DNA of 56,961 nucleotides from Chitinophagales bacterium (GTDB lineage: Bacteria; Bacteroidota; Bacteroidia; Chitinophagales; JADIYW01). Where the stretch lies: contig JAGNZZ010000014.1 in assembly GCA_017984135.1 (NCBI GenBank), forward strand, positions 1-56,961. The letters are read 5' to 3'. The first letter of the stretch is position 1, and every line of letters begins with the position of its first letter. Shown here in pieces: positions 1 through 56,961 of the stretch. The notes beneath the pieces were generated by a model. It saw nothing but the letters and a program-made list of their open reading frames with translations. It had not been told where the DNA came from and did no database searches. The position numbers and the translations under genes were made by a program.

Positions 1-12
1 ATAACTTCCACA

Positions 13-525
13 CTATTTAAACCAACTTGAATATTTTACATAATTATTGGCGATGCGCTCATTTTGATTTTTAAATGTCGCTTCGTCTAATTGCTTTACT
101 TTCTTAGCAGGTACACCGGCATAAATGCTTCCGGCTTCTACTCTTGTATTTTCCAACACTACTGCTCCAGCCGCTATTAAGGCATTTTTTTCAATGTAAC
201 AATTATCCATCACAATGGCACCCATGCCTATTAATACATTATCTTCAATGGTGCAACCATGCACCAAAGCATTATGTCCAATAGATACATTATCGCCAAT
301 AACTACTTTTGTTTTTTGATAAGTGCAATGCAAGATAGCACCATCTTGTATGTTCACTTTGTTTCCGATACGAATAGTGTTTACATCACCACGCACCACC
401 GCATTGAACCAAATACTACAATCATTTCCCATTTCTACATCGCCCACAATCGTGGCATTTGGTGCTAAAAAACAATTTTCACCCAGCTTGGGTGTTATCT
501 CATTACAGGGAAGTATTAATGCCAT
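13..525 (-). CDS. Gamma-class carbonic anhydrase family protein (left-handed beta-helix)
   Basis: The 170-residue protein is built of hexapeptide repeats (runs such as IGDNVSIGHNALVHG) that form a left-handed beta-helix, the fold of gamma-carbonic anhydrases and the YrdA/PaaY group. The three histidines that bind the metal in this family are visible at about residues 66, 84 and 89. The family hydrates CO2 or acts as an acyl-CoA-linked accessory protein; the sequence does not decide which. There is no signal peptide, so it should be cytoplasmic. The length matches the family (about 170-175). The gene ends 12 bases inside the window edge and is complete. A TAAATTTG box on the minus strand at 579..572 could serve it, although that lies inside the neighbouring small lipoprotein ORF. 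Confidence 0.9.
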   Translation of the reverse strand: MALILPCNEITPKLGENCFLAPNATIVGDVEMGNDCSIWFNAVVRGDVNTIRIGNKVNIQDGAILHCTYQKTKVVIGDNVSIGHNALVHGCTIEDNVLIGMGAIVMDNCYIEKNALIAAGAVVLENTRVEAGSIYAGVPAKKVKQLDEATFKNQNERIANNYVKYSSWFK

Positions 526-545
526 TTTTTTTATAAATTTATACT

Positions 546-740
546 ATGTTACAATTAAAAATTAAAAATTTCAAATTTAAGTTTGTGCTTGTTTTTTTGA
601 TGACCTGTTTATTAAATAGTTGCGCGGCCTACAAAGCCAAAAAATGTGGCTGTCCAACGTTTAGCACTACCCAAAAATCAACCATCCTTGGAGCCGATAT
701 AAATACCCAACAAAATAATAAGCAAGCCCAAAATATGTAA
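546..740 (+). CDS. Small hypothetical lipoprotein
   Basis: The 64-residue ORF begins with a basic stretch and a hydrophobic run ending in a lipobox (LLNSC, Cys at residue 26), so it should be a lipoprotein. The mature part is only about 38 residues, with a short motif CGCPTF followed by a polar tail. Tiny lipoproteins of this kind occur in Bacteroidota, but I know no function. The last 63 bases overlap the 3' end of the convergent transporter gene on the other strand. A start at 600 would leave too short a signal peptide, so 546 is preferred. The lipobox is the main reason to believe it is real. Confidence 0.55.
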   Translation: MLQLKIKNFKFKFVLVFLMTCLLNSCAAYKAKKCGCPTFSTTQKSTILGADINTQQNNKQAQNM

Positions 741-1604
741 ATGCATTATTTTTTCTCCTATAAATAAACCTATCATTATGGACACAAATGGAATAACATA
801 CGTTGTCATCGTAGCAAATAATGCGGAGGTTCGTTGAGTTAAAATATTAAAATATACTTGTGCAATGGCTGTTCCAAAAATTCCCAATAACAATAAATAT
901 TTTAAAGAATGCCAACAATATAATGGCTCCGCAATAATTTTTTGAATGGCTCCGGAATAAATTAAATAGGCTAAGCAAAATAGGCCAACAAAAAAATATT
1001 GCCACAAGGCAACATGAATGGGATGTTCTTTTTGAAAATAATATTTAAAAAGATTTGCATTTAAACCATACGAAATAGTAGCCAATAAGGGCAATAAAAT
1101 ATACCAATTTATAGTTTCAATTTTTTGATTAGATAATACAATAATTAAAGTACCAACAATGCCAACTGCAACGCCAATTATTTTTCGTTGAGTCATGATA
1201 ATACCAAAAAAAATAGTACCTATACACAATGCAAATAATGGTGTCGTAGAGTTCATGATGCCAGAAAGCGCACTTTCAATTTTGGCACCTGCTGTGCAAA
1301 ACAACAACGCCGGAATAAGATTGCCAAATAAGCCTAAAAATGGAATTAATTTTAGTTTTTGAGGTTCTATTTTTAGCTTGTTTCGTCGAATAATAATGAA
1401 TGGAATAAATGTAAAAAATGCAATCACCATTCTAAATGCGGCTACATCTACAGGCGAGAAAACTTCCAATCCTTTTTTAATAAAGAAAAAGGAAAATCCC
1501 CAAATAATGGATAAGCCCAAAAAAACCAACCAGTCAAATAAGGTAATAGTTGTTTTCTTCGGCTTTTTTGTTTCAAAAGGCGTATCTAAAGCATCTGCAG
1601 ACAT
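678..1604 (-). CDS. EamA/DMT family transporter
   Basis: The protein of about 308 residues has roughly ten hydrophobic segments in two homologous halves, the layout of drug/metabolite (EamA) exporters. The first half opens with the family-typical stretch WGFSFFFIKKGL and the C-terminal half ends in a short basic tail. The substrate cannot be predicted. The reading frame is open back to a TTG at 1607, but the ATG at 1604 is preferred. A TACCTTTG box with a TTG element 18 bases upstream places predicted transcription start exactly on that ATG. The 3' end overlaps the small convergent lipoprotein ORF by 63 bases. Confidence 0.88.
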   Translation of the reverse strand: MSADALDTPFETKKPKKTTITLFDWLVFLGLSIIWGFSFFFIKKGLEVFSPVDVAAFRMVIAFFTFIPFIIIRRNKLKIEPQKLKLIPFLGLFGNLIPALLFCTAGAKIESALSGIMNSTTPLFALCIGTIFFGIIMTQRKIIGVAVGIVGTLIIVLSNQKIETINWYILLPLLATISYGLNANLFKYYFQKEHPIHVALWQYFFVGLFCLAYLIYSGAIQKIIAEPLYCWHSLKYLLLLGIFGTAIAQVYFNILTQRTSALFATMTTYVIPFVSIMIGLFIGEKIMHLHILGLLIILLGIYIGSKDG

Positions 1605-1610
1605 CAATCA

Positions 1611-1618
1611 CAAAGGTA
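1611..1618 (-). promoter_or_regulatory. -7 promoter box of the EamA gene (leaderless geometry)
   Basis: On the minus strand the box reads TACCTTTG, with TTG at 1639..1637, 18 bases upstream. Six bases separate the G from the ATG at 1604. In Bacteroidota promoters that G is position -7, so transcription would start on the A of the start codon. Confidence 0.55.
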
Positions 1619-1659
1619 TCGAATTTCTAAGTTTGGCAAGTATTTTGTACTTTTAAGGT

Positions 1660-2142
1660 ATGAACAAATTTTTACTTTCCGTCCTTATTTTTTGTTTGCG
1701 TATGCAAGCGCAGGCTCAAAGTACTATTCCAATTCTTAATTTAGACGAGCTTAAAAATAGATATACACAACAGAACGATACTACGTATATCGTTAATTTT
1801 TTTGCCACTTGGTGTGGCCCATGTATTCAAGAAATGCCTATGTTGAATAAATTTTATGAAGAACACCGAAATACCAATATCCAACTTATTTTTATCAGCT
1901 TAGATAATCCAAGCTATATAAAAAAATTACCCAATAAAATGCAAAAATTAGGTGTGCAAGCGCCGGTTTATTTATTGAAAGCCAATAGTGATTACTCATG
2001 GTTGCCACAGGTGGATAGCAGATGGCAAGGCAGTATTCCTGCCACATTAGTCGTGAATCATGCAAAAAAAGTGAAAGCATTTTTAGAAACACCATTAGAA
2101 AAAGGCCAACTCGAAACGTATCTTCAAAAATTAGGATTATAA
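1660..2142 (+). CDS. TlpA-like periplasmic thiol-disulfide oxidoreductase
   Basis: The 160-residue protein starts with a signal peptide ending near AQAQ (about residue 20). It continues with a thioredoxin fold containing the active-site motif WCGPC (about residues 51-55) and a cis-proline context SIPATLV near residue 128. Such TlpA/ResA-like proteins reduce or exchange disulfides in the periplasm, for example in cytochrome maturation. The specific client is unknown. It stands alone, followed 33 bases later by a DUF4403-like gene in the same direction. The length is normal for a minimal exported thioredoxin. Confidence 0.88.
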   Translation: MNKFLLSVLIFCLRMQAQAQSTIPILNLDELKNRYTQQNDTTYIVNFFATWCGPCIQEMPMLNKFYEEHRNTNIQLIFISLDNPSYIKKLPNKMQKLGVQAPVYLLKANSDYSWLPQVDSRWQGSIPATLVVNHAKKVKAFLETPLEKGQLETYLQKLGL

Positions 2143-2159
2143 CTCCAAAAACAAATTTG

Positions 2160-2167
2160 TAATTTTG
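2160..2167 (+). promoter_or_regulatory. Possible -7 box (TAATTTTG) before the DUF4403-like gene
   Basis: TAATTTTG matches TAnnTTTG. Eight bases separate it from the ATG at 2176, so the predicted leader is only about two bases. No TTG element is seen 17-23 bases upstream, which keeps confidence low. Confidence 0.3.
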
Positions 2168-2175
2168 CCTTTAGA

Positions 2176-3003
2176 ATGAGCATATTTGAACGTATTCTTG
2201 GAGAAAGTTTATTTGTCAACGCTTGGAAACAAGTACGTCAATACCTTTTCGCCGAAGGCAGATTTAAGCAACTCATTTCACTTCAACCGATTGATATTTT
2301 TGAAGAAGAATCCGAAATAGACATTGATGGTGCTTGTGTAAAATTAAGGATTAGCAGTGATGTCGATAATATCATGCGTCGCGGTATTCAACGAACCATT
2401 CATTTTTTAAAATTTAATCCATCTGAAAAATTAGAAGATTATGGCTTCGATATTAAAATTGATGCTCAAATGTCATTTAAAGATATAAATACGTTTTTTA
2501 ATGCCAATTTTGCGAATGTCAATTATCCTATTTATTCCAACAAAGTCGATTTATGTATAGAAAATTTTGAATTTAACAACGATGGTATAAATGCCAAAGC
2601 CAAAATTCCATTGAAATTGCAAACGCACTGGTGGTTTTACAAACGTAGCATTTCTGTAAATACTTTTTTAAATGCCACTATTGTTTATGGTGATCCTAAA
2701 AATATAATCCGCACCCATCGCCTTAGATATGAAATTAAAACGAAAAATTTTTTAGTTAAATGGGTGGAAAATTATTACCATACTCAAATACTACAATTTT
2801 TAAACGAATTATTAACGTATAATTTTAGAGAAGAATTAATGCATGTAAAAGAACATGCACAAGCACAAATAGATGAATTACAAAGCCAAACGAATTGGAT
2901 TAAAGGCACTATAAAACAAGTAGAATTAGACAATCTTGAAATTGGAGAAAATGGAATTAAAGCCTTATTTTTGGCTGAAGGGAAAATATATTTAACTAAT
3001 TAG
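2176..3003 (+). CDS. DUF4403-like hypothetical protein
   Basis: The protein has 275 residues, no signal peptide and no membrane segment. The C-terminal third (about residues 205-275) has a helical stretch followed by a beta-rich end that resembles the last part of DUF4403 proteins (a 'gikalflaeGkiyl' type ending). DUF4403 proteins are usually exported and about 450 residues long, so this is at best a short cytoplasmic relative. No catalytic motif is visible and the function is unknown. It lies 33 bases after the TlpA-like gene and 20 bases before the epimerase, so the three may be cotranscribed. The family assignment is tentative. Confidence 0.6.
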   Translation: MSIFERILGESLFVNAWKQVRQYLFAEGRFKQLISLQPIDIFEEESEIDIDGACVKLRISSDVDNIMRRGIQRTIHFLKFNPSEKLEDYGFDIKIDAQMSFKDINTFFNANFANVNYPIYSNKVDLCIENFEFNNDGINAKAKIPLKLQTHWWFYKRSISVNTFLNATIVYGDPKNIIRTHRLRYEIKTKNFLVKWVENYYHTQILQFLNELLTYNFREELMHVKEHAQAQIDELQSQTNWIKGTIKQVELDNLEIGENGIKALFLAEGKIYLTN

Positions 3004-3023
3004 GAAAGCAACGCACTCATATT

Positions 3024-4007
3024 ATGTACAAACAAGCTTTACATTCAACTCCAGTAGAAAATAAACATTTTTTAGTAACAGGTGGCGCCGGATTTATTGG
3101 CTCTAATATCACTGAATATTTATTGCAACACGGCGCAAAAGTTCGTGTGTTTGATAATTTAGCCACCGGAAATATCAACAATTTAAACGAATTTAAAAAC
3201 CATCCTAATTTTGAGTTTTTTGAAGGAGATTTGCGTCATCCAAATGATTGCGCACAAGCAGTGAAAGCAATCGATGCCGTTTGTCATCAAGCTGCCATTG
3301 GTTCAGTACCTCGTTCTATTAAAGATCCAATTACCAGTAATGATGTAAATGTAAGTGGTTTTGTAAATATGCTCACCGCTGCCCAACAAGCAGGCATCAA
3401 ACGTTTTGTATATGCATCGTCCTCTTCCGTTTATGGTGATGAACCGAATTTGCCTAAAAAAGAAGAAAAAATAGGCAATCCACTATCGCCGTATGCGGTT
3501 ACCAAATGCACGAATGAAGTTTATGCCAATGTGTTTGCACGTTGCTATAATATGGAATTAATTGGCTTGCGTTATTTTAATGTGTTTGGTCCAAAGCAAG
3601 ATCCGTATGGTGAATATGCTGCGGTAATGCCATTATTCATAAAAGCCTTATGGCAAGATGAAGCGCCTTTTATAAATGGCGATGGCAATCAAACGCGTGA
3701 TTTTACGTATGTACACAATGCAGTGCAAGCAAATATATTAGGCCTAACGACCACGAATGCGCATGCTTACAATCAAGCATATAATGTGGCTTTTGGCGAG
3801 CGATTTACCATTAACCAAATGTATGATTCGATTGCTGCCTATTTACAAAAAGAAATAAAAGCCATACACCGTGAGCCACGTGCCGGCGATATCCGAGACT
3901 CATTAGCCGATATTTCTAAAGCAAAAAATTTATTAGGTTATCAACCTCAATATTCCTTTAATCAAGGTTTACCACTTACCATTGAGTATTTTAAATCGAT
4001 ATTTTAG
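3024..4007 (+). CDS. NAD-dependent UDP-sugar 4-epimerase (SDR family, WbpP/TviC-like)
   Basis: The 327-residue protein is an extended short-chain dehydrogenase. It has the nucleotide-binding motif GGAGFIG at residues 20-26, the serine cluster ASSSSVYGD around residue 133 and the catalytic pair Y157/K161 in SPYAVTK. Sequence features such as GSVPRSIKDP and RYFNVFGPKQDP are typical of UDP-N-acetylglucosamine 4-epimerases used for surface polysaccharides. It should interconvert UDP-GlcNAc and UDP-GalNAc or their uronates in the cytoplasm; the exact substrate is inferred. The length is normal. No polysaccharide cluster surrounds it. It converges on the HMA gene with a 14-base gap. Confidence 0.85.
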   Translation: MYKQALHSTPVENKHFLVTGGAGFIGSNITEYLLQHGAKVRVFDNLATGNINNLNEFKNHPNFEFFEGDLRHPNDCAQAVKAIDAVCHQAAIGSVPRSIKDPITSNDVNVSGFVNMLTAAQQAGIKRFVYASSSSVYGDEPNLPKKEEKIGNPLSPYAVTKCTNEVYANVFARCYNMELIGLRYFNVFGPKQDPYGEYAAVMPLFIKALWQDEAPFINGDGNQTRDFTYVHNAVQANILGLTTTNAHAYNQAYNVAFGERFTINQMYDSIAAYLQKEIKAIHREPRAGDIRDSLADISKAKNLLGYQPQYSFNQGLPLTIEYFKSIF

Positions 4008-4021
4008 AGAAAATAATCAAC

Positions 4022-4219
4022 TTAAACTTTTTCAGGATATCCAATTTCCGCTAATTTTTTGCTTATTATTTCCCGTTCAATAGATGCTTCAACGCGTACC
4101 GTTTTGTCTTGCAAATTAATGTCAATGTGCTCAATGCCATCCATCTTCTCTAATGCAGCTTGTATGTTGCTCACACAACCACCACATTTCATATTTTCTA
4201 CTGTTATTTGATAGGTCAT
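4022..4219 (-). CDS. HMA-domain protein (copper-chaperone type)
   Basis: The whole 65-residue protein is one heavy-metal-associated domain with the metal-binding motif MKCGGC (Cys12 and Cys15). Free-standing HMA proteins of this size usually bind Cu(I) and hand it to a P-type ATPase, or act as metal buffers. No ATPase or CopY-type regulator is nearby, so the partner is unknown. A minus-strand TAACTTTG box at 4252..4245 would give a leader of about 19 bases. The ATG at 4219 fits the family's usual N-terminus. Confidence 0.88.
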   Translation of the reverse strand: MTYQITVENMKCGGCVSNIQAALEKMDGIEHIDINLQDKTVRVEASIEREIISKKLAEIGYPEKV

Positions 4220-4310
4220 TTTTTTTTCTTTAAATTTTAAGTTTCAAAGTTACCCATTTTAATATCAACAACATAAAAGGCAATAAATGGTTTAATAATT
4301 TTATAACAGC

Positions 4311-4334
4311 ATAAAAGTACTATAATACTTTTAT
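4311..4334. promoter_or_regulatory. 24-bp perfect palindrome, candidate operator of the stress module
   Basis: The left arm ATAAAAGTA (4311-4319) is the exact reverse complement of the right arm TACTTTTAT (4326-4334), with a six-base spacer CTATAA. Its centre is about 40 bases before the transcription start predicted from the TATATTTG box, so it covers the -33 region. That position suits either a repressor (for example the Rrf2 protein encoded at the end of the cluster) or a class-II type activator. The half-site does not match the classic FNR/DNR core TTGAT. Confidence 0.6.
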
Positions 4335-4348
4335 TTCAAAAATAAGTG

Positions 4349-4356
4349 TATATTTG
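4349..4356 (+). promoter_or_regulatory. -7 promoter box of the hemerythrin/DUF2249 module
   Basis: TATATTTG matches TAnnTTTG. Predicted transcription start is near 4363, giving a leader of about 31 bases before the ATG at 4394. The box contradicts an upstream start at 4346, which would lie inside the promoter. Confidence 0.6.
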
Positions 4357-4393
4357 TATTCTAATTCATTTAAAAATTTTAAAATTATATAGT

Positions 4394-5890
4394 ATGCAAG
4401 CAGTAAAAGAAACAGTTATAAATGTGCAAGAAATTGAGCCACCATTTAGACATTCCACCATTTTCCAAGTGTTTGATGATTTACAAGAAGGAGAAAGTTT
4501 GGTGATACATAACAACCATGATCCGCTTCCGGTTTATCATCAATTAATCAATATGCGTGGGGACGTTTTAAGTTGGGAATATTTACAAGAAGGCCCAGAA
4601 TGGTGGGACATTCGCGTAACTAAAAAACCAAGAGCAGCGCAACAATATTTCAGAACAAAACAAGGGGAAATTGTATTAAATATTCCGGCAATTGAACCTA
4701 AACTTAAACATCCTACTATTTTTAAAGTATTTGATCATATTCAAGAAAATGATTCTTTTGTCATTCATAACGACCATGATCCAAAACCGGTATATTACCA
4801 ATTATTAGGCGAACGCGGCGACACTTTTAAATGGGAATATTTACAAGAAGGACCGGAATGGTGGGATGTGCGCATAACGAAATATGCAGCCACGCAAACA
4901 TCAACAGAAAAAGAAACACCTACAGTAAATAATGAACCTTCACAAACAGCATCATCCAAGGAACGAATCATTGATGTTCCTTCCATTGAGCCTAAATTAA
5001 AACATCCTACCATTTTTCAAGTTTTTGACGAATTAAAGGCTGGAGAAAGTTTAATCATTCATAATGACCACGATCCTAAACCCGTGTATTATCAGCTATT
5101 AGGCGAACGTGGTGATGTATTTATCTGGGAATATTTAGAGCAAGGTCCTGAATGGTGGGACGTTCGTGTGACTAAAAAAGGAGCAAACGACCATCAAACT
5201 ATTGGACAAATTGCCGCAAAAGATTTACGTAAAGCAGAAGTATTTAAAAAATATGGCATTGATTTTTGTTGTGGCGGTAAAAAAACAGTACGCGAAGCGT
5301 GTGCAGAAAAAGGAATAGATGCCACTATCGTGGAACAAGAATTACAACAACCTGTACAAACAATAACATCGGGAAATATGAATTTCGATGAATGGAATGT
5401 AGATTTCTTAGCTGATTATATTGTGAATACACATCATAACTATGTTCGAAAATACCTTCCGGAAATTACAGGTTATGCAGCAAAAGTTGCACAAGTACAC
5501 GGCGACAAACATCCTGAATTACTTAAAATAAATGAATTGGTAAGTGCCATAAACAAAGAGCTTTCCGCTCATTTAGTGGAAGAAGAAACAAGCTTATTTC
5601 CATTAATAAAAGAAATAGTTAAAGCAAAAAATGCCAATTCAACTTGGGAACAAAAAGGAACTTTCAGCACTTTAGTGCATCAAACAGAAGCAGAACACAC
5701 ACAGGTTGGAAAATATGTAGAAGAGATTAGAACCTTGAGCCATCAATATGCCATTCCGGAAGATGCTTGCTCCAGTTATAAATTATTATTTAAGATGTTG
5801 GTGGAATTTGAATCCGATTTATTTGTACACATCCATTTAGAAAATAATATCTTATTTGTGAAAGCAAAAGAATTGGAAAATTCAATCTAA
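4394..5890 (+). CDS. DUF2249 x3 - ScdA_N (DUF542) - hemerythrin fusion, Ric/ScdA-like iron-sulfur repair protein
   Basis: The 498-residue protein contains three near-identical DUF2249 units (about residues 8-77, 93-163 and 192-262), each with IHN-HDP-PVY and GPEWWD motifs. A ScdA_N/DUF542 segment with the Cys-Cys motif GIDFCCGGKK (about 268-320) and a hemerythrin-like four-helix domain (about 335-495) follow. The last carries di-iron-type ligands in THHNY, SAHLVEEE, LVHQTEAEH and HIHLEN. Ric/ScdA/YtfE proteins repair iron-sulfur clusters damaged by nitric oxide or oxidants. DUF2249 is a poorly understood companion domain. The ATG at 4394 is preferred over 4346 because a promoter box lies between them. 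It heads the gene cluster that ends with an Rrf2 regulator. Confidence 0.9.
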   Translation: MQAVKETVINVQEIEPPFRHSTIFQVFDDLQEGESLVIHNNHDPLPVYHQLINMRGDVLSWEYLQEGPEWWDIRVTKKPRAAQQYFRTKQGEIVLNIPAIEPKLKHPTIFKVFDHIQENDSFVIHNDHDPKPVYYQLLGERGDTFKWEYLQEGPEWWDVRITKYAATQTSTEKETPTVNNEPSQTASSKERIIDVPSIEPKLKHPTIFQVFDELKAGESLIIHNDHDPKPVYYQLLGERGDVFIWEYLEQGPEWWDVRVTKKGANDHQTIGQIAAKDLRKAEVFKKYGIDFCCGGKKTVREACAEKGIDATIVEQELQQPVQTITSGNMNFDEWNVDFLADYIVNTHHNYVRKYLPEITGYAAKVAQVHGDKHPELLKINELVSAINKELSAHLVEEETSLFPLIKEIVKAKNANSTWEQKGTFSTLVHQTEAEHTQVGKYVEEIRTLSHQYAIPEDACSSYKLLFKMLVEFESDLFVHIHLENNILFVKAKELENSI

Positions 5891-5896
5891 AAAAAT

Positions 5897-5929
5897 CTTG
5901 CCGTCTTATAATGAAAATAAGACGGCAAG
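5897..5929 (+). terminator. Perfect 13-bp hairpin after the hemerythrin gene
   Basis: CTTGCCGTCTTAT (5897-5909) pairs without mismatch with 5917-5929 around a seven-base loop AATGAAA. An A-run precedes it and only a weak TTGATTT follows. It could end or attenuate transcription, or protect the 3' end of the first message, before the next gene at 6006. Confidence 0.65.
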
Positions 5930-5938
5930 TTGATTTAA

Positions 5939-5958
5939 GCAATGAATGGCAATGAATG
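5939..5958 (+). repeat. 10-bp tandem duplication (2 copies)
   Basis: GCAATGAATG occurs twice back to back just after the hairpin and before the gene at 6006. It is short and may be a chance slippage product; no function is evident. Confidence 0.6.
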
Positions 5959-6005
5959 CCTCGTTTTCAATTACCTTTATAATGGAATGAACTAAACTGT
6001 AAGTC

Positions 6006-6830
6006 ATGCTAATAAATGCACAAACAAAAATAGCGACGCTATTAAAACACCATCCGGACGCTTTAGAAACTATTGTAAAATTAAGTCCTGATTTTAAGAA
6101 GCTACGCAATCCAATTTTACGAAAATTGATGGCTGGCAGAACCAGCATTGCAATGGCTTCAAAAATAGGTGGATGCCAACCAGAAGATTTTTTTAAAGCA
6201 TTAATTCCATTAGGTTTTGAAATAGATGCTCATTCTCAACCCGAAGAAAAACCAAAAATAAACCAACCTACACCAGAATATTTAAAGCAAGTAGCATCCA
6301 ATAAAATTATCAATTTTGATGTGCGTGCAATGTTGGCTGCCGGTGATGATCCATTAAAAGAAATTCAACATAAAATAAAACAACTTCAAACGGATGAAGT
6401 ACTATTAATTGTCAATACATTTGAACCGGTTCCATTAATTAAATTATTGGAAAAACAAGGATTTGAAACGTATGTGAAACAAGTGGATGAGCAAACGATT
6501 GAAACGTATTTTTATACTACAAAAAATAAGCAAGCGCAGTCTATAGAAATTGAAAAAACAACAAACAACGACGCTGCTGATTGGCATCAATTACTTTCTA
6601 AGTTTGAAAATAAATTAGTGGAAATTGATGTGCGACATTTGGAAATGCCCATGCCTATGATGTCCATTTTAGAAGCCCTCGAATCCTTGCCATCCGACAA
6701 AGCATTGTACGTGCATCATAAACGAATTCCCGTATTTTTACTGACAGAATTAAAAGATAGAAATTTTGAATTTAGAATAAAAGAAATCGATGCAACGGAA
6801 GTATTTTTACTAATTTTTAAACAAACATAA
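6006..6830 (+). CDS. DUF1858 - DUF2249 - DUF2249 protein
   Basis: The 274-residue cytoplasmic protein starts with a DUF1858-like helical domain (about residues 3-70, LLKHHPDALETIV ... GGCQPEDFFKAL). This relative of ScdA_N carries only one cysteine. Two divergent DUF2249 units follow (about 103-172, starting NFDVRAML, and 205-272, starting EIDVRHLE). DUF2249 proteins are repeatedly found with hemerythrins, NO reductases and Rrf2 regulators, but their biochemical role is not settled. It is followed after six bases by the membrane protein gene, so the two are surely cotranscribed. Compared with the preceding gene, the DUF2249 copies here have diverged and lost the EWWD motif, which suggests a different role. 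Confidence 0.82.
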   Translation: MLINAQTKIATLLKHHPDALETIVKLSPDFKKLRNPILRKLMAGRTSIAMASKIGGCQPEDFFKALIPLGFEIDAHSQPEEKPKINQPTPEYLKQVASNKIINFDVRAMLAAGDDPLKEIQHKIKQLQTDEVLLIVNTFEPVPLIKLLEKQGFETYVKQVDEQTIETYFYTTKNKQAQSIEIEKTTNNDAADWHQLLSKFENKLVEIDVRHLEMPMPMMSILEALESLPSDKALYVHHKRIPVFLLTELKDRNFEFRIKEIDATEVFLLIFKQT

Positions 6831-6836
6831 AATAGG

Positions 6837-8120
6837 ATGTTAACTTCCATAAGTGGCGATGTGCAGCAAACCACCAGTTATAAAGTGGTACTTCCATTTT
6901 ATATTTATGCAGCCATTTCTTTTTTGTTGGCTTGTAGTTTGCTGTTAATCCATACAGATATAATACATCAGCATTATTTTCATCCACAAACCTTAGCCAT
7001 CACACACATCATGGCATTAGGTTGGGGCACCATGATTATATTAGGTGCATCGCATCAATTATTGCCGGTTTTAATTGAAGGAAAATTAGACAGTTATTTA
7101 TTAGCACATCTTTCTTTCTGGTTTTGTGCCATTGGCATTCCAATGCTCCTCTTCGGGTTTTATACTTTTAACACAGGATGGCCTTTGCAAATCGGAGCAG
7201 TTTTAATAAATATAGGTATCATTTGTTATGTTGTCAATGTGATAGCAAGTGCCCTAAAAAGTAAAAAAATAAATGTACATACTTGGTATATGATGGTTGC
7301 CTCATGTTGGTTGTTTGCTACCACTGGATTAGGTCTGTTGCTCGTGTTTAATTTTTCACAAAGTATCTTACCAAAAGATTCACTATCCTACCTAAGCTTG
7401 CATGCACATTTAGGCTTGTTAGGTTGGTTTTTGTTGCTAGTAATCGGTGTTGGATCTCGTTTGATTCCCATGTTTTTAATTTCAAAATATACCAATACAA
7501 AATTACTTTGGTGGATTTTCGCTTTGGTAAATATTGGATTACTGAGTTTTATAATTATTAAATGCTTAGAGATAGATAAAATGTATTATTATATATCCAT
7601 TGCGTGTATTTTTATTGCCCTATTTTTATTTTTATTTTATTGTAAGAGTGCTTATAAAGTGCGTATTCGTAAAAATGTGGATGAGCAAATGAAAACATCT
7701 TTGCTGTCGGTTGTTCAAATGTTGTTTCCAATAATCGCACTATTAGTTTCATTACTTTGGTTGCCTAATGGAAAAAATTATCAATTAGTGTTGATGTATG
7801 GTTTTTCCTTTTTCTTCGGATGGATAACGGCCATTATATTAGGAATGACCTTTAAAACATTACCTTTTATTGTATGGAATAAAATATATCACCATCGAGC
7901 GCAAGCCGGAAAAACACCAGTTCCAAAAGAATTATTTAGTGAAAGGATTTATGCTATAATGTTGATAGCATATCTATTGGGTTTTATTATTTTTATACTT
8001 GGAATTATTTTTTCGATAAATTGGCTTTTAAAAATTGGCGCACTGTCTCTTTTGATGGCTGCTTTGTTATATGTATTAAATACTGGAATTATTTTGTTAC
8101 ATCAACCACATAAAAAATGA
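6837..8120 (+). CDS. Polytopic membrane protein, heme-copper-oxidase/NnrS-like
   Basis: The 427-residue protein has about twelve hydrophobic segments. Histidines sit at conserved-looking places in membrane helices: HPQTLAITHIMALGWG and GASHQLLP in the N-terminal third, and HAHLGLLGWF followed by GSRLIPMF in the middle. This pattern recalls subunit I of heme-copper oxidases and the NO-related membrane protein NnrS, but the copper-site histidines of a true oxidase are not evident. In Bacteroidota such proteins sit beside DUF2249/hemerythrin genes. A heme-binding role in NO or oxygen defence is inferred from context only. Its stop codon overlaps the ATG of the MIP18 gene (ATGA), indicating translational coupling. 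Confidence 0.75.
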   Translation: MLTSISGDVQQTTSYKVVLPFYIYAAISFLLACSLLLIHTDIIHQHYFHPQTLAITHIMALGWGTMIILGASHQLLPVLIEGKLDSYLLAHLSFWFCAIGIPMLLFGFYTFNTGWPLQIGAVLINIGIICYVVNVIASALKSKKINVHTWYMMVASCWLFATTGLGLLLVFNFSQSILPKDSLSYLSLHAHLGLLGWFLLLVIGVGSRLIPMFLISKYTNTKLLWWIFALVNIGLLSFIIIKCLEIDKMYYYISIACIFIALFLFLFYCKSAYKVRIRKNVDEQMKTSLLSVVQMLFPIIALLVSLLWLPNGKNYQLVLMYGFSFFFGWITAIILGMTFKTLPFIVWNKIYHHRAQAGKTPVPKELFSERIYAIMLIAYLLGFIIFILGIIFSINWLLKIGALSLLMAALLYVLNTGIILLHQPHKK

Positions 8121-8446
8121 ACATAAATATTGAAACAAATGATGCTTTAAAATGCGCACAAGCCTTAAAAGGCTTATATTTTGTAGATGATCCGGAAGTT
8201 GGATTAAATGTAGTAGATTTAGGATTAATTTACACCTTGAATTTCGATGAAGAAGCAAAGAACGTAGATGCCATCATGACCTTAACATCCCAGTTTTGTC
8301 CTATGGGTGAAAGTATCACCAGCAATATCATGCAAACACTAAGCGATGCATTTCCGGAATGGTATATCAACCTTCATTTAACCTTCGAGCCACCTTGGGA
8401 TTCGAGCAAAATATCAGAAAAAGGAAAAGAATTTTTAGGTCAATAA
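8117..8446 (+). CDS. MIP18/DUF59 family metal-sulfur cluster assembly protein
   Basis: The 109-residue protein shows the family hallmarks DDPEVGLNVVDLGLIY near residues 25-40 and a conserved cysteine in SQFCPMGES near residue 60. MIP18/SufT/PaaD-type proteins help to mature iron-sulfur proteins. The start overlaps the preceding stop by four bases, and the stop is four bases before the Rrf2 gene, so it is firmly inside the stress operon. The context suggests that it assists rebuilding of clusters, matching the Ric/ScdA-like repair protein at the head of the module. Confidence 0.88.
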   Translation: MNINIETNDALKCAQALKGLYFVDDPEVGLNVVDLGLIYTLNFDEEAKNVDAIMTLTSQFCPMGESITSNIMQTLSDAFPEWYINLHLTFEPPWDSSKISEKGKEFLGQ

Positions 8447-8450
8447 TCGT

Positions 8451-8876
8451 ATGCTGAGTCTCACTTGTAAAACCGCCATTAAAGCAGTCATTTATCTTTC
8501 CGGAAAGAAAGGTGAAAAGGCTGGAATTAAAGAAATTGCAGAACAAATAAAAGCAAGCGAACATACAGTAGGCAAAACTTTGCAAAGCTTAGTGAAGCAC
8601 CAAATCATCAATAGCTCAAAAGGACCTACAGGTGGTTTTTTTATTGATGAACAACAACAAAATCAAGCCATCTATACTATTGTAGAAACCATTGAAGGAA
8701 AAGGCATTTTTAAAGAATGTGGTTTAGGGTTAAGTAAATGTTCAGAATTGCGACCATGTCCAATTCACAATGAATACAAAGTAGCGCGTGAATTAATTGA
8801 AAAGATTTTTAAAGAGAAAAAAGTAAAAGATTTATGCGCACCAGTTACTAATGGATTAGCGTTTTTAATGGATTAA
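8451..8876 (+). CDS. Rrf2 family transcriptional regulator (NsrR/IscR-like)
   Basis: The 141-residue protein has an N-terminal winged helix (TCKTAIKAVIYLS, EIAEQIKASEHTVGKTLQSL, KGPTGGFF). It then carries three cysteines spaced C-x6-C-x5-C in ECGLGLSKCSELRPC, the position where NsrR and IscR bind a [2Fe-2S] or [4Fe-4S] cluster. It probably senses NO or cluster status and controls the genes ahead of it. The palindrome at 4311-4334 is the obvious candidate target, but this is inference. It is the last gene of the cluster, four bases after the MIP18 gene, and converges on cdsA. Confidence 0.9.
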   Translation: MLSLTCKTAIKAVIYLSGKKGEKAGIKEIAEQIKASEHTVGKTLQSLVKHQIINSSKGPTGGFFIDEQQQNQAIYTIVETIEGKGIFKECGLGLSKCSELRPCPIHNEYKVARELIEKIFKEKKVKDLCAPVTNGLAFLMD

Positions 8877-8889
8877 TTTGCTGAAAAAA

Positions 8890-9732
8890 TTACAAGAAAA
8901 ACGTTAAATAAAGCGTGCATGCCGGTAATGAAAAAATTAATCCATCAAATCTATCTAGGAATCCACCATGTCCAGGTAAGGCTGTTCCTGTATCTTTAAT
9001 TTGTAAATTTCTTTTTATCATGCTTTCAGCCAAATCTCCATACGTACTACTAATAGACGTAATGATAGCCAAGACAATGTAAGTCGTTAAACTTACCGAA
9101 TAACCTGTCCATTTTGGGAATAATAAATATACAATGTAAGCAATGACAATTGTAGCTATCATTCCACCAAAAAATCCTTCCCAAGTTTTCTTCGGCGAAA
9201 TACGTTCAAATAATTTATGTTTACCTAAAAATCTTCCAGATAAATAGGCCCAAGAATCATTTGTCCATGCAAAAACCATAATAGCCAATAAATAATGCCA
9301 ACTATATTCGCCTGCATGAAACGCCAATAAACTAGCTGATGCCAAAGGAATAGCAATATAAAAAATTGCCATGGAATTTAAGCAAACATTGTAAAAAGGT
9401 TTTTCACTTTTAGTGTACATTTCTATCACCAACCAAGTGAGTGGAAAACCACATACCAAGGATAATGAAATTAAAGGAATTTTATTACTAGCAACTAAAA
9501 ATACAATTCCAAAAATTAAAACACTAAAAACCGTATTAATAATCTTGTATGTTTTTTTCCATTTAGACGAAGAAGCCAATAAACTATGAATAACACCATG
9601 GTATTCATTGATGCACAAAACAACCAATAATGAAAATAAAACTAAAAAAGAATATTCACTCAACACCACACCTCCAATCATAATTATAATAAAAAAAATG
9701 CCGGTTGTAATTCTAGTTCCTATGTCGCCCAT
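8890..9732 (-). CDS. cdsA: Phosphatidate cytidylyltransferase
   Basis: The 280-residue integral membrane enzyme makes CDP-diacylglycerol from phosphatidate and CTP, the branch point for phospholipid head groups. The family signature is present: WTNDSWAYLSGRFLGK with ISPKKTWEG (about residues 156-185), and near the C-terminus GHGGFLDRFDG (about 254-264). Six to eight hydrophobic segments precede and separate these. The frame is open to 9777, but the ATG at 9732 gives the usual N-terminus MGDIGTRI. Even so, only 34 bases separate it from the stop of the upstream protease gene, so the two form an operon. Confidence 0.93.
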   Translation of the reverse strand: MGDIGTRITTGIFFIIIMIGGVVLSEYSFLVLFSLLVVLCINEYHGVIHSLLASSSKWKKTYKIINTVFSVLIFGIVFLVASNKIPLISLSLVCGFPLTWLVIEMYTKSEKPFYNVCLNSMAIFYIAIPLASASLLAFHAGEYSWHYLLAIMVFAWTNDSWAYLSGRFLGKHKLFERISPKKTWEGFFGGMIATIVIAYIVYLLFPKWTGYSVSLTTYIVLAIITSISSTYGDLAESMIKRNLQIKDTGTALPGHGGFLDRFDGLIFSLPACTLYLTFFL

Positions 9733-9766
9733 GTTTTTTGTATTTGAGAAATTAGCGCGAAGCCAA

Positions 9767-10702
9767 TCATTTGGCAAAGGTACTGTTTTTTCCTTTGTGA
9801 GAAAAATGATAAAAAACAGCCCATAAAATTATGAAGAGTAAGGAATAAACAATAAATTCCCAAGCTTTAGGTAATTCCGGTTGATTGATATCTATCTTGT
9901 ATATTCCGACATTGTTTAAATAAACTAAAATAACTTGTGCGCCATTGTTTATGGCGTGTGCGAAAATGGAGATCCATAAACTTGATGAATAATAAAATAA
10001 ATAACCCAAAAACATGCCTAACATAATGCGCGGTAAAAATCCGGAAAACTCAAAATGTATTAAACTAAACAATATCGAAGCAAGTAATACAGCTATGTGA
10101 ATATTTAATTTTTCTGATAATAGTTGTTGAAAAGTTCCTCTGAAAATCCATTCTTCTGCCAATGCCGGAATAAGTGCAATGGTAATTAAATTTAATATTA
10201 AAACGCTGATGCTTTTATCCTTTAAAAGTGCATCTACCAACATTTTATAATCTGCTTGCGCGCTGGCAGAAATGGCATTAAATCCCATCCATTTATTGAT
10301 ATAAAAAACTAGATTAATAGAAGGATAAATGGTGTAAATTAATATGGGAACTAAAACTACGAAAAGCATAGGAAAGCCATGGTTGGCATTTGAAAATTTT
10401 AGGATTGAGGTGTTTTTTAGTTTACTAAAAATAAGTGCAGGTACTAAAAAACTACAAAGAGAAGCCAACATTTGCGAATAGCGTAACGTATTCAAATCAT
10501 ATACATTTGATGCAATGACTTTCATGTCAATGGTTTGATAATAGGCAACAATTAATACGCCACTCAACATTTGTGCAAACAGAAAACAAAATGCAAACAA
10601 GCTTACTAAAATGAGTAGCTGCAACCCGAACGATAAGGAACCTATCCTATTGGTGGCGGCAGAAACAGGCTGCATATTTTCATCCATAAAATTATCTTCC
10701 AT
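9767..10702 (-). CDS. CPBP family intramembrane metalloprotease (CAAX-protease-like)
   Basis: The membrane protein of about 311 residues carries the CPBP/Abi motifs: EEWIFRG (E183, E184, R188), a histidine in HFEFSG (H216) and another in AHAINNG (H249). These build the active site of Rce1-like intramembrane proteases. Natural substrates in bacteria are mostly unknown. The start at 10702 is preferred over the open frame to 10831 because the extension has no family character and would overlap the divergent dusB gene. A TATATTTG box at 10726..10719 gives a leader of about ten bases. cdsA follows on the same strand. Confidence 0.88.
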   Translation of the reverse strand: MEDNFMDENMQPVSAATNRIGSLSFGLQLLILVSLFAFCFLFAQMLSGVLIVAYYQTIDMKVIASNVYDLNTLRYSQMLASLCSFLVPALIFSKLKNTSILKFSNANHGFPMLFVVLVPILIYTIYPSINLVFYINKWMGFNAISASAQADYKMLVDALLKDKSISVLILNLITIALIPALAEEWIFRGTFQQLLSEKLNIHIAVLLASILFSLIHFEFSGFLPRIMLGMFLGYLFYYSSSLWISIFAHAINNGAQVILVYLNNVGIYKIDINQPELPKAWEFIVYSLLFIILWAVFYHFSHKGKNSTFAK

Positions 10703-10718
10703 TCTTTGTAACTTTGCA

Positions 10719-10726
10719 CAAATATA
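10719..10726 (-). promoter_or_regulatory. -7 box of the CPBP/cdsA operon
   Basis: The minus strand reads TATATTTG. Predicted transcription start is near 10712, ten bases before the ATG at 10702. The box overlaps by two bases the plus-strand box of dusB. Confidence 0.55.
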
Positions 10727-10732
10727 AGTTTG
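10725..10732 (+). promoter_or_regulatory. -7 box of dusB
   Basis: TAAGTTTG matches TAnnTTTG; a TTTG lies 16 bases upstream at 10705-10708. Predicted start is near 10739, giving a 14-base leader to the ATG at 10753. It shares two bases with the divergent box. Confidence 0.55.
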
Positions 10733-10752
10733 ATAAACGACATAGGCGCATA

Positions 10753-11748
10753 ATGGTAAAAATTGGCGATATAGAATTGGGCGAATTTCCGCTTTTGCTG
10801 GCACCAATGGAAGATGTGAGCGATCCGCCATTTAGAATGGTGTGCAAACAATATGGTGCCGACCTTATGTATACGGAATTTATTTCATCTGAAGGGTTAA
10901 TTCGAAATGCCCAAAAAAGTATCCAAAAATTAGATATTTACGATGATGAACGTCCGATTGGTATTCAAATTTTTGGTGGTGAAGAAGATGCCATGGTGGA
11001 AAGCGCTCGAATTGTAGAACAAGCAAATCCCAACTTAATTGACATTAACTATGGTTGTCCGGTAAATAAAGTAGTATGTAAAATGGCTGGAGCCGGAATT
11101 TTACAAGATATCCCGAAAATGGTGCGCCTGACGGAGCAAGTGGTGAAAGCTACCCATTTGCCGGTTACGGTAAAAACACGTTTAGGCTGGGATGATACAA
11201 GTAAAAATATTGTGGAGGTTGCCGAACGCTTACAAGATATTGGCATTCAAGCTTTGAGTATTCACGGTCGCACACGCAAACAAATGTATAAAGGCGAAGC
11301 CGATTGGACATTGATAGCAAAGGTGAAAGAAAATCCGAGAATGAAAATTCCCATTTTTGGCAATGGTGATATCGATTCTCCACAAAAAGCAGCAACCTAT
11401 AAAAATAAATATGGCATTGATGGCATCATGATTGGTCGAGCAGCCATTGGTGCTCCTTGGATTTTTAATAGAGTGAAAGCCTATTTGTTTGAAGGAAAAG
11501 AAATTCCAGAACCTACCATTGAAGAAAAAATAGCCATAATAAAAGCACACCTACAAAAGTCTATTGAGTGGAAAGGAAATGCATTAGGTATATTGGAAAT
11601 GCGCCAACATTATTCCAATTATTTACGTGGATTGCCCAATATTAAACCATTTAGAACTCGATTAGTGATGAGCCATGAAATAGACGAATTGGTTGCTATT
11701 TTAGATGAAATTCTGCAAGAATATGCAGGCATAGAACAAATTATTTAA
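10753..11748 (+). CDS. dusB: tRNA-dihydrouridine synthase
   Basis: The 331-residue flavoenzyme reduces uridines in the D-loop of tRNA. It is a TIM barrel with the family motifs APMEDVSDPPFR near the N-terminus, TEFISSEGL, INYGCPVNKV with catalytic Cys102, KTRLGWD, the FMN-binding GNGDI, and IGRAAIGAPWIF; a C-terminal helical tRNA-binding domain follows (EMRQHYSNYLRGLP). The start at 10753 is chosen over 10714, since the earlier codons lie in the promoter. The length is typical of bacterial DusB. It is divergent from the CPBP/cdsA operon. Confidence 0.94.
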   Translation: MVKIGDIELGEFPLLLAPMEDVSDPPFRMVCKQYGADLMYTEFISSEGLIRNAQKSIQKLDIYDDERPIGIQIFGGEEDAMVESARIVEQANPNLIDINYGCPVNKVVCKMAGAGILQDIPKMVRLTEQVVKATHLPVTVKTRLGWDDTSKNIVEVAERLQDIGIQALSIHGRTRKQMYKGEADWTLIAKVKENPRMKIPIFGNGDIDSPQKAATYKNKYGIDGIMIGRAAIGAPWIFNRVKAYLFEGKEIPEPTIEEKIAIIKAHLQKSIEWKGNALGILEMRQHYSNYLRGLPNIKPFRTRLVMSHEIDELVAILDEILQEYAGIEQII

Positions 11749-12021
11749 ATCCAATATGCGTTGCACTTAAAAGTCCACGCTTGCTTTCTTTTCTTCTTTT
11801 AAATAATTCAAAGCGTCAAGTATCATTTTTTTTGCGCGCGAGCTTAGTAAATGTGTGGATGAATAACTACTAATTGCATTTTAAAATGTATATATCAAGA
11901 ACGAGACAACGTTTGGTTGCTTTTCATAAATAGTGTAATAAATAATCCACAATGCATCTATAAAAAATAATACAAACTACTCGGTTTTGCTTAATTTTAA
12001 AAAGATTTTAAAAACATACCA
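11749..12021. other. Gene-poor 273-base gap
   Basis: No RNA gene or strong hairpin is seen. The minus strand holds a 19-codon ATG ORF at 11826..11767 (MILDALNYLKEEKKASVDF) whose frame stays open for about 18 more codons upstream. It reads like protein sequence, so it may be a gene remnant or a very small gene. The rest is AT-rich, without a clear promoter for the glycosyltransferase at 12022. Confidence 0.5.
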
Positions 12022-13230
12022 TTGCTCATCTTCTTGTTCATATCATTTTTATTAACCATTTTTTATGTGGGCATTATGCTGACTTACAAAAATGAGTGGA
12101 TTGAAATAATGCAAGTAAACGAACTGTCGGAGCACGTAGAAACATCTATTTCTATTATCATACCAGCAAGAAATGAAGTAAAAAATATTATCCATTTGCT
12201 ATCGGATATTTTAAAACAAGATTATCCAAAAGAATTGTTTGAAGTAATTATAATTGATGATTATTCAGAAGATGAAACCTACAAAGTAGTGCAACAATTT
12301 TCTAAAGATGCACATTTACAAATCCACATTTATAAGCTGAGCGAACTCATCCATGAAAGACAACAAACTGCATATAAAAAACGTGCCATAGAAGTCGCTG
12401 TACAATACGCAAAAGGAAACTTAATCATCACCACGGACGCTGATTGTAGGGTTCAAAATACTTGGCTTCGGAGCATAGCTTCTTTTTACGAAAAAGAAAA
12501 ACCTAAACTAATTGCTGCGCCCGTTTGTTTCCAAAATGATTTCACCACATTTGAGAAATTTCAAGCGTTAGATTTTTGTGGAATGCAAGCCATTACAGGT
12601 GCTTCATTGAATATGGAGATTTTTAATATGGCAAATGGTGCAAATTTGGCATACGAGAAACAAGCATTTTTAGAAGTCAATGGATATCAAAATATAGATG
12701 AAAAAGCGAGTGGCGATGATATGTTGTTGGTCTATAAAATGGCTCAACAATATTCTAAAAATGTACGGTTCTTAAAGTGTAAAAATGCCATTGTTTTTAC
12801 GGAACCTCAGCGTACATTATCTGATTTTTTACAACAACGTTTCCGTTGGACGAGCAAGTCGAGAAGCTACCAAGATAAACGCATGACGCTTATATTAGGC
12901 TTGGTATATTTATTTGTGTTAAGTGTATGGATAAATGCAATTTATTTTATTTGTAAATCTACGTATTCTATTTTATTTCCAGAGAGAACACTTACGGCAC
13001 TTATTAATTTTTTACCAGTTTTTTTTGTTTTATTGATGCTGATATTTCAACTCATTTGTAAGTTTTTAATAGATTATATTTTTTTAAAACGTGCCGCTCA
13101 TTTTTTTAATAGAGATGATTTAATGCAATCATTTTTTAAAAGTGAATGGTATCATATTTGGTATATTCCGTTTGTAGGTACGTTCGGTAATGTGCTGCAA
13201 TATAAATGGAAAGGCAGAAAATTAAGCTGA
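12022..13230 (+). CDS. Family 2 glycosyltransferase, membrane-associated
   Basis: The 402-residue protein has an N-terminal membrane segment and a GT-A catalytic domain. Motifs are IIIPARNE (about 45-52), the IIDDYSED nucleotide-binding aspartates (about 78-84), TTDADCR (the DXD, about 138-143), ASGDDMLL, and the QQRFRW motif. Three or so C-terminal membrane helices follow. Such enzymes add sugars to lipid or polysaccharide acceptors at the inner face of the membrane. The acceptor is unknown. The start is a TTG at 12022; no upstream ATG exists in frame. The second glycosyltransferase follows 23 bases later. Confidence 0.88.
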   Translation: MLIFLFISFLLTIFYVGIMLTYKNEWIEIMQVNELSEHVETSISIIIPARNEVKNIIHLLSDILKQDYPKELFEVIIIDDYSEDETYKVVQQFSKDAHLQIHIYKLSELIHERQQTAYKKRAIEVAVQYAKGNLIITTDADCRVQNTWLRSIASFYEKEKPKLIAAPVCFQNDFTTFEKFQALDFCGMQAITGASLNMEIFNMANGANLAYEKQAFLEVNGYQNIDEKASGDDMLLVYKMAQQYSKNVRFLKCKNAIVFTEPQRTLSDFLQQRFRWTSKSRSYQDKRMTLILGLVYLFVLSVWINAIYFICKSTYSILFPERTLTALINFLPVFFVLLMLIFQLICKFLIDYIFLKRAAHFFNRDDLMQSFFKSEWYHIWYIPFVGTFGNVLQYKWKGRKLS

Positions 13231-13239
13231 TTAATCTCT

Positions 13240-13247
13240 TATATTTG
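13240..13247 (+). promoter_or_regulatory. TATATTTG box six bases before the TTG start at 13254
   Basis: The box matches TAnnTTTG and puts transcription start on the first base of the TTG start codon. No TTG element is found upstream. It lies between two genes that may also be cotranscribed, so it could be an internal promoter. Confidence 0.35.
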
Positions 13248-13253
13248 TAATGC

Positions 13254-14342
13254 TTGCAAAATACGAAAACGATACTAATTGCACCATTAGATTGGGGTTT
13301 GGGTCATGCCACGCGTTGCATGCCAATTATTGATGTGCTGTTAAAGAACAAACATCGAGTACTTATTGCTGGAAATGGAGATTCCTTTTTATTACTGAAA
13401 GAAACCTATCCATCCTGTACTTTTTACGAATTGCCAGCATATAATATCCAATATAGCAATGGCAAAAATGCAGCACTACAAAGTTTACTACAAACACCTA
13501 AAATAATGCGTGCCATTGAACAAGAAAATAGCACGTTACAACAGATTACAACAATCGAAAAAATAGATTTAATTATTTCAGATAATCGTTACGGAATTCG
13601 TCATCCAGATATAAAGTCGATTATTATTTGTCATCAAATTGCGTTGCAATCACCATCGCCTTTTGGGTTTATGAATCCTGTTTTTTTAAAATTACATCTT
13701 CAACAAATCCATAAGTTTAATGCGCTTTGGATTCCGGACAATGAAAATGAGCCAACGCTTTCCGGAAAATTATCGCATGACATTTCCTTTAAAATTCCAC
13801 ATCGATATATTGGCATTTTAAGTCGCTTTTCTAATTATTCCAAACAGGTTTCCTTTGTAGATGAGTTGGATTTTGATGTATTAATTGTGTTATCAGGTGT
13901 GGAACCACAACGAACCACATTAGAACAAGAATTGATTCATCAATTTAAAAAAAGGAAAGAAAAAGTATTGTTGATACAAGGTAAAACAGAAGTGTTTAGT
14001 CAATCAATTGAAGATAATTGTACCATTATCTCTTACTTAAATACGAATGATTTATTTTCGGCCATTCAAAAATCAAAAATTCTTATTGCACGTTCCGGAT
14101 ATTCTACAGTAATGGATTTGGCAGTGCTGGATAAACAAGCCATTTTTATTCCGGCAGCTGGACAAACCGAGCAAGAATATTTAGCAAAAACATTGTCGGA
14201 AAAAGGATTTGCAGTAGCGTGTCATCCCCAAAAAATAAATATAAATGAAGCAATTTTACATTTGAAAAAATGTAACGGATTTAAAAATTATACCACGAAT
14301 TCAATGGTATTAGAATCCATTATTTTGCAATCGTTTTTATAG
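13254..14342 (+). CDS. GT-B glycosyltransferase (MurG/GT28-like C-terminal domain)
   Basis: The 362-residue protein opens with ILIAPLDWGLGHATRCMPII (about residues 7-26), the glycine-rich acceptor-side loop of GT-B enzymes. It ends with a donor-binding segment RSGYSTVMDLAVLDKQAIFIPAAGQTEQ (about 280-310), as in MurG and related UDP-sugar transferases. It is cytoplasmic, with no signal or membrane segment. The substrate is unknown. Pairing with the preceding family 2 enzyme suggests a shared glycoconjugate pathway. The start is a TTG at 13254; the next in-frame ATG would remove the conserved N-terminal loop. Confidence 0.8.
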   Translation: MQNTKTILIAPLDWGLGHATRCMPIIDVLLKNKHRVLIAGNGDSFLLLKETYPSCTFYELPAYNIQYSNGKNAALQSLLQTPKIMRAIEQENSTLQQITTIEKIDLIISDNRYGIRHPDIKSIIICHQIALQSPSPFGFMNPVFLKLHLQQIHKFNALWIPDNENEPTLSGKLSHDISFKIPHRYIGILSRFSNYSKQVSFVDELDFDVLIVLSGVEPQRTTLEQELIHQFKKRKEKVLLIQGKTEVFSQSIEDNCTIISYLNTNDLFSAIQKSKILIARSGYSTVMDLAVLDKQAIFIPAAGQTEQEYLAKTLSEKGFAVACHPQKININEAILHLKKCNGFKNYTTNSMVLESIILQSFL

Positions 14343-14362
14343 TTTTATTTGTAGAAATCTAA

Positions 14363-15181
14363 TTATTTAAACAATGGCAAATGAATTAAATCAATTGATT
14401 CTTTATAAAATAATTGTGTTGTTTTTTCAAAACTTTCGGTATAGTCAGATACGTAAAACGAATTTTTTCCTTTCTTTTCGTAGTTCACTAATCCATTTTC
14501 TATCATGAAATTTTTTATTTGTAAAGCCACAATTTCATTGGTTGCCAATACATCTACTTGTTTGTTCTTGTTTTTATAAAATGCTTCAATTTCTTTTTTT
14601 ATTAAAGGATAATGCGTGCAGGCAAGTACCAAAGTTTCAATATCTTGTAATTCCGGAGCATTCAAATATTCTTCAATAACAAGATGAGAAATTTGTCCGT
14701 CAACAAAACCCGATTCAATCATCGGAGCCAATAATGGCGTGGCCAATTGTTGCACTTGCACGTTAGTGTTTTTTTGGTTAATCTTGTTTTTATAAGCATT
14801 GGAATTTATGGTACCTAAGGTACCAATAACACCCACTTTTTTATATTTTTTTAGGATAATTTCATCTACCACCGCATCAATTACATTAAAAACATGCGCT
14901 TTGTCGCCTGCCATATTTTCTAATAAATCAAAAGCAACGGAAGATGCCGTATTGCAAGCGATTACGATTATTTTACAATCTTTTGAAAGCAAAAAAGAGC
15001 CAATGGTTTTAGTGAAATATCGAATGGTATCTGCAGATTTATCGCCGTATGGAAGATGTGCCGTGTCGCCAAAATACACCAATGATTCGTTGGGTAATTG
15101 ATGTAGAATGGAGTTTGCCACAGTTAATCCACCGATACCAGAATCAAATAATCCAATAGGTGCTTGTGCATTTGTATTCAT
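14363..15181 (-). CDS. murI: Glutamate racemase
   Basis: The 272-residue enzyme makes D-glutamate for peptidoglycan. The two catalytic cysteines are in ACNTASS (Cys76) and ACTHYPL (Cys188), and the N-terminal LFDSGIGGLT carries the conserved aspartate (Asp13). The length is normal. It lies just downstream of the strong terminator that ends the bamA-ompH operon, so it probably has its own promoter in the 30-base gap or receives read-through. It converges on the glycosyltransferase at 14342. Confidence 0.95.
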   Translation of the reverse strand: MNTNAQAPIGLFDSGIGGLTVANSILHQLPNESLVYFGDTAHLPYGDKSADTIRYFTKTIGSFLLSKDCKIIVIACNTASSVAFDLLENMAGDKAHVFNVIDAVVDEIILKKYKKVGVIGTLGTINSNAYKNKINQKNTNVQVQQLATPLLAPMIESGFVDGQISHLVIEEYLNAPELQDIETLVLACTHYPLIKKEIEAFYKNKNKQVDVLATNEIVALQIKNFMIENGLVNYEKKGKNSFYVSDYTESFEKTTQLFYKESIDLIHLPLFK

Positions 15182-15211
15182 ACCTCAAATTTCTAAAAAC
15201 TAAAGCATAAA

Positions 15212-15243
15212 AAAAAATCGTGTTGCTCGCAACACGATTTTTT
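15212..15243 (-). terminator. Intrinsic terminator of the uppS-bamA-ompH operon
   Basis: A 14-bp perfect stem (15212-15225 with 15230-15243) has a CTCG loop on the plus strand. Read on the minus strand, it is followed by nine T residues. It lies directly after the second ompH gene. It is symmetrical enough to work in both directions, but only minus-strand genes lie upstream. Confidence 0.88.
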
Positions 15244-15268
15244 ATAAGCTAACTTAAATGAGTTAAGT

Positions 15269-15808
15269 TTATTTAGGAGCATTTGCTGCCGGTTTTGGAT
15301 TTGGAAGTTTTAAATGAGATTTTACTAATGGCATTACGTCATCTGATTCGTCAGCAAATAAAAGCATACCTGCGCTTGAGTCAAAAATATACGTGTATCC
15401 ATTTGCTTTAGCAACTGCTTTAATACCATCATTGGCTTTTTGCAAAATAGGCTCATATAATTTTTCTCTTTTAGCATCAATTTTATCCTGAGCAGATTGT
15501 TGGAAGTCTGAAATACGTTTTTCTAAGTCGGCTAATTCTCTTCCTAAAACATCTAATTGTGCTTCGGTCATTGTTTTTGCTTTTGCTTGTGCATCGGTAG
15601 TTTTCTTTTGATATTCAACATACATTTGTTGCGCTAATGCATCTAATTCCATTGCATATTTATTGATGGCAGAATCTGCTTTGGATGATTCCGGCATTAA
15701 TGAGATTAATTCTGCTGAACTTAAAAAGCCAAATTTGTTTACTTTCTGAGCATAGGTACTCGCCACAAATGCAAGCATCACGATTAAGATGGTACTGATT
15801 TTTTTCAT
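15269..15808 (-). CDS. OmpH/Skp family periplasmic chaperone (second copy)
   Basis: The 179-residue protein has a signal peptide (cleavage near STYAQ, about residue 20) and a long charged helical region (about 45-130). A short beta segment with YTYIFDSSAGMLLFADE near the C-terminus completes the OmpH/Skp layout. These trimeric tentacle-like chaperones carry unfolded outer-membrane proteins through the periplasm. The tail is rich in Pro, Asn and Ala. It is the last gene of the operon and a diverged paralogue of the preceding ompH; two copies behind bamA are common in Bacteroidota. Confidence 0.88.
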   Translation of the reverse strand: MKKISTILIVMLAFVASTYAQKVNKFGFLSSAELISLMPESSKADSAINKYAMELDALAQQMYVEYQKKTTDAQAKAKTMTEAQLDVLGRELADLEKRISDFQQSAQDKIDAKREKLYEPILQKANDGIKAVAKANGYTYIFDSSAGMLLFADESDDVMPLVKSHLKLPNPKPAANAPK

Positions 15809-15872
15809 TGTCTAATTATTTAAAATATAAATTTATTGGTTTAAAAAAATTGTTTAATGTTGTTCTTACAAA

Positions 15873-16385
15873 TTACAAGCCAAGTTTTTTAATTACTTCT
15901 TCGCTCACGTCATATTGTGGGTTGGTGTAAAGCATGGCAGAACTGCCGGAAGCTTTGTCAAAGATAAAATCATAGGATCTGGTTTGTGCAATTTTTTGTA
16001 CTGCGTCAAAAACCTTGTCTTGGATAGGTTGAATCAATTCTTGTCGCTTTTTAAATAAATCACCATTTATACCAAATCTGTTTTTTTGCAATGATTTCAA
16101 TTCTTCTTCTGCATTAACAATCTCATCTTCACGCTGTTTTTTTAATTCTGAGGTCAACAAAAATTCTTCGGCTTGATATTTGGTGTACATTTTTTTTAAT
16201 GCATCATTTTTGGTGTCAATTTCTTTTTGCCAAGAAGCAGCTTGGTCGTCCAATTTTTGTTGAGCTGCTTTGTATTCCGGCAACTTTTCAAGAATGTATT
16301 TTGTATCCACATAAGCAAATCGTTGTGCTTGTGCAGAAAAAATAACTACAGTAAAAAATGCGATGGATAAAAGTATTCTTTTCAT
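15873..16385 (-). CDS. OmpH/Skp family periplasmic chaperone (first copy)
   Basis: The 170-residue protein has a signal peptide ending near SAQAQ (about residue 20). The mature part begins RFAYVDTKYILEKLPEY, a long coiled-coil hairpin follows (about 45-120), and it ends with YDFIFDKASGSSAMLYTNP, all characteristic of OmpH/Skp. It should deliver outer-membrane beta-barrel proteins to BamA. It starts 21 bases after the bamA stop, and the second copy follows after 64 bases. Confidence 0.92.
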   Translation of the reverse strand: MKRILLSIAFFTVVIFSAQAQRFAYVDTKYILEKLPEYKAAQQKLDDQAASWQKEIDTKNDALKKMYTKYQAEEFLLTSELKKQREDEIVNAEEELKSLQKNRFGINGDLFKKRQELIQPIQDKVFDAVQKIAQTRSYDFIFDKASGSSAMLYTNPQYDVSEEVIKKLGL

Positions 16386-16406
16386 AATGGTCGTTTATAA
16401 ATTTAA

Positions 16407-19166
16407 TTATTCCGGTTCAAATCCAAGGATAAATGAGATATTTCCATTTTTTCCTATATAATCAAAAAATCCATTGTATTGTTTTATCGGACTACCATTA
16501 GCACTATCAAAACGTATGCCATAGTCGATACCGATTAGTCCAAACATTGGTAAAATGGCGCGTACACCGATACCTACACTTTTCTTCAATTTAAATGGAT
16601 TGTAGTCTTTAAAAGTAGCATACGTATTTGCAGCTTCAAAGAATACTAAGCCATATATGGTTGCAGATGGATTGAGTGAGAATGGATATCGTAGTTCTAA
16701 TAAGAATTTATTGTAGATTGGATCGCCACCGGAATTAGAATAATCGCCTTCAAAACCACGATGCGCTACGATGTCTGTTCCGAATAAAGTAACGTTTGAC
16801 GGAATTCCGTTTCCACCTACTTGGAATCGTTCAAATGGCGTGATGCCAATCTTTTTGTTATAAGTACCTAAGAAACCAAACTTCGCGGCTGTACGCAATA
16901 CTAATTTTGATTTTCCTAATTGTTGATACCAATCTATCGAGAATTTCCATTTATGGTATTCAATGAGTTTGTATTTTTGAGCGATAGATTGTCCATCATA
17001 ATTGGCACCTTTATTAAACAAAGAATAAGGTGGTGTAAATTGTACGGATGCTTCAATTTTTGCACCACTAGTTGGGAAAATAGGTTGGTTAATCGAGTTG
17101 CGTTGTATGGATAACTTGAAATTTAAATTGCTGAATTTTCCACTATCCAACGCTTGATTATTTACAAAATAACGTTGACCAAAATTATCCAATTTATAGC
17201 CATAGTAGTTGGCTGAAGCTTGAACAATGAAGAAGTCATCTGGTTTTTTTAAACGTGTTCCTAAGGAAACGGAAAGTCCATTGGTAATTTGTTTTCCTAG
17301 CACTGTTCTGCCTGAAACATCTTGAATGCGAGAACGGAAAGCGGCGATGGTAAATGCATTTGGTTTTTTACCACCTAACCAAGGTTCAGTGAATGAGAAA
17401 TTATAGTTTTGGTAACGTTTTCCATTGCTTTCTATACGTATGGATAATTGTTGACCATCGCCGGTTGGCAAAGGTGTCCAAGCTTTTTTGTTAAAGATGT
17501 TTCTTAATGAGAAGTTATTGAATTTTAAACCTAATGTACCGATAAGTCCACCTTCTTTTCCGCCCCAACCAGCAGATAATTCTACTTGGTCGGCAGATTT
17601 TTCTTTCACGGTATATTTAATATCTACTGTTCCATCCGATGGATTTGGGATTGGTTCTACACGAGTTTCTTGTGGGTCAAAAAATCCTAAGTTGGCAATT
17701 TCTCGCTGTGAACGGATTAAATCAGATCTACTGAATTTGTCGCCAGGATACGTTCTTAATTCACGACGAATTACGTGTTCATTGGTTTTGTCATTTCCTT
17801 CAATAATGACATTTCTGATAGTGGCTTGTGGTCCTTCATTGATTCTTATTTCTAAGTCTATGGAGTCATTTTCTACGGCTACTTCTACTGGATTGATACT
17901 AAAGAATAAATAACCATCGTCGTAGTACAATGAGCTAATATCGCTACCGTCTGGATCTTGAGACAATCGTTTTTCTAATAATTCAGCATTATAAGGATCG
18001 CCTTTTTTGATATTTAATACTTTTGCTAATATTTCATTGGATATTTTTGCATTTCCTTTAAAATCGATATTTCTGAAATAGTATTTATTGCCTTCGTCTA
18101 AATATATTTTTATACTTACATTTCCATCGTCATCATTGTTTACGGTATCTGCTAATATTTTAGCATCTCTAAAGCCATTGTTGTTATAATAGTTAATTAA
18201 GTTTTGTTTGTCTTCTTCGTATTTAGTTTCGTTAAATTTAGAGCCTTTAAAAGTGATTCTAAATCTATCCATAAAGAAGTCTTTAACAGAATTAGAGTTT
18301 AAGTTGGCTAATGTGTAAAGCGCATCTTTTGCTTTTTGCTTTCTGCTTCTTCCGTCATGAACACGCAATTCAACTTTAGACCGTTCTTTGGTGCCTTTCA
18401 TGGCTTTGCGCATTTTAGATAATTCGCCATATTCTCTTCCTATAAAGTCGATGTTGTTGATTTTAACTTTATTTCCTTTGTCAACGGTAACGATTAATGA
18501 AGCGCTGTTCACTAAGCCTTCGTCTTTTTTGTCTTTTATATCGATGATTGGATTTAAGTACGATTTTTCTTCGTATTTATCTACGATAATATTTTTAATA
18601 TTTACTTTCAAGGCATCTGTTAATGGTTTACCTTTTAGTAATTCAAATTTTTTCTTCAAATCATCTGCTTCGCTTTTTTTCAAACCTTTAATAGAGATGT
18701 CGTTTAGTCTTGGTTTTTCTTGCACATCAATACTTAAATAGATAAGTTCACCTTCTACTTTGTCTGCAAATATTTTAATATCTCCAAATAAACCTTGTTT
18801 CCATAGGTTTTTTATACTTTTTGTTAGGTCATCACCTGGAACGGTAACCGCATCGCCTATTTTTATGCCGGTTAATGAGCGAATAATATTTTTATCTAAA
18901 TATTGAGTTCCATTGATTTCAATGCCGGCAACTTTAAATTTTTTAGGTTCTTTATAATTGAATAAAATATTGGAGTTATTGGATGTTGTAAGTTTGTTCT
19001 CGCTGGAATCAATTTTGGTAGAATCAGTTGGAAATTGGATAACAGAAGTTGATATCAATTGAATCGTTTCTGTAGAATCTGTGGTTTGAGCATTCGATGA
19101 TAATGTTATACTAAAAACACCAAGAAAGAGTAATGTGGTAGATTTTTTTAAAAAAGTAAAGTTCAT
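16407..19166 (-). CDS. bamA: BamA, outer-membrane protein assembly factor
   Basis: The 919-residue protein has a signal peptide (SSNAQ near residue 27) and a serine/threonine-rich linker. Several POTRA repeats follow (from about residue 78 KVAGIEINGTQYLD to about 520). The C-terminal 16-strand Omp85 barrel has the lid-lock-type motif VAHRGFEGD near residue 800. The final residue pattern FILGFEPE is barrel-like. BamA folds and inserts beta-barrel proteins into the outer membrane and is essential. The length is larger than in enterobacteria (about 810) but usual for Bacteroidota. It is translated within a tight operon, four bases after uppS and 21 before ompH. Confidence 0.95.
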   Translation of the reverse strand: MNFTFLKKSTTLLFLGVFSITLSSNAQTTDSTETIQLISTSVIQFPTDSTKIDSSENKLTTSNNSNILFNYKEPKKFKVAGIEINGTQYLDKNIIRSLTGIKIGDAVTVPGDDLTKSIKNLWKQGLFGDIKIFADKVEGELIYLSIDVQEKPRLNDISIKGLKKSEADDLKKKFELLKGKPLTDALKVNIKNIIVDKYEEKSYLNPIIDIKDKKDEGLVNSASLIVTVDKGNKVKINNIDFIGREYGELSKMRKAMKGTKERSKVELRVHDGRSRKQKAKDALYTLANLNSNSVKDFFMDRFRITFKGSKFNETKYEEDKQNLINYYNNNGFRDAKILADTVNNDDDGNVSIKIYLDEGNKYYFRNIDFKGNAKISNEILAKVLNIKKGDPYNAELLEKRLSQDPDGSDISSLYYDDGYLFFSINPVEVAVENDSIDLEIRINEGPQATIRNVIIEGNDKTNEHVIRRELRTYPGDKFSRSDLIRSQREIANLGFFDPQETRVEPIPNPSDGTVDIKYTVKEKSADQVELSAGWGGKEGGLIGTLGLKFNNFSLRNIFNKKAWTPLPTGDGQQLSIRIESNGKRYQNYNFSFTEPWLGGKKPNAFTIAAFRSRIQDVSGRTVLGKQITNGLSVSLGTRLKKPDDFFIVQASANYYGYKLDNFGQRYFVNNQALDSGKFSNLNFKLSIQRNSINQPIFPTSGAKIEASVQFTPPYSLFNKGANYDGQSIAQKYKLIEYHKWKFSIDWYQQLGKSKLVLRTAAKFGFLGTYNKKIGITPFERFQVGGNGIPSNVTLFGTDIVAHRGFEGDYSNSGGDPIYNKFLLELRYPFSLNPSATIYGLVFFEAANTYATFKDYNPFKLKKSVGIGVRAILPMFGLIGIDYGIRFDSANGSPIKQYNGFFDYIGKNGNISFILGFEPE

Positions 19167-19170
19167 GTTG

Positions 19171-19947
19171 TTATTTGGTATTTATAGATTCATTAATTTG
19201 TTCGCTGGTCATTCCAAATCGTCTTTCTCTGTTTTGGAAATCATAAATGGCTTGATATAAGTCGTTCTTCTCAAATTCAGGCCAAAATTTATCGGTGAAA
19301 TAAAGTTCGGTGTATGCCATTTGCCACAATAAAAAATTGCTGATACGATGTTCGCCGCTGGTACGAATCATCAATTCAGGGTCAGGCATTTGTTGTGTGT
19401 ATAAATGGTTGGAAATAGTTTGTTGGTTAATGTCTTCTAGTTTTATTTTTCCATCTTTATAATCTTGAGCAATTTGCTTCGTGGCTTCACTGATTTCTTC
19501 TCTAGAGCCATAACTTAATGCTAAAGTTAATGTCATTCTTGTGTTGTGCTTGGTCGCCTCCATCACTTCTTTTAAAGCTTTTTGATTAGAAGCGGGTAAG
19601 TTGTGTATATGACCGATTACGTTAAGTTTGATGTTGTTTTTTTGAAGTGTTTTAATTTCTTTCCCAATTGTTAAGAATAACAATTCCATCAAAGCAGAAA
19701 CTTCGGTTTTAGGACGATTCCAATTTTCTGTAGAAAAGGCATAAAGCGTTAAATGGCTTACGCCAATTTCTGCACAGGCTTCCGTGGCTTCACGAACCGC
19801 TTTTACGCCATTTTTATGTCCAAATATGCGATGTTTTCCTTGTGCTTTTGCCCATCTTCCATTTCCATCCATAATGATGGCAATGTGTTGAGGCAATCGA
19901 GCCGTGTCGATTTTATCTTTATATGATATTTGATTTGTTGTATTCAC
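19171..19947 (-). CDS. uppS: Isoprenyl transferase (undecaprenyl diphosphate synthase)
   Basis: The 258-residue enzyme makes the C55 lipid carrier for peptidoglycan and surface polysaccharides. The signature IIMDGNGRWAKAQGKHR (catalytic Asp27) and the C-terminal MIRTSGEHRISNFLLWQMAYTE with FTDKFWPEF are complete. The start is a GTG at 19947, only three bases after the stop of the DUF6089-like gene, which suggests coupled translation. bamA follows after four bases. Confidence 0.95.
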   Translation of the reverse strand: MNTTNQISYKDKIDTARLPQHIAIIMDGNGRWAKAQGKHRIFGHKNGVKAVREATEACAEIGVSHLTLYAFSTENWNRPKTEVSALMELLFLTIGKEIKTLQKNNIKLNVIGHIHNLPASNQKALKEVMEATKHNTRMTLTLALSYGSREEISEATKQIAQDYKDGKIKLEDINQQTISNHLYTQQMPDPELMIRTSGEHRISNFLLWQMAYTELYFTDKFWPEFEKNDLYQAIYDFQNRERRFGMTSEQINESINTK

Positions 19948-19950
19948 TTT

Positions 19951-20799
19951 TTATAAAACCTTTGGGCATTTAGTAGTTTGAATCGTATAGGTGATGCCGA
20001 CGCCGACAAACATGAATCTATCTTTGTCTTTGCTCGTTCCGCGTTGTTTGCCCGGAATGCCAATTTTTGGGTTGGATTTATCAGCCAGTTGCGGACCAAC
20101 ATTAATTCCATCTATGATGTAGTTAACATCATCCGGTTCTACATAATTGTTGCTTACATCGTCAATATAATCGCTGAACGTAATTCGACTGCTAGCTTCT
20201 ATATTTAATGCCCAATTTTGTGATAATCCGATTTTTACACCTATTCCATAAGGAATGGCAATGGCATAATTATCATAGCCTCTATTTCTGCTTGGATTGT
20301 TTGCCGATTTTTGGCCTTCTGTACCTATGGATTCTAAAATGTATTTTTCACCATTTAGTTTCGTGTAAGGCTTGTAGTAAAATAAACTTAAGCCCATAAA
20401 AACGTATGGTGTCCAATGTTTTGATTCTTTAGTTCCTCTGGAGGAAATTAAAGAATACTTAAAAAAATTTACTTCGTATGTTGCTGCCAACTCTACCAAT
20501 TGTGACTTAAAATCTAAGTTTCTGGCTTGCAAATAAGGATATCGTTTAATGCGTTTGTCGGCAGCATCCAAAAAGCCATAATTAAATTGTGCACGAACCG
20601 CCATTCGGTCGTTTAGGTTGTAGCGATAAAACATACCGGTTGCCCAACGAGCGTTCTTAAAAGAAACTGTTGGGTTTAAGTCACCGAGATAAACACATGT
20701 TCCTAACCATGCACCAAATTCATTTTCTTGGGCATGCAAAGAAGAGGTGCCAAAAGGGATGGCAAAAATCAGCAAAAATATTTTTAGGCTCTTATTCAA
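19951..20799 (-). CDS. DUF6089-like outer-membrane beta-barrel protein
   Basis: The 282-residue protein has a signal peptide (SLHAQ near residue 24). The mature part is an eight-to-ten-strand barrel with motifs such as EFGAWLGTCVYLGDLNP and YRYNLNDRMAVRAQFNYG. In Bacteroidota, proteins of this kind (DUF6089, OmpA/OprF-like barrels) regularly stand before uppS-bamA. The function is unknown; a role in outer-membrane assembly is only inferred from the operon. The start codon is TTG at 20799, with a possible TATCTTTG box at 20828..20821. It is the first gene of the operon. Confidence 0.85.
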   Translation of the reverse strand: MNKSLKIFLLIFAIPFGTSSLHAQENEFGAWLGTCVYLGDLNPTVSFKNARWATGMFYRYNLNDRMAVRAQFNYGFLDAADKRIKRYPYLQARNLDFKSQLVELAATYEVNFFKYSLISSRGTKESKHWTPYVFMGLSLFYYKPYTKLNGEKYILESIGTEGQKSANNPSRNRGYDNYAIAIPYGIGVKIGLSQNWALNIEASSRITFSDYIDDVSNNYVEPDDVNYIIDGINVGPQLADKSNPKIGIPGKQRGTSKDKDRFMFVGVGITYTIQTTKCPKVL

Positions 20800-20820
20800 G
20801 AGATAAATTTAAAAGAGGAA

Positions 20821-20828
20821 CAAAGATA
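20821..20828 (-). promoter_or_regulatory. Possible -7 box of the outer-membrane biogenesis operon
   Basis: The minus strand reads TATCTTTG, predicting a start near 20814 and a 15-base leader before the TTG at 20799. No -33 element is recognised. Confidence 0.35.
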
Positions 20829-20991
20829 TAGATTTAACATTAAAATTACTAAACCACGCAGTGTTATAAGGTTTTATTAATGAGTGATTTGCAATTTTTC
20901 ACATTTTTTAAGGTAAATCAATAAACAGAATCTAAAACTTGGAATCTTCTTCACCACTAAAACGCTTGTGTTGAAGTAATTTGCAGTATTT

Positions 20992-23793
20992 TTATTGAGG
21001 TCTCATTTTTTCTTTTAAATATTTTCCAGTGATGCTTGCTTTGTTTTTCAATAAGTTTTCCGGTGTTCCCTCAAAAACGAGATATCCACCTTCATCGCCA
21101 CCTTTTAAGCCTAAATCTACAATCCAATCTGCACATTTGATGACATCCAAATTGTGCTCAATGACAATAACGGAATGTCCAATTTCTATTAATGCATGGA
21201 ATGCATTTAATAACTTATAAATATCATGAAAGTGCAATCCTGTAGTTGGCTCGTCAAAAATAAACAAAACCGGTTCTTTGGCGGAACCTTTGGAAAGAAA
21301 AGAAGCAAGTTTGACGCGTTGTGCTTCACCACCACTCAATGTGGAACTGCTTTGTCCAAGGTGCACATAACCTAAACCAACATCTTGTAATGGTTGTAGT
21401 CGGTTGCAAATATCTTTTTTTTCATTAAAAAATAGGATGGCTTCGTCCACCGTAAGCTGTAAGATGTCTGCAATATTTTTTTCCTTATAAGTTACTTCCA
21501 ATATTTCAGCCTTAAATCGTTTGCCATGGCAAACATCGCATGGTAAATGTACATCTGCCAAAAATTGCATTTCAACAATTTTTTCGCCTTCGCCTTCACA
21601 ATTGTCGCATCTTCCACCTTCCACATTAAATGAAAAATGTTTAGGTAGATAGCCACGAATTTTTGATAAGGATTGTGCGGCGAATAAATCTCGAATGGCA
21701 TCATACGCTTTAATATAGGTAATTGGATTGCTGCGCGAACTTCTGCCAATTGGATTTTGATCAACAAACTCTATTTTTTTAAGCTTATTTTTATGTCCAA
21801 AAATTTCTTTAAAAATTCCCGGCTTTTCCCCAAATCCTTCTAGTTCATTTTTTAAAAATGGATATAAAATTTGTTTGATAAGTGTTGTTTTTCCAGAGCC
21901 AGAAACACCTGTAATTACGGACAATGCATTTAAAGGAATTTTTACAGATATATCTTTAAGGTTGTTTTGTTTCGCTCCTTTAATTTCAATAAAATTAATT
22001 GGCTTTCGTCGCAATGTTGGAACGTCAATTTTTAAATGTCCGCTAAGGTATTTTGCTGTTAAACTATCACTCTTTTCAAGGCTTTTATCTGGCTTTCCGG
22101 CAAAAATTATTTCACCGCCAAAAATTCCAGCATTAGGACCAACATCAATTAAATAATCTGCTGCACGTATGGCTTCTTCTTCGTGTTCTACAATAATTAC
22201 AGTGTTTCCTAAATCTCTTAAATATTTTAAAATTCGTATAAGTTTTCCGGTATCGTGTGGATGTAAACCTACGCTGGGTTCGTCTAAAATATATAAGGAT
22301 CCTGTGAGGTTGCTACCTAAAGAACGTGTGAGGTTTATTCGTTGAGATTCGCCACCGGAAAGTGTATTTGAAAAACGATTTAATGTGAGGTATTCTAAGC
22401 CAACATCTACCATAAATTGCAGTCGATTCTTGATTTCTAGGAATAACCTATTTGCAATTTTTTGTTCGTCATTTGTCAAATATTTTTGACTATTGCAATC
22501 TATTTCTTGGAAAAAATTAAATAATTCAATTACGGATAATTGAAGTAGTTCACCAATGGATTTATCGCCCACTTTTACATAATTCGTATCTGGTCTTAAT
22601 CTAGTTCCATCGCATTGACCGCAATTGGTTCTGCCTCTATATTTTGACAGCATTACACGATATTGTATTTTATAGGTTTGTGATTCTACCTCTTTAAAAA
22701 AGGCATTAATTCCTTGTGCATATTCATTGCCATTCCAAAGTTGTTTGTATTGTTCTTTCGATAAATCAACAATAGGTTTGTGAATGGGAAAATTGAATTG
22801 TATAGCAGCTCGAATAAACTGCTTCTTCCAAACACTCATTATTTCTCCTTTCCAGCAGGTAACAGCATCTTCGTATAAGGATAAATTTTTATTGGGAATA
22901 ACTAAGTCGTGATCAATACCGAGTATGGTTCCAAAACCTTCACATTTTTCACAAGCACCAAATGGTGAGTTGAAATTAAAAAATTGCGCCGTTGGTATTT
23001 CAAATGAGATGCCGTCCAATTCAAATTTATTGCTAAAAACATATTTTTTTTCTGTTGGAATATCCACCACACAAATGCCATTTCCTTGTTCAAATGCCAA
23101 TGCTATTGAATCGGCAATGCGATATAAATTTTCTTCGGTAGGTGCAGCGGTTACTCTATCTATTAAAATATAAATTTCATCTTTTGCTTGATGGTTTTCC
23201 AGTGAAAAATCTCCAATTCTAACAACCTCATTGTTCACTAAAAGCCTTAAAATTCCTTCTTGTTGAAAAGTGTTTAATTGAACAATTGTGAGTTGCTGAA
23301 TCGGTGCTAATAGTTGAATTTTGGTTGAGGTGTCTAATGTTTTTATAAAATCCATTACATCTGAAACATCTTGTTTTTGCACTTTTTGATTTGAAATAGG
23401 AGAATAGGTCTTACCTATTTTTGCAAACAACAACCGCAAGTAGTCATAAATTTCAGTAAGCGTACCAACAGTACTTCTAGTTGTACCAGTAGTTGTTTTT
23501 TGCTCAATGGCAATCGCCGGTGAAAGCCCTTTTATGTAGTCAACATCCGGTTTGTCCATTCTGTCTAAAAATTGACGTGCATAAGAAGATAAAGATTCAA
23601 CATATCTTCTTTGTCCTTCTGCATATAAAGTATCAATAGTCAATGATGATTTTCCAGAGCCCGAAACACCGGTAATCACAACATATTTATTTCTAGGAAT
23701 TTCAACATCTATGTTTTTTAAATTATGTGTCCTTGCCCCTTTTATAAATATTTTTGACTCACTGTTTCTTGTTATTTTTTTAAGTTCAGACAT
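20992..23793 (-). CDS. uvrA: Excinuclease ABC subunit A, variant lacking the first zinc-finger cysteines
   Basis: The 933-residue protein has two ABC ATPase modules, with Walker [10 protein letters not shown] at residues 42-50 and again in the second half, and two signatures (LSGGESQRI and LSGGEAQRV). UvrA finds bulky DNA lesions and loads UvrB. The C-terminal zinc module is intact (CDNC ... CDVC). The N-terminal one keeps only CEKC (281-284): the partner pair, expected about 25 residues earlier, is replaced by SNKFELDG. The usual CPxCG near residue 131 reads SPISN. This looks like a phylum-specific UvrA form or second paralogue rather than a frameshift, because the frame is intact and the length normal. 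Confidence 0.93.
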
Positions 23794-23952
23794 ATTATCG
23801 GCACAAATTTTGCGTTAAATACTGTTAAGGATAATTTACAAATCAAATTTGTTTATTAATCTTGATTCAGATTCGTAAACGTAACACAACATCTTATTGA
23901 AAAATATTTACATGACAAAAGTTAATTATTTAACACGCATAAAAAACGCAAC

Positions 23953-24531
23953 ATGTATTCTATTGTTCAAAATGATAATGAGATACTCCAAAGGTATATA
24001 AATGGTGACGAAAATGCACTCGCTATTTTATTAAATAAGTATCAACGAAAAATTTTTTCTTTTATAATGATGCGTGTCAAAGACAGAGCATTGGCAGAAG
24101 ATATCTTCCAAGATACTTTTTTTAAAGTGTTAGATAGTTTGAAAGCCGGAAAATATAATGAAGAAGGAAAATTTTTACCTTGGGTGATGATGATAGCCAA
24201 TAATCTTTGCATGGATCATTTTCGCCGTAACAAACGAATGCCAATAATAATTGATAGTGAAGGAAAAGATTTTTTGCAAGGGTTGAGTTTTTCAGAAGAA
24301 AGTAAAGAAGATAAAATAATTAGAGAGCAATCATCCAATCATATAAAATTATTGATAGATAAATTGCCTGCTGATCAAAAAGAAGTATTGATATTGAGAC
24401 ATTATGCTGATTTAAGTTTTAAAGAAATAGCAGAAATGACCGACACAAACATTAATACCGCATTGGGAAGAATGAGATATGCTTTGCTAAACCTTCGAAA
24501 AATGATAGGCGCCAATGCAACAGTGATGTAA
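23953..24531 (+). CDS. ECF-type RNA polymerase sigma factor
   Basis: The 192-residue protein has sigma region 2 (LLNKYQRKIFSFIMMRVKDRALAEDIFQDTFFKV, then the -10-recognition helix with PWVMMIANNLCMDHFRR) and region 4 (LPADQKEVLILRHYADLSFKEIAEMTDTNINTALGRMRYALLNLRKMI). Regions 1 and 3 are absent, as in extracytoplasmic-function sigma factors. No anti-sigma factor follows: the next gene is yidD. Its targets are unknown. The ATG at 23953 is followed at once by a normal N-terminus. Confidence 0.9.
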   Translation: MYSIVQNDNEILQRYINGDENALAILLNKYQRKIFSFIMMRVKDRALAEDIFQDTFFKVLDSLKAGKYNEEGKFLPWVMMIANNLCMDHFRRNKRMPIIIDSEGKDFLQGLSFSEESKEDKIIREQSSNHIKLLIDKLPADQKEVLILRHYADLSFKEIAEMTDTNINTALGRMRYALLNLRKMIGANATVM

Positions 24532-24577
24532 TCTTCTTTTTTTCGTTAGTTTTAAGATGGCATTATACATTATTATG

Positions 24578-24585
24578 TAAATTTG
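24578..24585 (+). promoter_or_regulatory. -7 box of yidD (leaderless geometry)
   Basis: TAAATTTG has six bases between its G and the ATG at 24592, placing predicted transcription start on the A of the start codon. No TTG element is found 17-23 bases upstream. Confidence 0.45.
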
Positions 24586-24591
24586 TTGCTC

Positions 24592-24825
24592 ATGCAACGT
24601 ATTCAACAAATAATAACTTTTCCGCTAATAGCAATTATAAAGATTTATAAATATTCTATTTCTCCACTTTTAGGAGTAAATAAATGTAGATATCAACCAT
24701 CATGCTCCACGTATGCAATCGAAGCCTTGAAGAAACACGGTTTATTTAAAGGCAGTTATTTAGCAGCAAAACGTATTCTATCCTGCCATCCTTGGGGTGG
24801 AAGTGGTTATGATCCGGTGCCATAA
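24592..24825 (+). CDS. yidD: Membrane protein insertion efficiency factor
   Basis: The 77-residue protein has the family motif [20 protein letters not shown] with an N-terminal amphipathic helix and ends [12 protein letters not shown], both diagnostic. YidD assists YidC in inserting membrane proteins. The ATG at 24592 is preferred to a TTG at 24583, since the TTG overlaps the -7 box. It stands alone here and not beside rnpA-yidC as in many bacteria. Confidence 0.93.
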
Positions 24826-24916
24826 TTTTTTGAATAATATTTTTTAACCATTCATCAAAACTATTTTTAGTAGATTTAAACTTCAATACTATTCAGTTAT
24901 TCAATAAATACACGAC

Positions 24917-26560
24917 ATGAGAAAAATTAGTATAGCACTTTGTTTATGTTTTATTTTAAGTGTGCAAGCAGCCAATCAAGATAGATATTTTGAGATTGCT
25001 AAAAACATGGAATTGTTCACGCAATTATATAAAGAGCTGAATACCTATTATGTGGATGATATTGATCCCAATAAATTGATGACGGATGGCATTAATAAAA
25101 TGCTGGATGGCTTAGATCCATTTACCAACTATATCACTGGTGCAGATTTGGATGAATATCAATTACAAACAACTGGAAAATATGGTGGCATAGGCTCTCG
25201 AATCACTATGCTGGATGACCATGTTGTAATCACGGATCCTTACGAAGGATTTCCGGCGCAAAAAGCAGGACTGCAAGCCGGCGATATTATTATGGAAATC
25301 AATGGAAAAGTAGTCACTAAATATAATTCAGAAGAAATTAGCCAATTATTGAGAGGTGAACCAGGTTCAAAAATAACTATCAAAATAAAAAATTCAATCA
25401 ATAATGTTGAAAAAACAGTAAGCTTTAATAGAGAAGAAATAAAAATTGAAAATGTTCCCTATTTTGGAATGGTAAATGACAAGATTGGCTATATTAAGTT
25501 GGTTAGTTTTACAGATAATGCAGCATTAGAAGTACAAAACGCATTGAAAGAACTAAAGAAAAACCCAAGCTTAAAAGGAATTATTTTGGATTTGCGTGGC
25601 AATGGCGGTGGCTTATTGAATGAGGCAATTAATATCTGCAATACATTCGTTGACAAAGGAACAAATATTGTCAATACAAAAGGAAAAATTGCAGAAGCTA
25701 ATTTTACCTATAATACAACCGGAAAACCAGTAGATACGAATATTCCATTGGCCGTTTTAACAGACGCAGGATCTGCATCTGCATCCGAAATTGTGTCAGG
25801 CGCAATGCAAGATTTAGATCGTGGTGTTGTGATTGGACAAAACACTTATGGCAAAGGCTTAGTGCAAGTTACAAAGCCAATTGCTTATAAATCTAAATTA
25901 AAAGTAACAATCTCAAAATACTACATTCCAAGTGGAAGATGTATTCAACGTATTGACTATTCACATAGAAATACAGATGGCTCTGCAACAGCACTTCCTG
26001 ATTCTTTACGTAAAGAGTATAAAACCAAATCCGGTCGAATTGTAAAAGACGGCGCCGGTATTGAACCTGATGTCAAAACAGAAGCAGAAAAAGTAGCACC
26101 CATTACCATTGCCTTGTTTACGAATAATTACCTTTTTAAATTTGCCAATCAATACAAGTTTAATCATGAAATCTTAAGAGATGGAAATAAATTTAATTTG
26201 ACTGATGAAGAATATGCCGCTTTTAAAGAGTTCTTAAAGGGTAAGGAATATGAATACTCAACTTTTAGTGAGGTAAAATTAAATGAACTTAAAAAATCAA
26301 TAAAAGAAGACAATTATTCCGAAATAGTTCAGAAAGCAATTTCAGAATTAGAAAACCAAATAAAACACGATAAATCAACAGATTTAGAAAAATATAAACC
26401 GGAAATTTCAATGCTTTTAGAACAAGAAATTGTCAGTCGTTATTTATTTGAAAAAGGCAGAATTGCAAATAGCTTAAACGACGATATAGATATAAAAAAA
26501 GCAGTTGAAACGTTAATAGATGGCATGAATTACAAAAATATGTTGAGTGCAAAAAAATAA
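24917..26560 (+). CDS. S41 family C-terminal processing peptidase
   Basis: The 547-residue protein has a signal peptide (VQAA near residue 19), a helical region and a PDZ domain (about 88-170, GGIGSRITMLD ... GLQAGDIIMEINGK). The tail-specific protease domain follows. The catalytic Ser288 in DAGSASASEIVSG and Lys313 in NTYGKG are 25 residues apart, as in CtpA/Prc, so it should be active. It cleaves C-terminal tails of periplasmic proteins. The C-terminal 150 residues are helical and charged, as in other Bacteroidota members. The 3' end overlaps the frame of tsaB by 14 bases if tsaB starts at the GTG. Confidence 0.92.
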   Translation: MRKISIALCLCFILSVQAANQDRYFEIAKNMELFTQLYKELNTYYVDDIDPNKLMTDGINKMLDGLDPFTNYITGADLDEYQLQTTGKYGGIGSRITMLDDHVVITDPYEGFPAQKAGLQAGDIIMEINGKVVTKYNSEEISQLLRGEPGSKITIKIKNSINNVEKTVSFNREEIKIENVPYFGMVNDKIGYIKLVSFTDNAALEVQNALKELKKNPSLKGIILDLRGNGGGLLNEAINICNTFVDKGTNIVNTKGKIAEANFTYNTTGKPVDTNIPLAVLTDAGSASASEIVSGAMQDLDRGVVIGQNTYGKGLVQVTKPIAYKSKLKVTISKYYIPSGRCIQRIDYSHRNTDGSATALPDSLRKEYKTKSGRIVKDGAGIEPDVKTEAEKVAPITIALFTNNYLFKFANQYKFNHEILRDGNKFNLTDEEYAAFKEFLKGKEYEYSTFSEVKLNELKKSIKEDNYSEIVQKAISELENQIKHDKSTDLEKYKPEISMLLEQEIVSRYLFEKGRIANSLNDDIDIKKAVETLIDGMNYKNMLSAKK

Positions 26561-27263
26561 GCACATTTTGTCTAATATCTCCACCAAAATTTTATGTATT
26601 GAAACTGCAAATGCAGTCACCTCAATTGCTATTACAGAAAACAATAATTGTTTATGTGTGAAAACGTTATCGGACGCCAATAAAGCAGCCGATAGTCTGC
26701 ATACATTATTAGCATCAATGCTTGCGGAACAGCATTTAAAAATGAATGATTTACATGCCATTGCCATTAGCGCCGGACCTGGTTCCTACACAGGCTTGAG
26801 AATTGCCGTTGCCGCAGCAAAAGCATATTGTTTTGCATTAGACATTCCATTGATTGCAATTTCCACTTTGGAAAGCATGGTGCATGGTGTTCAAACTCGA
26901 TATCATCAAAACGAATATGATGTATTTGTGCCCATGATAGATGCCAGAAGAATGGAAGTATTTGCCGCATTTTATAATCAAAAATCAGAAAAACAGCAAA
27001 CATTTTCAGGGCTTATTATTGATGCGAATTTCCCCGAATTGTTGGATGCGAACAAAAAATATCTTCTCTTTGGCAATGGAGCAATCAAGACTTCTACATT
27101 TATAAATAAAGAGAATTCAACTCTTTTTACGGATTTCTCACATTGTGCTTCCGATTTGTGTTCGCTTGCTTTTTACCACTTTGTAAATAAACAATTTGAA
27201 GAGATTGCCTATTTTGAACCAAACTATACCAAACAAGTTCATATCACCTCACAAAAAAAATAG
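26547..27263 (+). CDS. tsaB: tRNA threonylcarbamoyladenosine biosynthesis protein TsaB
   Basis: The protein of about 231-238 residues has the fold of the ASKHA family, beginning ILCIETANAVTSIAI and with the motif SAGPGSYTGLRIAVAAAKA (about residues 75-92), diagnostic of TsaB. TsaB pairs with TsaD and TsaE to make t6A37 in tRNAs. The start is uncertain: a GTG at 26547 overlaps the upstream protease gene by 14 bases, while a TTG at 26568 would start just before the conserved core. No ATG is available. A terminator hairpin follows the stop directly. Confidence 0.92.
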   Translation: MQKNKHILSNISTKILCIETANAVTSIAITENNNCLCVKTLSDANKAADSLHTLLASMLAEQHLKMNDLHAIAISAGPGSYTGLRIAVAAAKAYCFALDIPLIAISTLESMVHGVQTRYHQNEYDVFVPMIDARRMEVFAAFYNQKSEKQQTFSGLIIDANFPELLDANKKYLLFGNGAIKTSTFINKENSTLFTDFSHCASDLCSLAFYHFVNKQFEEIAYFEPNYTKQVHITSQKK

Positions 27264-27282
27264 AGGTATGCAACCTCTTTTC
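27262..27282 (+). terminator. Intrinsic terminator after tsaB
   Basis: AGAGGT (27262-27267) pairs with ACCTCT (27273-27278) around ATGCA and is followed by a short T-rich run. An A-run precedes the stem. It separates tsaB from the ArsR genes. Confidence 0.65.
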
Positions 27283-27343
27283 TAAAATATCACTCTAAGT
27301 ATTTGGTATAATATTTGAATCCAAGAATTATAAAATAAAAAAA

Positions 27344-27676
27344 ATGACCACAATGACGGTAAACAATAATAGTAATATAAGAACCGAATTAAAAATTGAT
27401 TACCAAATATTACGTAAATCTGTGATGGTATTGCGAGCTGTAAATCATGAATTACGCCAAGATATGATAAGGCTGATTCATCAAGAAGGAAAGATGACCG
27501 TAACAGATTTATATGTAAAATTACGATTAGAACAATCTGTAGCCTCTCAGCATTTGGCTTTATTGCGAAGAGCAGGCATCGTCGTTACATCAAGAGATGG
27601 CAAGTTTATTTACTATTCTGTGGACGTTTCTCGTTTAGATGAAATTTCAAGACTATTGGAAGAATTAGTAAAATAA
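27344..27676 (+). CDS. ArsR/SmtB-family winged-helix regulator (first of a tandem pair)
   Basis: The 110-residue protein has the ArsR core: HELRQDMIRLIHQEGKMTVTDLYVKLRLEQSVASQHLALLRRAGIVVTSRDGKFIYYSV (about 38-95), with the recognition helix SVASQHLALL. There are no cysteines at all, so it is not a classical arsenic or cadmium sensor; other inputs are open. The second ArsR gene lies 141 bases downstream. The sequence ahead of it shares TATAATATT (27307-27315) with the palindrome before the second gene, a possible shared half-operator. Confidence 0.88.
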   Translation: MTTMTVNNNSNIRTELKIDYQILRKSVMVLRAVNHELRQDMIRLIHQEGKMTVTDLYVKLRLEQSVASQHLALLRRAGIVVTSRDGKFIYYSVDVSRLDEISRLLEELVK

Positions 27677-27751
27677 AATCAACATTCAGCTTCTTTTAAA
27701 TGAATAATAAGGGATCTTTCCCTTAGATTTCCATTTTTTTAAAACTAATCA

Positions 27752-27767
27752 CATATAATATTATATG
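27752..27767. promoter_or_regulatory. 16-bp perfect palindrome, candidate ArsR operator
   Basis: CATATAAT (27752-27759) is followed directly by its reverse complement ATTATATG (27760-27767). It overlaps the -33 region of the TATATTTG promoter at 27785-27792, where binding would block RNA polymerase. That is the usual arrangement for ArsR autorepression. Confidence 0.55.
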
Positions 27768-27784
27768 GTTTATGAAATTTTCTA

Positions 27785-27792
27785 TATATTTG
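27785..27792 (+). promoter_or_regulatory. -7 box of the second arsR gene
   Basis: TATATTTG predicts transcription start near 27799 and a 19-base leader before the ATG at 27818. Confidence 0.5.
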
Positions 27793-27817
27793 TAGTGAAC
27801 TAATTGAATTTAATTTT

Positions 27818-28150
27818 ATGGAAAATTTTGAATTTAACACCGAAAAGATCGAAAAAGCTGCAGAGCTTTTGAGAGCGGTCGCACATCACCTTCGCTTAAA
27901 AATTGTGAAGTTGATTCATGACAAAAAAGAAGTGAATGTAAATGTAATTTACAACACACTTAAAATTGAACAGTCTATTACATCACAACACTTAAAAATT
28001 CTAAGAGGTGTTGATGTAGTAAAGACAAGAAGAGATGGTAAGAAAATTTACTACTCTTTAAACTACGAACGCTTAGAAGCCATGAATCGAGGTATTGAAC
28101 TATTCGAAGAATGGACACAAGCAAAAAAAGTCGCTAAAAAGAAAAAATAA
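27818..28150 (+). CDS. ArsR/SmtB-family winged-helix regulator (second of a tandem pair)
   Basis: The 110-residue paralogue of the preceding gene has the core HHLRLKIVKLIHDKKEVNVNVIYNTLKIEQSITSQHLKILRGVDVVKTRRDGKKIYYSL (about 22-80), and a lysine-rich tail (KKVAKKKK). It also lacks cysteines. The recognition helix (SITSQHLKIL) is close to that of the first copy, so the two may bind similar sites or form mixed dimers; this is inference. The AhpD-like gene follows and is the likeliest regulated neighbour. Confidence 0.88.
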   Translation: MENFEFNTEKIEKAAELLRAVAHHLRLKIVKLIHDKKEVNVNVIYNTLKIEQSITSQHLKILRGVDVVKTRRDGKKIYYSLNYERLEAMNRGIELFEEWTQAKKVAKKKK

Positions 28151-28175
28151 GCTTTTTCATTTTTTAGTGTTTTAC

Positions 28176-28217
28176 AAAACTATTATTTGTCTAATTTTGA
28201 TAAATAATAGTTTTTTT
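28176..28217 (+). terminator. 13-bp hairpin with T-run after the second arsR, enclosing the next promoter
   Basis: AAAACTATTATTT (28176-28188) pairs exactly with 28202-28214 around a 13-base loop, and a T-run ends it. The loop contains TAATTTTG (28192-28199), the predicted -7 box of the AhpD-like gene. As DNA, the same element is an inverted repeat centred on the promoter and may also be an operator. Confidence 0.6.
28192..28199 (+). promoter_or_regulatory. -7 box of the AhpD-like gene
   Basis: TAATTTTG matches TAnnTTTG and predicts a start near 28206, 17 bases before the ATG at 28223. It lies in the loop of an inverted repeat. Confidence 0.45.
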
Positions 28218-28222
28218 ATTTT

Positions 28223-28564
28223 ATGGAAAATTCAGTCGAATCGTTTAATAACTATCGTTCTAAGATGAATGAAGTCATTTTAGAACAGAAAAACCTTACT
28301 CTAAATCGTTTTTTTAATTTAGACATGCATGCCTATGCAGATGGAGCTATCGATGCGAAAACAAAAGAAATGTTAGGCTTAGTGGCATCTATGGTATTGC
28401 GTTGCGATGATTGCATCAAATATCATCTAGGAAAATCACATGAAGCAGGCGTTACCACCGAACAAGTGTATGAGGTATTTGCCATTGCCAATTTAGTGGG
28501 TGGAAGCATCTGTATTCCACACACTCGACGTGCCGCAGAATATTGGCAAGCCTTAATTGAATGA
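28223..28564 (+). CDS. Carboxymuconolactone decarboxylase/AhpD-like protein
   Basis: The 113-residue all-helical protein carries the AhpD motif CDDCIKYH (Cys61, Cys64, His68), a redox-active CxxCxxxH typical of peroxidase-linked members rather than true decarboxylases. It probably takes part in a thiol-dependent antioxidant reaction in the cytoplasm. No AhpC lies nearby. Position after two ArsR-type regulators suggests control by one of them. The length is usual for single-domain members. Confidence 0.88.
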   Translation: MENSVESFNNYRSKMNEVILEQKNLTLNRFFNLDMHAYADGAIDAKTKEMLGLVASMVLRCDDCIKYHLGKSHEAGVTTEQVYEVFAIANLVGGSICIPHTRRAAEYWQALIE

Positions 28565-28841
28565 CAAACCAGATGCTGAATTAATTACAAATTATAAAGC
28601 AAATAAAATTAAATTTTCAACTAGAAACACTATAGTTTTAATAAATAGTATTACTTTTCCTTTTGGTTTATTAATTAAAATAGTCAGGAAAAAATAAGTA
28701 GATCATTAAATTTAAATTTACTATTGGTGAAGCATTCTAATCTACTATTTTCGACATCTAAAACAATAAAAAAATACCATTTATAATTTGAATATTGTAA
28801 ATGTATCTACATTTTAAACAAGATCAAAAGCAAAATATCTT
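28565..28841. other. 277-base gap before polA
   Basis: The stretch is very AT-rich, with no ORF of note, no tRNA and no clear TAnnTTTG box. I see nothing else in it that I can support. Confidence 0.5.
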
Positions 28842-31634
28842 ATGAAAAAACTATATCTTTTTGATTCATTCGCTTTAATTTTTCGTGCTTATTTTGCCAT
28901 GCAAAAAAATCCATTGATTAACTCTAAAGGATTCAATGTTTCTGCCATTCAAGGATTTTTAAATACCATTTGGGAAATCAAAACCAAATATCAACCCACA
29001 CATTATGCCGTGGTGTTTGATGCACCAGCACAAACCGACCGACAAGCCGAATACGAATTTTATAAAGCCAATAGGCAAGAAACACCTGATGATATTGTTG
29101 CATCCATTCCATATATTAAAGAAATTATCAAAGCCATGAATATGCCGGTAGTAGAAATTGCCGGTTATGAAGCCGATGATTTAATAGGTACATTGGCTGT
29201 AAAAGCTGCAAAAGAAAATTTTGAATGTTACATCGTTTCACCAGATAAAGATTTAGGTCAGGTTGCTGATGAAACTATTTTTATTCATAAGCCACCTTTT
29301 ATGGGTAAACCAGCAGAAGTATTAGGTGTTGCAGAGCTTACAAAAAAATGGGAAATCAAACATCCTAAACAAATCATTGATATTTTAGGACTTTGGGGCG
29401 ATGCCGTCGATAATATTCCTGGAGTGAAAGGCATTGGCGAAAAAGGTGCCAAAATGCTCATTCGCCAATTTGGTTCTATTGAAAATATTTACGAAAATAT
29501 TGATCAAGTAAAAGGCGCTACGAAAGAGAAACTTATTGAACATAAGGAAATGGCATTTATTTCCAAAAAATTAGCCACCATCATTACAGATGCACCTATT
29601 GAATGGAATGAAAATGATTTTGTACTGAAAGAATTTAATAAAGAAAAATTAGAACAGATTTTTTCAGAATTAGAATTTAGAACCTTAGGTAAAAAAATAA
29701 TTGGTGATGCGTATTCTTTAAATGATGCAAGTGCAAAAAAACAAACTACTGTTTTCGCATCCAATCAAGCTTCATTGTTTGATAGCATAGACGAAACAAC
29801 AACAGATGAAATTTCCTATGGAAAAAATATTTCCAATACAACACATCAGTATTTATTGATGGATACACCATCTAAGATAAATGAATTACTCGTTAAACTA
29901 TCAAATGTATCGCAATTTTGTTTCGATACGGAAACCACATCGATAGATGCCAATAATTGCGAGTTAGTAGGCATGTCATTTAGCATTCAACCCAGCGAAG
30001 CGTATTATGTACCAATTCCTAAAAACCAAACGGAAGCCAAGCAAATCGCACATCAATTTAAACCCATTTTTGAAGATGCAACCAAGATTAAAATAGGACA
30101 AAATATTAAATACGACCAATTGGTATTAAAGTGGTACGATATTGAAATTAAAGGAATTTTTTTCGATACGATGTTGGCACATTATTTATTGGATGCCGAT
30201 TCTCGACACAACATGAATGTATTGTCAGAAAACTATTTAGGTTATACACCCGTTGCAATTGAAGAATTGATTGGCAAAAAAGGACCCAAACAAATAACAA
30301 TGCGCGATGTTTCAATTGAAAAAATTAAAGAATACGCCGCAGAAGATGCAGATATTACGTTGCAATTACATAATGTATTTAAAAAAGAAATCGACCATAC
30401 TCATTTGCATAAATTATTTTATGAGGTAGAAACGCCTTTGATTTCCGTTTTAACGGATATGGAATTTGAAGGAGTTCGCATTGACATAGACTTTCTAAAA
30501 GAATATTCCAAAGAAATTGGTGCTGAAATTGTACAATTAAAAGAAGATATTTTAAAAGAAAGTGGTGTTCAATTTAATATTGATTCTCCCAAACAATTAG
30601 GTGAAATTTTGTTTGAAAAAATGGGCATAAAATATCCCGGAAAAAAAACAAAAACAGGACAATATTCCACCGATGAAGAAACATTACAAAAAATCTTACA
30701 GGAACACCCAATTGCTGAAAAATTAATGGATTATCGGGAATTGACAAAACTAAAATCAACCTATGTAGATGCCATCCCAAACCTGCTGAATCCAAAAACA
30801 CATCGTGTTCATACTACATTTAATCAAGCTATTGCTGCTACTGGAAGATTGAGTTCTATTAATCCAAACTTGCAAAATATCCCAATTCGAACCGAACGTG
30901 GACGAAAAATTCGCAAAGCATTTATTCCAAGAAACGAACATCATATTTTGCTTTCTGTCGATTATTCCCAAATTGAATTACGCATCGTAGCTTCTATTAG
31001 TGGCGATGAAAACATGATAGACGCATTTAACAAAAACTTAGATATTCATGCGGCTACAGCGGCGAATGTTTTCAACGTATCACTAGAACATGTAACACCT
31101 GAAATGCGCCGACAAGCGAAAATGGTCAACTTTGGAATTATCTATGGAATTTCAGCATTCGGACTGGCACAACGTTTGGGTATTGGTCGTAAAGAAGCAG
31201 CAGAATTGATAGAACAGTATTTTGATAAATACAGTGGAATTAAAGCGTACATGGAAAATACAATTAAAACAGCAAGAGAAAATGGATACGTGGAAACTTT
31301 ATTAAAGCGAAGACGTTATTTGAGAGACATTAATGCAGGAAACTGGACAATCAGAGGCTTTGCTGAGCGAAATGCCATTAATGCACCTATTCAAGGAAGT
31401 GCAGCCGACATGATAAAAATTGCAATGATTAATATACACAAGCAACTAAAAGCACGACAATTACAATCTAAGATGATAGTGCAAGTGCACGATGAACTTT
31501 TGTTCGACGTTTTTTTGCCAGAAAAAGAAGAAGTAGAAAAATTGGTTATTGACGAAATGCAAAATGCATTAACTTTACGTGTTCCAGTGGAAGTGAGTGC
31601 AGGTTTTGGAATGAACTGGCTGGAAGCACATTAA
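28842..31634 (+). CDS. polA: DNA polymerase I
   Basis: The 930-residue enzyme has all three domains: an N-terminal 5' nuclease (about 1-290; EADDLIGTLA and SPDKDLGQV carry the acidic residues), a 3'-5' exonuclease (about 345-520) and the polymerase (about 550-930). The proofreading residues are kept (FDTETTS and YAAEDAD), unlike in several bacteria where this domain is dead. Polymerase motifs A (DYSQIELR), B (RRQAKMVNFGIIYG) and C (QVHDELLFDV) are intact. It fills gaps in excision repair and removes RNA primers. The next gene follows after 16 bases. Confidence 0.96.
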   Translation: MKKLYLFDSFALIFRAYFAMQKNPLINSKGFNVSAIQGFLNTIWEIKTKYQPTHYAVVFDAPAQTDRQAEYEFYKANRQETPDDIVASIPYIKEIIKAMNMPVVEIAGYEADDLIGTLAVKAAKENFECYIVSPDKDLGQVADETIFIHKPPFMGKPAEVLGVAELTKKWEIKHPKQIIDILGLWGDAVDNIPGVKGIGEKGAKMLIRQFGSIENIYENIDQVKGATKEKLIEHKEMAFISKKLATIITDAPIEWNENDFVLKEFNKEKLEQIFSELEFRTLGKKIIGDAYSLNDASAKKQTTVFASNQASLFDSIDETTTDEISYGKNISNTTHQYLLMDTPSKINELLVKLSNVSQFCFDTETTSIDANNCELVGMSFSIQPSEAYYVPIPKNQTEAKQIAHQFKPIFEDATKIKIGQNIKYDQLVLKWYDIEIKGIFFDTMLAHYLLDADSRHNMNVLSENYLGYTPVAIEELIGKKGPKQITMRDVSIEKIKEYAAEDADITLQLHNVFKKEIDHTHLHKLFYEVETPLISVLTDMEFEGVRIDIDFLKEYSKEIGAEIVQLKEDILKESGVQFNIDSPKQLGEILFEKMGIKYPGKKTKTGQYSTDEETLQKILQEHPIAEKLMDYRELTKLKSTYVDAIPNLLNPKTHRVHTTFNQAIAATGRLSSINPNLQNIPIRTERGRKIRKAFIPRNEHHILLSVDYSQIELRIVASISGDENMIDAFNKNLDIHAATAANVFNVSLEHVTPEMRRQAKMVNFGIIYGISAFGLAQRLGIGRKEAAELIEQYFDKYSGIKAYMENTIKTARENGYVETLLKRRRYLRDINAGNWTIRGFAERNAINAPIQGSAADMIKIAMINIHKQLKARQLQSKMIVQVHDELLFDVFLPEKEEVEKLVIDEMQNALTLRVPVEVSAGFGMNWLEAH

Positions 31635-31650
31635 ACTATAAAATTTAATT

Positions 31651-34545
31651 ATGAAGCACTATTTTTTTATCTGTTTATTTTTTTTAATTAATGCAACTTT
31701 CGCAGAAAAATGGGATGCCATTTATGAAGGTAAATTAATAGCCAAAGGTGAAATAGACAAAGTTATCAGCCATTATCAAGAGGCTTATTACAGTCCGAAC
31801 AGGCAACCACAAGATGCGTTTAAGATTGCAGAACTATATGTAAAAAAGAAAGATTATGTAAATGCATTACAATGGTATGAAAAAGAAAGTGAGTTGGTCT
31901 ATTCATCCAAAGTAAATTTATACAACTACGCATTTACGCATCAATTAATGGGAAATTACCAAAAAGCGTTAGATGCTTATTTAATGTATGCTGCCCAAAC
32001 TGGCGATGTTAAAAAAGTAATGGATTTAGCCAATCAATGCGAAAAAGTATTGCGCGCATCTTCGCAAACTGCCAATTATAAACTGGAAAATTATACATAC
32101 AATACATCACAAGATGAAAAATATATTGCCGTATTGCGTACCAATCCAATCTACATAACGACAGATAAAAATTCAGAAAATACCACTCATTCTATCCAAC
32201 AAATAGTACGAGCTTATGATGCATTTTCAAAACCTACCGATGCATATAAAAGCGGAGCTGGTAAACTTATTATCACCGGAATTTCCTATACTCAAGATGG
32301 TAATAATGTCGTATTTTCTGCCTATGAGCCAAATGCTAAATCCGTCAACCCAATTGAACAACTTTATTTTGCAGAAAACTTAGGAGCTACCTTGTTGCAC
32401 ATAAAACCATTTCCTTTTAATGTTACCAAATCTAATTTTAAAAATCCAACGTTTAACGCAAATGGAACTAAGCTTTATTTTTCATCCAACCAAGCAGGAA
32501 CAATAGGTGGCTACGATATTTGGGAAAGTAAGTTAGTAAATGGAGCTTGGTCCAAACCAAATAATCTTGGAATATTAATTAATTCAACTTCCAATGAAAT
32601 CAACCCGTTTATGGTGCAAAACGGAAAAGATAATTTACTCTATTTTGCCTCTGATAGAAGTGGAGGTTTTGGTGGTTATGATATCTATACTTCCACTAAC
32701 ATTTCGAACCTTTGGTCTGGTGGAGAAATGCAACCAGCTCCTATTAATTCTGCCGGCGATGATGTGAGCATTATTTACGATGAAGAAATTAAAACCGGAT
32801 ACGTAGTATCTGATAGATTGGGCGGAAAAGGTGGACTTGATATCTATCGTTTTATTCCATTTAATTTAAAATTAATTGTTTATACATCCGATTCAATAAC
32901 AGAACAACCTATTGATTATGCCATGGTTCAACTTTTTGAAAATGGCAATAAAATAAACGAAGGTGTGACCGATGTAAATGGTAAAGCCATATTTCAAGTA
33001 GATAAAGATAAGTCGTTTTCCATTCGAATTTCTAAAGATAATTTCCGCACCGTAAATACCGAATTGAATACCAATAGCAGACTCAGTGGCGATTCAGTAC
33101 TAAGTGATATATCCTTAATCAAAGATGAAAAATTTGCCATAAAAAAAGGCGCAACCAACACTATCTCTTTAGATAATTTTATTGTTTTCACCGGACAAAT
33201 TATGGATGCTGCTACTAATAAACCTGCAAAAGTAAAAATGAGAATGGTAAATTATACCACTCAAAAATTGAGAGAATTAGACGTGGATGATAAAGGACGT
33301 TTTGAAATTCGATTATTGTTGAATAACAATTATAAAATAATTTTGGAAACCATCAACTTTAAACTCGCAGATGAGTTAACCACCTTAGGATTGGAGCGCA
33401 ATTCAATAAAAGTTAGAGATTATTTGATTTCCGGAAATAAATTAAAAATAACGGATAATCGCGTATATAACCAAGATAATTTACCAGCTTCCATATCATT
33501 AGAAAACAAATTGCCTGCCACAATAAATGAAGTTAAAAATCCTTGGATTACACATGAACCAATCACTCAATCCAAAATTGATTCTTTAATTAAGTTGATT
33601 TCTTCAGATAAAAATTCAATAGAAAAAACGGACACGCCAAATCCCAAAACATTGGCTACTAAAAATATCAAAACCATAGACGTACCAAAGCCAATTAAAG
33701 CTTCGCAAACACCAGTTGTCTCTATTCCTCCGAAAGAAACGTTACCATCGAAGCCAGAAATTCAAAAAGTAAACGTGGAGGAACCAACTATTAAAGAGGA
33801 ACCAAGTGCAACCATCCAAGTTGCTGAAACGAATAAAAGTAAATCAGCTATAAAATTGGATTCTGTTCCATCGGTACTACTAAGTCAGCAACCTTCTATA
33901 AATAGTACTAAAGAAGATGAAACTATGCTGGTTGCCAATATTAGTAATCATCAAAAAGTAGATAAAATAAAAAATAAATCAAAACAAGAAATAGTTTTAT
34001 TGGAAGATGAAACCCCAGTGGAAATTATAAACGTAGCTCCACCAGAAACACCCAAAACAGATACGATAAAAAATGAAATTAAGCCTACCATTATAACAAA
34101 TGATTCGGTGAAACATATAGTGCAAATTGAAGCAGAACAAGTTAAAGAAGTAACACCAAAAGTAGAATCAATTCAAATAGAAAAGGAAGTAGAGAAATCT
34201 CCAATAGCAGTTAACCCATCAGCACCAGTGGTACAAAACGATAATGCCATTCCAAAGGTACAAACACCAACAGTTATTCCAACACCAACAAAAATAGAAC
34301 TGCCTGAATTGTATTATAAAATTCAAATTTCTAGCTTTGAGCAAGGAAATCTATTATTCCCAGAATTTGAAGTCTTTGGAACTATTGAAGAAGTAAATGC
34401 GTATAATAAATATATCTATCGTTTGGGAAATTATGAAGATTTGGAACGTGCAAAAGAAATATTAAACATCGTTCGTTCTCAAGGCTATTTTGTGGCATTC
34501 ATTTTGCAGTATAACAAAGAGAAAATATCAGGTATTATTAATTAA
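31651..34545 (+). CDS. Large periplasmic TPR-PD40-SPOR protein (PorE-like layout without OmpA domain)
   Basis: The 964-residue protein has a signal peptide (NATFA, about residue 18), TPR-like helices (about 20-145), a WD40/PD40 beta-propeller (about 205-375; YFSSNQAGTIGGYDIWES, YFASDRSGGFGGYDIYTS) and carboxypeptidase-regulatory-like beta domains (about 410-590). A long low-complexity Pro/Lys/Glu/Thr linker (about 620-880) and a C-terminal SPOR domain (about 883-960, YYKIQISSFEQG ... YFVAFIL) follow. The first half looks like PorE-type proteins of the type IX secretion/gliding machinery. Those end in an OmpA domain; here a SPOR domain, which binds glycan strands stripped of stem peptides, replaces it. 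A role in envelope anchoring is inferred. Confidence 0.8.
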   Translation: MKHYFFICLFFLINATFAEKWDAIYEGKLIAKGEIDKVISHYQEAYYSPNRQPQDAFKIAELYVKKKDYVNALQWYEKESELVYSSKVNLYNYAFTHQLMGNYQKALDAYLMYAAQTGDVKKVMDLANQCEKVLRASSQTANYKLENYTYNTSQDEKYIAVLRTNPIYITTDKNSENTTHSIQQIVRAYDAFSKPTDAYKSGAGKLIITGISYTQDGNNVVFSAYEPNAKSVNPIEQLYFAENLGATLLHIKPFPFNVTKSNFKNPTFNANGTKLYFSSNQAGTIGGYDIWESKLVNGAWSKPNNLGILINSTSNEINPFMVQNGKDNLLYFASDRSGGFGGYDIYTSTNISNLWSGGEMQPAPINSAGDDVSIIYDEEIKTGYVVSDRLGGKGGLDIYRFIPFNLKLIVYTSDSITEQPIDYAMVQLFENGNKINEGVTDVNGKAIFQVDKDKSFSIRISKDNFRTVNTELNTNSRLSGDSVLSDISLIKDEKFAIKKGATNTISLDNFIVFTGQIMDAATNKPAKVKMRMVNYTTQKLRELDVDDKGRFEIRLLLNNNYKIILETINFKLADELTTLGLERNSIKVRDYLISGNKLKITDNRVYNQDNLPASISLENKLPATINEVKNPWITHEPITQSKIDSLIKLISSDKNSIEKTDTPNPKTLATKNIKTIDVPKPIKASQTPVVSIPPKETLPSKPEIQKVNVEEPTIKEEPSATIQVAETNKSKSAIKLDSVPSVLLSQQPSINSTKEDETMLVANISNHQKVDKIKNKSKQEIVLLEDETPVEIINVAPPETPKTDTIKNEIKPTIITNDSVKHIVQIEAEQVKEVTPKVESIQIEKEVEKSPIAVNPSAPVVQNDNAIPKVQTPTVIPTPTKIELPELYYKIQISSFEQGNLLFPEFEVFGTIEEVNAYNKYIYRLGNYEDLERAKEILNIVRSQGYFVAFILQYNKEKISGIIN

Positions 34546-34558
34546 TAATTTTTACAAT

Positions 34559-35242
34559 ATGTATAATCAAGTTAAACAATCAGTTTTAGTTGCAATTGCT
34601 TTTTTTACCATTTCTTTGGTACAAGCACAATCACAATTTGTAACAAATGAAGTGCGCCAGTTTATGAGCAAAGGCGAACAAAATGGCATAGAATTTATAT
34701 TAAATGGCACGAAGCAAGAAGACGCCAAAGATGCAGTAGAAAAATGGGCTAAAAAAATGAAAGCAAAAGTGGTCCGTGATAAAAAAAACCCAGAAATTTT
34801 TATTGACAATGCACAAATGCCTTCAGTAAGTGCAAATGTTGTCGATATGTATGCCATTGTTTCGCCTATTGAAAATGGCTCTAAAGTAACCATATACACC
34901 GATTTAGGTGGCGCATTTGTTTCATCCGCAGCCTATGGAACGCAATATACCGCATTAGAAACTGCCATGAAATTATTTGCAAAAGACCAAGCCATTCATG
35001 TAGTTGAAGCACAACAAAAAGCAGAAGAAAAAGTATTGAAAAACTTAAATGGTGACTTGAAAGATTTGAAAGGTAAAAAAGAAGATTATCTAAAAGATAT
35101 CGAAAAAGCAAAATCAACCATTCAGCAAAGAGAACAAGACATTATTAAAAACGATGCGGAACAACAAGCAAAACAACAACAAATTTCAATCCAACAACAA
35201 ATTTTAGAAACCGTAAAGGCTAAAAGAACAACACTAAACTAA
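34559..35242 (+). CDS. Secreted hypothetical protein with C-terminal coiled coil (paralogue 1)
   Basis: The 227-residue protein has a signal peptide (LVQAQ near residue 24). A globular alpha/beta part follows (about 25-150) with FVTNEVRQFMSKGEQNGIEF and FTDLGGAFVSSAAYG-type segments, then a charged helix with glutamine runs (about 155-225). The function is unknown. The start at 34559 is chosen because earlier codons overlap the preceding gene and lack signal-peptide character. It shares its plan and long identical stretches with the next gene, so the two are tandem duplicates. A terminator follows. Confidence 0.75.
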   Translation: MYNQVKQSVLVAIAFFTISLVQAQSQFVTNEVRQFMSKGEQNGIEFILNGTKQEDAKDAVEKWAKKMKAKVVRDKKNPEIFIDNAQMPSVSANVVDMYAIVSPIENGSKVTIYTDLGGAFVSSAAYGTQYTALETAMKLFAKDQAIHVVEAQQKAEEKVLKNLNGDLKDLKGKKEDYLKDIEKAKSTIQQREQDIIKNDAEQQAKQQQISIQQQILETVKAKRTTLN

Positions 35243-35257
35243 TAATATTTTAAAAAT

Positions 35258-35290
35258 AAGACAGTTTGCTCTTTGTGAACTGTCTTTTTT
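35258..35290 (+). terminator. Intrinsic terminator after paralogue 1
   Basis: AAGACAGTT (35258-35266) pairs with AACTGTCTT (35278-35286) around an 11-base loop, followed by a T-run. It separates the two paralogues, so the second probably has its own promoter or depends on read-through. Confidence 0.8.
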
Positions 35291-35317
35291 ATTTTCATCA
35301 TTATAAAACAATACATC

Positions 35318-36007
35318 ATGAATCAATTTTTTTTAAAATCTATCGCTTCGGCTATCTTGTTTTTTTGTATTCAAACAGTTGCCATTTCACAACAAACCTT
35401 TACCACCAATGAAGTACGCCAGTACATGAGCAAAGGAGAACAAAATGGCATAGAAATTATTTTAAACAGCACGAATGAAAGTGCCACAAAAGATGGATTG
35501 AAAAAATTAGCGAAGAAATATAAAGCAAAAATGGAAAGCAGTAAAAAATCACCGGAAGTTTTTATTGATAATGCTCAAATATCGAGTGTGAGTGCCAATA
35601 CCGTAGATATTTATGCCATTTTAACACCAGTAGCAAATGGCACTAAAGTTACATTCTTTACAGATTTAGGTGGCGCATTTGTTACATCCGCAGCCTACGG
35701 AACGCAATACGCAGGCATGGATGCCGTAATAAAAGATTTTGCCCAAACTCAAGCATTAACGGCTGTGGGAAATGAACTAAAAGTTGAAGAAAAAACATTG
35801 AAAACACTTAGTAAAGAATTAAAAAGCCTACAAAAAGATAAAACTAAGAAATTAAAAGCCATTGATGAAGCAAAAAATTCTATCATTAAGTATGAACAAG
35901 AAGTATTAAAAAATGATACAGATCAAGCCACCAAACAACAACAAATTTCGTTACAACAACAAATTATTGAGACTGTTAAATCCAAGCGTTCATCCTTGAA
36001 AAATTAA
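35318..36007 (+). CDS. Secreted hypothetical protein with C-terminal coiled coil (paralogue 2)
   Basis: The 229-residue protein has a signal peptide (VAISQ near residue 25). The same two-part structure as the preceding protein follows: an alpha/beta region with FTTNEVRQYMSKGEQNGIEI and TDLGGAFVTSAAYGTQYAG, then a lysine/glutamine-rich helix ending QQQISLQQQIIETVKSKRSS. It is a tandem duplicate of paralogue 1. No catalytic residues can be proposed. A strong terminator follows at 36027. Confidence 0.75.
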   Translation: MNQFFLKSIASAILFFCIQTVAISQQTFTTNEVRQYMSKGEQNGIEIILNSTNESATKDGLKKLAKKYKAKMESSKKSPEVFIDNAQISSVSANTVDIYAILTPVANGTKVTFFTDLGGAFVTSAAYGTQYAGMDAVIKDFAQTQALTAVGNELKVEEKTLKTLSKELKSLQKDKTKKLKAIDEAKNSIIKYEQEVLKNDTDQATKQQQISLQQQIIETVKSKRSSLKN

Positions 36008-36026
36008 AATTTAATCTTAATTTTGT

Positions 36027-36057
36027 AATGCTGTTTGTTAACGCAAACAGCATTTTT
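36027..36057 (+). terminator. Intrinsic terminator after paralogue 2
   Basis: AATGCTGTTTG (36027-36037) pairs exactly with 36044-36054 around TTAACG, followed by five T residues. The hairpin shows that the open frame from 36035 is not the real start of the next gene. Confidence 0.85.
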
Positions 36058-36142
36058 AATTCGTAAAAATAAAATTTATATAAAAGTTGTTATATTGGAT
36101 ACAACCAATATAACCGTACAAAACTCATTAGCATTTATTATT

Positions 36143-37345
36143 ATGGACACACGTTTGGTTTTATGGGGAGAAATTGGCACCGACAGAAAAGCACTTATTG
36201 CCATTTATTTAGATGAATCAATAGCAAAAATTCATACGTACGCATTTTTAAAAGAAGATGCCACCAAAGAACTTCAAAGTAAATTACTGACAGAATGGAA
36301 GAATGGAGGAGATTTTGAGTTTCCGGAGCATGCCATTCATTGGGAAATTGATGCCAATTGCGATACTATTTTACCCGAAGAAGTAAAAGTGGAACGCATA
36401 GATGCCGTGTTGCAATCGCAACATAAATGGAGCAAAAAATTAATGAGTGCAAAAATCAACCAATTGTTGCTCGATGAAGTAAAACTACTGGAAGAAAAAG
36501 TAGCGGTAGTGGCTGAATATGACCAATCTCTTTGGGATAAAGCCAAAACACAATGGGAAAAAATCGCATCATATCAAAAGAAAAATGATATTACTTGGGA
36601 ACAAACCATCGCCTTAAAAGATAAAATTAATTCTATTTTTGACGCACTGAAAGCCGTCAAACGCATCAACCACGAAAACGAAGAGCAAGCAAATTCAGTG
36701 TTAGTAAAAAGCTATCATAAAAAAATTGAAGACCTTCAGTCAAAATTAATTTATAACGACCAATGGAATTTTATTACGGATGAATTGAAAAAAATTCAAG
36801 CAGAACTCAAAGATATTAACTTGCGTTGGAGCCATAAACGCAGCATTTACGATGAAATAAATTCCATTTTTGATGATTTGCGAAAGTTCAAAACTACAGA
36901 ACGTACCACGAAAACCAATGAACGCATTAAGCAATTAACTAAAATAGCCAAAGGATTACAAGATTCAATAGATAGAGATAGTGAAAGCTATAATGCACAA
37001 GTGGAAAAAATGCAACATTATACACGTGGCAAGCTTTCAGCGGACGAACTTAAAACGCGTTTTGGTTATATTTTAGATAAAACAAAAGAAAAACAAGAGA
37101 AAGTAAAAGGCATCATGCAAACCATTGCGCAGTTAAAAAATGATTTGGAGAAAGAGAAAAAACAGCAACAAGAACGCGAAGAGAAAAAAATAAAACAAGA
37201 GCAAGAACAAGCTGAAAAAACAAATCAAGCTGCAAGCTCGGAAACCACAGCAGCAGCCTTAGACAAATCAGAAACCACGATTAATGGTTTAACACCAAGC
37301 GAAGAACAAGCAGGAGAAGATACAACAGTATATAATGAGGAATAA
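36143..37345 (+). CDS. Helical coiled-coil hypothetical protein (DUF349-like)
   Basis: The 400-residue cytoplasmic protein begins with a small beta-rich part (about 1-80, MDTRLVLWGEIGTDRKALIAIYL). A long region of charged helices follows (about 90-350), with repeated tryptophans at regular spacing as in DUF349 proteins. It ends in a Gln/Glu/Lys-rich low-complexity tail. No signal, membrane segment or enzymatic motif is seen, and the function is unknown. The ATG at 36143 is preferred over an upstream TTG, which lies in a terminator. It converges on murF-alr after 36 bases. Confidence 0.72.
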   Translation: MDTRLVLWGEIGTDRKALIAIYLDESIAKIHTYAFLKEDATKELQSKLLTEWKNGGDFEFPEHAIHWEIDANCDTILPEEVKVERIDAVLQSQHKWSKKLMSAKINQLLLDEVKLLEEKVAVVAEYDQSLWDKAKTQWEKIASYQKKNDITWEQTIALKDKINSIFDALKAVKRINHENEEQANSVLVKSYHKKIEDLQSKLIYNDQWNFITDELKKIQAELKDINLRWSHKRSIYDEINSIFDDLRKFKTTERTTKTNERIKQLTKIAKGLQDSIDRDSESYNAQVEKMQHYTRGKLSADELKTRFGYILDKTKEKQEKVKGIMQTIAQLKNDLEKEKKQQQEREEKKIKQEQEQAEKTNQAASSETTAAALDKSETTINGLTPSEEQAGEDTTVYNEE

Positions 37346-37381
37346 AGAAAATCAGAGTAATTAGAAATTATAACTACTTCA

Positions 37382-39844
37382 TCAATCTAAGTAATACAAA
37401 CGCTTTACACGTGCTGATATTTTGGTGAGCAATTCATACGAAATAGTTCCTATTTTCTGAGCTTGTTTAATAATGGAAATTTCTTTGCCATACACTTCGC
37501 AGCTATCGCCTTCTTGTACATTGTCGATATGTGAAATATCAGCCATACACATATCCATACAAATATTTCCAATAATTTTGGCACGTTGCCCACTAATAAA
37601 TACTTCGCCAATGCCATTGCCAAATCGCCTGTCATATCCATCGGCATAACCAATGGCCAATACTGCAATTTTTATGTCACTGTTGGTTATTCCTCGTCGC
37701 GAATAGCCAACCGTATCGCCGGCTTTCACTTGTTTTATTTGGGCAATACGTGTTTTTAAAGTGCCAATTGGTTCTAATTTATCCTGTATCATTCCAGAAC
37801 CATCTACACCATATAACCCAATTCCTAAACGTACAAAATCAAAATGAGCTTGCGGAAACCGCACAATTCCCGATGAATTTACAATATGTCGTTGTATCGG
37901 ATAATCAAATACGGCCATTAATTGCGTTGAACCTACTTCAAAGGTTTGAATTTGTTGTAAGGTAAAAGCATCTAACTGCGCATCTTCACTTGCCGCTAAA
38001 TGTGAGAAAATTGTCTTCACCGTAATGTTTGGATGTTGCTGTAAAACGGTAATTAATTCATTTATTTCCGCTATTGCAAAACCCAATCGATTCATGCCAG
38101 TTTCCAATTTGATATGAATGGCGATGTTATTCCCATCTATTTTATTTATTAAATGTTGCAAAATAGATAGCGCATAAATTTCAGGCTCCAATGAAAATTC
38201 CAACATCCTATCAAAATCTACTACATCCGGATTCATCACCATAATTGGTAGCTTAATGTTGTTTTTTCGCAGCTCAACACCTTCATCGGCATAGGCAACA
38301 GCCAAGTATGCAACACCTTGTTTTTCCAATAAACTTGCCACTTCCACACTTCCACTTCCATAAGAAAATGCTTTCACCATGGCAATAATTCCAACGTTTT
38401 TTGGCAATATTTGTTTATAAATATTTAAGTTGTTGGTCAATGCATTCAAGTTTACTTCTAAAACGGTAGCATGCGTTTGTCCAACCAATTGTGCGGTAAT
38501 TTTTTCAAAAGTAAATGCGCGTGCTCCTTTTAGTAAAATAATTTCATTTTCAAAATGTAATACATGAAATTGTTGTATCAGTTTTTCGGTATTTTCAAAC
38601 ACATACCATTCTTTCACGGTGTAAGCCAATGATTCGATATGATGCATAAATGCTTTCCCAACACCAATGAGCTTGTCAAATTTTTGTTGCTGTAAAATAC
38701 TTTTTAATTTTTGAATAAAATCTTTTTCGCTCAATCCTGAATCTTCAAAATCAGAAATGATGATTGTTTTCTTTTTATGAGATGATTGTTGCTGTAAAAA
38801 ATCTAAAGCAATTTGTAATGAATGAAAATCTGCACTATAAGAATCATCTATAAGTGTACAATTATGAATGCCATATTTTAACTCTAAACGCATAGGCAAA
38901 TTGCGCAAAGCTTGTATTTTTTGTTGAATGGTCTCGATGGAATAACCCAAATAAATTAAGGTAGTCACGCAAGTCAAACAATTTTCTATAGATGCTTCAT
39001 CTAAAAATGGAATAGCAATACTTCCATGTATGTTTGAATTATTCGAAGCAGAAATTTGGAAAAATGTATGATTATTTTTTTGCTCTAATTCAATGCATTG
39101 AATCGTTGCAGTAGATGTGCTTCCAAAACTAAAACAAAGTTGGCTTGAACTATTTTCGCTGAATGAGTCAATATATTTTTCTCCATAAATTAAAGCAATG
39201 CTTCCTGAAAATAACTTTAATTTTTCTTCGGTTTTTTCTGCAGTGCTTGAGAATCCAGCATCATGTGCCGTACCAATGTTTGTGAGTATTCCAATTGTTG
39301 GTTGAATGATTTTCTGCAAAACAGCCATTTCATCAGTGGTAGAAATTCCTGCTTCAAAAATGGCAAGTTCATGTTCTTTTCCCATATTTAAAACCGATAG
39401 TGGAACGCCAATTTGAGAATTGTAGCTTTTAGGACTTTTTACAATATTTTTTTCTTTCGATAATAATTGGAAAAGCCATTCTTTTACAATTGTTTTTCCA
39501 TTGCTGCCGGTAATGCCAATAACTGGAATTTGAAATTGTGAACGATGATAAACGGCTAAAGTTTGCAAGGCAATAGTTGTGTTTTCAACCAGAATGAAAT
39601 TTGCCGCTGAAAAATTTTTACAATCCATTTGTTCAGAAACAACAAAATTTCGAATTCCTTTTTTATAAGCTCGTTCAATAAAGATATGACCATTGTTTCT
39701 GGCTATCAAACAAAAAAATAAATTATTTTCAACTTGAGAAACATGACGAGTATCAATAGCAACAAGCATAATTCGTGCATCATTATTTTCTTGTAGAAAA
39801 TTTCCGTTTATTATTTTTTGGATTTCTTGTATAGAATAATTCAT
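37382..39844 (-). CDS. Bifunctional UDP-MurNAc-tripeptide:D-Ala-D-Ala ligase / alanine racemase
   Basis: The 820-residue fusion has an N-terminal MurF half (ATP-binding GSNGKT at residues 113-118) and, from about residue 455, a PLP-dependent alanine racemase half. The racemase half carries the PLP lysine in IIAMVKAFSYGSG and the C-terminal catalytic region GYADGYDRRFGNG with IGNICMDM. It makes D-alanine and attaches D-Ala-D-Ala to the peptidoglycan precursor. The fusion is characteristic of Bacteroidota. All key residues of the racemase appear present. The Rieske gene lies 21 bases upstream on the same strand. Confidence 0.94.
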   Translation of the reverse strand: MNYSIQEIQKIINGNFLQENNDARIMLVAIDTRHVSQVENNLFFCLIARNNGHIFIERAYKKGIRNFVVSEQMDCKNFSAANFILVENTTIALQTLAVYHRSQFQIPVIGITGSNGKTIVKEWLFQLLSKEKNIVKSPKSYNSQIGVPLSVLNMGKEHELAIFEAGISTTDEMAVLQKIIQPTIGILTNIGTAHDAGFSSTAEKTEEKLKLFSGSIALIYGEKYIDSFSENSSSQLCFSFGSTSTATIQCIELEQKNNHTFFQISASNNSNIHGSIAIPFLDEASIENCLTCVTTLIYLGYSIETIQQKIQALRNLPMRLELKYGIHNCTLIDDSYSADFHSLQIALDFLQQQSSHKKKTIIISDFEDSGLSEKDFIQKLKSILQQQKFDKLIGVGKAFMHHIESLAYTVKEWYVFENTEKLIQQFHVLHFENEIILLKGARAFTFEKITAQLVGQTHATVLEVNLNALTNNLNIYKQILPKNVGIIAMVKAFSYGSGSVEVASLLEKQGVAYLAVAYADEGVELRKNNIKLPIMVMNPDVVDFDRMLEFSLEPEIYALSILQHLINKIDGNNIAIHIKLETGMNRLGFAIAEINELITVLQQHPNITVKTIFSHLAASEDAQLDAFTLQQIQTFEVGSTQLMAVFDYPIQRHIVNSSGIVRFPQAHFDFVRLGIGLYGVDGSGMIQDKLEPIGTLKTRIAQIKQVKAGDTVGYSRRGITNSDIKIAVLAIGYADGYDRRFGNGIGEVFISGQRAKIIGNICMDMCMADISHIDNVQEGDSCEVYGKEISIIKQAQKIGTISYELLTKISARVKRLYYLD

Positions 39845-39865
39845 TCCAAGTTTGTTATCAAGTAG

Positions 39866-40198
39866 TTAATAGGATTTCCAACCGATCCACAATTTACCAT
39901 CTTCTTCTTTAAATAGATAATTGGATATTTTATAATTATTGCCATCCACACTGCTGCCTGTTTTAATGTCAAATTTATAACCATGAAGCGGGCAAGTAAT
40001 GACACCTTTTCGGTTGCAGTGTCCATGATGCAATTGAGCGCCAGCATGTGGACACGTATTTTGAATGCCAAAATAACTATCCTCCAACTTGGTTACACAA
40101 ATAATTTTATCATTAAATACAAATCTTGCCAATTGGAGTAATTGTAGTTTTTCCAATGAAATTTTTGTTTCCATGCTAAGTTCATGCCATTGTATCAT
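39866..40198 (-). CDS. Rieske [2Fe-2S] ferredoxin-like protein
   Basis: The 110-residue protein is a single Rieske domain with cluster ligands in TCPHAG (Cys49, His51) and TCPLHG (Cys69, His72). It has no signal peptide and no oxygenase domain, so it is probably a small cytoplasmic electron carrier, like the ferredoxin components of oxygenases or NirD-type proteins. The partner is unknown. A TATTTTTG box places the predicted start one base before the ATG. murF-alr follows and is likely cotranscribed. Confidence 0.9.
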   Translation of the reverse strand: MIQWHELSMETKISLEKLQLLQLARFVFNDKIICVTKLEDSYFGIQNTCPHAGAQLHHGHCNRKGVITCPLHGYKFDIKTGSSVDGNNYKISNYLFKEEDGKLWIGWKSY

Positions 40199-40205
40199 CT
40201 AGTCT

Positions 40206-40213
40206 CAAAAATA
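40206..40213 (-). promoter_or_regulatory. -7 box of the Rieske/murF-alr operon
   Basis: The minus strand reads TATTTTTG, with a TTG 23 bases upstream (40239..40237). The predicted transcription start is 40199, one base before the ATG at 40198: an essentially leaderless message. Confidence 0.45.
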
Positions 40214-40299
40214 GAAATTATACAGGAATATTGTTTCAAAAACAGAATTAATATACCATCTTCTAATTTTTATTTAAATTAGATGTAAATAAATCAACT

Positions 40300-40992
40300 A
40301 TGAAAAAATTATTTTTTGTGGCATTCGTAATCGCCACGTTTACAGCTTGTAAAAATAATGCTACCACCACAAATGGCGAGCAAGCAAATACAGCATCAAA
40401 CACCAGTGGAGCAGGTGTGTCAGATATCTTGAGTAGTACGCCATCTTTGCTGTATGAGTCAGAAACAGTGATGCCTCAAGGCATGGGCACAACGAAGGCT
40501 AAGGTATATATAGATGATAATGGAAAAAAATTCAGAATGGAAGCCGTTACATCCATATCATTTGGAGGAAAATCAATGAATACAATTTCAAATTCCTTAA
40601 AACTGGATGAGTATGTTTATACGTGGTCGAATATGGGTAAAAATGGGAATAAAATAAAAGTAAATCCTAGTGAAATAGATCCTAATACGACGGATTTTGC
40701 TTCGCTTACAGAAGATATGAAAAAGAAGTTTAGTTTGAAAGAAGAAGGCAGTGAAACAATCAATGGAAAAAATTGTACGATATACTCATTTTCGGCAGAA
40801 AAAATGCAAGGTAAAATTTGGCAATGGAAAGGAGTACCTATGAAATCAGAAATGAATATAATGGGACAAACCGTAACAACAACGGTTACAAAAGTAGAAG
40901 AAAATCCAACATTTCCTGCTGGTACTTTTGATGTGCCTTCTGGTATAACATTTATAGAAATGGCAACACAAGCTGCTACCGCAGAACAATAA
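40300..40992 (+). CDS. Hypothetical lipoprotein (DUF4412-like)
   Basis: The 230-residue protein has a lipobox (TFTAC, Cys near residue 17), a Thr/Asn-rich linker and a beta-rich domain (about 45-220). That domain has a pattern seen in DUF4412 proteins: a modified-residue-like KVYIDDNGKKFRMEA segment, GKNCTIYSFS and GVPMKSEMNIMG. DUF4412 proteins are lipid-carrier-like folds (LolA-related) of unknown function. The family match is tentative; the lipoprotein signal is clear. A terminator follows. Confidence 0.75.
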   Translation: MKKLFFVAFVIATFTACKNNATTTNGEQANTASNTSGAGVSDILSSTPSLLYESETVMPQGMGTTKAKVYIDDNGKKFRMEAVTSISFGGKSMNTISNSLKLDEYVYTWSNMGKNGNKIKVNPSEIDPNTTDFASLTEDMKKKFSLKEEGSETINGKNCTIYSFSAEKMQGKIWQWKGVPMKSEMNIMGQTVTTTVTKVEENPTFPAGTFDVPSGITFIEMATQAATAEQ

Positions 40993-41021
40993 TAGATTTC
41001 ATGATTTTAGTATTATCAAGG

Positions 41022-41052
41022 TAGATACTTCCATCGAAGTATCTATTTTTTT
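41022..41052 (+). terminator. Intrinsic terminator between convergent genes
   Basis: TAGATACTTC (41022-41031) pairs with GAAGTATCTA (41036-41045) around CATC, followed by seven T residues. It ends the lipoprotein gene and may also act on the convergent beta-helix gene. Confidence 0.88.
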
Positions 41053-41082
41053 GTTTTTAATGTTGTATGCAAAAAGAAATGC

Positions 41083-42330
41083 TTACTGGTTGTTGTTGCC
41101 AATAATTTTATTAATAGTACAATTAAATTTTTCTAAATTAGTTTGATAGGTTTTTAGTACATTTTCTATCACTGGAGATTGATAGGCATTTAAATTAAAG
41201 AACTTAATGTCACCATTGTTTCTAAAACAAGATTGATATTGAGCTTTCAAAGAGCCATCTGTATTGCTCATGGCTTTGTTGTAATTATGGTCATATATAA
41301 TATCGGCTGGTCCTTTTGCCATAGCTAAAACTAATTTTCCTAAATCAGAACTTAAATCAGGAATCAATATATTTTTTCGTTTAAAAATATTGTCATGTAT
41401 AAAAATGGAGGTACAATAAGGTGTGTAAATACTATCTGTAAACGGACGACCAGTAGCATAATAACTCACGGCACAAACGCCAATAGTTTTGTTGTTTTCG
41501 AAAGTGTTGTTAAACACAGCCACACTATCATAAGCCATAATAATAATGCCACTTCCCGAAGGAATATCGGAAACATAACTACCAGGTTTGGCAAAGTTTT
41601 TAAAATTATTATCTTTTGCAATATTGTTATATACTCTACAATTTCTTCCATTTTTCATAGGTATTCCTGGTAAATCATAAATCACAAAACCACCGGCATT
41701 GTTGTAGGATAAATTATTATAGACATCTACATTGATACAGTTTTCAATTTCTATACCACATACATTATGATGCGCTGTTACATTTCGAACAGTAACATTG
41801 TACGATTGACCTACATAAACGCCGGCATCGGCACAGTAGGATACTTCAGCATTTTCTATTAAAACATTGGTGCAATTCACCGGATAATAACCATAATTAC
41901 CATTAGCTGAATCGGCACCTGTTGTCCAGGTAGAATTCATCTTTCGAATGATGACATCTCTACATTCTTTCAGCTTTATATTATCACCTTTTGCATCTTG
42001 AACGGTAAAGTTTTCGAGTGTAATATTTTTGCAGTTGGTGATATTGATGCCTTCAGCACCTTCGGTTTGTGCTAAAAAGGAAAGTATCGTTTTGTTTGTT
42101 CCTTTTCCCTTAATGGTAATGTTGTTTTTACCTTCTAACGAAAGCGATTTTTTAAGTTTGTAATTTCCTTCGGGTAATTCAATGGTGCCACCATCTTCCA
42201 CTACAATAAATCTCTCTTGAAATTCTTTTTGAATTTTTTCATCCTCAATAAATTTAATTTTAGAGTGCTTGTTTTTACATGAAGGTAAGACCAAACATAA
42301 AATCAAACTAAATATAAATGTTGATTTCAT
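41083..42330 (-). CDS. Parallel beta-helix lipoprotein (copy A)
   Basis: The 415-residue protein has a lipobox (VLPSC, Cys18). Right-handed parallel beta-helix rungs follow (about residues 45-260): 'N-I/V-T' turns such as GINITNCKNITLENFTVQDAKGDNIKLKEC and GVYVGQSYNVTVRN. It matches the two-gene family TIGR03805 ('parallel beta-helix repeat'), whose members occur with a partner family (TIGR03806) of unknown function. Here the partner is the adjacent diheme cytochrome gene. It is a paralogue of copy B at 43453. It should be anchored in a membrane facing the periplasm or outside. No pectate-lyase catalytic residues are evident. Confidence 0.85.
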   Translation of the reverse strand: MKSTFIFSLILCLVLPSCKNKHSKIKFIEDEKIQKEFQERFIVVEDGGTIELPEGNYKLKKSLSLEGKNNITIKGKGTNKTILSFLAQTEGAEGINITNCKNITLENFTVQDAKGDNIKLKECRDVIIRKMNSTWTTGADSANGNYGYYPVNCTNVLIENAEVSYCADAGVYVGQSYNVTVRNVTAHHNVCGIEIENCINVDVYNNLSYNNAGGFVIYDLPGIPMKNGRNCRVYNNIAKDNNFKNFAKPGSYVSDIPSGSGIIIMAYDSVAVFNNTFENNKTIGVCAVSYYATGRPFTDSIYTPYCTSIFIHDNIFKRKNILIPDLSSDLGKLVLAMAKGPADIIYDHNYNKAMSNTDGSLKAQYQSCFRNNGDIKFFNLNAYQSPVIENVLKTYQTNLEKFNCTINKIIGNNNQ

Positions 42331-42367
42331 ACCATATTTTTTTACTAGATAAAAATGGACATAAATA

Positions 42368-43438
42368 TTATTTCATTTCAGTAATCCATTGACGAATGAG
42401 AGCAACACCTTCTACATGTTGAACACTTCTGCCTAATTCCGGCATGCGTACCTCTGGATCGTTGTCCGTAATGCGATGTACTAAAATACTTTCATCTGGT
42501 TTGCCGGGCACAATATCGTATAAATCATCGCCACTAGCAGCACCAGCAGCCACTGGACTTTTCATCATTCCCCAACTTTCCGGATTTTGTTCCTTCAACA
42601 ATAAAAATAAACCTGAATTATTGGCACTTCCTTCTCTTCGATGGCAATGCGCACAGTTGATTTCCAAATAGGATTTTGCACGATGTTCAATGGTTCCACT
42701 ATTTGGGTCAAATGCATCAGCAATTCTATTTTCAACATTTTCAGCTTTAGAATATCCTGTTAAATAGCCAACTGAGGCCCATTTTTCTAGTTGATTTATA
42801 GTGCCATCTGCAAATTTATAGTCTTTGTTTAAGTATCGAACTTTTGGGCCAATTGGCATTAAAACATTGTTGAGATTATGACAATTTTTACATTCATTTT
42901 TATTCGGAACTGAATAGTTGATATGCATGGCTGTTCCTTTTGTATTTATAAAATCCACTTGTTTAGAATCGCCCACAATATTCAGTTCAGCATCTGTTTG
43001 TTCATTGTTCCAAACATACGCAATGGCATCCCATTTGTCATTCTTTTTTATTAATAAACGTGTTTCAATAATTCTTCTTCCTTTAGATGAATTGCGTTCA
43101 TCATTTTCATAAAAGAAATTTTTTATTAAAACAGTGCCTACTGGGAAATCTAAAGCTTCCTCTTTTACATATTTTGCTGTTGATCCTTCAGGCATCCATA
43201 CAAAACGAGCTTTGTGTGCGTAGTCTGTAAATAAGGCTGTAATTACATCGTAAGGTAAAACTCTATCGTTTGGAATTAAATCTTTTAACGCACCTTTGAA
43301 AAAATGATAGTCGGAAAGTTTTTCAAAGGGTTTGGCTTTAATATCAACAGTTACTGATTGATTGCTGAACTTACATTGATAAAATAGCAAAAAACTAATA
43401 GCACAAATAAGACGTATTAATTTTGTTTTTATTTTCAT
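42368..43438 (-). CDS. Diheme c-type cytochrome lipoprotein (SO2930-like)
   Basis: The 356-residue protein has a lipobox (LFYQC, Cys22) and two heme c attachment sites: CKNCH at residues 183-187 and CAHCH at 262-266, with methionines near each (LMPIGPK, RMPELGR) as likely axial ligands. It fits the TIGR03806/SO2930 family, which occurs beside beta-helix lipoproteins of the TIGR03805 type. It must transfer electrons, but the substrate is unknown. The N-terminal half (about 40-170) is a separate beta-rich domain. It lies between two beta-helix paralogues in one transcription direction, with 14 and 37 bases between genes. Confidence 0.85.
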   Translation of the reverse strand: MKIKTKLIRLICAISFLLFYQCKFSNQSVTVDIKAKPFEKLSDYHFFKGALKDLIPNDRVLPYDVITALFTDYAHKARFVWMPEGSTAKYVKEEALDFPVGTVLIKNFFYENDERNSSKGRRIIETRLLIKKNDKWDAIAYVWNNEQTDAELNIVGDSKQVDFINTKGTAMHINYSVPNKNECKNCHNLNNVLMPIGPKVRYLNKDYKFADGTINQLEKWASVGYLTGYSKAENVENRIADAFDPNSGTIEHRAKSYLEINCAHCHRREGSANNSGLFLLLKEQNPESWGMMKSPVAAGAASGDDLYDIVPGKPDESILVHRITDNDPEVRMPELGRSVQHVEGVALIRQWITEMK

Positions 43439-43452
43439 ATTTTGGTATTCAT

Positions 43453-44745
43453 TTACTTAGCATCTTCAGGCTTTAACCCATTTCCATTGATATTTAAAAT
43501 GGAGCAATCAAATTTAGAAATATCTTCATCTTTATATTTAATAATGTCTTTTGCTCCGGAAGCTTTCCATGCATTCAAATTTCCAAATTTTATATTGCCA
43601 TTGTTTCGGATACAAATGCGTTTTCCTTCTGGTAATTGACCGTTCTTGTTTCTTAATTTTGGGTCAGCAGATCCATCTACTAAAATATCTACGCCACCTT
43701 TAAAAGCAGCGGTTAATAGCTTGCCTAAATCGGTCGACAAATCAGGTACTTTTTGAGTAATAGATAATCCACTTCTATCAAATGTATTGTCATGAATAAA
43801 GATAGAAGTACAATATGGACCATAAGTAGAATCATTTAATTGCTTGCCTGTAATTAAATAACTTACGGTGGCAATACCAACTGTTTTATTGTCTTTGATT
43901 TTATTATTAAAAATAGCGACACTATCGGTTGCCATTACTATCATCCCAGTGCCAGGAGGAATAGCGGAAACAATGCTTCCTGGTTTTCCAAAATTTTGAA
44001 AATTATTATTGAGGCATTCATTATCCCAAACTTTTGCATTTCTGCCATTCGCTTGAAATAGTTTAGGCAAATCAAAGATTAAAATTCCACCAGCGTTATT
44101 TTCAGCTTTATTTTTATAAACATCAGAATTGATGCAATTCTCAATTTCGATCCCAGCAACATTGTGATGTGCATAGCAGTGACGAATGGTTACATTGGTG
44201 GATTGACCAACATAAACACCAGCATCTGCACAATAAGAAACTTCACAATATTCTACCAAAACATTTCTACATTCCACTGGATAATATCCATAATTTCCAT
44301 TGGAAGTATCCGCACCAGTTGTCCAGGTAGAGTTTAAATATCGCAGCGCAACACCATCACAATTTTTTAGTTTAATGTTATCGCCTTTGGCATCTTGTAC
44401 GGTTAATCCTTCCATTGTTACATTTTGACAATTGGTAATGTTGATACCTTCTGCACCTTCATTTTGTCCTAAAAATGATAAAATAGTTTTTTGTGTTCCG
44501 GCTCCTTTTATCGTAACATTTTTTTTGCCTTCCATTGAGAGCGTTTTTTTAAGTAGATATTTTCCAGCAGGAAATTCAACTGTACCACCATCTTCCACTA
44601 AAATTAGTTTTTCTTGAAATTCTTTTTCTATTTTTTCATCATAAGTAAATCCTTTCGTGTCGCCAGCTTTTTTAGTCTCATTTTTACATGATTGAAAAAG
44701 GCAAAACGTAATCAATAAAAATGAAAATAGAATAGAATTTCGCAT
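43453..44745 (-). CDS. Parallel beta-helix lipoprotein (copy B)
   Basis: The 430-residue protein has a lipobox (LFQSC, Cys20) and the same beta-helix architecture as copy A, with long stretches shared almost exactly (GGT-E-P-G-Y-LKK-LS-EGK, NGNYGYYPV, SYCADAGVYVGQS). It is the first gene of the three-gene cluster, 14 bases before the cytochrome. The C-terminal part (about 300-430) differs more from copy A than the helix core. The family function is unknown; sugar or cell-surface polymer binding is possible from the fold but unproven. Confidence 0.85.
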   Translation of the reverse strand: MRNSILFSFLLITFCLFQSCKNETKKAGDTKGFTYDEKIEKEFQEKLILVEDGGTVEFPAGKYLLKKTLSMEGKKNVTIKGAGTQKTILSFLGQNEGAEGINITNCQNVTMEGLTVQDAKGDNIKLKNCDGVALRYLNSTWTTGADTSNGNYGYYPVECRNVLVEYCEVSYCADAGVYVGQSTNVTIRHCYAHHNVAGIEIENCINSDVYKNKAENNAGGILIFDLPKLFQANGRNAKVWDNECLNNNFQNFGKPGSIVSAIPPGTGMIVMATDSVAIFNNKIKDNKTVGIATVSYLITGKQLNDSTYGPYCTSIFIHDNTFDRSGLSITQKVPDLSTDLGKLLTAAFKGGVDILVDGSADPKLRNKNGQLPEGKRICIRNNGNIKFGNLNAWKASGAKDIIKYKDEDISKFDCSILNINGNGLKPEDAK

Positions 44746-44885
44746 AATATATATTTTTATTCCGTGAAGATACTAAAAATGAATTCGAATACAAATAATT
44801 GAGTTTTAATGCGTTTTATTCCTTTTTTTGATATAAAAGCATGAAATCAAATAGGAATTTATAGGCAAATAATTCTAAAATCTAT

Positions 44886-44893
44886 TACATTTG
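44886..44893 (+). promoter_or_regulatory. -7 box of the ABC importer operon
   Basis: TACATTTG predicts transcription start near 44900, with a 15-base leader before the ATG at 44915. No TTG element is seen upstream. Confidence 0.45.
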
Positions 44894-44914
44894 TAAGTTA
44901 ATCATCAATTATTT

Positions 44915-46693
44915 ATGTCTATCAAGAGAATACTTTTCACCACACTCATCATTTTTCTTGGGATAGTAATATTAAGTGCCATTGTAAGAAACACGGCAAA
45001 TGCATCAAAAGTATATAAAGATGAATTGCGAATTCATACGTTGTCCGACGCAACCGGTTTAAATCCATATACAGTGTCTGATGCTACTTCCAGACGGTAT
45101 ATGATTCCCAACCTGATGCAGTCCATGTTGAATTACGATTTAAAAACGTTGAAAATTACACCAGTCCTAGCAAAATTTTTACCGGAAGTAAATAATGTTG
45201 GCGACGAAATTGAGGTTACTTATGAAATAAGACCAGAAGCAGTTTGGGACAATGGATCGCCTGTAACCGCTAAAGATGTCGTGTTTTCATATAAAGCCAT
45301 TTTGTGCCCCAAAGTAAACTCAGACAACGTAAAGCCATCCATCGATTTCGTAAAAAACATACGAACGTATGCCGATAATCCTAAAAAATATACAGTAGTA
45401 TGTGATAAATATATTGGTGCAGTGGAAGGCACAGGTTGCGAAGTGATTATTCTGCCGGAATATGTTTATGACGCAAAAGGATTATTGAAAAAATATGCCT
45501 TGACAGATTTTATTGCTGAAAATCCTTCTTGTACGAATGATAAAAACATTACTGAATTTGCCGAATTTTTTAATTCTCAACAAACCATGCGCGAACCTGC
45601 TTTTGTGCAAGGCTCAGGTGCGTACAAATTTGTAAGTTGGGAAACCGGACAGCGCATGGTGTTAGAGCGAAAAAAAGATTGGTGGGGCGATAAAGTAAAA
45701 GAAAAAAATATATTTTTTGAAGCATATCCTAAGCAATTGGTATATATTACCATCAATAATTTTACTACGGCATTAACTGCTCTAAAAAACGAGCAACTAG
45801 ATTTTATTTACGTAACGCCCGTAAAAGAATATAAAGATTTAGACAATTCTCCCAAATTCACTAAAAATTTTTATAAAAGCGAGCCCGAACAATTGGCGTA
45901 TCAATGTTTAGGATTAAACCATAAAGATAAATTGCTGAGTGATGTTAAAGTTCGACAAGCATTATGTTATTTAGTTAATGTGGATCAAATTTTAGAGAAA
46001 GTAATTTATAATATGGGTATTCGAAACAACAGTGCCATTTTGCCTATGAAAAAAGAGGTAATCAATCCTGCTATTCAGTTTTTTCCTTATGATCCAAACA
46101 AAGGAAAATCATTATTAACGGAAGCTGGTTGGAAAGATACAGATGGCGATGGAATTTTAGATAAAACGATAGAAGGTGTTAAGACGAATTTTGAATTGAC
46201 TTATAATTATAACAGTGGAAATAGTTTGCGTGAGATGGTTGGCTTATTAATGCAACGTACTTTTAAACAAGTCGGCATTGCTTTAACAATAAAACCATTA
46301 GAATGGTCGCTATATAATGATGAACTCAAAAAACACAATTGCCAAATGTGGTATCAAGGTTGGGTAACTGGACCTGGAGCAGATGACAATAAGCAATTAT
46401 TTCATACAAGTTCCGCCAATGGTGGTTCTAATTATATGAACTTTGGAAACGCCAAAACCGATAAATTATTAGATGAAATTCGCGTAGAATTTGACACAGT
46501 AAAGAGAAAACAATTGTTATACGAATGGCAAAATGTGGAACATACACAAATTCCCTATATTTTCCTATACGTACAAACATATAGAAACTGCATTCATAAA
46601 AGATTTGAAAATATCAACGCAGGTTCAGCATTATATCCAGGTGTTTGGTTTGCCGGATTTAACGTGAAAAAAGGGTATAAAGTAGAAAATTAA
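44915..46693 (+). CDS. ABC transporter substrate-binding protein (family 5, oligopeptide type)
   Basis: The 592-residue protein begins with an uncleaved-looking membrane anchor (ILFTTLIIFLGIVILSAIV) and no lipobox. An SBP_5 fold follows: SDATGLNPYTVSD at the start, YEIRPEAVWDNGSPVTAKDVVFSYKA (about 107-132) and AYQCLGLNHKDKLLSDVKVRQAL (about 329-351). It should capture peptides or similar ligands for the two permeases that follow. The specificity is not evident. An additional calcium-loop-like stretch (KDTDGDGILDK) lies near residue 410. Confidence 0.9.
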   Translation: MSIKRILFTTLIIFLGIVILSAIVRNTANASKVYKDELRIHTLSDATGLNPYTVSDATSRRYMIPNLMQSMLNYDLKTLKITPVLAKFLPEVNNVGDEIEVTYEIRPEAVWDNGSPVTAKDVVFSYKAILCPKVNSDNVKPSIDFVKNIRTYADNPKKYTVVCDKYIGAVEGTGCEVIILPEYVYDAKGLLKKYALTDFIAENPSCTNDKNITEFAEFFNSQQTMREPAFVQGSGAYKFVSWETGQRMVLERKKDWWGDKVKEKNIFFEAYPKQLVYITINNFTTALTALKNEQLDFIYVTPVKEYKDLDNSPKFTKNFYKSEPEQLAYQCLGLNHKDKLLSDVKVRQALCYLVNVDQILEKVIYNMGIRNNSAILPMKKEVINPAIQFFPYDPNKGKSLLTEAGWKDTDGDGILDKTIEGVKTNFELTYNYNSGNSLREMVGLLMQRTFKQVGIALTIKPLEWSLYNDELKKHNCQMWYQGWVTGPGADDNKQLFHTSSANGGSNYMNFGNAKTDKLLDEIRVEFDTVKRKQLLYEWQNVEHTQIPYIFLYVQTYRNCIHKRFENINAGSALYPGVWFAGFNVKKGYKVEN

Positions 46694-46708
46694 TATAAAG
46701 AACTTAAG

Positions 46709-48130
46709 ATGCTTAAATATATTTTTAAACGGATATTGTTATTTATTCCAACGTTATTCATGATATCGTTGCTTACTTTCTTTTTAAGTACCAACGTGCC
46801 AGGCGATCCAGTGGAACAAATGCTAAATGCCAACAGTGAAACAGGAAGCTCTGCAAAAGCTATGGCAGCCGAAAAAGCGTACATCGATAAAAGACATCAG
46901 CTAGGCTTGGATTTACCTACTTTTTATTTTAGTATTTCCAATCAAGCCACTCCAAAAGATTTGTTTGCTATTCCCAAAAAATATCATCGTGAAAACTTAT
47001 CGAAGCTCATAAAAAAATATGGCAATTGGAAAGAAATAAATGCCTATTATAATTCATTGAAGCAATTAGAAATTAATGTTGGAAATATTCCTTCTGATAC
47101 CACCATTGCCGATGCTCTAATTGATATTAAATCAGATATACAAAGCTTGCAAATTGAAGCCGAAGACAACACTATTAAATACTTATATAAAGACATGCAG
47201 GTAAAAGCTGCTTCATCGCCTTTATTAGCCGATTTTTCTAAACAAATCAATTTGTCCAATAATTTATATAGTGATGTTATTAATAAAGAAACAAACTATA
47301 AAAACTTTATTCCAAGTATTCATTGGTATGGCTTTAATAATCAGTATCACCAATGGATAACAAAGTTTATGGTTGGTGATTTTGGCATTTCCTACCAAGA
47401 TGAAAAACCCGTAAAAACGGTGATTTGGGAAGCAGTTCGATGGACCGTTTTATTGTCATTTATTTCCATTTTTTTAACTTATTTAATTGCCATTCCATTA
47501 GGTATAGTATCAGCAGCGAATAAAGGAAACCTCAAAGACCAAACGATTTCAACATCTTTATTTATCTTATACTCATTGCCTAGCTTTTGGGTAGCTACAT
47601 TATTAATTATGTTCTTTGGAGGTGGTGATTTTTTCAATTTATTTCCATCCTTTGGTGTTCCACAACCAGCAGAAAATATGTCGTTCTTTTCCAAATTTAC
47701 TAATTATGTATGGCATCTAACCTTACCGGTCATTTGCTATACCTATGGTGGTTTGGCATTTATTTCCAGACAAATGCGCGGAGCCATGGTCAATTCCTTA
47801 TCACAAGACTATGTAAGAACCGCTAGAGCAAAAGGATTAGATGAAGATGTAGTGTTATGGAAACATGCCATCAAAAATTCATTATTGCCAATCATTACTT
47901 TGTTTGCCAATGTTTTTCCATTAGCCATCAGCGGTTCAGTGGTATTAGAATTAATTTTCTCCATTCCTGGAATGGGCAAAACGGCTTACGAAGCATTAGT
48001 GGCACGAAATTATCCAATCGTATATACTGTAGTAATGTTCTCAGCTATTCTTACTTTAGTAGGTTATTTAGTTGCTGACATATTATATGCCGTAGTGGAT
48101 CCAAGAATTTCTTACAATAATAAAAAATAA
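46709..48130 (+). CDS. ABC transporter permease, DppB-like, with large N-terminal insertion
   Basis: The 473-residue permease has a first membrane helix (about 10-27). A soluble insertion of some 185 residues (about 30-215) follows before the five remaining helices. The usual DppB is about 310-340 residues with no such insertion. The coupling loop (DYVRTARAKGLDEDVVLWKHAIKNSLLPI) is intact, so transport is probably functional. The insertion is helical and charged and should face the periplasm. It follows the binding protein after 15 bases. Confidence 0.9.
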   Translation: MLKYIFKRILLFIPTLFMISLLTFFLSTNVPGDPVEQMLNANSETGSSAKAMAAEKAYIDKRHQLGLDLPTFYFSISNQATPKDLFAIPKKYHRENLSKLIKKYGNWKEINAYYNSLKQLEINVGNIPSDTTIADALIDIKSDIQSLQIEAEDNTIKYLYKDMQVKAASSPLLADFSKQINLSNNLYSDVINKETNYKNFIPSIHWYGFNNQYHQWITKFMVGDFGISYQDEKPVKTVIWEAVRWTVLLSFISIFLTYLIAIPLGIVSAANKGNLKDQTISTSLFILYSLPSFWVATLLIMFFGGGDFFNLFPSFGVPQPAENMSFFSKFTNYVWHLTLPVICYTYGGLAFISRQMRGAMVNSLSQDYVRTARAKGLDEDVVLWKHAIKNSLLPIITLFANVFPLAISGSVVLELIFSIPGMGKTAYEALVARNYPIVYTVVMFSAILTLVGYLVADILYAVVDPRISYNNKK

Positions 48131-48135
48131 ATACA

Positions 48136-49371
48136 TTGAGCAACAATCCAGAATTAAAACAAGATTATTGGTCGTATGTAACACGCCAATTTAAAAAGAA
48201 TAAACGTGCATTATATTCTTTGTATTTAGTGCTCTTTATGTCATTGATTGCATTGTTTGCCGATTTCATTGCCAATGAAAAACCAATCGTTTGTAAATAT
48301 GAAGGCAAAATTTATTTTCCAATTTTGAAAGAATATGCTGTGGATTTAAAGTTGGGAAAATTTGCACCAGAATTAAATAATATTGATTGGAACAATACGA
48401 AATTTGATTTTGCACTTCGTCCGCCTATTCCATATTCACCTACATCTCAAGATATATTAAATTCTGGATTTGTATCTCCTTTTGGCAAGCAAGACGTGCC
48501 ATCCACACGATGGCGACATTGGTTAGGCACCGAAGGTATAGGTCGAGACATTTTGTCGGGTTTAGTACATGGAACGCGTATTGCTTTTATTATTGGCTTG
48601 ATATCGATGTCTATTGCCAGTATCATTGGTATTTTATTAGGTGCATTAGCCGGATTTTTTGGCGATACTGGTATTCGTATTTCCAGAGCTGCATTAATAA
48701 TGGGTATTGTTTCAACCGCTTTAGGATTGTTTTATGCCGCAGCAGTAGGCAATGTGTTTAAAGGATTATTAGCATTTCTAGGATGTATTTTTCTAGGATA
48801 TTTAGTATCGAGACCACTGAAATTAATCCCATTTTTAAAGTCTAAAATTAGCATACCTGTTGATATCATTGTCCAACGTATGATTGAAGTATTGGTATCT
48901 ATTCCGAGATTGTTTTTAATTATAGCAGTAGTTGCCATATCCAAGCCAAGCATTTTTTTAGTGATGGTGGTTATTGGACTAACATCGTGGACAGAAATTG
49001 CCCGTTTTATTCGTGCAGAATTATTAAAAATTAGAAATCTAGAATACATAGAGGCATCAGAAGCTTTAGGATTTCCTAAATGGCGTATTTTATTAAAGCA
49101 TGCCATTCCCAATGCGCTTTCACCTGTTCTAATTACCATTGCATTTGGAATTGCAGCTGCTATACTAACCGAATCGTTTTTGTCGTTTATAGGTTTAGGC
49201 ATTCCACCTGAAACATTAACTTGGGGAAAATTGTTATCCTTAGCACAAGGTGGAAAATCACAACTTTGGGTAGCTATTTTTCCAGGCTTTGCCATATTTG
49301 TAACCGTAACGTTGTTTAACTTAATTGGCGAAGGCTTAACGGATGCATTAGATCCAAGACAGAAGAAATAA
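48136..49371 (+). CDS. ABC transporter permease, DppC-like, with extra membrane segments
   Basis: The 411-residue protein is the second permease of the importer. It starts at a TTG, five bases after the preceding stop. The core BPD_transp domain with coupling loop YIEASEALGFPKWRILLKHAIPNALSPV is intact. Two extra hydrophobic segments (ALIMGIVSTALGLFYAAAVG and FKGLLAFLGCIFLGYLVS, about 185-225) are inserted into the permease domain, which is unusual. An N-terminal periplasmic stretch (about 50-130) is also longer than normal. No ATPase gene follows, so a separately encoded ATPase must energise it. The stop is fused to the octamer repeat. Confidence 0.9.
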   Translation: MSNNPELKQDYWSYVTRQFKKNKRALYSLYLVLFMSLIALFADFIANEKPIVCKYEGKIYFPILKEYAVDLKLGKFAPELNNIDWNNTKFDFALRPPIPYSPTSQDILNSGFVSPFGKQDVPSTRWRHWLGTEGIGRDILSGLVHGTRIAFIIGLISMSIASIIGILLGALAGFFGDTGIRISRAALIMGIVSTALGLFYAAAVGNVFKGLLAFLGCIFLGYLVSRPLKLIPFLKSKISIPVDIIVQRMIEVLVSIPRLFLIIAVVAISKPSIFLVMVVIGLTSWTEIARFIRAELLKIRNLEYIEASEALGFPKWRILLKHAIPNALSPVLITIAFGIAAAILTESFLSFIGLGIPPETLTWGKLLSLAQGGKSQLWVAIFPGFAIFVTVTLFNLIGEGLTDALDPRQKK

Positions 49372-49432
49372 TGTAGTAATGTAATAATGAAGTAATGTAA
49401 TAATGAAGTAATGTAATAATGAAGTAATGGAA
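49369..49432 (+). repeat. Eight tandem octamers TAATGnAn bridging two genes
   Basis: The units read TAATGTAG, TAATGTAA, TAATGAAG, TAATGTAA, TAATGAAG, TAATGTAA, TAATGAAG and TAATGGAA. The first unit contains the permease stop codon and the last contains the ATG of the next gene. Every unit is a TAATG stop/start overlap, so the string codes for a chain of one- or two-codon mini-ORFs. The 16-bp unit GTAATGTAATAATGAA is exact three times (49376-49423). Confidence 0.95.
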
Positions 49433-50956
49433 GGAAATAGACCTAGACAAAGAAAGAAATTAATATGGTGCAAAATTTATGTTGCCAGTATAAGCTTTTT
49501 TGCAATTCTATTTTTTTTATTCATAATGATTGCTCCTTCAACAGCACAAACTATTTCCAAATCATATCCAGATAAAGTTTCCTCTCGATTTTCTGATTAT
49601 GAAATTTTAGGGAAAAATGATATTGGAATTCTCGTTCATTATTTTGGAAATAATGAAAGTGAAATTGTAGCGTATGACAATCAATTAAAAATTGATAAGA
49701 AACGTGAAATGCCATTTAAAGGAAAAGCCATAACATTGGAGAGTTTTATATTGCTGAAAGATAAAATTCTGGCATTTTATTCCACACAAGACAATCAACA
49801 TCAATATTTAAAATTAAAAGTGATTGATGACAAACTAAACGTTCCCAATGAAACGTATGTGTTAGATTCGATACCTTTAATGAATATTGGAAAAGGAAAA
49901 GTATTTTATGTAAAAACATCGCCAGATAAATCTAAGATTTTAGTATTTAACATGCTACAAACCAAAGCTTCCTATTTTGTTCGTTTTTCTATCTTAAATG
50001 ATTCTATAAAAATTATCAATAGAAATTTATTTTCTATGCAAGACGCAAAAGAGGTGTCTTTAAAATCAATCAAAATAAATAATCAAGGAAATGTATTTGC
50101 CGTTATTGGAAATGAAAGTGGTGCTGCCAATAATGATTATGAATATGCTTCTTATACCACATTCTCCTTTAATAGAGCCAGCAATACCATTGGTGAACAA
50201 GTGTTGCAAAATCAAGACTATGTATATAAAAATGTAATCACTGAAGTAAGTACTTCTCGAGACATAGGTTATGTTGTGGCATGTTATAAAAACACTAAAA
50301 ACAAAAATGACATTGGTCTCTTTTATCAAATTATAGATTTTAGAACCAATACCGTTTTACTTAACTCTCGAATGCCATTTAATGACGATGTTTTGAAAAA
50401 ATCACAAACGATGGAATTTAAATCATGGCAAGATAAAGCAACTTTAGTGAAGCCGAAACGTATTATACCTCGCAGCGATGGTGGTTTTGTGTTGGTTTCG
50501 GAAGGAGAATATAAATTTACTAGAACAGAAAAACTCGCCGGAAATTATGGTTACTACAATGCCATGCCATTGGCATCTTCATTAAAATATATTGACCAAA
50601 ATTTCTTTTACGACATCGGTGTATTTTCTATCAATATCGATGGAAGTGTCGATTGGCAGACTAATATGCCTAAAGTACAAGTGTCTGAAAATGACGATGG
50701 ATATTATTCTTCTTTCGCCTTTTTTGAAGCCGATAATGTATTGAAGTTTTTATTCAATGAAGATTTTTATAACATAGGAAATTTTGTAGAATACAATGTA
50801 AATCCAAACGGACTTACCAAGCGAGAAAGTGTCTTAAATAGTGAAAAACAAAATTTAGTGATGGTGCCATTGAAAGCCAGACAATTAGATGGTAATACTA
50901 TTATTTTTCCTAGTGAGCAAAAACGAAATTTGCAATTCGTGTTGTTTAAATATTAA
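49427..50956 (+). CDS. Hypothetical secreted protein, beta-rich
   Basis: The 509-residue protein begins with a basic N-terminus, a hydrophobic stretch (about 18-36) and APSTAQT, a signal peptide or membrane anchor. The rest is rich in beta-strand-like segments with Gly, Asn and aromatic residues (for example GKNDIGILVHYFGNNESEIVAYDNQLKID) and may form a propeller-like domain. I do not recognise the family and name no function. It is fused to the importer operon through the octamer repeat, which suggests coupled translation. Confidence 0.65.
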   Translation: MEGNRPRQRKKLIWCKIYVASISFFAILFFLFIMIAPSTAQTISKSYPDKVSSRFSDYEILGKNDIGILVHYFGNNESEIVAYDNQLKIDKKREMPFKGKAITLESFILLKDKILAFYSTQDNQHQYLKLKVIDDKLNVPNETYVLDSIPLMNIGKGKVFYVKTSPDKSKILVFNMLQTKASYFVRFSILNDSIKIINRNLFSMQDAKEVSLKSIKINNQGNVFAVIGNESGAANNDYEYASYTTFSFNRASNTIGEQVLQNQDYVYKNVITEVSTSRDIGYVVACYKNTKNKNDIGLFYQIIDFRTNTVLLNSRMPFNDDVLKKSQTMEFKSWQDKATLVKPKRIIPRSDGGFVLVSEGEYKFTRTEKLAGNYGYYNAMPLASSLKYIDQNFFYDIGVFSINIDGSVDWQTNMPKVQVSENDDGYYSSFAFFEADNVLKFLFNEDFYNIGNFVEYNVNPNGLTKRESVLNSEKQNLVMVPLKARQLDGNTIIFPSEQKRNLQFVLFKY

Positions 50957-51018
50957 AACAGCCATAGCCTATTTTATTTCAAAGAAAAAATTATAATTCA
51001 TATAAACAGATAATCTAC

Positions 51019-51987
51019 GTGTTAGCATTTTTTAAATCACAACAGCCAATTAGCGTTTTAGCTTTTTTTCTATTTTTTGTTGTGCTAAAAATTCCATTTT
51101 TTTTTATCCCAACACCAGCAATAGCAGAAGTACAAAGTATATGGCAGTTTGAACCTATTGTCTCCTTAAATTCCACATTGAGTATCGTTTTAGCTCAAGT
51201 GTGTTTGTTGCTGCAAGCTTTATGGCTCAATAGAATGTTTCATCAGGCAGATTTTCATGAAGGGAATAGTTTGATTCCTGCCATTTATTTCGCGTTGCTT
51301 TCTTCATTAATACCAACGTTTAACGTGTTTTCCATTTACACACTTATAAACTTTATTCTATTGGCAATTTTTCAGGTTTTTCTTTCCATTACCAGTAAAG
51401 ATAATACACGAGTGGAATGTTTTAATGTTGGTTTTTTTGCAGGTTTATTAGTGTTGTTTGATGTCAATTTTAGTTTGTTTATTCCATTTGTGTTTATCAT
51501 TCTTTACGCCATCAAGTCATTTCGATTGAATGATTATATCATTTTGTTTTTTGGAATATTTTTTCCCATTTATTTGGCTTTAGGTATTAGCTATATCGCT
51601 TTTATTTCTATAAATGCAGATGTGTGGTTAGTAGAAAATTTCAATTTAATAAAAATCAATTATGATATTTTTAATCTAGTTAGTTTGAGCATGACTGTAA
51701 TTTATATTTTATTTTCATTTGTCAGTATGCGTGGTATCCTTTATTCTGTCGCCTTTAAACGAAGAAAAAATTTGAATATGCTCATTTTTTTATTTATTGG
51801 CATTGCCGTAACAACATTATTAAGCGGAAAACTAGATGAAACAGCCTTTTCACTTTTACTAATTCCAGTATGTATTTTTCTTACATTGTTTATGTTAAGA
51901 ATTCGTAAAAAACGACTTGGCGAGATACTGAATGCTATCTTTGTAATTGTGATTTTTGTTACAAATTTGATAAGACTTTTTAAATAA
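51019..51987 (+). CDS. Polytopic membrane protein (DUF6427-like, tentative)
   Basis: The 322-residue protein has about eight to nine hydrophobic segments with short polar loops and no catalytic motif. Length and character resemble the DUF6427 group of Bacteroidota inner-membrane proteins; the match is by general impression only. The start is GTG at 51019, preceded by no ATG. It lies before purQ, but a promoter box inside its 3' end suggests purQ is transcribed separately. Confidence 0.65.
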   Translation: MLAFFKSQQPISVLAFFLFFVVLKIPFFFIPTPAIAEVQSIWQFEPIVSLNSTLSIVLAQVCLLLQALWLNRMFHQADFHEGNSLIPAIYFALLSSLIPTFNVFSIYTLINFILLAIFQVFLSITSKDNTRVECFNVGFFAGLLVLFDVNFSLFIPFVFIILYAIKSFRLNDYIILFFGIFFPIYLALGISYIAFISINADVWLVENFNLIKINYDIFNLVSLSMTVIYILFSFVSMRGILYSVAFKRRKNLNMLIFLFIGIAVTTLLSGKLDETAFSLLLIPVCIFLTLFMLRIRKKRLGEILNAIFVIVIFVTNLIRLFK

Positions 51988-51992
51988 TTTTG
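51985..51992 (+). promoter_or_regulatory. -7 box of purQ
   Basis: TAATTTTG matches TAnnTTTG. A TTTG at 51966-51969 lies 15 bases upstream, slightly closer than the usual 17-23. Predicted start is near 51999, giving a leader of 54 bases. Confidence 0.45.
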
Positions 51993-52007
51993 CAAATATG
52001 AAATAAG

Positions 52008-52027
52008 GTTGAGATTCTAGTCTCAAC
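52008..52027 (+). promoter_or_regulatory. Hairpin in the purQ leader
   Basis: GTTGAGA (52008-52014) pairs with TCTCAAC (52021-52027) around TTCTAG. It lies in the predicted leader and is not followed by a T-run, so a terminator is unlikely. It does not look like the known purine riboswitch. Confidence 0.45.
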
Positions 52028-52052
52028 ACGTTAACCTCAAATCTTTAATAAT

Positions 52053-52754
52053 ATGAAATTTGGTGTAGTTGTTTTTCCGGGTTCTAATTGCGATGCAGAT
52101 GTCATCCATGTATGTAAAGAAGTAATGCAATGTGAAACGCGCATTCTTTGGCATAAAGACACACATCTTCAAGATTTAACCACAAAAGATTGTATTATGA
52201 TTCCGGGCGGATTTTCGTATGGCGATTATTTACGTTGTGGTGCCATTGCTCGCTTTTCACCTATTATGGAAAAAGTAATAGAACACGCCAACAATGGCGG
52301 ATATGTTTTTGGTATTTGCAATGGTTTCCAAGTTTTGTGCGAAAGCCATTTGTTACCAGGTGCCTTATTAGCCAATAATCACCAACGTTTTATCTGTCAA
52401 AATCAATATCTATTGCCGCAAACAACTAATTCTGCAATAACCAGAAATTTAGATTTGCAGCAACCCATTAACATTCCGATTGCTCATGGCGAAGGACGTT
52501 ATTTTGCCGATGCACAAACCTTAAAATCATTAAAAGAAAACGACCAAATATTATTTAAATATTGTGATGCAAATGGAAATATAAACGATAATTCTAATCC
52601 AAATGGTTCTATCGAAAACATTGCAGGTATTTGTAATGTTAATAGAAACGTATTCGGTATGATGCCTCATCCGGAAAGATGTGCAGAAGAAGTGTTAGGC
52701 AATACCGATGGAAGAAAATTATTCGAATCTTTATTGAATTTAGTGTATGGTTAA
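52053..52754 (+). CDS. purQ: Phosphoribosylformylglycinamidine synthase glutaminase subunit
   Basis: The 233-residue class-I glutamine amidotransferase has its nucleophilic cysteine in GICNGFQVL (about residue 90) and the His-Glu pair in MPHPERCAEE near the C-terminus. PurQ supplies ammonia to PurL in de novo purine synthesis; with PurS it forms the small-subunit type complex. Other pur genes are not in the window. The stop codon region overlaps the next gene by eight bases. Confidence 0.95.
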   Translation: MKFGVVVFPGSNCDADVIHVCKEVMQCETRILWHKDTHLQDLTTKDCIMIPGGFSYGDYLRCGAIARFSPIMEKVIEHANNGGYVFGICNGFQVLCESHLLPGALLANNHQRFICQNQYLLPQTTNSAITRNLDLQQPINIPIAHGEGRYFADAQTLKSLKENDQILFKYCDANGNINDNSNPNGSIENIAGICNVNRNVFGMMPHPERCAEEVLGNTDGRKLFESLLNLVYG

Positions 52755-54786
52755 TCAATCTTTAGTTTATCGTTATTACAAAATAATATACAGCGATTAT
52801 TCTCATTTTTTCAAAAGAAAGCAATCACTTTTGAAGCTTTTAATTTCATTTAATCTCTTTTTAATTTCATTTTGGGCAAATGCTCAAATAGAACAACATC
52901 TTACTTGGAAAAGTGAAGTAGAAAAAATTTCTGCCACCGAATTCAAGGTCAAGTTTATTTGCAATTTAGATGAGGAATGGCATACCTTTTCTCAATTTAC
53001 CAAAGAAGGTGGTCCGCTTCCTACTCAATTCCGATTTGAATCCAATAAAGACATTGAACTCATAGGAAAAGTAGAAGAAATTGGCAAAAAAAAGACAAAA
53101 TTTGATGAATTATTTGGCGTTGATGTAACTTCATTTATGGGTGATGCTACGTTTGTTCAAAAAGTAAAAATAAAAAATCCGACAGCTATTTTAAAAGGTG
53201 AGTTTGATGGGCAAGTTTGCCGCGATGAAGTAGGATGTATGCCATTTGGTCCCGAAAAATTTGCTATAAAGTTTGACAATACTCATTCTGTTAATTTAAC
53301 GGAAACGGATACGTCCAATTCCACCATAAAGCTTTCGGATACTTCTTTAAAAACAATAACAATTACCGACAGCATTCAACAAAAATTTGATTGGACACAT
53401 GCTCAGAATTCATGCAGTACCAATGACAGTACCAATGCCACGAAAAGTTGGCTTTGGATTTTTATTGCCGGATTTATCGGCGGATTATTTGCGTTGCTCA
53501 CGCCATGCGTATTTCCAATGGTTCCACTCACGGTGAGCTATTTTACAAAAGGTGGTAAAGAAAAAAAATCAGGTGTTTCAAAAGCATTGATGTATGGATT
53601 ATCCATCATTATTATTTATGTTCTGTTGGGCTTAATTATTACCAATATATTTGGCTCCGACGCACTCAATGCTATGAGTACCAATATTTGGTTTAATCTC
53701 ATTTTCTTTGTCGTGTTTGTGTTGTTTGCCTTGTCATTTTTTGGTTTGTTTGAAATCACCTTGCCCGCATCTTGGGCAAATAAAACCGATAGCATGTCGA
53801 GTAAAGGTGGATATTTTGGTATCTTCTTTATGGCATTTACTTTGGCCTTAGTTTCATTTTCTTGCACCGGACCAATTATAGGAACCTTATTAGTCATGGG
53901 TGGCTCCTCTTTGTTTTTTGGTTTGTTAGGTTTTGGTATCGCATTGGCGTTGCCATTTACGTTATTCGCCATGTTTCCACAGTGGTTGCAATCCTTGCCA
54001 AAATCCGGCGGATGGTTAACCACTGTAAAAGTAATTTTAGGATTCTTAGAATTAGCATTGGCATTTAAATTCTTATCCGTAGTGGATATGACCATGAATT
54101 GGGGAATCCTACGCTTTGAACCATTCATGCTCATTTGGATTTTAATATTTGGTGTGATGTCGTTGTATTGCTTAGGCATATTTTTCAAAAGTAAACCAAC
54201 CCATACAGTTAAAGCATTAGGTGTTGCCACCGTGTTATTTACCATCTATTTAACGTATGCTTTGATTGCGTATAAACCGGTGAATTTATTAAGTGGTATA
54301 ATACCACCCACATCGTATAATTTTAAAACCAAAAACGAATCCACCTATATCCATTTTAAAGATTATAAAGAAGGAATGGACTATGCCAAAGCACACAATA
54401 TGCCTGTCTTGTTAGATTTTACTGGATTTGGTTGTGTAAATTGTAGAAAAATTGAAGATAAAGTTTGGAGTGATGAACAAGTGAAAGAACGCTTAAAAGA
54501 GTATGTAATTATTTCACTTTATGTAGATGATAGAAAAGCATTACCACAAGAAGAATGGTATATTTCTACTGCCACCGGAAAAGAACGCGAAGTAAAAACT
54601 GTGGGACAAAAATGGAGTGCTTTTCAAGCAGAGCATTTTAAAACGAACTCTCAGCCTTTGTATGTTTTAATGAATACGAATGAACAGTTATTGAACCAAC
54701 CGGTTGCCTATGATTTTTCTAAAAATAGAGATAACTATATTCAGTTTTTGGAATGTGGTTTAAAAATGAATAAACAAATCAAGTAA
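52747..54786 (+). CDS. DsbD-like thiol:disulfide interchange protein
   Basis: The 679-residue protein has a signal peptide ending near FWANAQ (about residue 47) and an N-terminal DsbD-alpha-like beta domain (about 48-165, with CRDEVGCMPFG). A membrane domain of about eight helices with a redox Cys pair (LLTPCVFPMVP and SFSCTGPIIG) follows. The C-terminal thioredoxin-like domain carries DFTGFGCVNCRKIE. It should carry electrons from cytoplasmic thioredoxin to the periplasm. The ATG at 52747 overlaps purQ; a TTG at 52831 is a possible alternative that would shorten the long N-terminal region. Confidence 0.92.
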   Translation: MVNQSLVYRYYKIIYSDYSHFFKRKQSLLKLLISFNLFLISFWANAQIEQHLTWKSEVEKISATEFKVKFICNLDEEWHTFSQFTKEGGPLPTQFRFESNKDIELIGKVEEIGKKKTKFDELFGVDVTSFMGDATFVQKVKIKNPTAILKGEFDGQVCRDEVGCMPFGPEKFAIKFDNTHSVNLTETDTSNSTIKLSDTSLKTITITDSIQQKFDWTHAQNSCSTNDSTNATKSWLWIFIAGFIGGLFALLTPCVFPMVPLTVSYFTKGGKEKKSGVSKALMYGLSIIIIYVLLGLIITNIFGSDALNAMSTNIWFNLIFFVVFVLFALSFFGLFEITLPASWANKTDSMSSKGGYFGIFFMAFTLALVSFSCTGPIIGTLLVMGGSSLFFGLLGFGIALALPFTLFAMFPQWLQSLPKSGGWLTTVKVILGFLELALAFKFLSVVDMTMNWGILRFEPFMLIWILIFGVMSLYCLGIFFKSKPTHTVKALGVATVLFTIYLTYALIAYKPVNLLSGIIPPTSYNFKTKNESTYIHFKDYKEGMDYAKAHNMPVLLDFTGFGCVNCRKIEDKVWSDEQVKERLKEYVIISLYVDDRKALPQEEWYISTATGKEREVKTVGQKWSAFQAEHFKTNSQPLYVLMNTNEQLLNQPVAYDFSKNRDNYIQFLECGLKMNKQIK

Positions 54787-54838
54787 ATAATTTAGAATTT
54801 AATGAACTAACAAATTGATTATTTCATTAATACATTAC

Positions 54839-54846
54839 TACATTTG
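54839..54846 (+). promoter_or_regulatory. -7 box of bshA (leaderless geometry)
   Basis: TACATTTG, with TTG at 54815-54817 (21 bases upstream), is followed by six bases and then the ATG at 54853. Predicted transcription start is the A of the start codon. Confidence 0.55.
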
Positions 54847-54852
54847 TACGCT

Positions 54853-55992
54853 ATGAACATTGGAATTGTTTGTTATCCTACCTTTGGTGGTAGTGGCGTA
54901 GTTGCCACTGAATTAGGCAAAGGCTTGGCTCAAAAAGGGCATAAAGTACATTTTATCACCTATAAAGAACCGGCTCGATTATTAGATACGTTCAATGAAA
55001 ATATTTTTTTTCATGAAGTAAGCTTAAACGATTATCCATTGTTTGATTATGCGCCGTATGAAACAGCATTAGCCAGTAAGTTGGTGGATGTAGCCATGAA
55101 TGCCAACCTTGATATTTTTCATGTTCATTATGCTATTCCACACGCTTCAGCAGCATACATGGCTCGACAAATTCTATTACAAAAAGGGAAAAATGTTCCT
55201 GTAATTACCACTTTACACGGAACAGATATTACCCTTGTTGGCCGAGATGCTACGTATGAGCCGGTGGTTACTTATTCCATCAATCAATCGTGTGGAGTTA
55301 CCGCCGTTTCCGAAAGTTTAAGACGTGATACCTTCACGAATTTCGATATTAAAAATGAAATTGAAGTAATTCCTAATTTCATTGATTTTTCGCGATTTAA
55401 AAAAACAAACAAAGACCATTTTAAGAAAGCCATTTCGCCTAAAGGTGAAAAAATAATAGTGCATACTTCTAATTTTAGAAAAGTAAAAAGAGTGGAAGAT
55501 GTGATTCATGTTTTTTGTAAAATATCTGAAAAGATTCCAGCTAAATTATTAATGATAGGCGATGGTCCGGAGCGTCAAAATGCAGAAAAGTTAGTGCGCT
55601 CACTATGCGATAAAATGGATGTTCGATTTTTAGGAAAACAAGAAGCTGTTGAAGAATTATTAGCAATTGCAGATGTGTTTTTACTGCCATCAGAAAGTGA
55701 AAGTTTTGGTTTGTCAGCATTAGAAGCCATGGCATGTGAAGTGCCTGTTGTTTCATCCAATGCAGGTGGTATTCCGGAAGTAAATATAGATGGTGAAACC
55801 GGATTTTTATTAAATGTTGGCGATGTACAAGGAATGGCAAACCGATGTTTAGAATTATTGCAAGACGAAGCAATGTTAGCTCAATTTAAAAAGAATGCAT
55901 TTGCACAAGCACAACGTTTTGATATCACATCTATTCTTCCAAAATACGAAGCATTTTATATAAAAATAAAAACAAAAGGCGATTGTAAATAA
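54853..55992 (+). CDS. bshA: N-acetyl-alpha-D-glucosaminyl L-malate synthase
   Basis: The 379-residue GT-B (family 4) enzyme starts MNIGIVCYPTFGGSGVVATELGKGLA, which is characteristic of BshA. It contains TLHGTDITLVGRD (about 120-132) and the nucleotide-sugar motif SESESFGLSALEAMACEVPVVSS (about 280-302). It joins GlcNAc to L-malate in the first step of bacillithiol synthesis, the low-molecular-weight thiol of many Bacteroidota. The ATG at 54853 is preferred to a TTG at 54844, which lies in the promoter. bshB and bshC are not in the window. Confidence 0.95.
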   Translation: MNIGIVCYPTFGGSGVVATELGKGLAQKGHKVHFITYKEPARLLDTFNENIFFHEVSLNDYPLFDYAPYETALASKLVDVAMNANLDIFHVHYAIPHASAAYMARQILLQKGKNVPVITTLHGTDITLVGRDATYEPVVTYSINQSCGVTAVSESLRRDTFTNFDIKNEIEVIPNFIDFSRFKKTNKDHFKKAISPKGEKIIVHTSNFRKVKRVEDVIHVFCKISEKIPAKLLMIGDGPERQNAEKLVRSLCDKMDVRFLGKQEAVEELLAIADVFLLPSESESFGLSALEAMACEVPVVSSNAGGIPEVNIDGETGFLLNVGDVQGMANRCLELLQDEAMLAQFKKNAFAQAQRFDITSILPKYEAFYIKIKTKGDCK

Positions 55993-56016
55993 CAACTTGT
56001 TTCCTAGCTATTTTGA

Positions 56017-56835
56017 TTATACTTTTTCATTTCTATAAAATTGATAAAGCAAGAACGCACTGATTCCGGTGCATACATGCCATACTGCATGACCTTGATA
56101 GATGGATGTTGGATGGCAGCCCATTTTTTGAACGTCTAAGGTGCGCAAGATAAATGCTGCGATTAAAAAAATAAAGCTGAACGCCATTAAAACAAATGAG
56201 TATGCTTTTTTATTTTTGGTATAATTGAGGCCTGTTAATATCACCAATAATAAGATTAAAAAAGGCAATAAATAAGTGCTTTTTAGGAGAAGATGCAGAG
56301 GAATAAATAAGAGTATCAACAGAAAAATAAACAGGATATAAATGCCTTTTGATTGTTGAAAAAATGGCCAATTATTTTTCAATTTATAGAAACTGATTCC
56401 AATTAAAACGAGGCAAATACTATAAGTGGCATTCATATCTATACGTTGTCCGAGCCAAGTAAGTGATGCATGAAAAAACGCACTGCCAAAACATAGATAC
56501 ACTAAACAACCACCCAAAAGTATAGATAAAGCTGGAAATTTTTGTATGATATTTAGATTTTCCTTCTTATTTTTTCTATCATGAAATCCAATTAAAACGA
56601 CTATCATTCCAAGAAAAAAATACATGAGGTTGGAATAAGTATTCATGGTTTGACGAAAGAAATGGCTTACTTGGTCGAGCTCGCAATATTCTACGGTTAA
56701 TGCAGACTTGCTTTGCTGCAAACTTTGCCAATAGCTACCATCGAAATTATGGTTTAGGAAAATAAAAATAAGACATAATAATACAGTTGTAAAAAAAGCA
56801 ATAAAATATATTTTGTAGATGCTTTGTTTGTTCAT
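56017..56835 (-). CDS. Ceramidase-like (CREST superfamily) membrane hydrolase
   Basis: The 272-residue protein has seven to eight hydrophobic segments. It keeps the ordered residues of alkaline ceramidases and CREST relatives: YCE (Glu52), TYSNLMYF, CFGSAFFHASLTWLGQRIDM (His122, Asp133) and a late GHAVWH histidine pair. These residues bind a zinc ion in the membrane hydrolase family. Ceramide is a plausible substrate in sphingolipid-making Bacteroidota, but this is inferred; other amides or esters are possible. The gene converges on bshA after 24 bases. Confidence 0.75.
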   Translation of the reverse strand: MNKQSIYKIYFIAFFTTVLLCLIFIFLNHNFDGSYWQSLQQSKSALTVEYCELDQVSHFFRQTMNTYSNLMYFFLGMIVVLIGFHDRKNKKENLNIIQKFPALSILLGGCLVYLCFGSAFFHASLTWLGQRIDMNATYSICLVLIGISFYKLKNNWPFFQQSKGIYILFIFLLILLFIPLHLLLKSTYLLPFLILLLVILTGLNYTKNKKAYSFVLMAFSFIFLIAAFILRTLDVQKMGCHPTSIYQGHAVWHVCTGISAFLLYQFYRNEKV

Positions 56836-56961
56836 ACTCTAATGTACAAAATGGTAAACACAATTTAACTACACTCAAACTTTTCATAGACAATATGTTA
56901 ATGAATAAGTATCATTTTTTATACTATACTGATGCATAATAAAAAAATATTATTATATTTA
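56836..56961. other. Window end, no gene
   Basis: The last 126 bases are AT-rich, with no ORF and no clear -7 box that fits the ceramidase-like gene; a TACCATTTTG on its strand is one base too long in the spacer. I see nothing else. Confidence 0.5.

Follow-up and report, generated by a model that had tools for sequence, protein, structure and literature searches.

Many bacteria produce NO in their own respiratory chain, and the survival of their Fe-S and haem enzymes needs explaining. Five adjacent genes on a 56,961-nucleotide stretch of contig DNA from a Chitinophagales bacterium (the window, the whole stretch of DNA analysed) raise the question of whether they form one unit and what such a unit does for the cell.

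Gene organisation of the locus

The five genes had been described in a sequence-only reading as a compact nitrosative and Fe-S stress module. An ORF check of 4394-8876 confirmed that the five ORFs are adjacent, and their order, strand and spacing all match that description. The genes and the elements around them are as follows.

4311..4334, no strand: candidate Rrf2 operator, ATAAAAGTA-CTATAA-TACTTTTAT, with perfect 9-bp arms and a 6-bp spacer
4349..4356, + strand: -7 promoter box of the Bacteroidota type, TATATTTG (TAnnTTTG)
4394..5890, + strand: gene A, 498 aa, a fusion of three DUF2249 domains with a complete RIC (ScdA_N and hemerythrin)
5897..5929, + strand: 13-bp stem-loop between A and B, a terminator-like or processing hairpin
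6006..6830, + strand: gene B, 274 aa, DUF1858 and two diverged TusA-like DUF2249 domains (DrpB architecture)
6837..8120, + strand: gene C, 427 aa, haem-copper-oxidase homologue with approximately 12 TM; H57 and H189 invariant
8117..8446, + strand: gene D, 109 aa, DUF59/FeS_assembly_P protein
8451..8876, + strand: gene E, 141 aa, Rrf2 regulator

The intergenic distances were 115 nt between A and B, 6 nt between B and C and 4 nt between D and E, and C and D overlapped by 4 nt. Since the A-B gap contains the 13-bp hairpin, the expression level of A may differ from that of B to E. Strong hairpins, unrelated in sequence, were also found in the A-B gaps of many other loci, and TAnnTTTG was absent from 21 of 23 such gaps of 50-300 nt. 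A divergent HMA/CopZ gene (4022-4219) was ruled out as a member of the unit because it was present in no other locus.

Conservation and denitrification context

Conserved co-occurrence in other genomes, on which the earlier proposal had been staked, was present. B and C shared the same 11 of 61 relatives and were adjacent in all 11, and the order B-C-D was nearly invariant across 59 loci, with B and C within 60 nt of each other in 57 of 58 loci and C and D in 56 of 58. The B-C co-occurrence and the kept order exclude chance clustering of the five genes. The B-C-D core was also found in Thermus, Rhizobium and Mesorhizobium and is thus much wider than the unit originally described.

Genes for nos or nor adjoined 8 of the 11 Flavobacteriia-type loci. 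Homologous cores lay in the nir-nor (nirK/nor) and nos (nosRZ) regions of rhizobial plasmids, and on Thermus plasmids a homologous core, the known DrpA/DrpB, followed narGHJI. Among 395 genomes of the phylum, NosZ, NirK or cNOR was found in all 23 that encode a near-full-length B and in 142 of the other 372 (Fisher p = 7e-10, without phylogeny correction). The host genome encodes NirK and two cNorCB, one of them beside a stand-alone RIC, while a search of it for NosZ found none. From the stress-module reading, a single conserved unit tied to nitrogen-oxide metabolism is retained, but a generic stress role is not, the strongest link being to denitrification through the nos, nor, nir and nar neighbourhoods. 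The five genes make up a genuine operon, conserved widely and found alongside nitrite, NO or N2O respiration in several bacterial phyla.

DUF2249 domains and the products of genes A and B

A whole-genome search returned five DUF2249 domains, every one within 4394-8876, and Pfam placed three in A and two in B, in agreement with the number first proposed. The suspicion of two domain versions proved correct: in A all three domains are alike (63-72% identity), those of B are diverged (24% to each other), and the identity between A and B domains is low (10-23%).

Gene A matched three DUF2249 (225 bits for the whole protein), ScdA_N (81 bits) and Hemerythrin (57 bits) in Pfam and passed TIGR03652 FeS_repair_RIC (239 bits against a cut-off of 204.7). 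The alignment with YtfE spanned the RIC length of A, the His/Glu positions of the di-iron ligands were retained, and the N-terminal Cys pair of the RIC part was found in CCGG (residues 292-295). Gene A carries a full-length RIC, a predicted Fe-S repair protein. It shares with YtfE/ScdA the complete ScdA_N and hemerythrin core, the CC motif and the di-iron ligand positions, but differs in its three fused DUF2249 repeats and in its place in an operon with other factors. The A-type proteins at other loci fell into size classes consistent with 0 to 5 DUF2249 repeats, the numbers being derived from protein length, as a motif count proved too strict. The full-length RIC core was missing from some members (Sphingobacterium-type loci), so the unit does not depend on RIC.

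Gene B matched DUF1858 (43 bits) and two DUF2249 (81 bits) in the order that defines DrpB, and in tblastn was 33% identical, over 99% of its length, to DUF2249 proteins of Thermus nar regions and plasmids. DrpA and DrpB of Thermus thermophilus are a single-DUF2249 protein and a DUF1858-2xDUF2249 protein encoded in one operon; when both were lost, nitrate reductase protein was still made, but its activity fell to about one tenth (PMC6282519). This activity loss fits a maturation or maintenance role, whereas the authors interpret DrpA/DrpB as nitrate sensors and not as repair factors (PMC6282519). In Thermus strain JL-18, a gene for a 12-TM homologue of C and one for a DUF59 protein lie downstream of a DrpA/DrpB-type pair. 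These downstream genes are not counted as part of the Drp system in the available text (PMC6282519). The present unit differs from DrpA/DrpB in the fusion of three DUF2249 to RIC and in having its own Rrf2 regulator and candidate operator, and nar genes do not adjoin it.

The sensor interpretation could be extended to this locus, with the DUF2249 proteins detecting a nitrogen oxide, C acting as a membrane haem sensor and respiration genes being adjusted. The loss of nitrate dependence of nar expression in Thermus drp mutants (PMC6282519), the homology of B to DrpB in architecture and identity, and a protoglobin gene within the same Thermus cluster are consistent with such signalling. We nevertheless regard it as unlikely, since the drpAB double mutant is reported to have lost enzyme activity too, with normal protein (PMC6282519), the unit has a DNA-binding regulator of its own, and DUF59 and RIC are left unexplained. 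Moreover, A fuses DUF2249 to a cytoplasmic-type RIC, and an export signal was not evident in the protein; this arrangement is ill-suited to a periplasmic sensor and calls the periplasmic nitrate-sensor reading of DUF2249 into question.

An association of DUF2249 genes with denitrification, and with proteins resembling hemerythrin and haem-copper oxidases, was reported earlier (PMC11218638, with reference to Pei et al. 2014). In Haloferax mediterranei such DUF2249 genes lie near nirK/nor and nar/nos, and all four are denitrification-induced (PMC11218638). These genes are archaeal, and a RIC fusion, Rrf2 or such an operator is not described for them in the available part of that paper (PMC11218638). 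The sequence-only reading had known of no description of the complete unit; the novelty of this unit has to be narrowed, as the A and B domains have counterparts in DrpA/DrpB (PMC6282519). The parts are known, and the complete self-regulated unit with its candidate operator appears to be undescribed, no earlier description having been found in the literature searched.

Products of genes C and D

The product of gene C had been called histidine-rich and heme-type. Hydropathy indicated approximately 12 TM, and the Pfam COX1 score (31.8 bits) was slightly under the cut-off of 34.8. In hhalign, gene C aligned over its full length with 12-TM proteins of Thermus (4e-31) and Rhizobium (1.7e-30), and its 4-TM units gave matches of about 2e-8 to NorB and CcoN. 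No Pfam family matched the members from Rhizobium and Thermus, and a PDB profile search with the gene C protein gave no lead. NnrS was excluded as an identity for C (hhalign probability 0.1%). The conserved His of C are only H57 (TM2) and H189 (TM6), plus H191 (TM6) in Bacteroidota, and the Thermus and Rhizobium homologues retain only the equivalents of the first two. Functionally, two to three conserved His do not make the protein histidine-rich. The heme-type label also needs qualifying, as the conserved His suffice for at most one haem, the binding of which we infer.

Haem-copper oxidase homology (HCOH) proteins, attributed to Pei et al. 2014, are reportedly 12-TM proteins built of three 4-TM oxidase/NOR-related units, with two conserved His suited to one haem and with denitrification-linked neighbourhoods. 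Gene C has the 4-TM units and the two conserved His of this description and is a possible HCOH member.

The homology to haem-copper oxidase/NOR units and the nor/nos neighbourhood might suggest that C is itself an NO-removing, NO reductase-like enzyme and that the other genes serve it. However, the ligand set of such enzymes comprises six His, in TM2, TM6, TM7 (two) and TM10 (two), and in C the TM7 and TM10 ligands are missing, with no conserved His in TM10. C is therefore not a normal oxidase or NOR, and a working enzyme of either kind is excluded by the absence of the active-site ligands. The Thermus and Rhizobium homologues have kept no more than the first two His, and the genome already encodes two true cNORs, making NO removal by C highly improbable.

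Gene D reached the general cut-off of Pfam FeS_assembly_P (31 bits) and matched the PDB entry TTHB138 (E=7e-15). D25-P-E, C61-P and P92-x-W94 were invariant in the alignment of homologues. The scores were under both equivalog cut-offs for SufT/SUF-associated DUF59 proteins (64.0 against 202.6 bits and 62.1 against 143.4 bits).

The Rrf2 regulator and its candidate operator

Gene E matched Pfam Rrf2 (74 bits), and C90, C97, C103 and H106 were invariant in 45 sequences, giving E the three Cys of Fe-S-type Rrf2 proteins. Together with the candidate operator that precedes the unit, these residues bear out the proposal that the unit has its own Rrf2 regulator. E shares with NsrR/IscR the winged helix, C-x6-C-x5-C followed by His, and a palindromic candidate operator placed at the promoter of an operon that includes RIC. 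The cluster ligands of IscR are (Cys)3(His), and the candidate operator is unlike the commonly described NsrR sites. E differs from both regulators in its apparently one-operon regulon and in scoring below every NCBIfam equivalog cut-off (NsrR, 18.0 against 182 bits; IscR, 33.7 against 207.6 bits). These scores rule out NsrR or IscR proper, and the signal could thus be NO, Fe-S status, iron or oxygen. In several species, ric is repressed by NsrR (PMC9268430).

Of 48 Rrf2-type loci, 42 had the palindrome, counted as present at <=1 mismatch in AAAAGTA-N6-TACTTTT, ahead of their first gene, and none of the 11 Flavobacteriia-type/nos-type loci did. Shuffled sequence totalling 3.1 Mb gave 3 matches at <=1 mismatch, none of them perfect. 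TAnnTTTG lay shortly downstream of 40 of the 42 palindromes (36 at 14-17 nt), against a background of 2%. In the 2.63-Mb genome, the perfect palindrome occurs as a single copy, before this operon. A larger Rrf2 regulon was rejected on the basis of this one perfect operator and of the <=2-mismatch pattern, which was rarer in the genome than its reversed control. Judged from the sequence, the regulon of E is apparently one operon.

A general Fe-S biogenesis and repair operon, in which an IscR-like Rrf2 measures Fe-S status and denitrification is one of several stresses, would accord with the (Cys)3(His) spacing in E, with D as a SUF-associated-type DUF59 protein, and with the SUF regulator model as the second-best NCBIfam match of E. 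The operator found perfect only before this operon speaks against it, as do the denitrification genes in every sampled genome with a near-full-length B and the location of the Flavobacteriia, Rhizobium and Thermus versions within nos, nor, nir or nar clusters. Such a general role is thus quite unlikely.

Proposed role of the unit

The account to which we lean, and which we consider somewhat probable, is that the unit is an operon accessory to nitrogen-oxide respiration that controls its own expression, being repressed by E until E loses its cluster, and that its products maintain metal centres. E would hold an Fe-S cluster by C90/C97/C103, perhaps with H106, and would occupy the 4311-4334 palindrome beside the -7 box, repressing the single promoter. 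NO released by the NirK of the same cell, or a general loss of Fe-S, would destroy this cluster, and E without it would leave the DNA, allowing transcription of the operon. A would supply the di-iron site of RIC tethered to DUF2249 domains, D would aid the rebuilding of Fe-S clusters, and B, with its TusA-like DUF2249 domains, would act as a soluble partner. C may hold at most one His-ligated haem near the periplasmic side and would most likely bind NO or pass electrons or signals, rather than reduce NO. Metal-containing enzymes are probably kept working by the unit during the cell's NO production. The promoter with one 24-bp site provides a defined candidate operator of the unit, and DUF2249, DUF1858 and an unnamed 12-TM family gain a shared context in a compact unit that extends from Bacteroidota to Thermus and rhizobia.

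A wider proposal can be offered only tentatively: the B-C-D core with A-type DUF2249 may be a membrane-associated system, present across bacteria, by which the Fe-S and haem enzymes needed for nitrogen-oxide respiration are maintained or matured while the cell itself produces NO. In Bacteroidota, this system may have acquired an Rrf2 switch of its own, together with an operator for that switch. If this is true, the B-C-D core with A-type DUF2249 would fill a gap among the accessory components of denitrification. The Flavobacteriia-type versions were often found beside Crp-family genes.

Organisation and conservation of the unit

The positions that the sequence-only reading had assigned to the five genes were confirmed, and all of them lie on one strand. 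The features of the region are as follows (domains from Pfam).

Gene A, 4394-5890, same strand as B-E: three DUF2249, ScdA_N and hemerythrin
Gene B, 6006-6830, same strand as A and C-E: DUF1858 and two DUF2249
Gene C, 6837-8120, same strand as the other four: COX1, below threshold
Gene D, 8117-8446, same strand as the other four: FeS_assembly_P
Gene E, 8451-8876, same strand as A-D: Rrf2
Candidate operator, 4311-4334, upstream of the unit: ATAAAAGTA-N6-TACTTTTAT
13-bp hairpin, 5897-5929, between A and B: strong stem

The whole host genome (2.63 Mb, 71 contigs) contains five DUF2249 domains, all within A and B. The A-type copies are 63-72% alike among themselves. Similarity is 24% between the two B-type copies and 10-23% between B-type and A-type copies; the second DUF2249 of B, as well as a rhizobial homologue, weakly matched TusA in Pfam. 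Gene A scored above the cut-off for RIC and retains the YtfE ligand positions, and D, a relative of the solved DUF59 protein TTHB138, retains the DPE and CP motifs.

The proposal that the genes form a unit was borne out by neighbourhood comparison. Used as separate queries, B and C each had full-length matches in 11 of 61 relatives; the two sets of genomes coincide, and the two genes adjoin in all 11. The gene order was kept across 59 distinct loci (35 records from one scan of genome contigs, regions of relatives and the window), with C following B within 60 nt in 57/58 loci, D following C in 56/58 and E following D in 43/49. In most loci, a gene for a RIC or DUF2249 protein lies upstream of B-C-D, and the RIC-protein lengths increase stepwise (about 240, 320, 405, 490, 570 and 660 aa), consistent with 0 to 5 DUF2249 repeats ahead of the RIC core. 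The full RIC core is absent from three loci of the Sphingobacterium, Arachidicoccus and Parapedobacter types (L080, L081 and L096), which have an extra DUF2249 protein (~250 aa) and a hemerythrin-like protein (~170 aa) 3' of the Rrf2 gene.

Membrane protein encoded by gene C

Hydropathy indicated about 12 TM helices in C, and profile alignment identified the 12-TM proteins of Thermus (E = 4e-31) and Rhizobium (E = 1.7e-30), which matched no Pfam family, as full-length homologues. H57 and H189 are invariant and H191 is 98% conserved in Bacteroidota; of these three, the Thermus and Rhizobium proteins have H57 and H189 only, as read from the profile alignments. TM2, TM6 and TM10 are equivalent positions in the three-fold pattern of oxidases, and C has histidines on TM2 and TM6 and none on TM10. 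One haem may possibly be held between units 1 and 2. An oxidase-type binuclear centre was excluded, since TM10 lacks histidine and the conserved histidines are only H57 and H189 (plus H191). Sequence-based searches detected no solved structure related to C.

Regulation

The 4311-4334 palindrome was first noticed across many loci and then counted with a fixed pattern, which occurred ahead of the first gene in 42 of 48 Rrf2-type loci and in 0 of 11 Flavobacteriia-type/nos-type loci (L104-L114), Flavobacteriia-type being a label for gene arrangement. Shuffled sequence (3.1 Mb) yielded three near-matches and no perfect one, and the host genome contains a single perfect site. TAnnTTTG, the Bacteroidota promoter box, lies downstream of the palindrome in 40/42 loci, at 14-17 nt in 36 (background 2%), so that the palindrome adjoins the upstream promoter element or partly covers it, where sites for repression are typically placed. 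Residues C90, C97, C103 and H106 of E are invariant in 45 sequences, and they are spaced as an Fe-S Rrf2 protein would be expected to have them; E missed every cut-off of the NCBIfam equivalog models. From the co-occurrence, we infer that E binds this palindrome. In some Flavobacteriia-type loci, a TGACTTAAGTCA palindrome resembling an FNR/Crp box is found at about -80; a regulator swap there is suggested tentatively, because a wider scan for TTGAY-N4-RTCAA boxes gave support in two loci only.

Many loci have a strong hairpin in the A-B gap, with sequences unrelated to one another, and a second promoter box was absent from 21 of the 23 A-B gaps searched. These observations suggest a single transcript in which A is more abundant than B-E.

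Denitrification context and proposed role

The individual parts of the unit and the link of DUF2249 with denitrification are known (PMC6282519, PMC11218638; reportedly also Pei et al. 2014). In the open-licence literature, outside which most subscription journals lie, no earlier description was found of the unit as a whole, of its operator or of this Rrf2 subgroup.

With the neighbours nosZ, nosL, norB and Crp identified from sequence, the core adjoins nosZ/nosL in five Flavobacteriia-type loci (L104, L105, L106, L108 and L111) and norB in three (L109, L110 and L113), and such loci often include, in addition, a separate RIC, a gene of the Crp family and an oxidase-like ORF with 4 TM helices; NosZ positions were confirmed in several of these genomes. 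Rhizobium plasmids carry DUF2249, 12-TM, DUF2249 and DUF59 genes, in that order, flanked by nor genes and nirK, and a Mesorhizobium plasmid has this set near nosR/nosZ. The order on a Thermus plasmid is narGHJI, transporter, drpA, drpB, 4-TM ORF, protoglobin, 12-TM protein and DUF59. On this plasmid, from Thermus JL-18, the 4-TM oxidase-like ORF and the protoglobin (L116:9798-11074) separate drpB from the 12-TM gene.

B was present at nearly full length in 23 of the 395 phylum genomes covered (the DUF1858 end being absent in two). NosZ, NirK or cNOR was present in all 23 as compared to 142 of the 372 others (p = 7e-10), and NosZ alone in 20 as compared to 108 (p = 4e-8), both p-values being optimistic since the genomes are mutually related. 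Neither NirK alone nor cNOR alone was significantly associated with B (23 vs 372 genomes).

A-E is best read as an autoregulated, Fe-S-switched accessory operon of denitrification context. The Fe-S switch would control its own operon, and the products would keep Fe-S and haem enzymes active during the cell's own NO production; in this reading, the NO signal, the haem of C and the role of DUF2249 are all putative. The strongest outside support for such maintenance of enzymes is that Thermus drpAB double mutants produce nitrate reductase with ca. 1/10 of the normal activity (PMC6282519). The main rival is the sensing role for DUF2249 proteins proposed by the authors of that study; the DUF2249-RIC fusion speaks against a purely periplasmic sensor.

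Nitrogen-oxide genes of the host

The host genome encodes NirK and two cNOR norCB pairs, one accompanied by norQ/norD-like genes and the second, on the 3.3-kb genome contig C24 (locus L123), lying between a cytochrome c in front and a stand-alone RIC behind; no NosZ match exceeded the cut-off. From this gene content, the host would be expected to form NO and to convert nitrite to N2O. Two beta-helix proteins lie either side of a cytochrome-c-like protein at 41083-44745 of the window; the one at 43453-44745 matches NosD, and by eye the second closely resembles it. This genome, which lacks NosZ, has NosD-like genes. A tandem of four Crp/Fnr-like regulators (L134:2134-4863) lies a few kb upstream of nirK.
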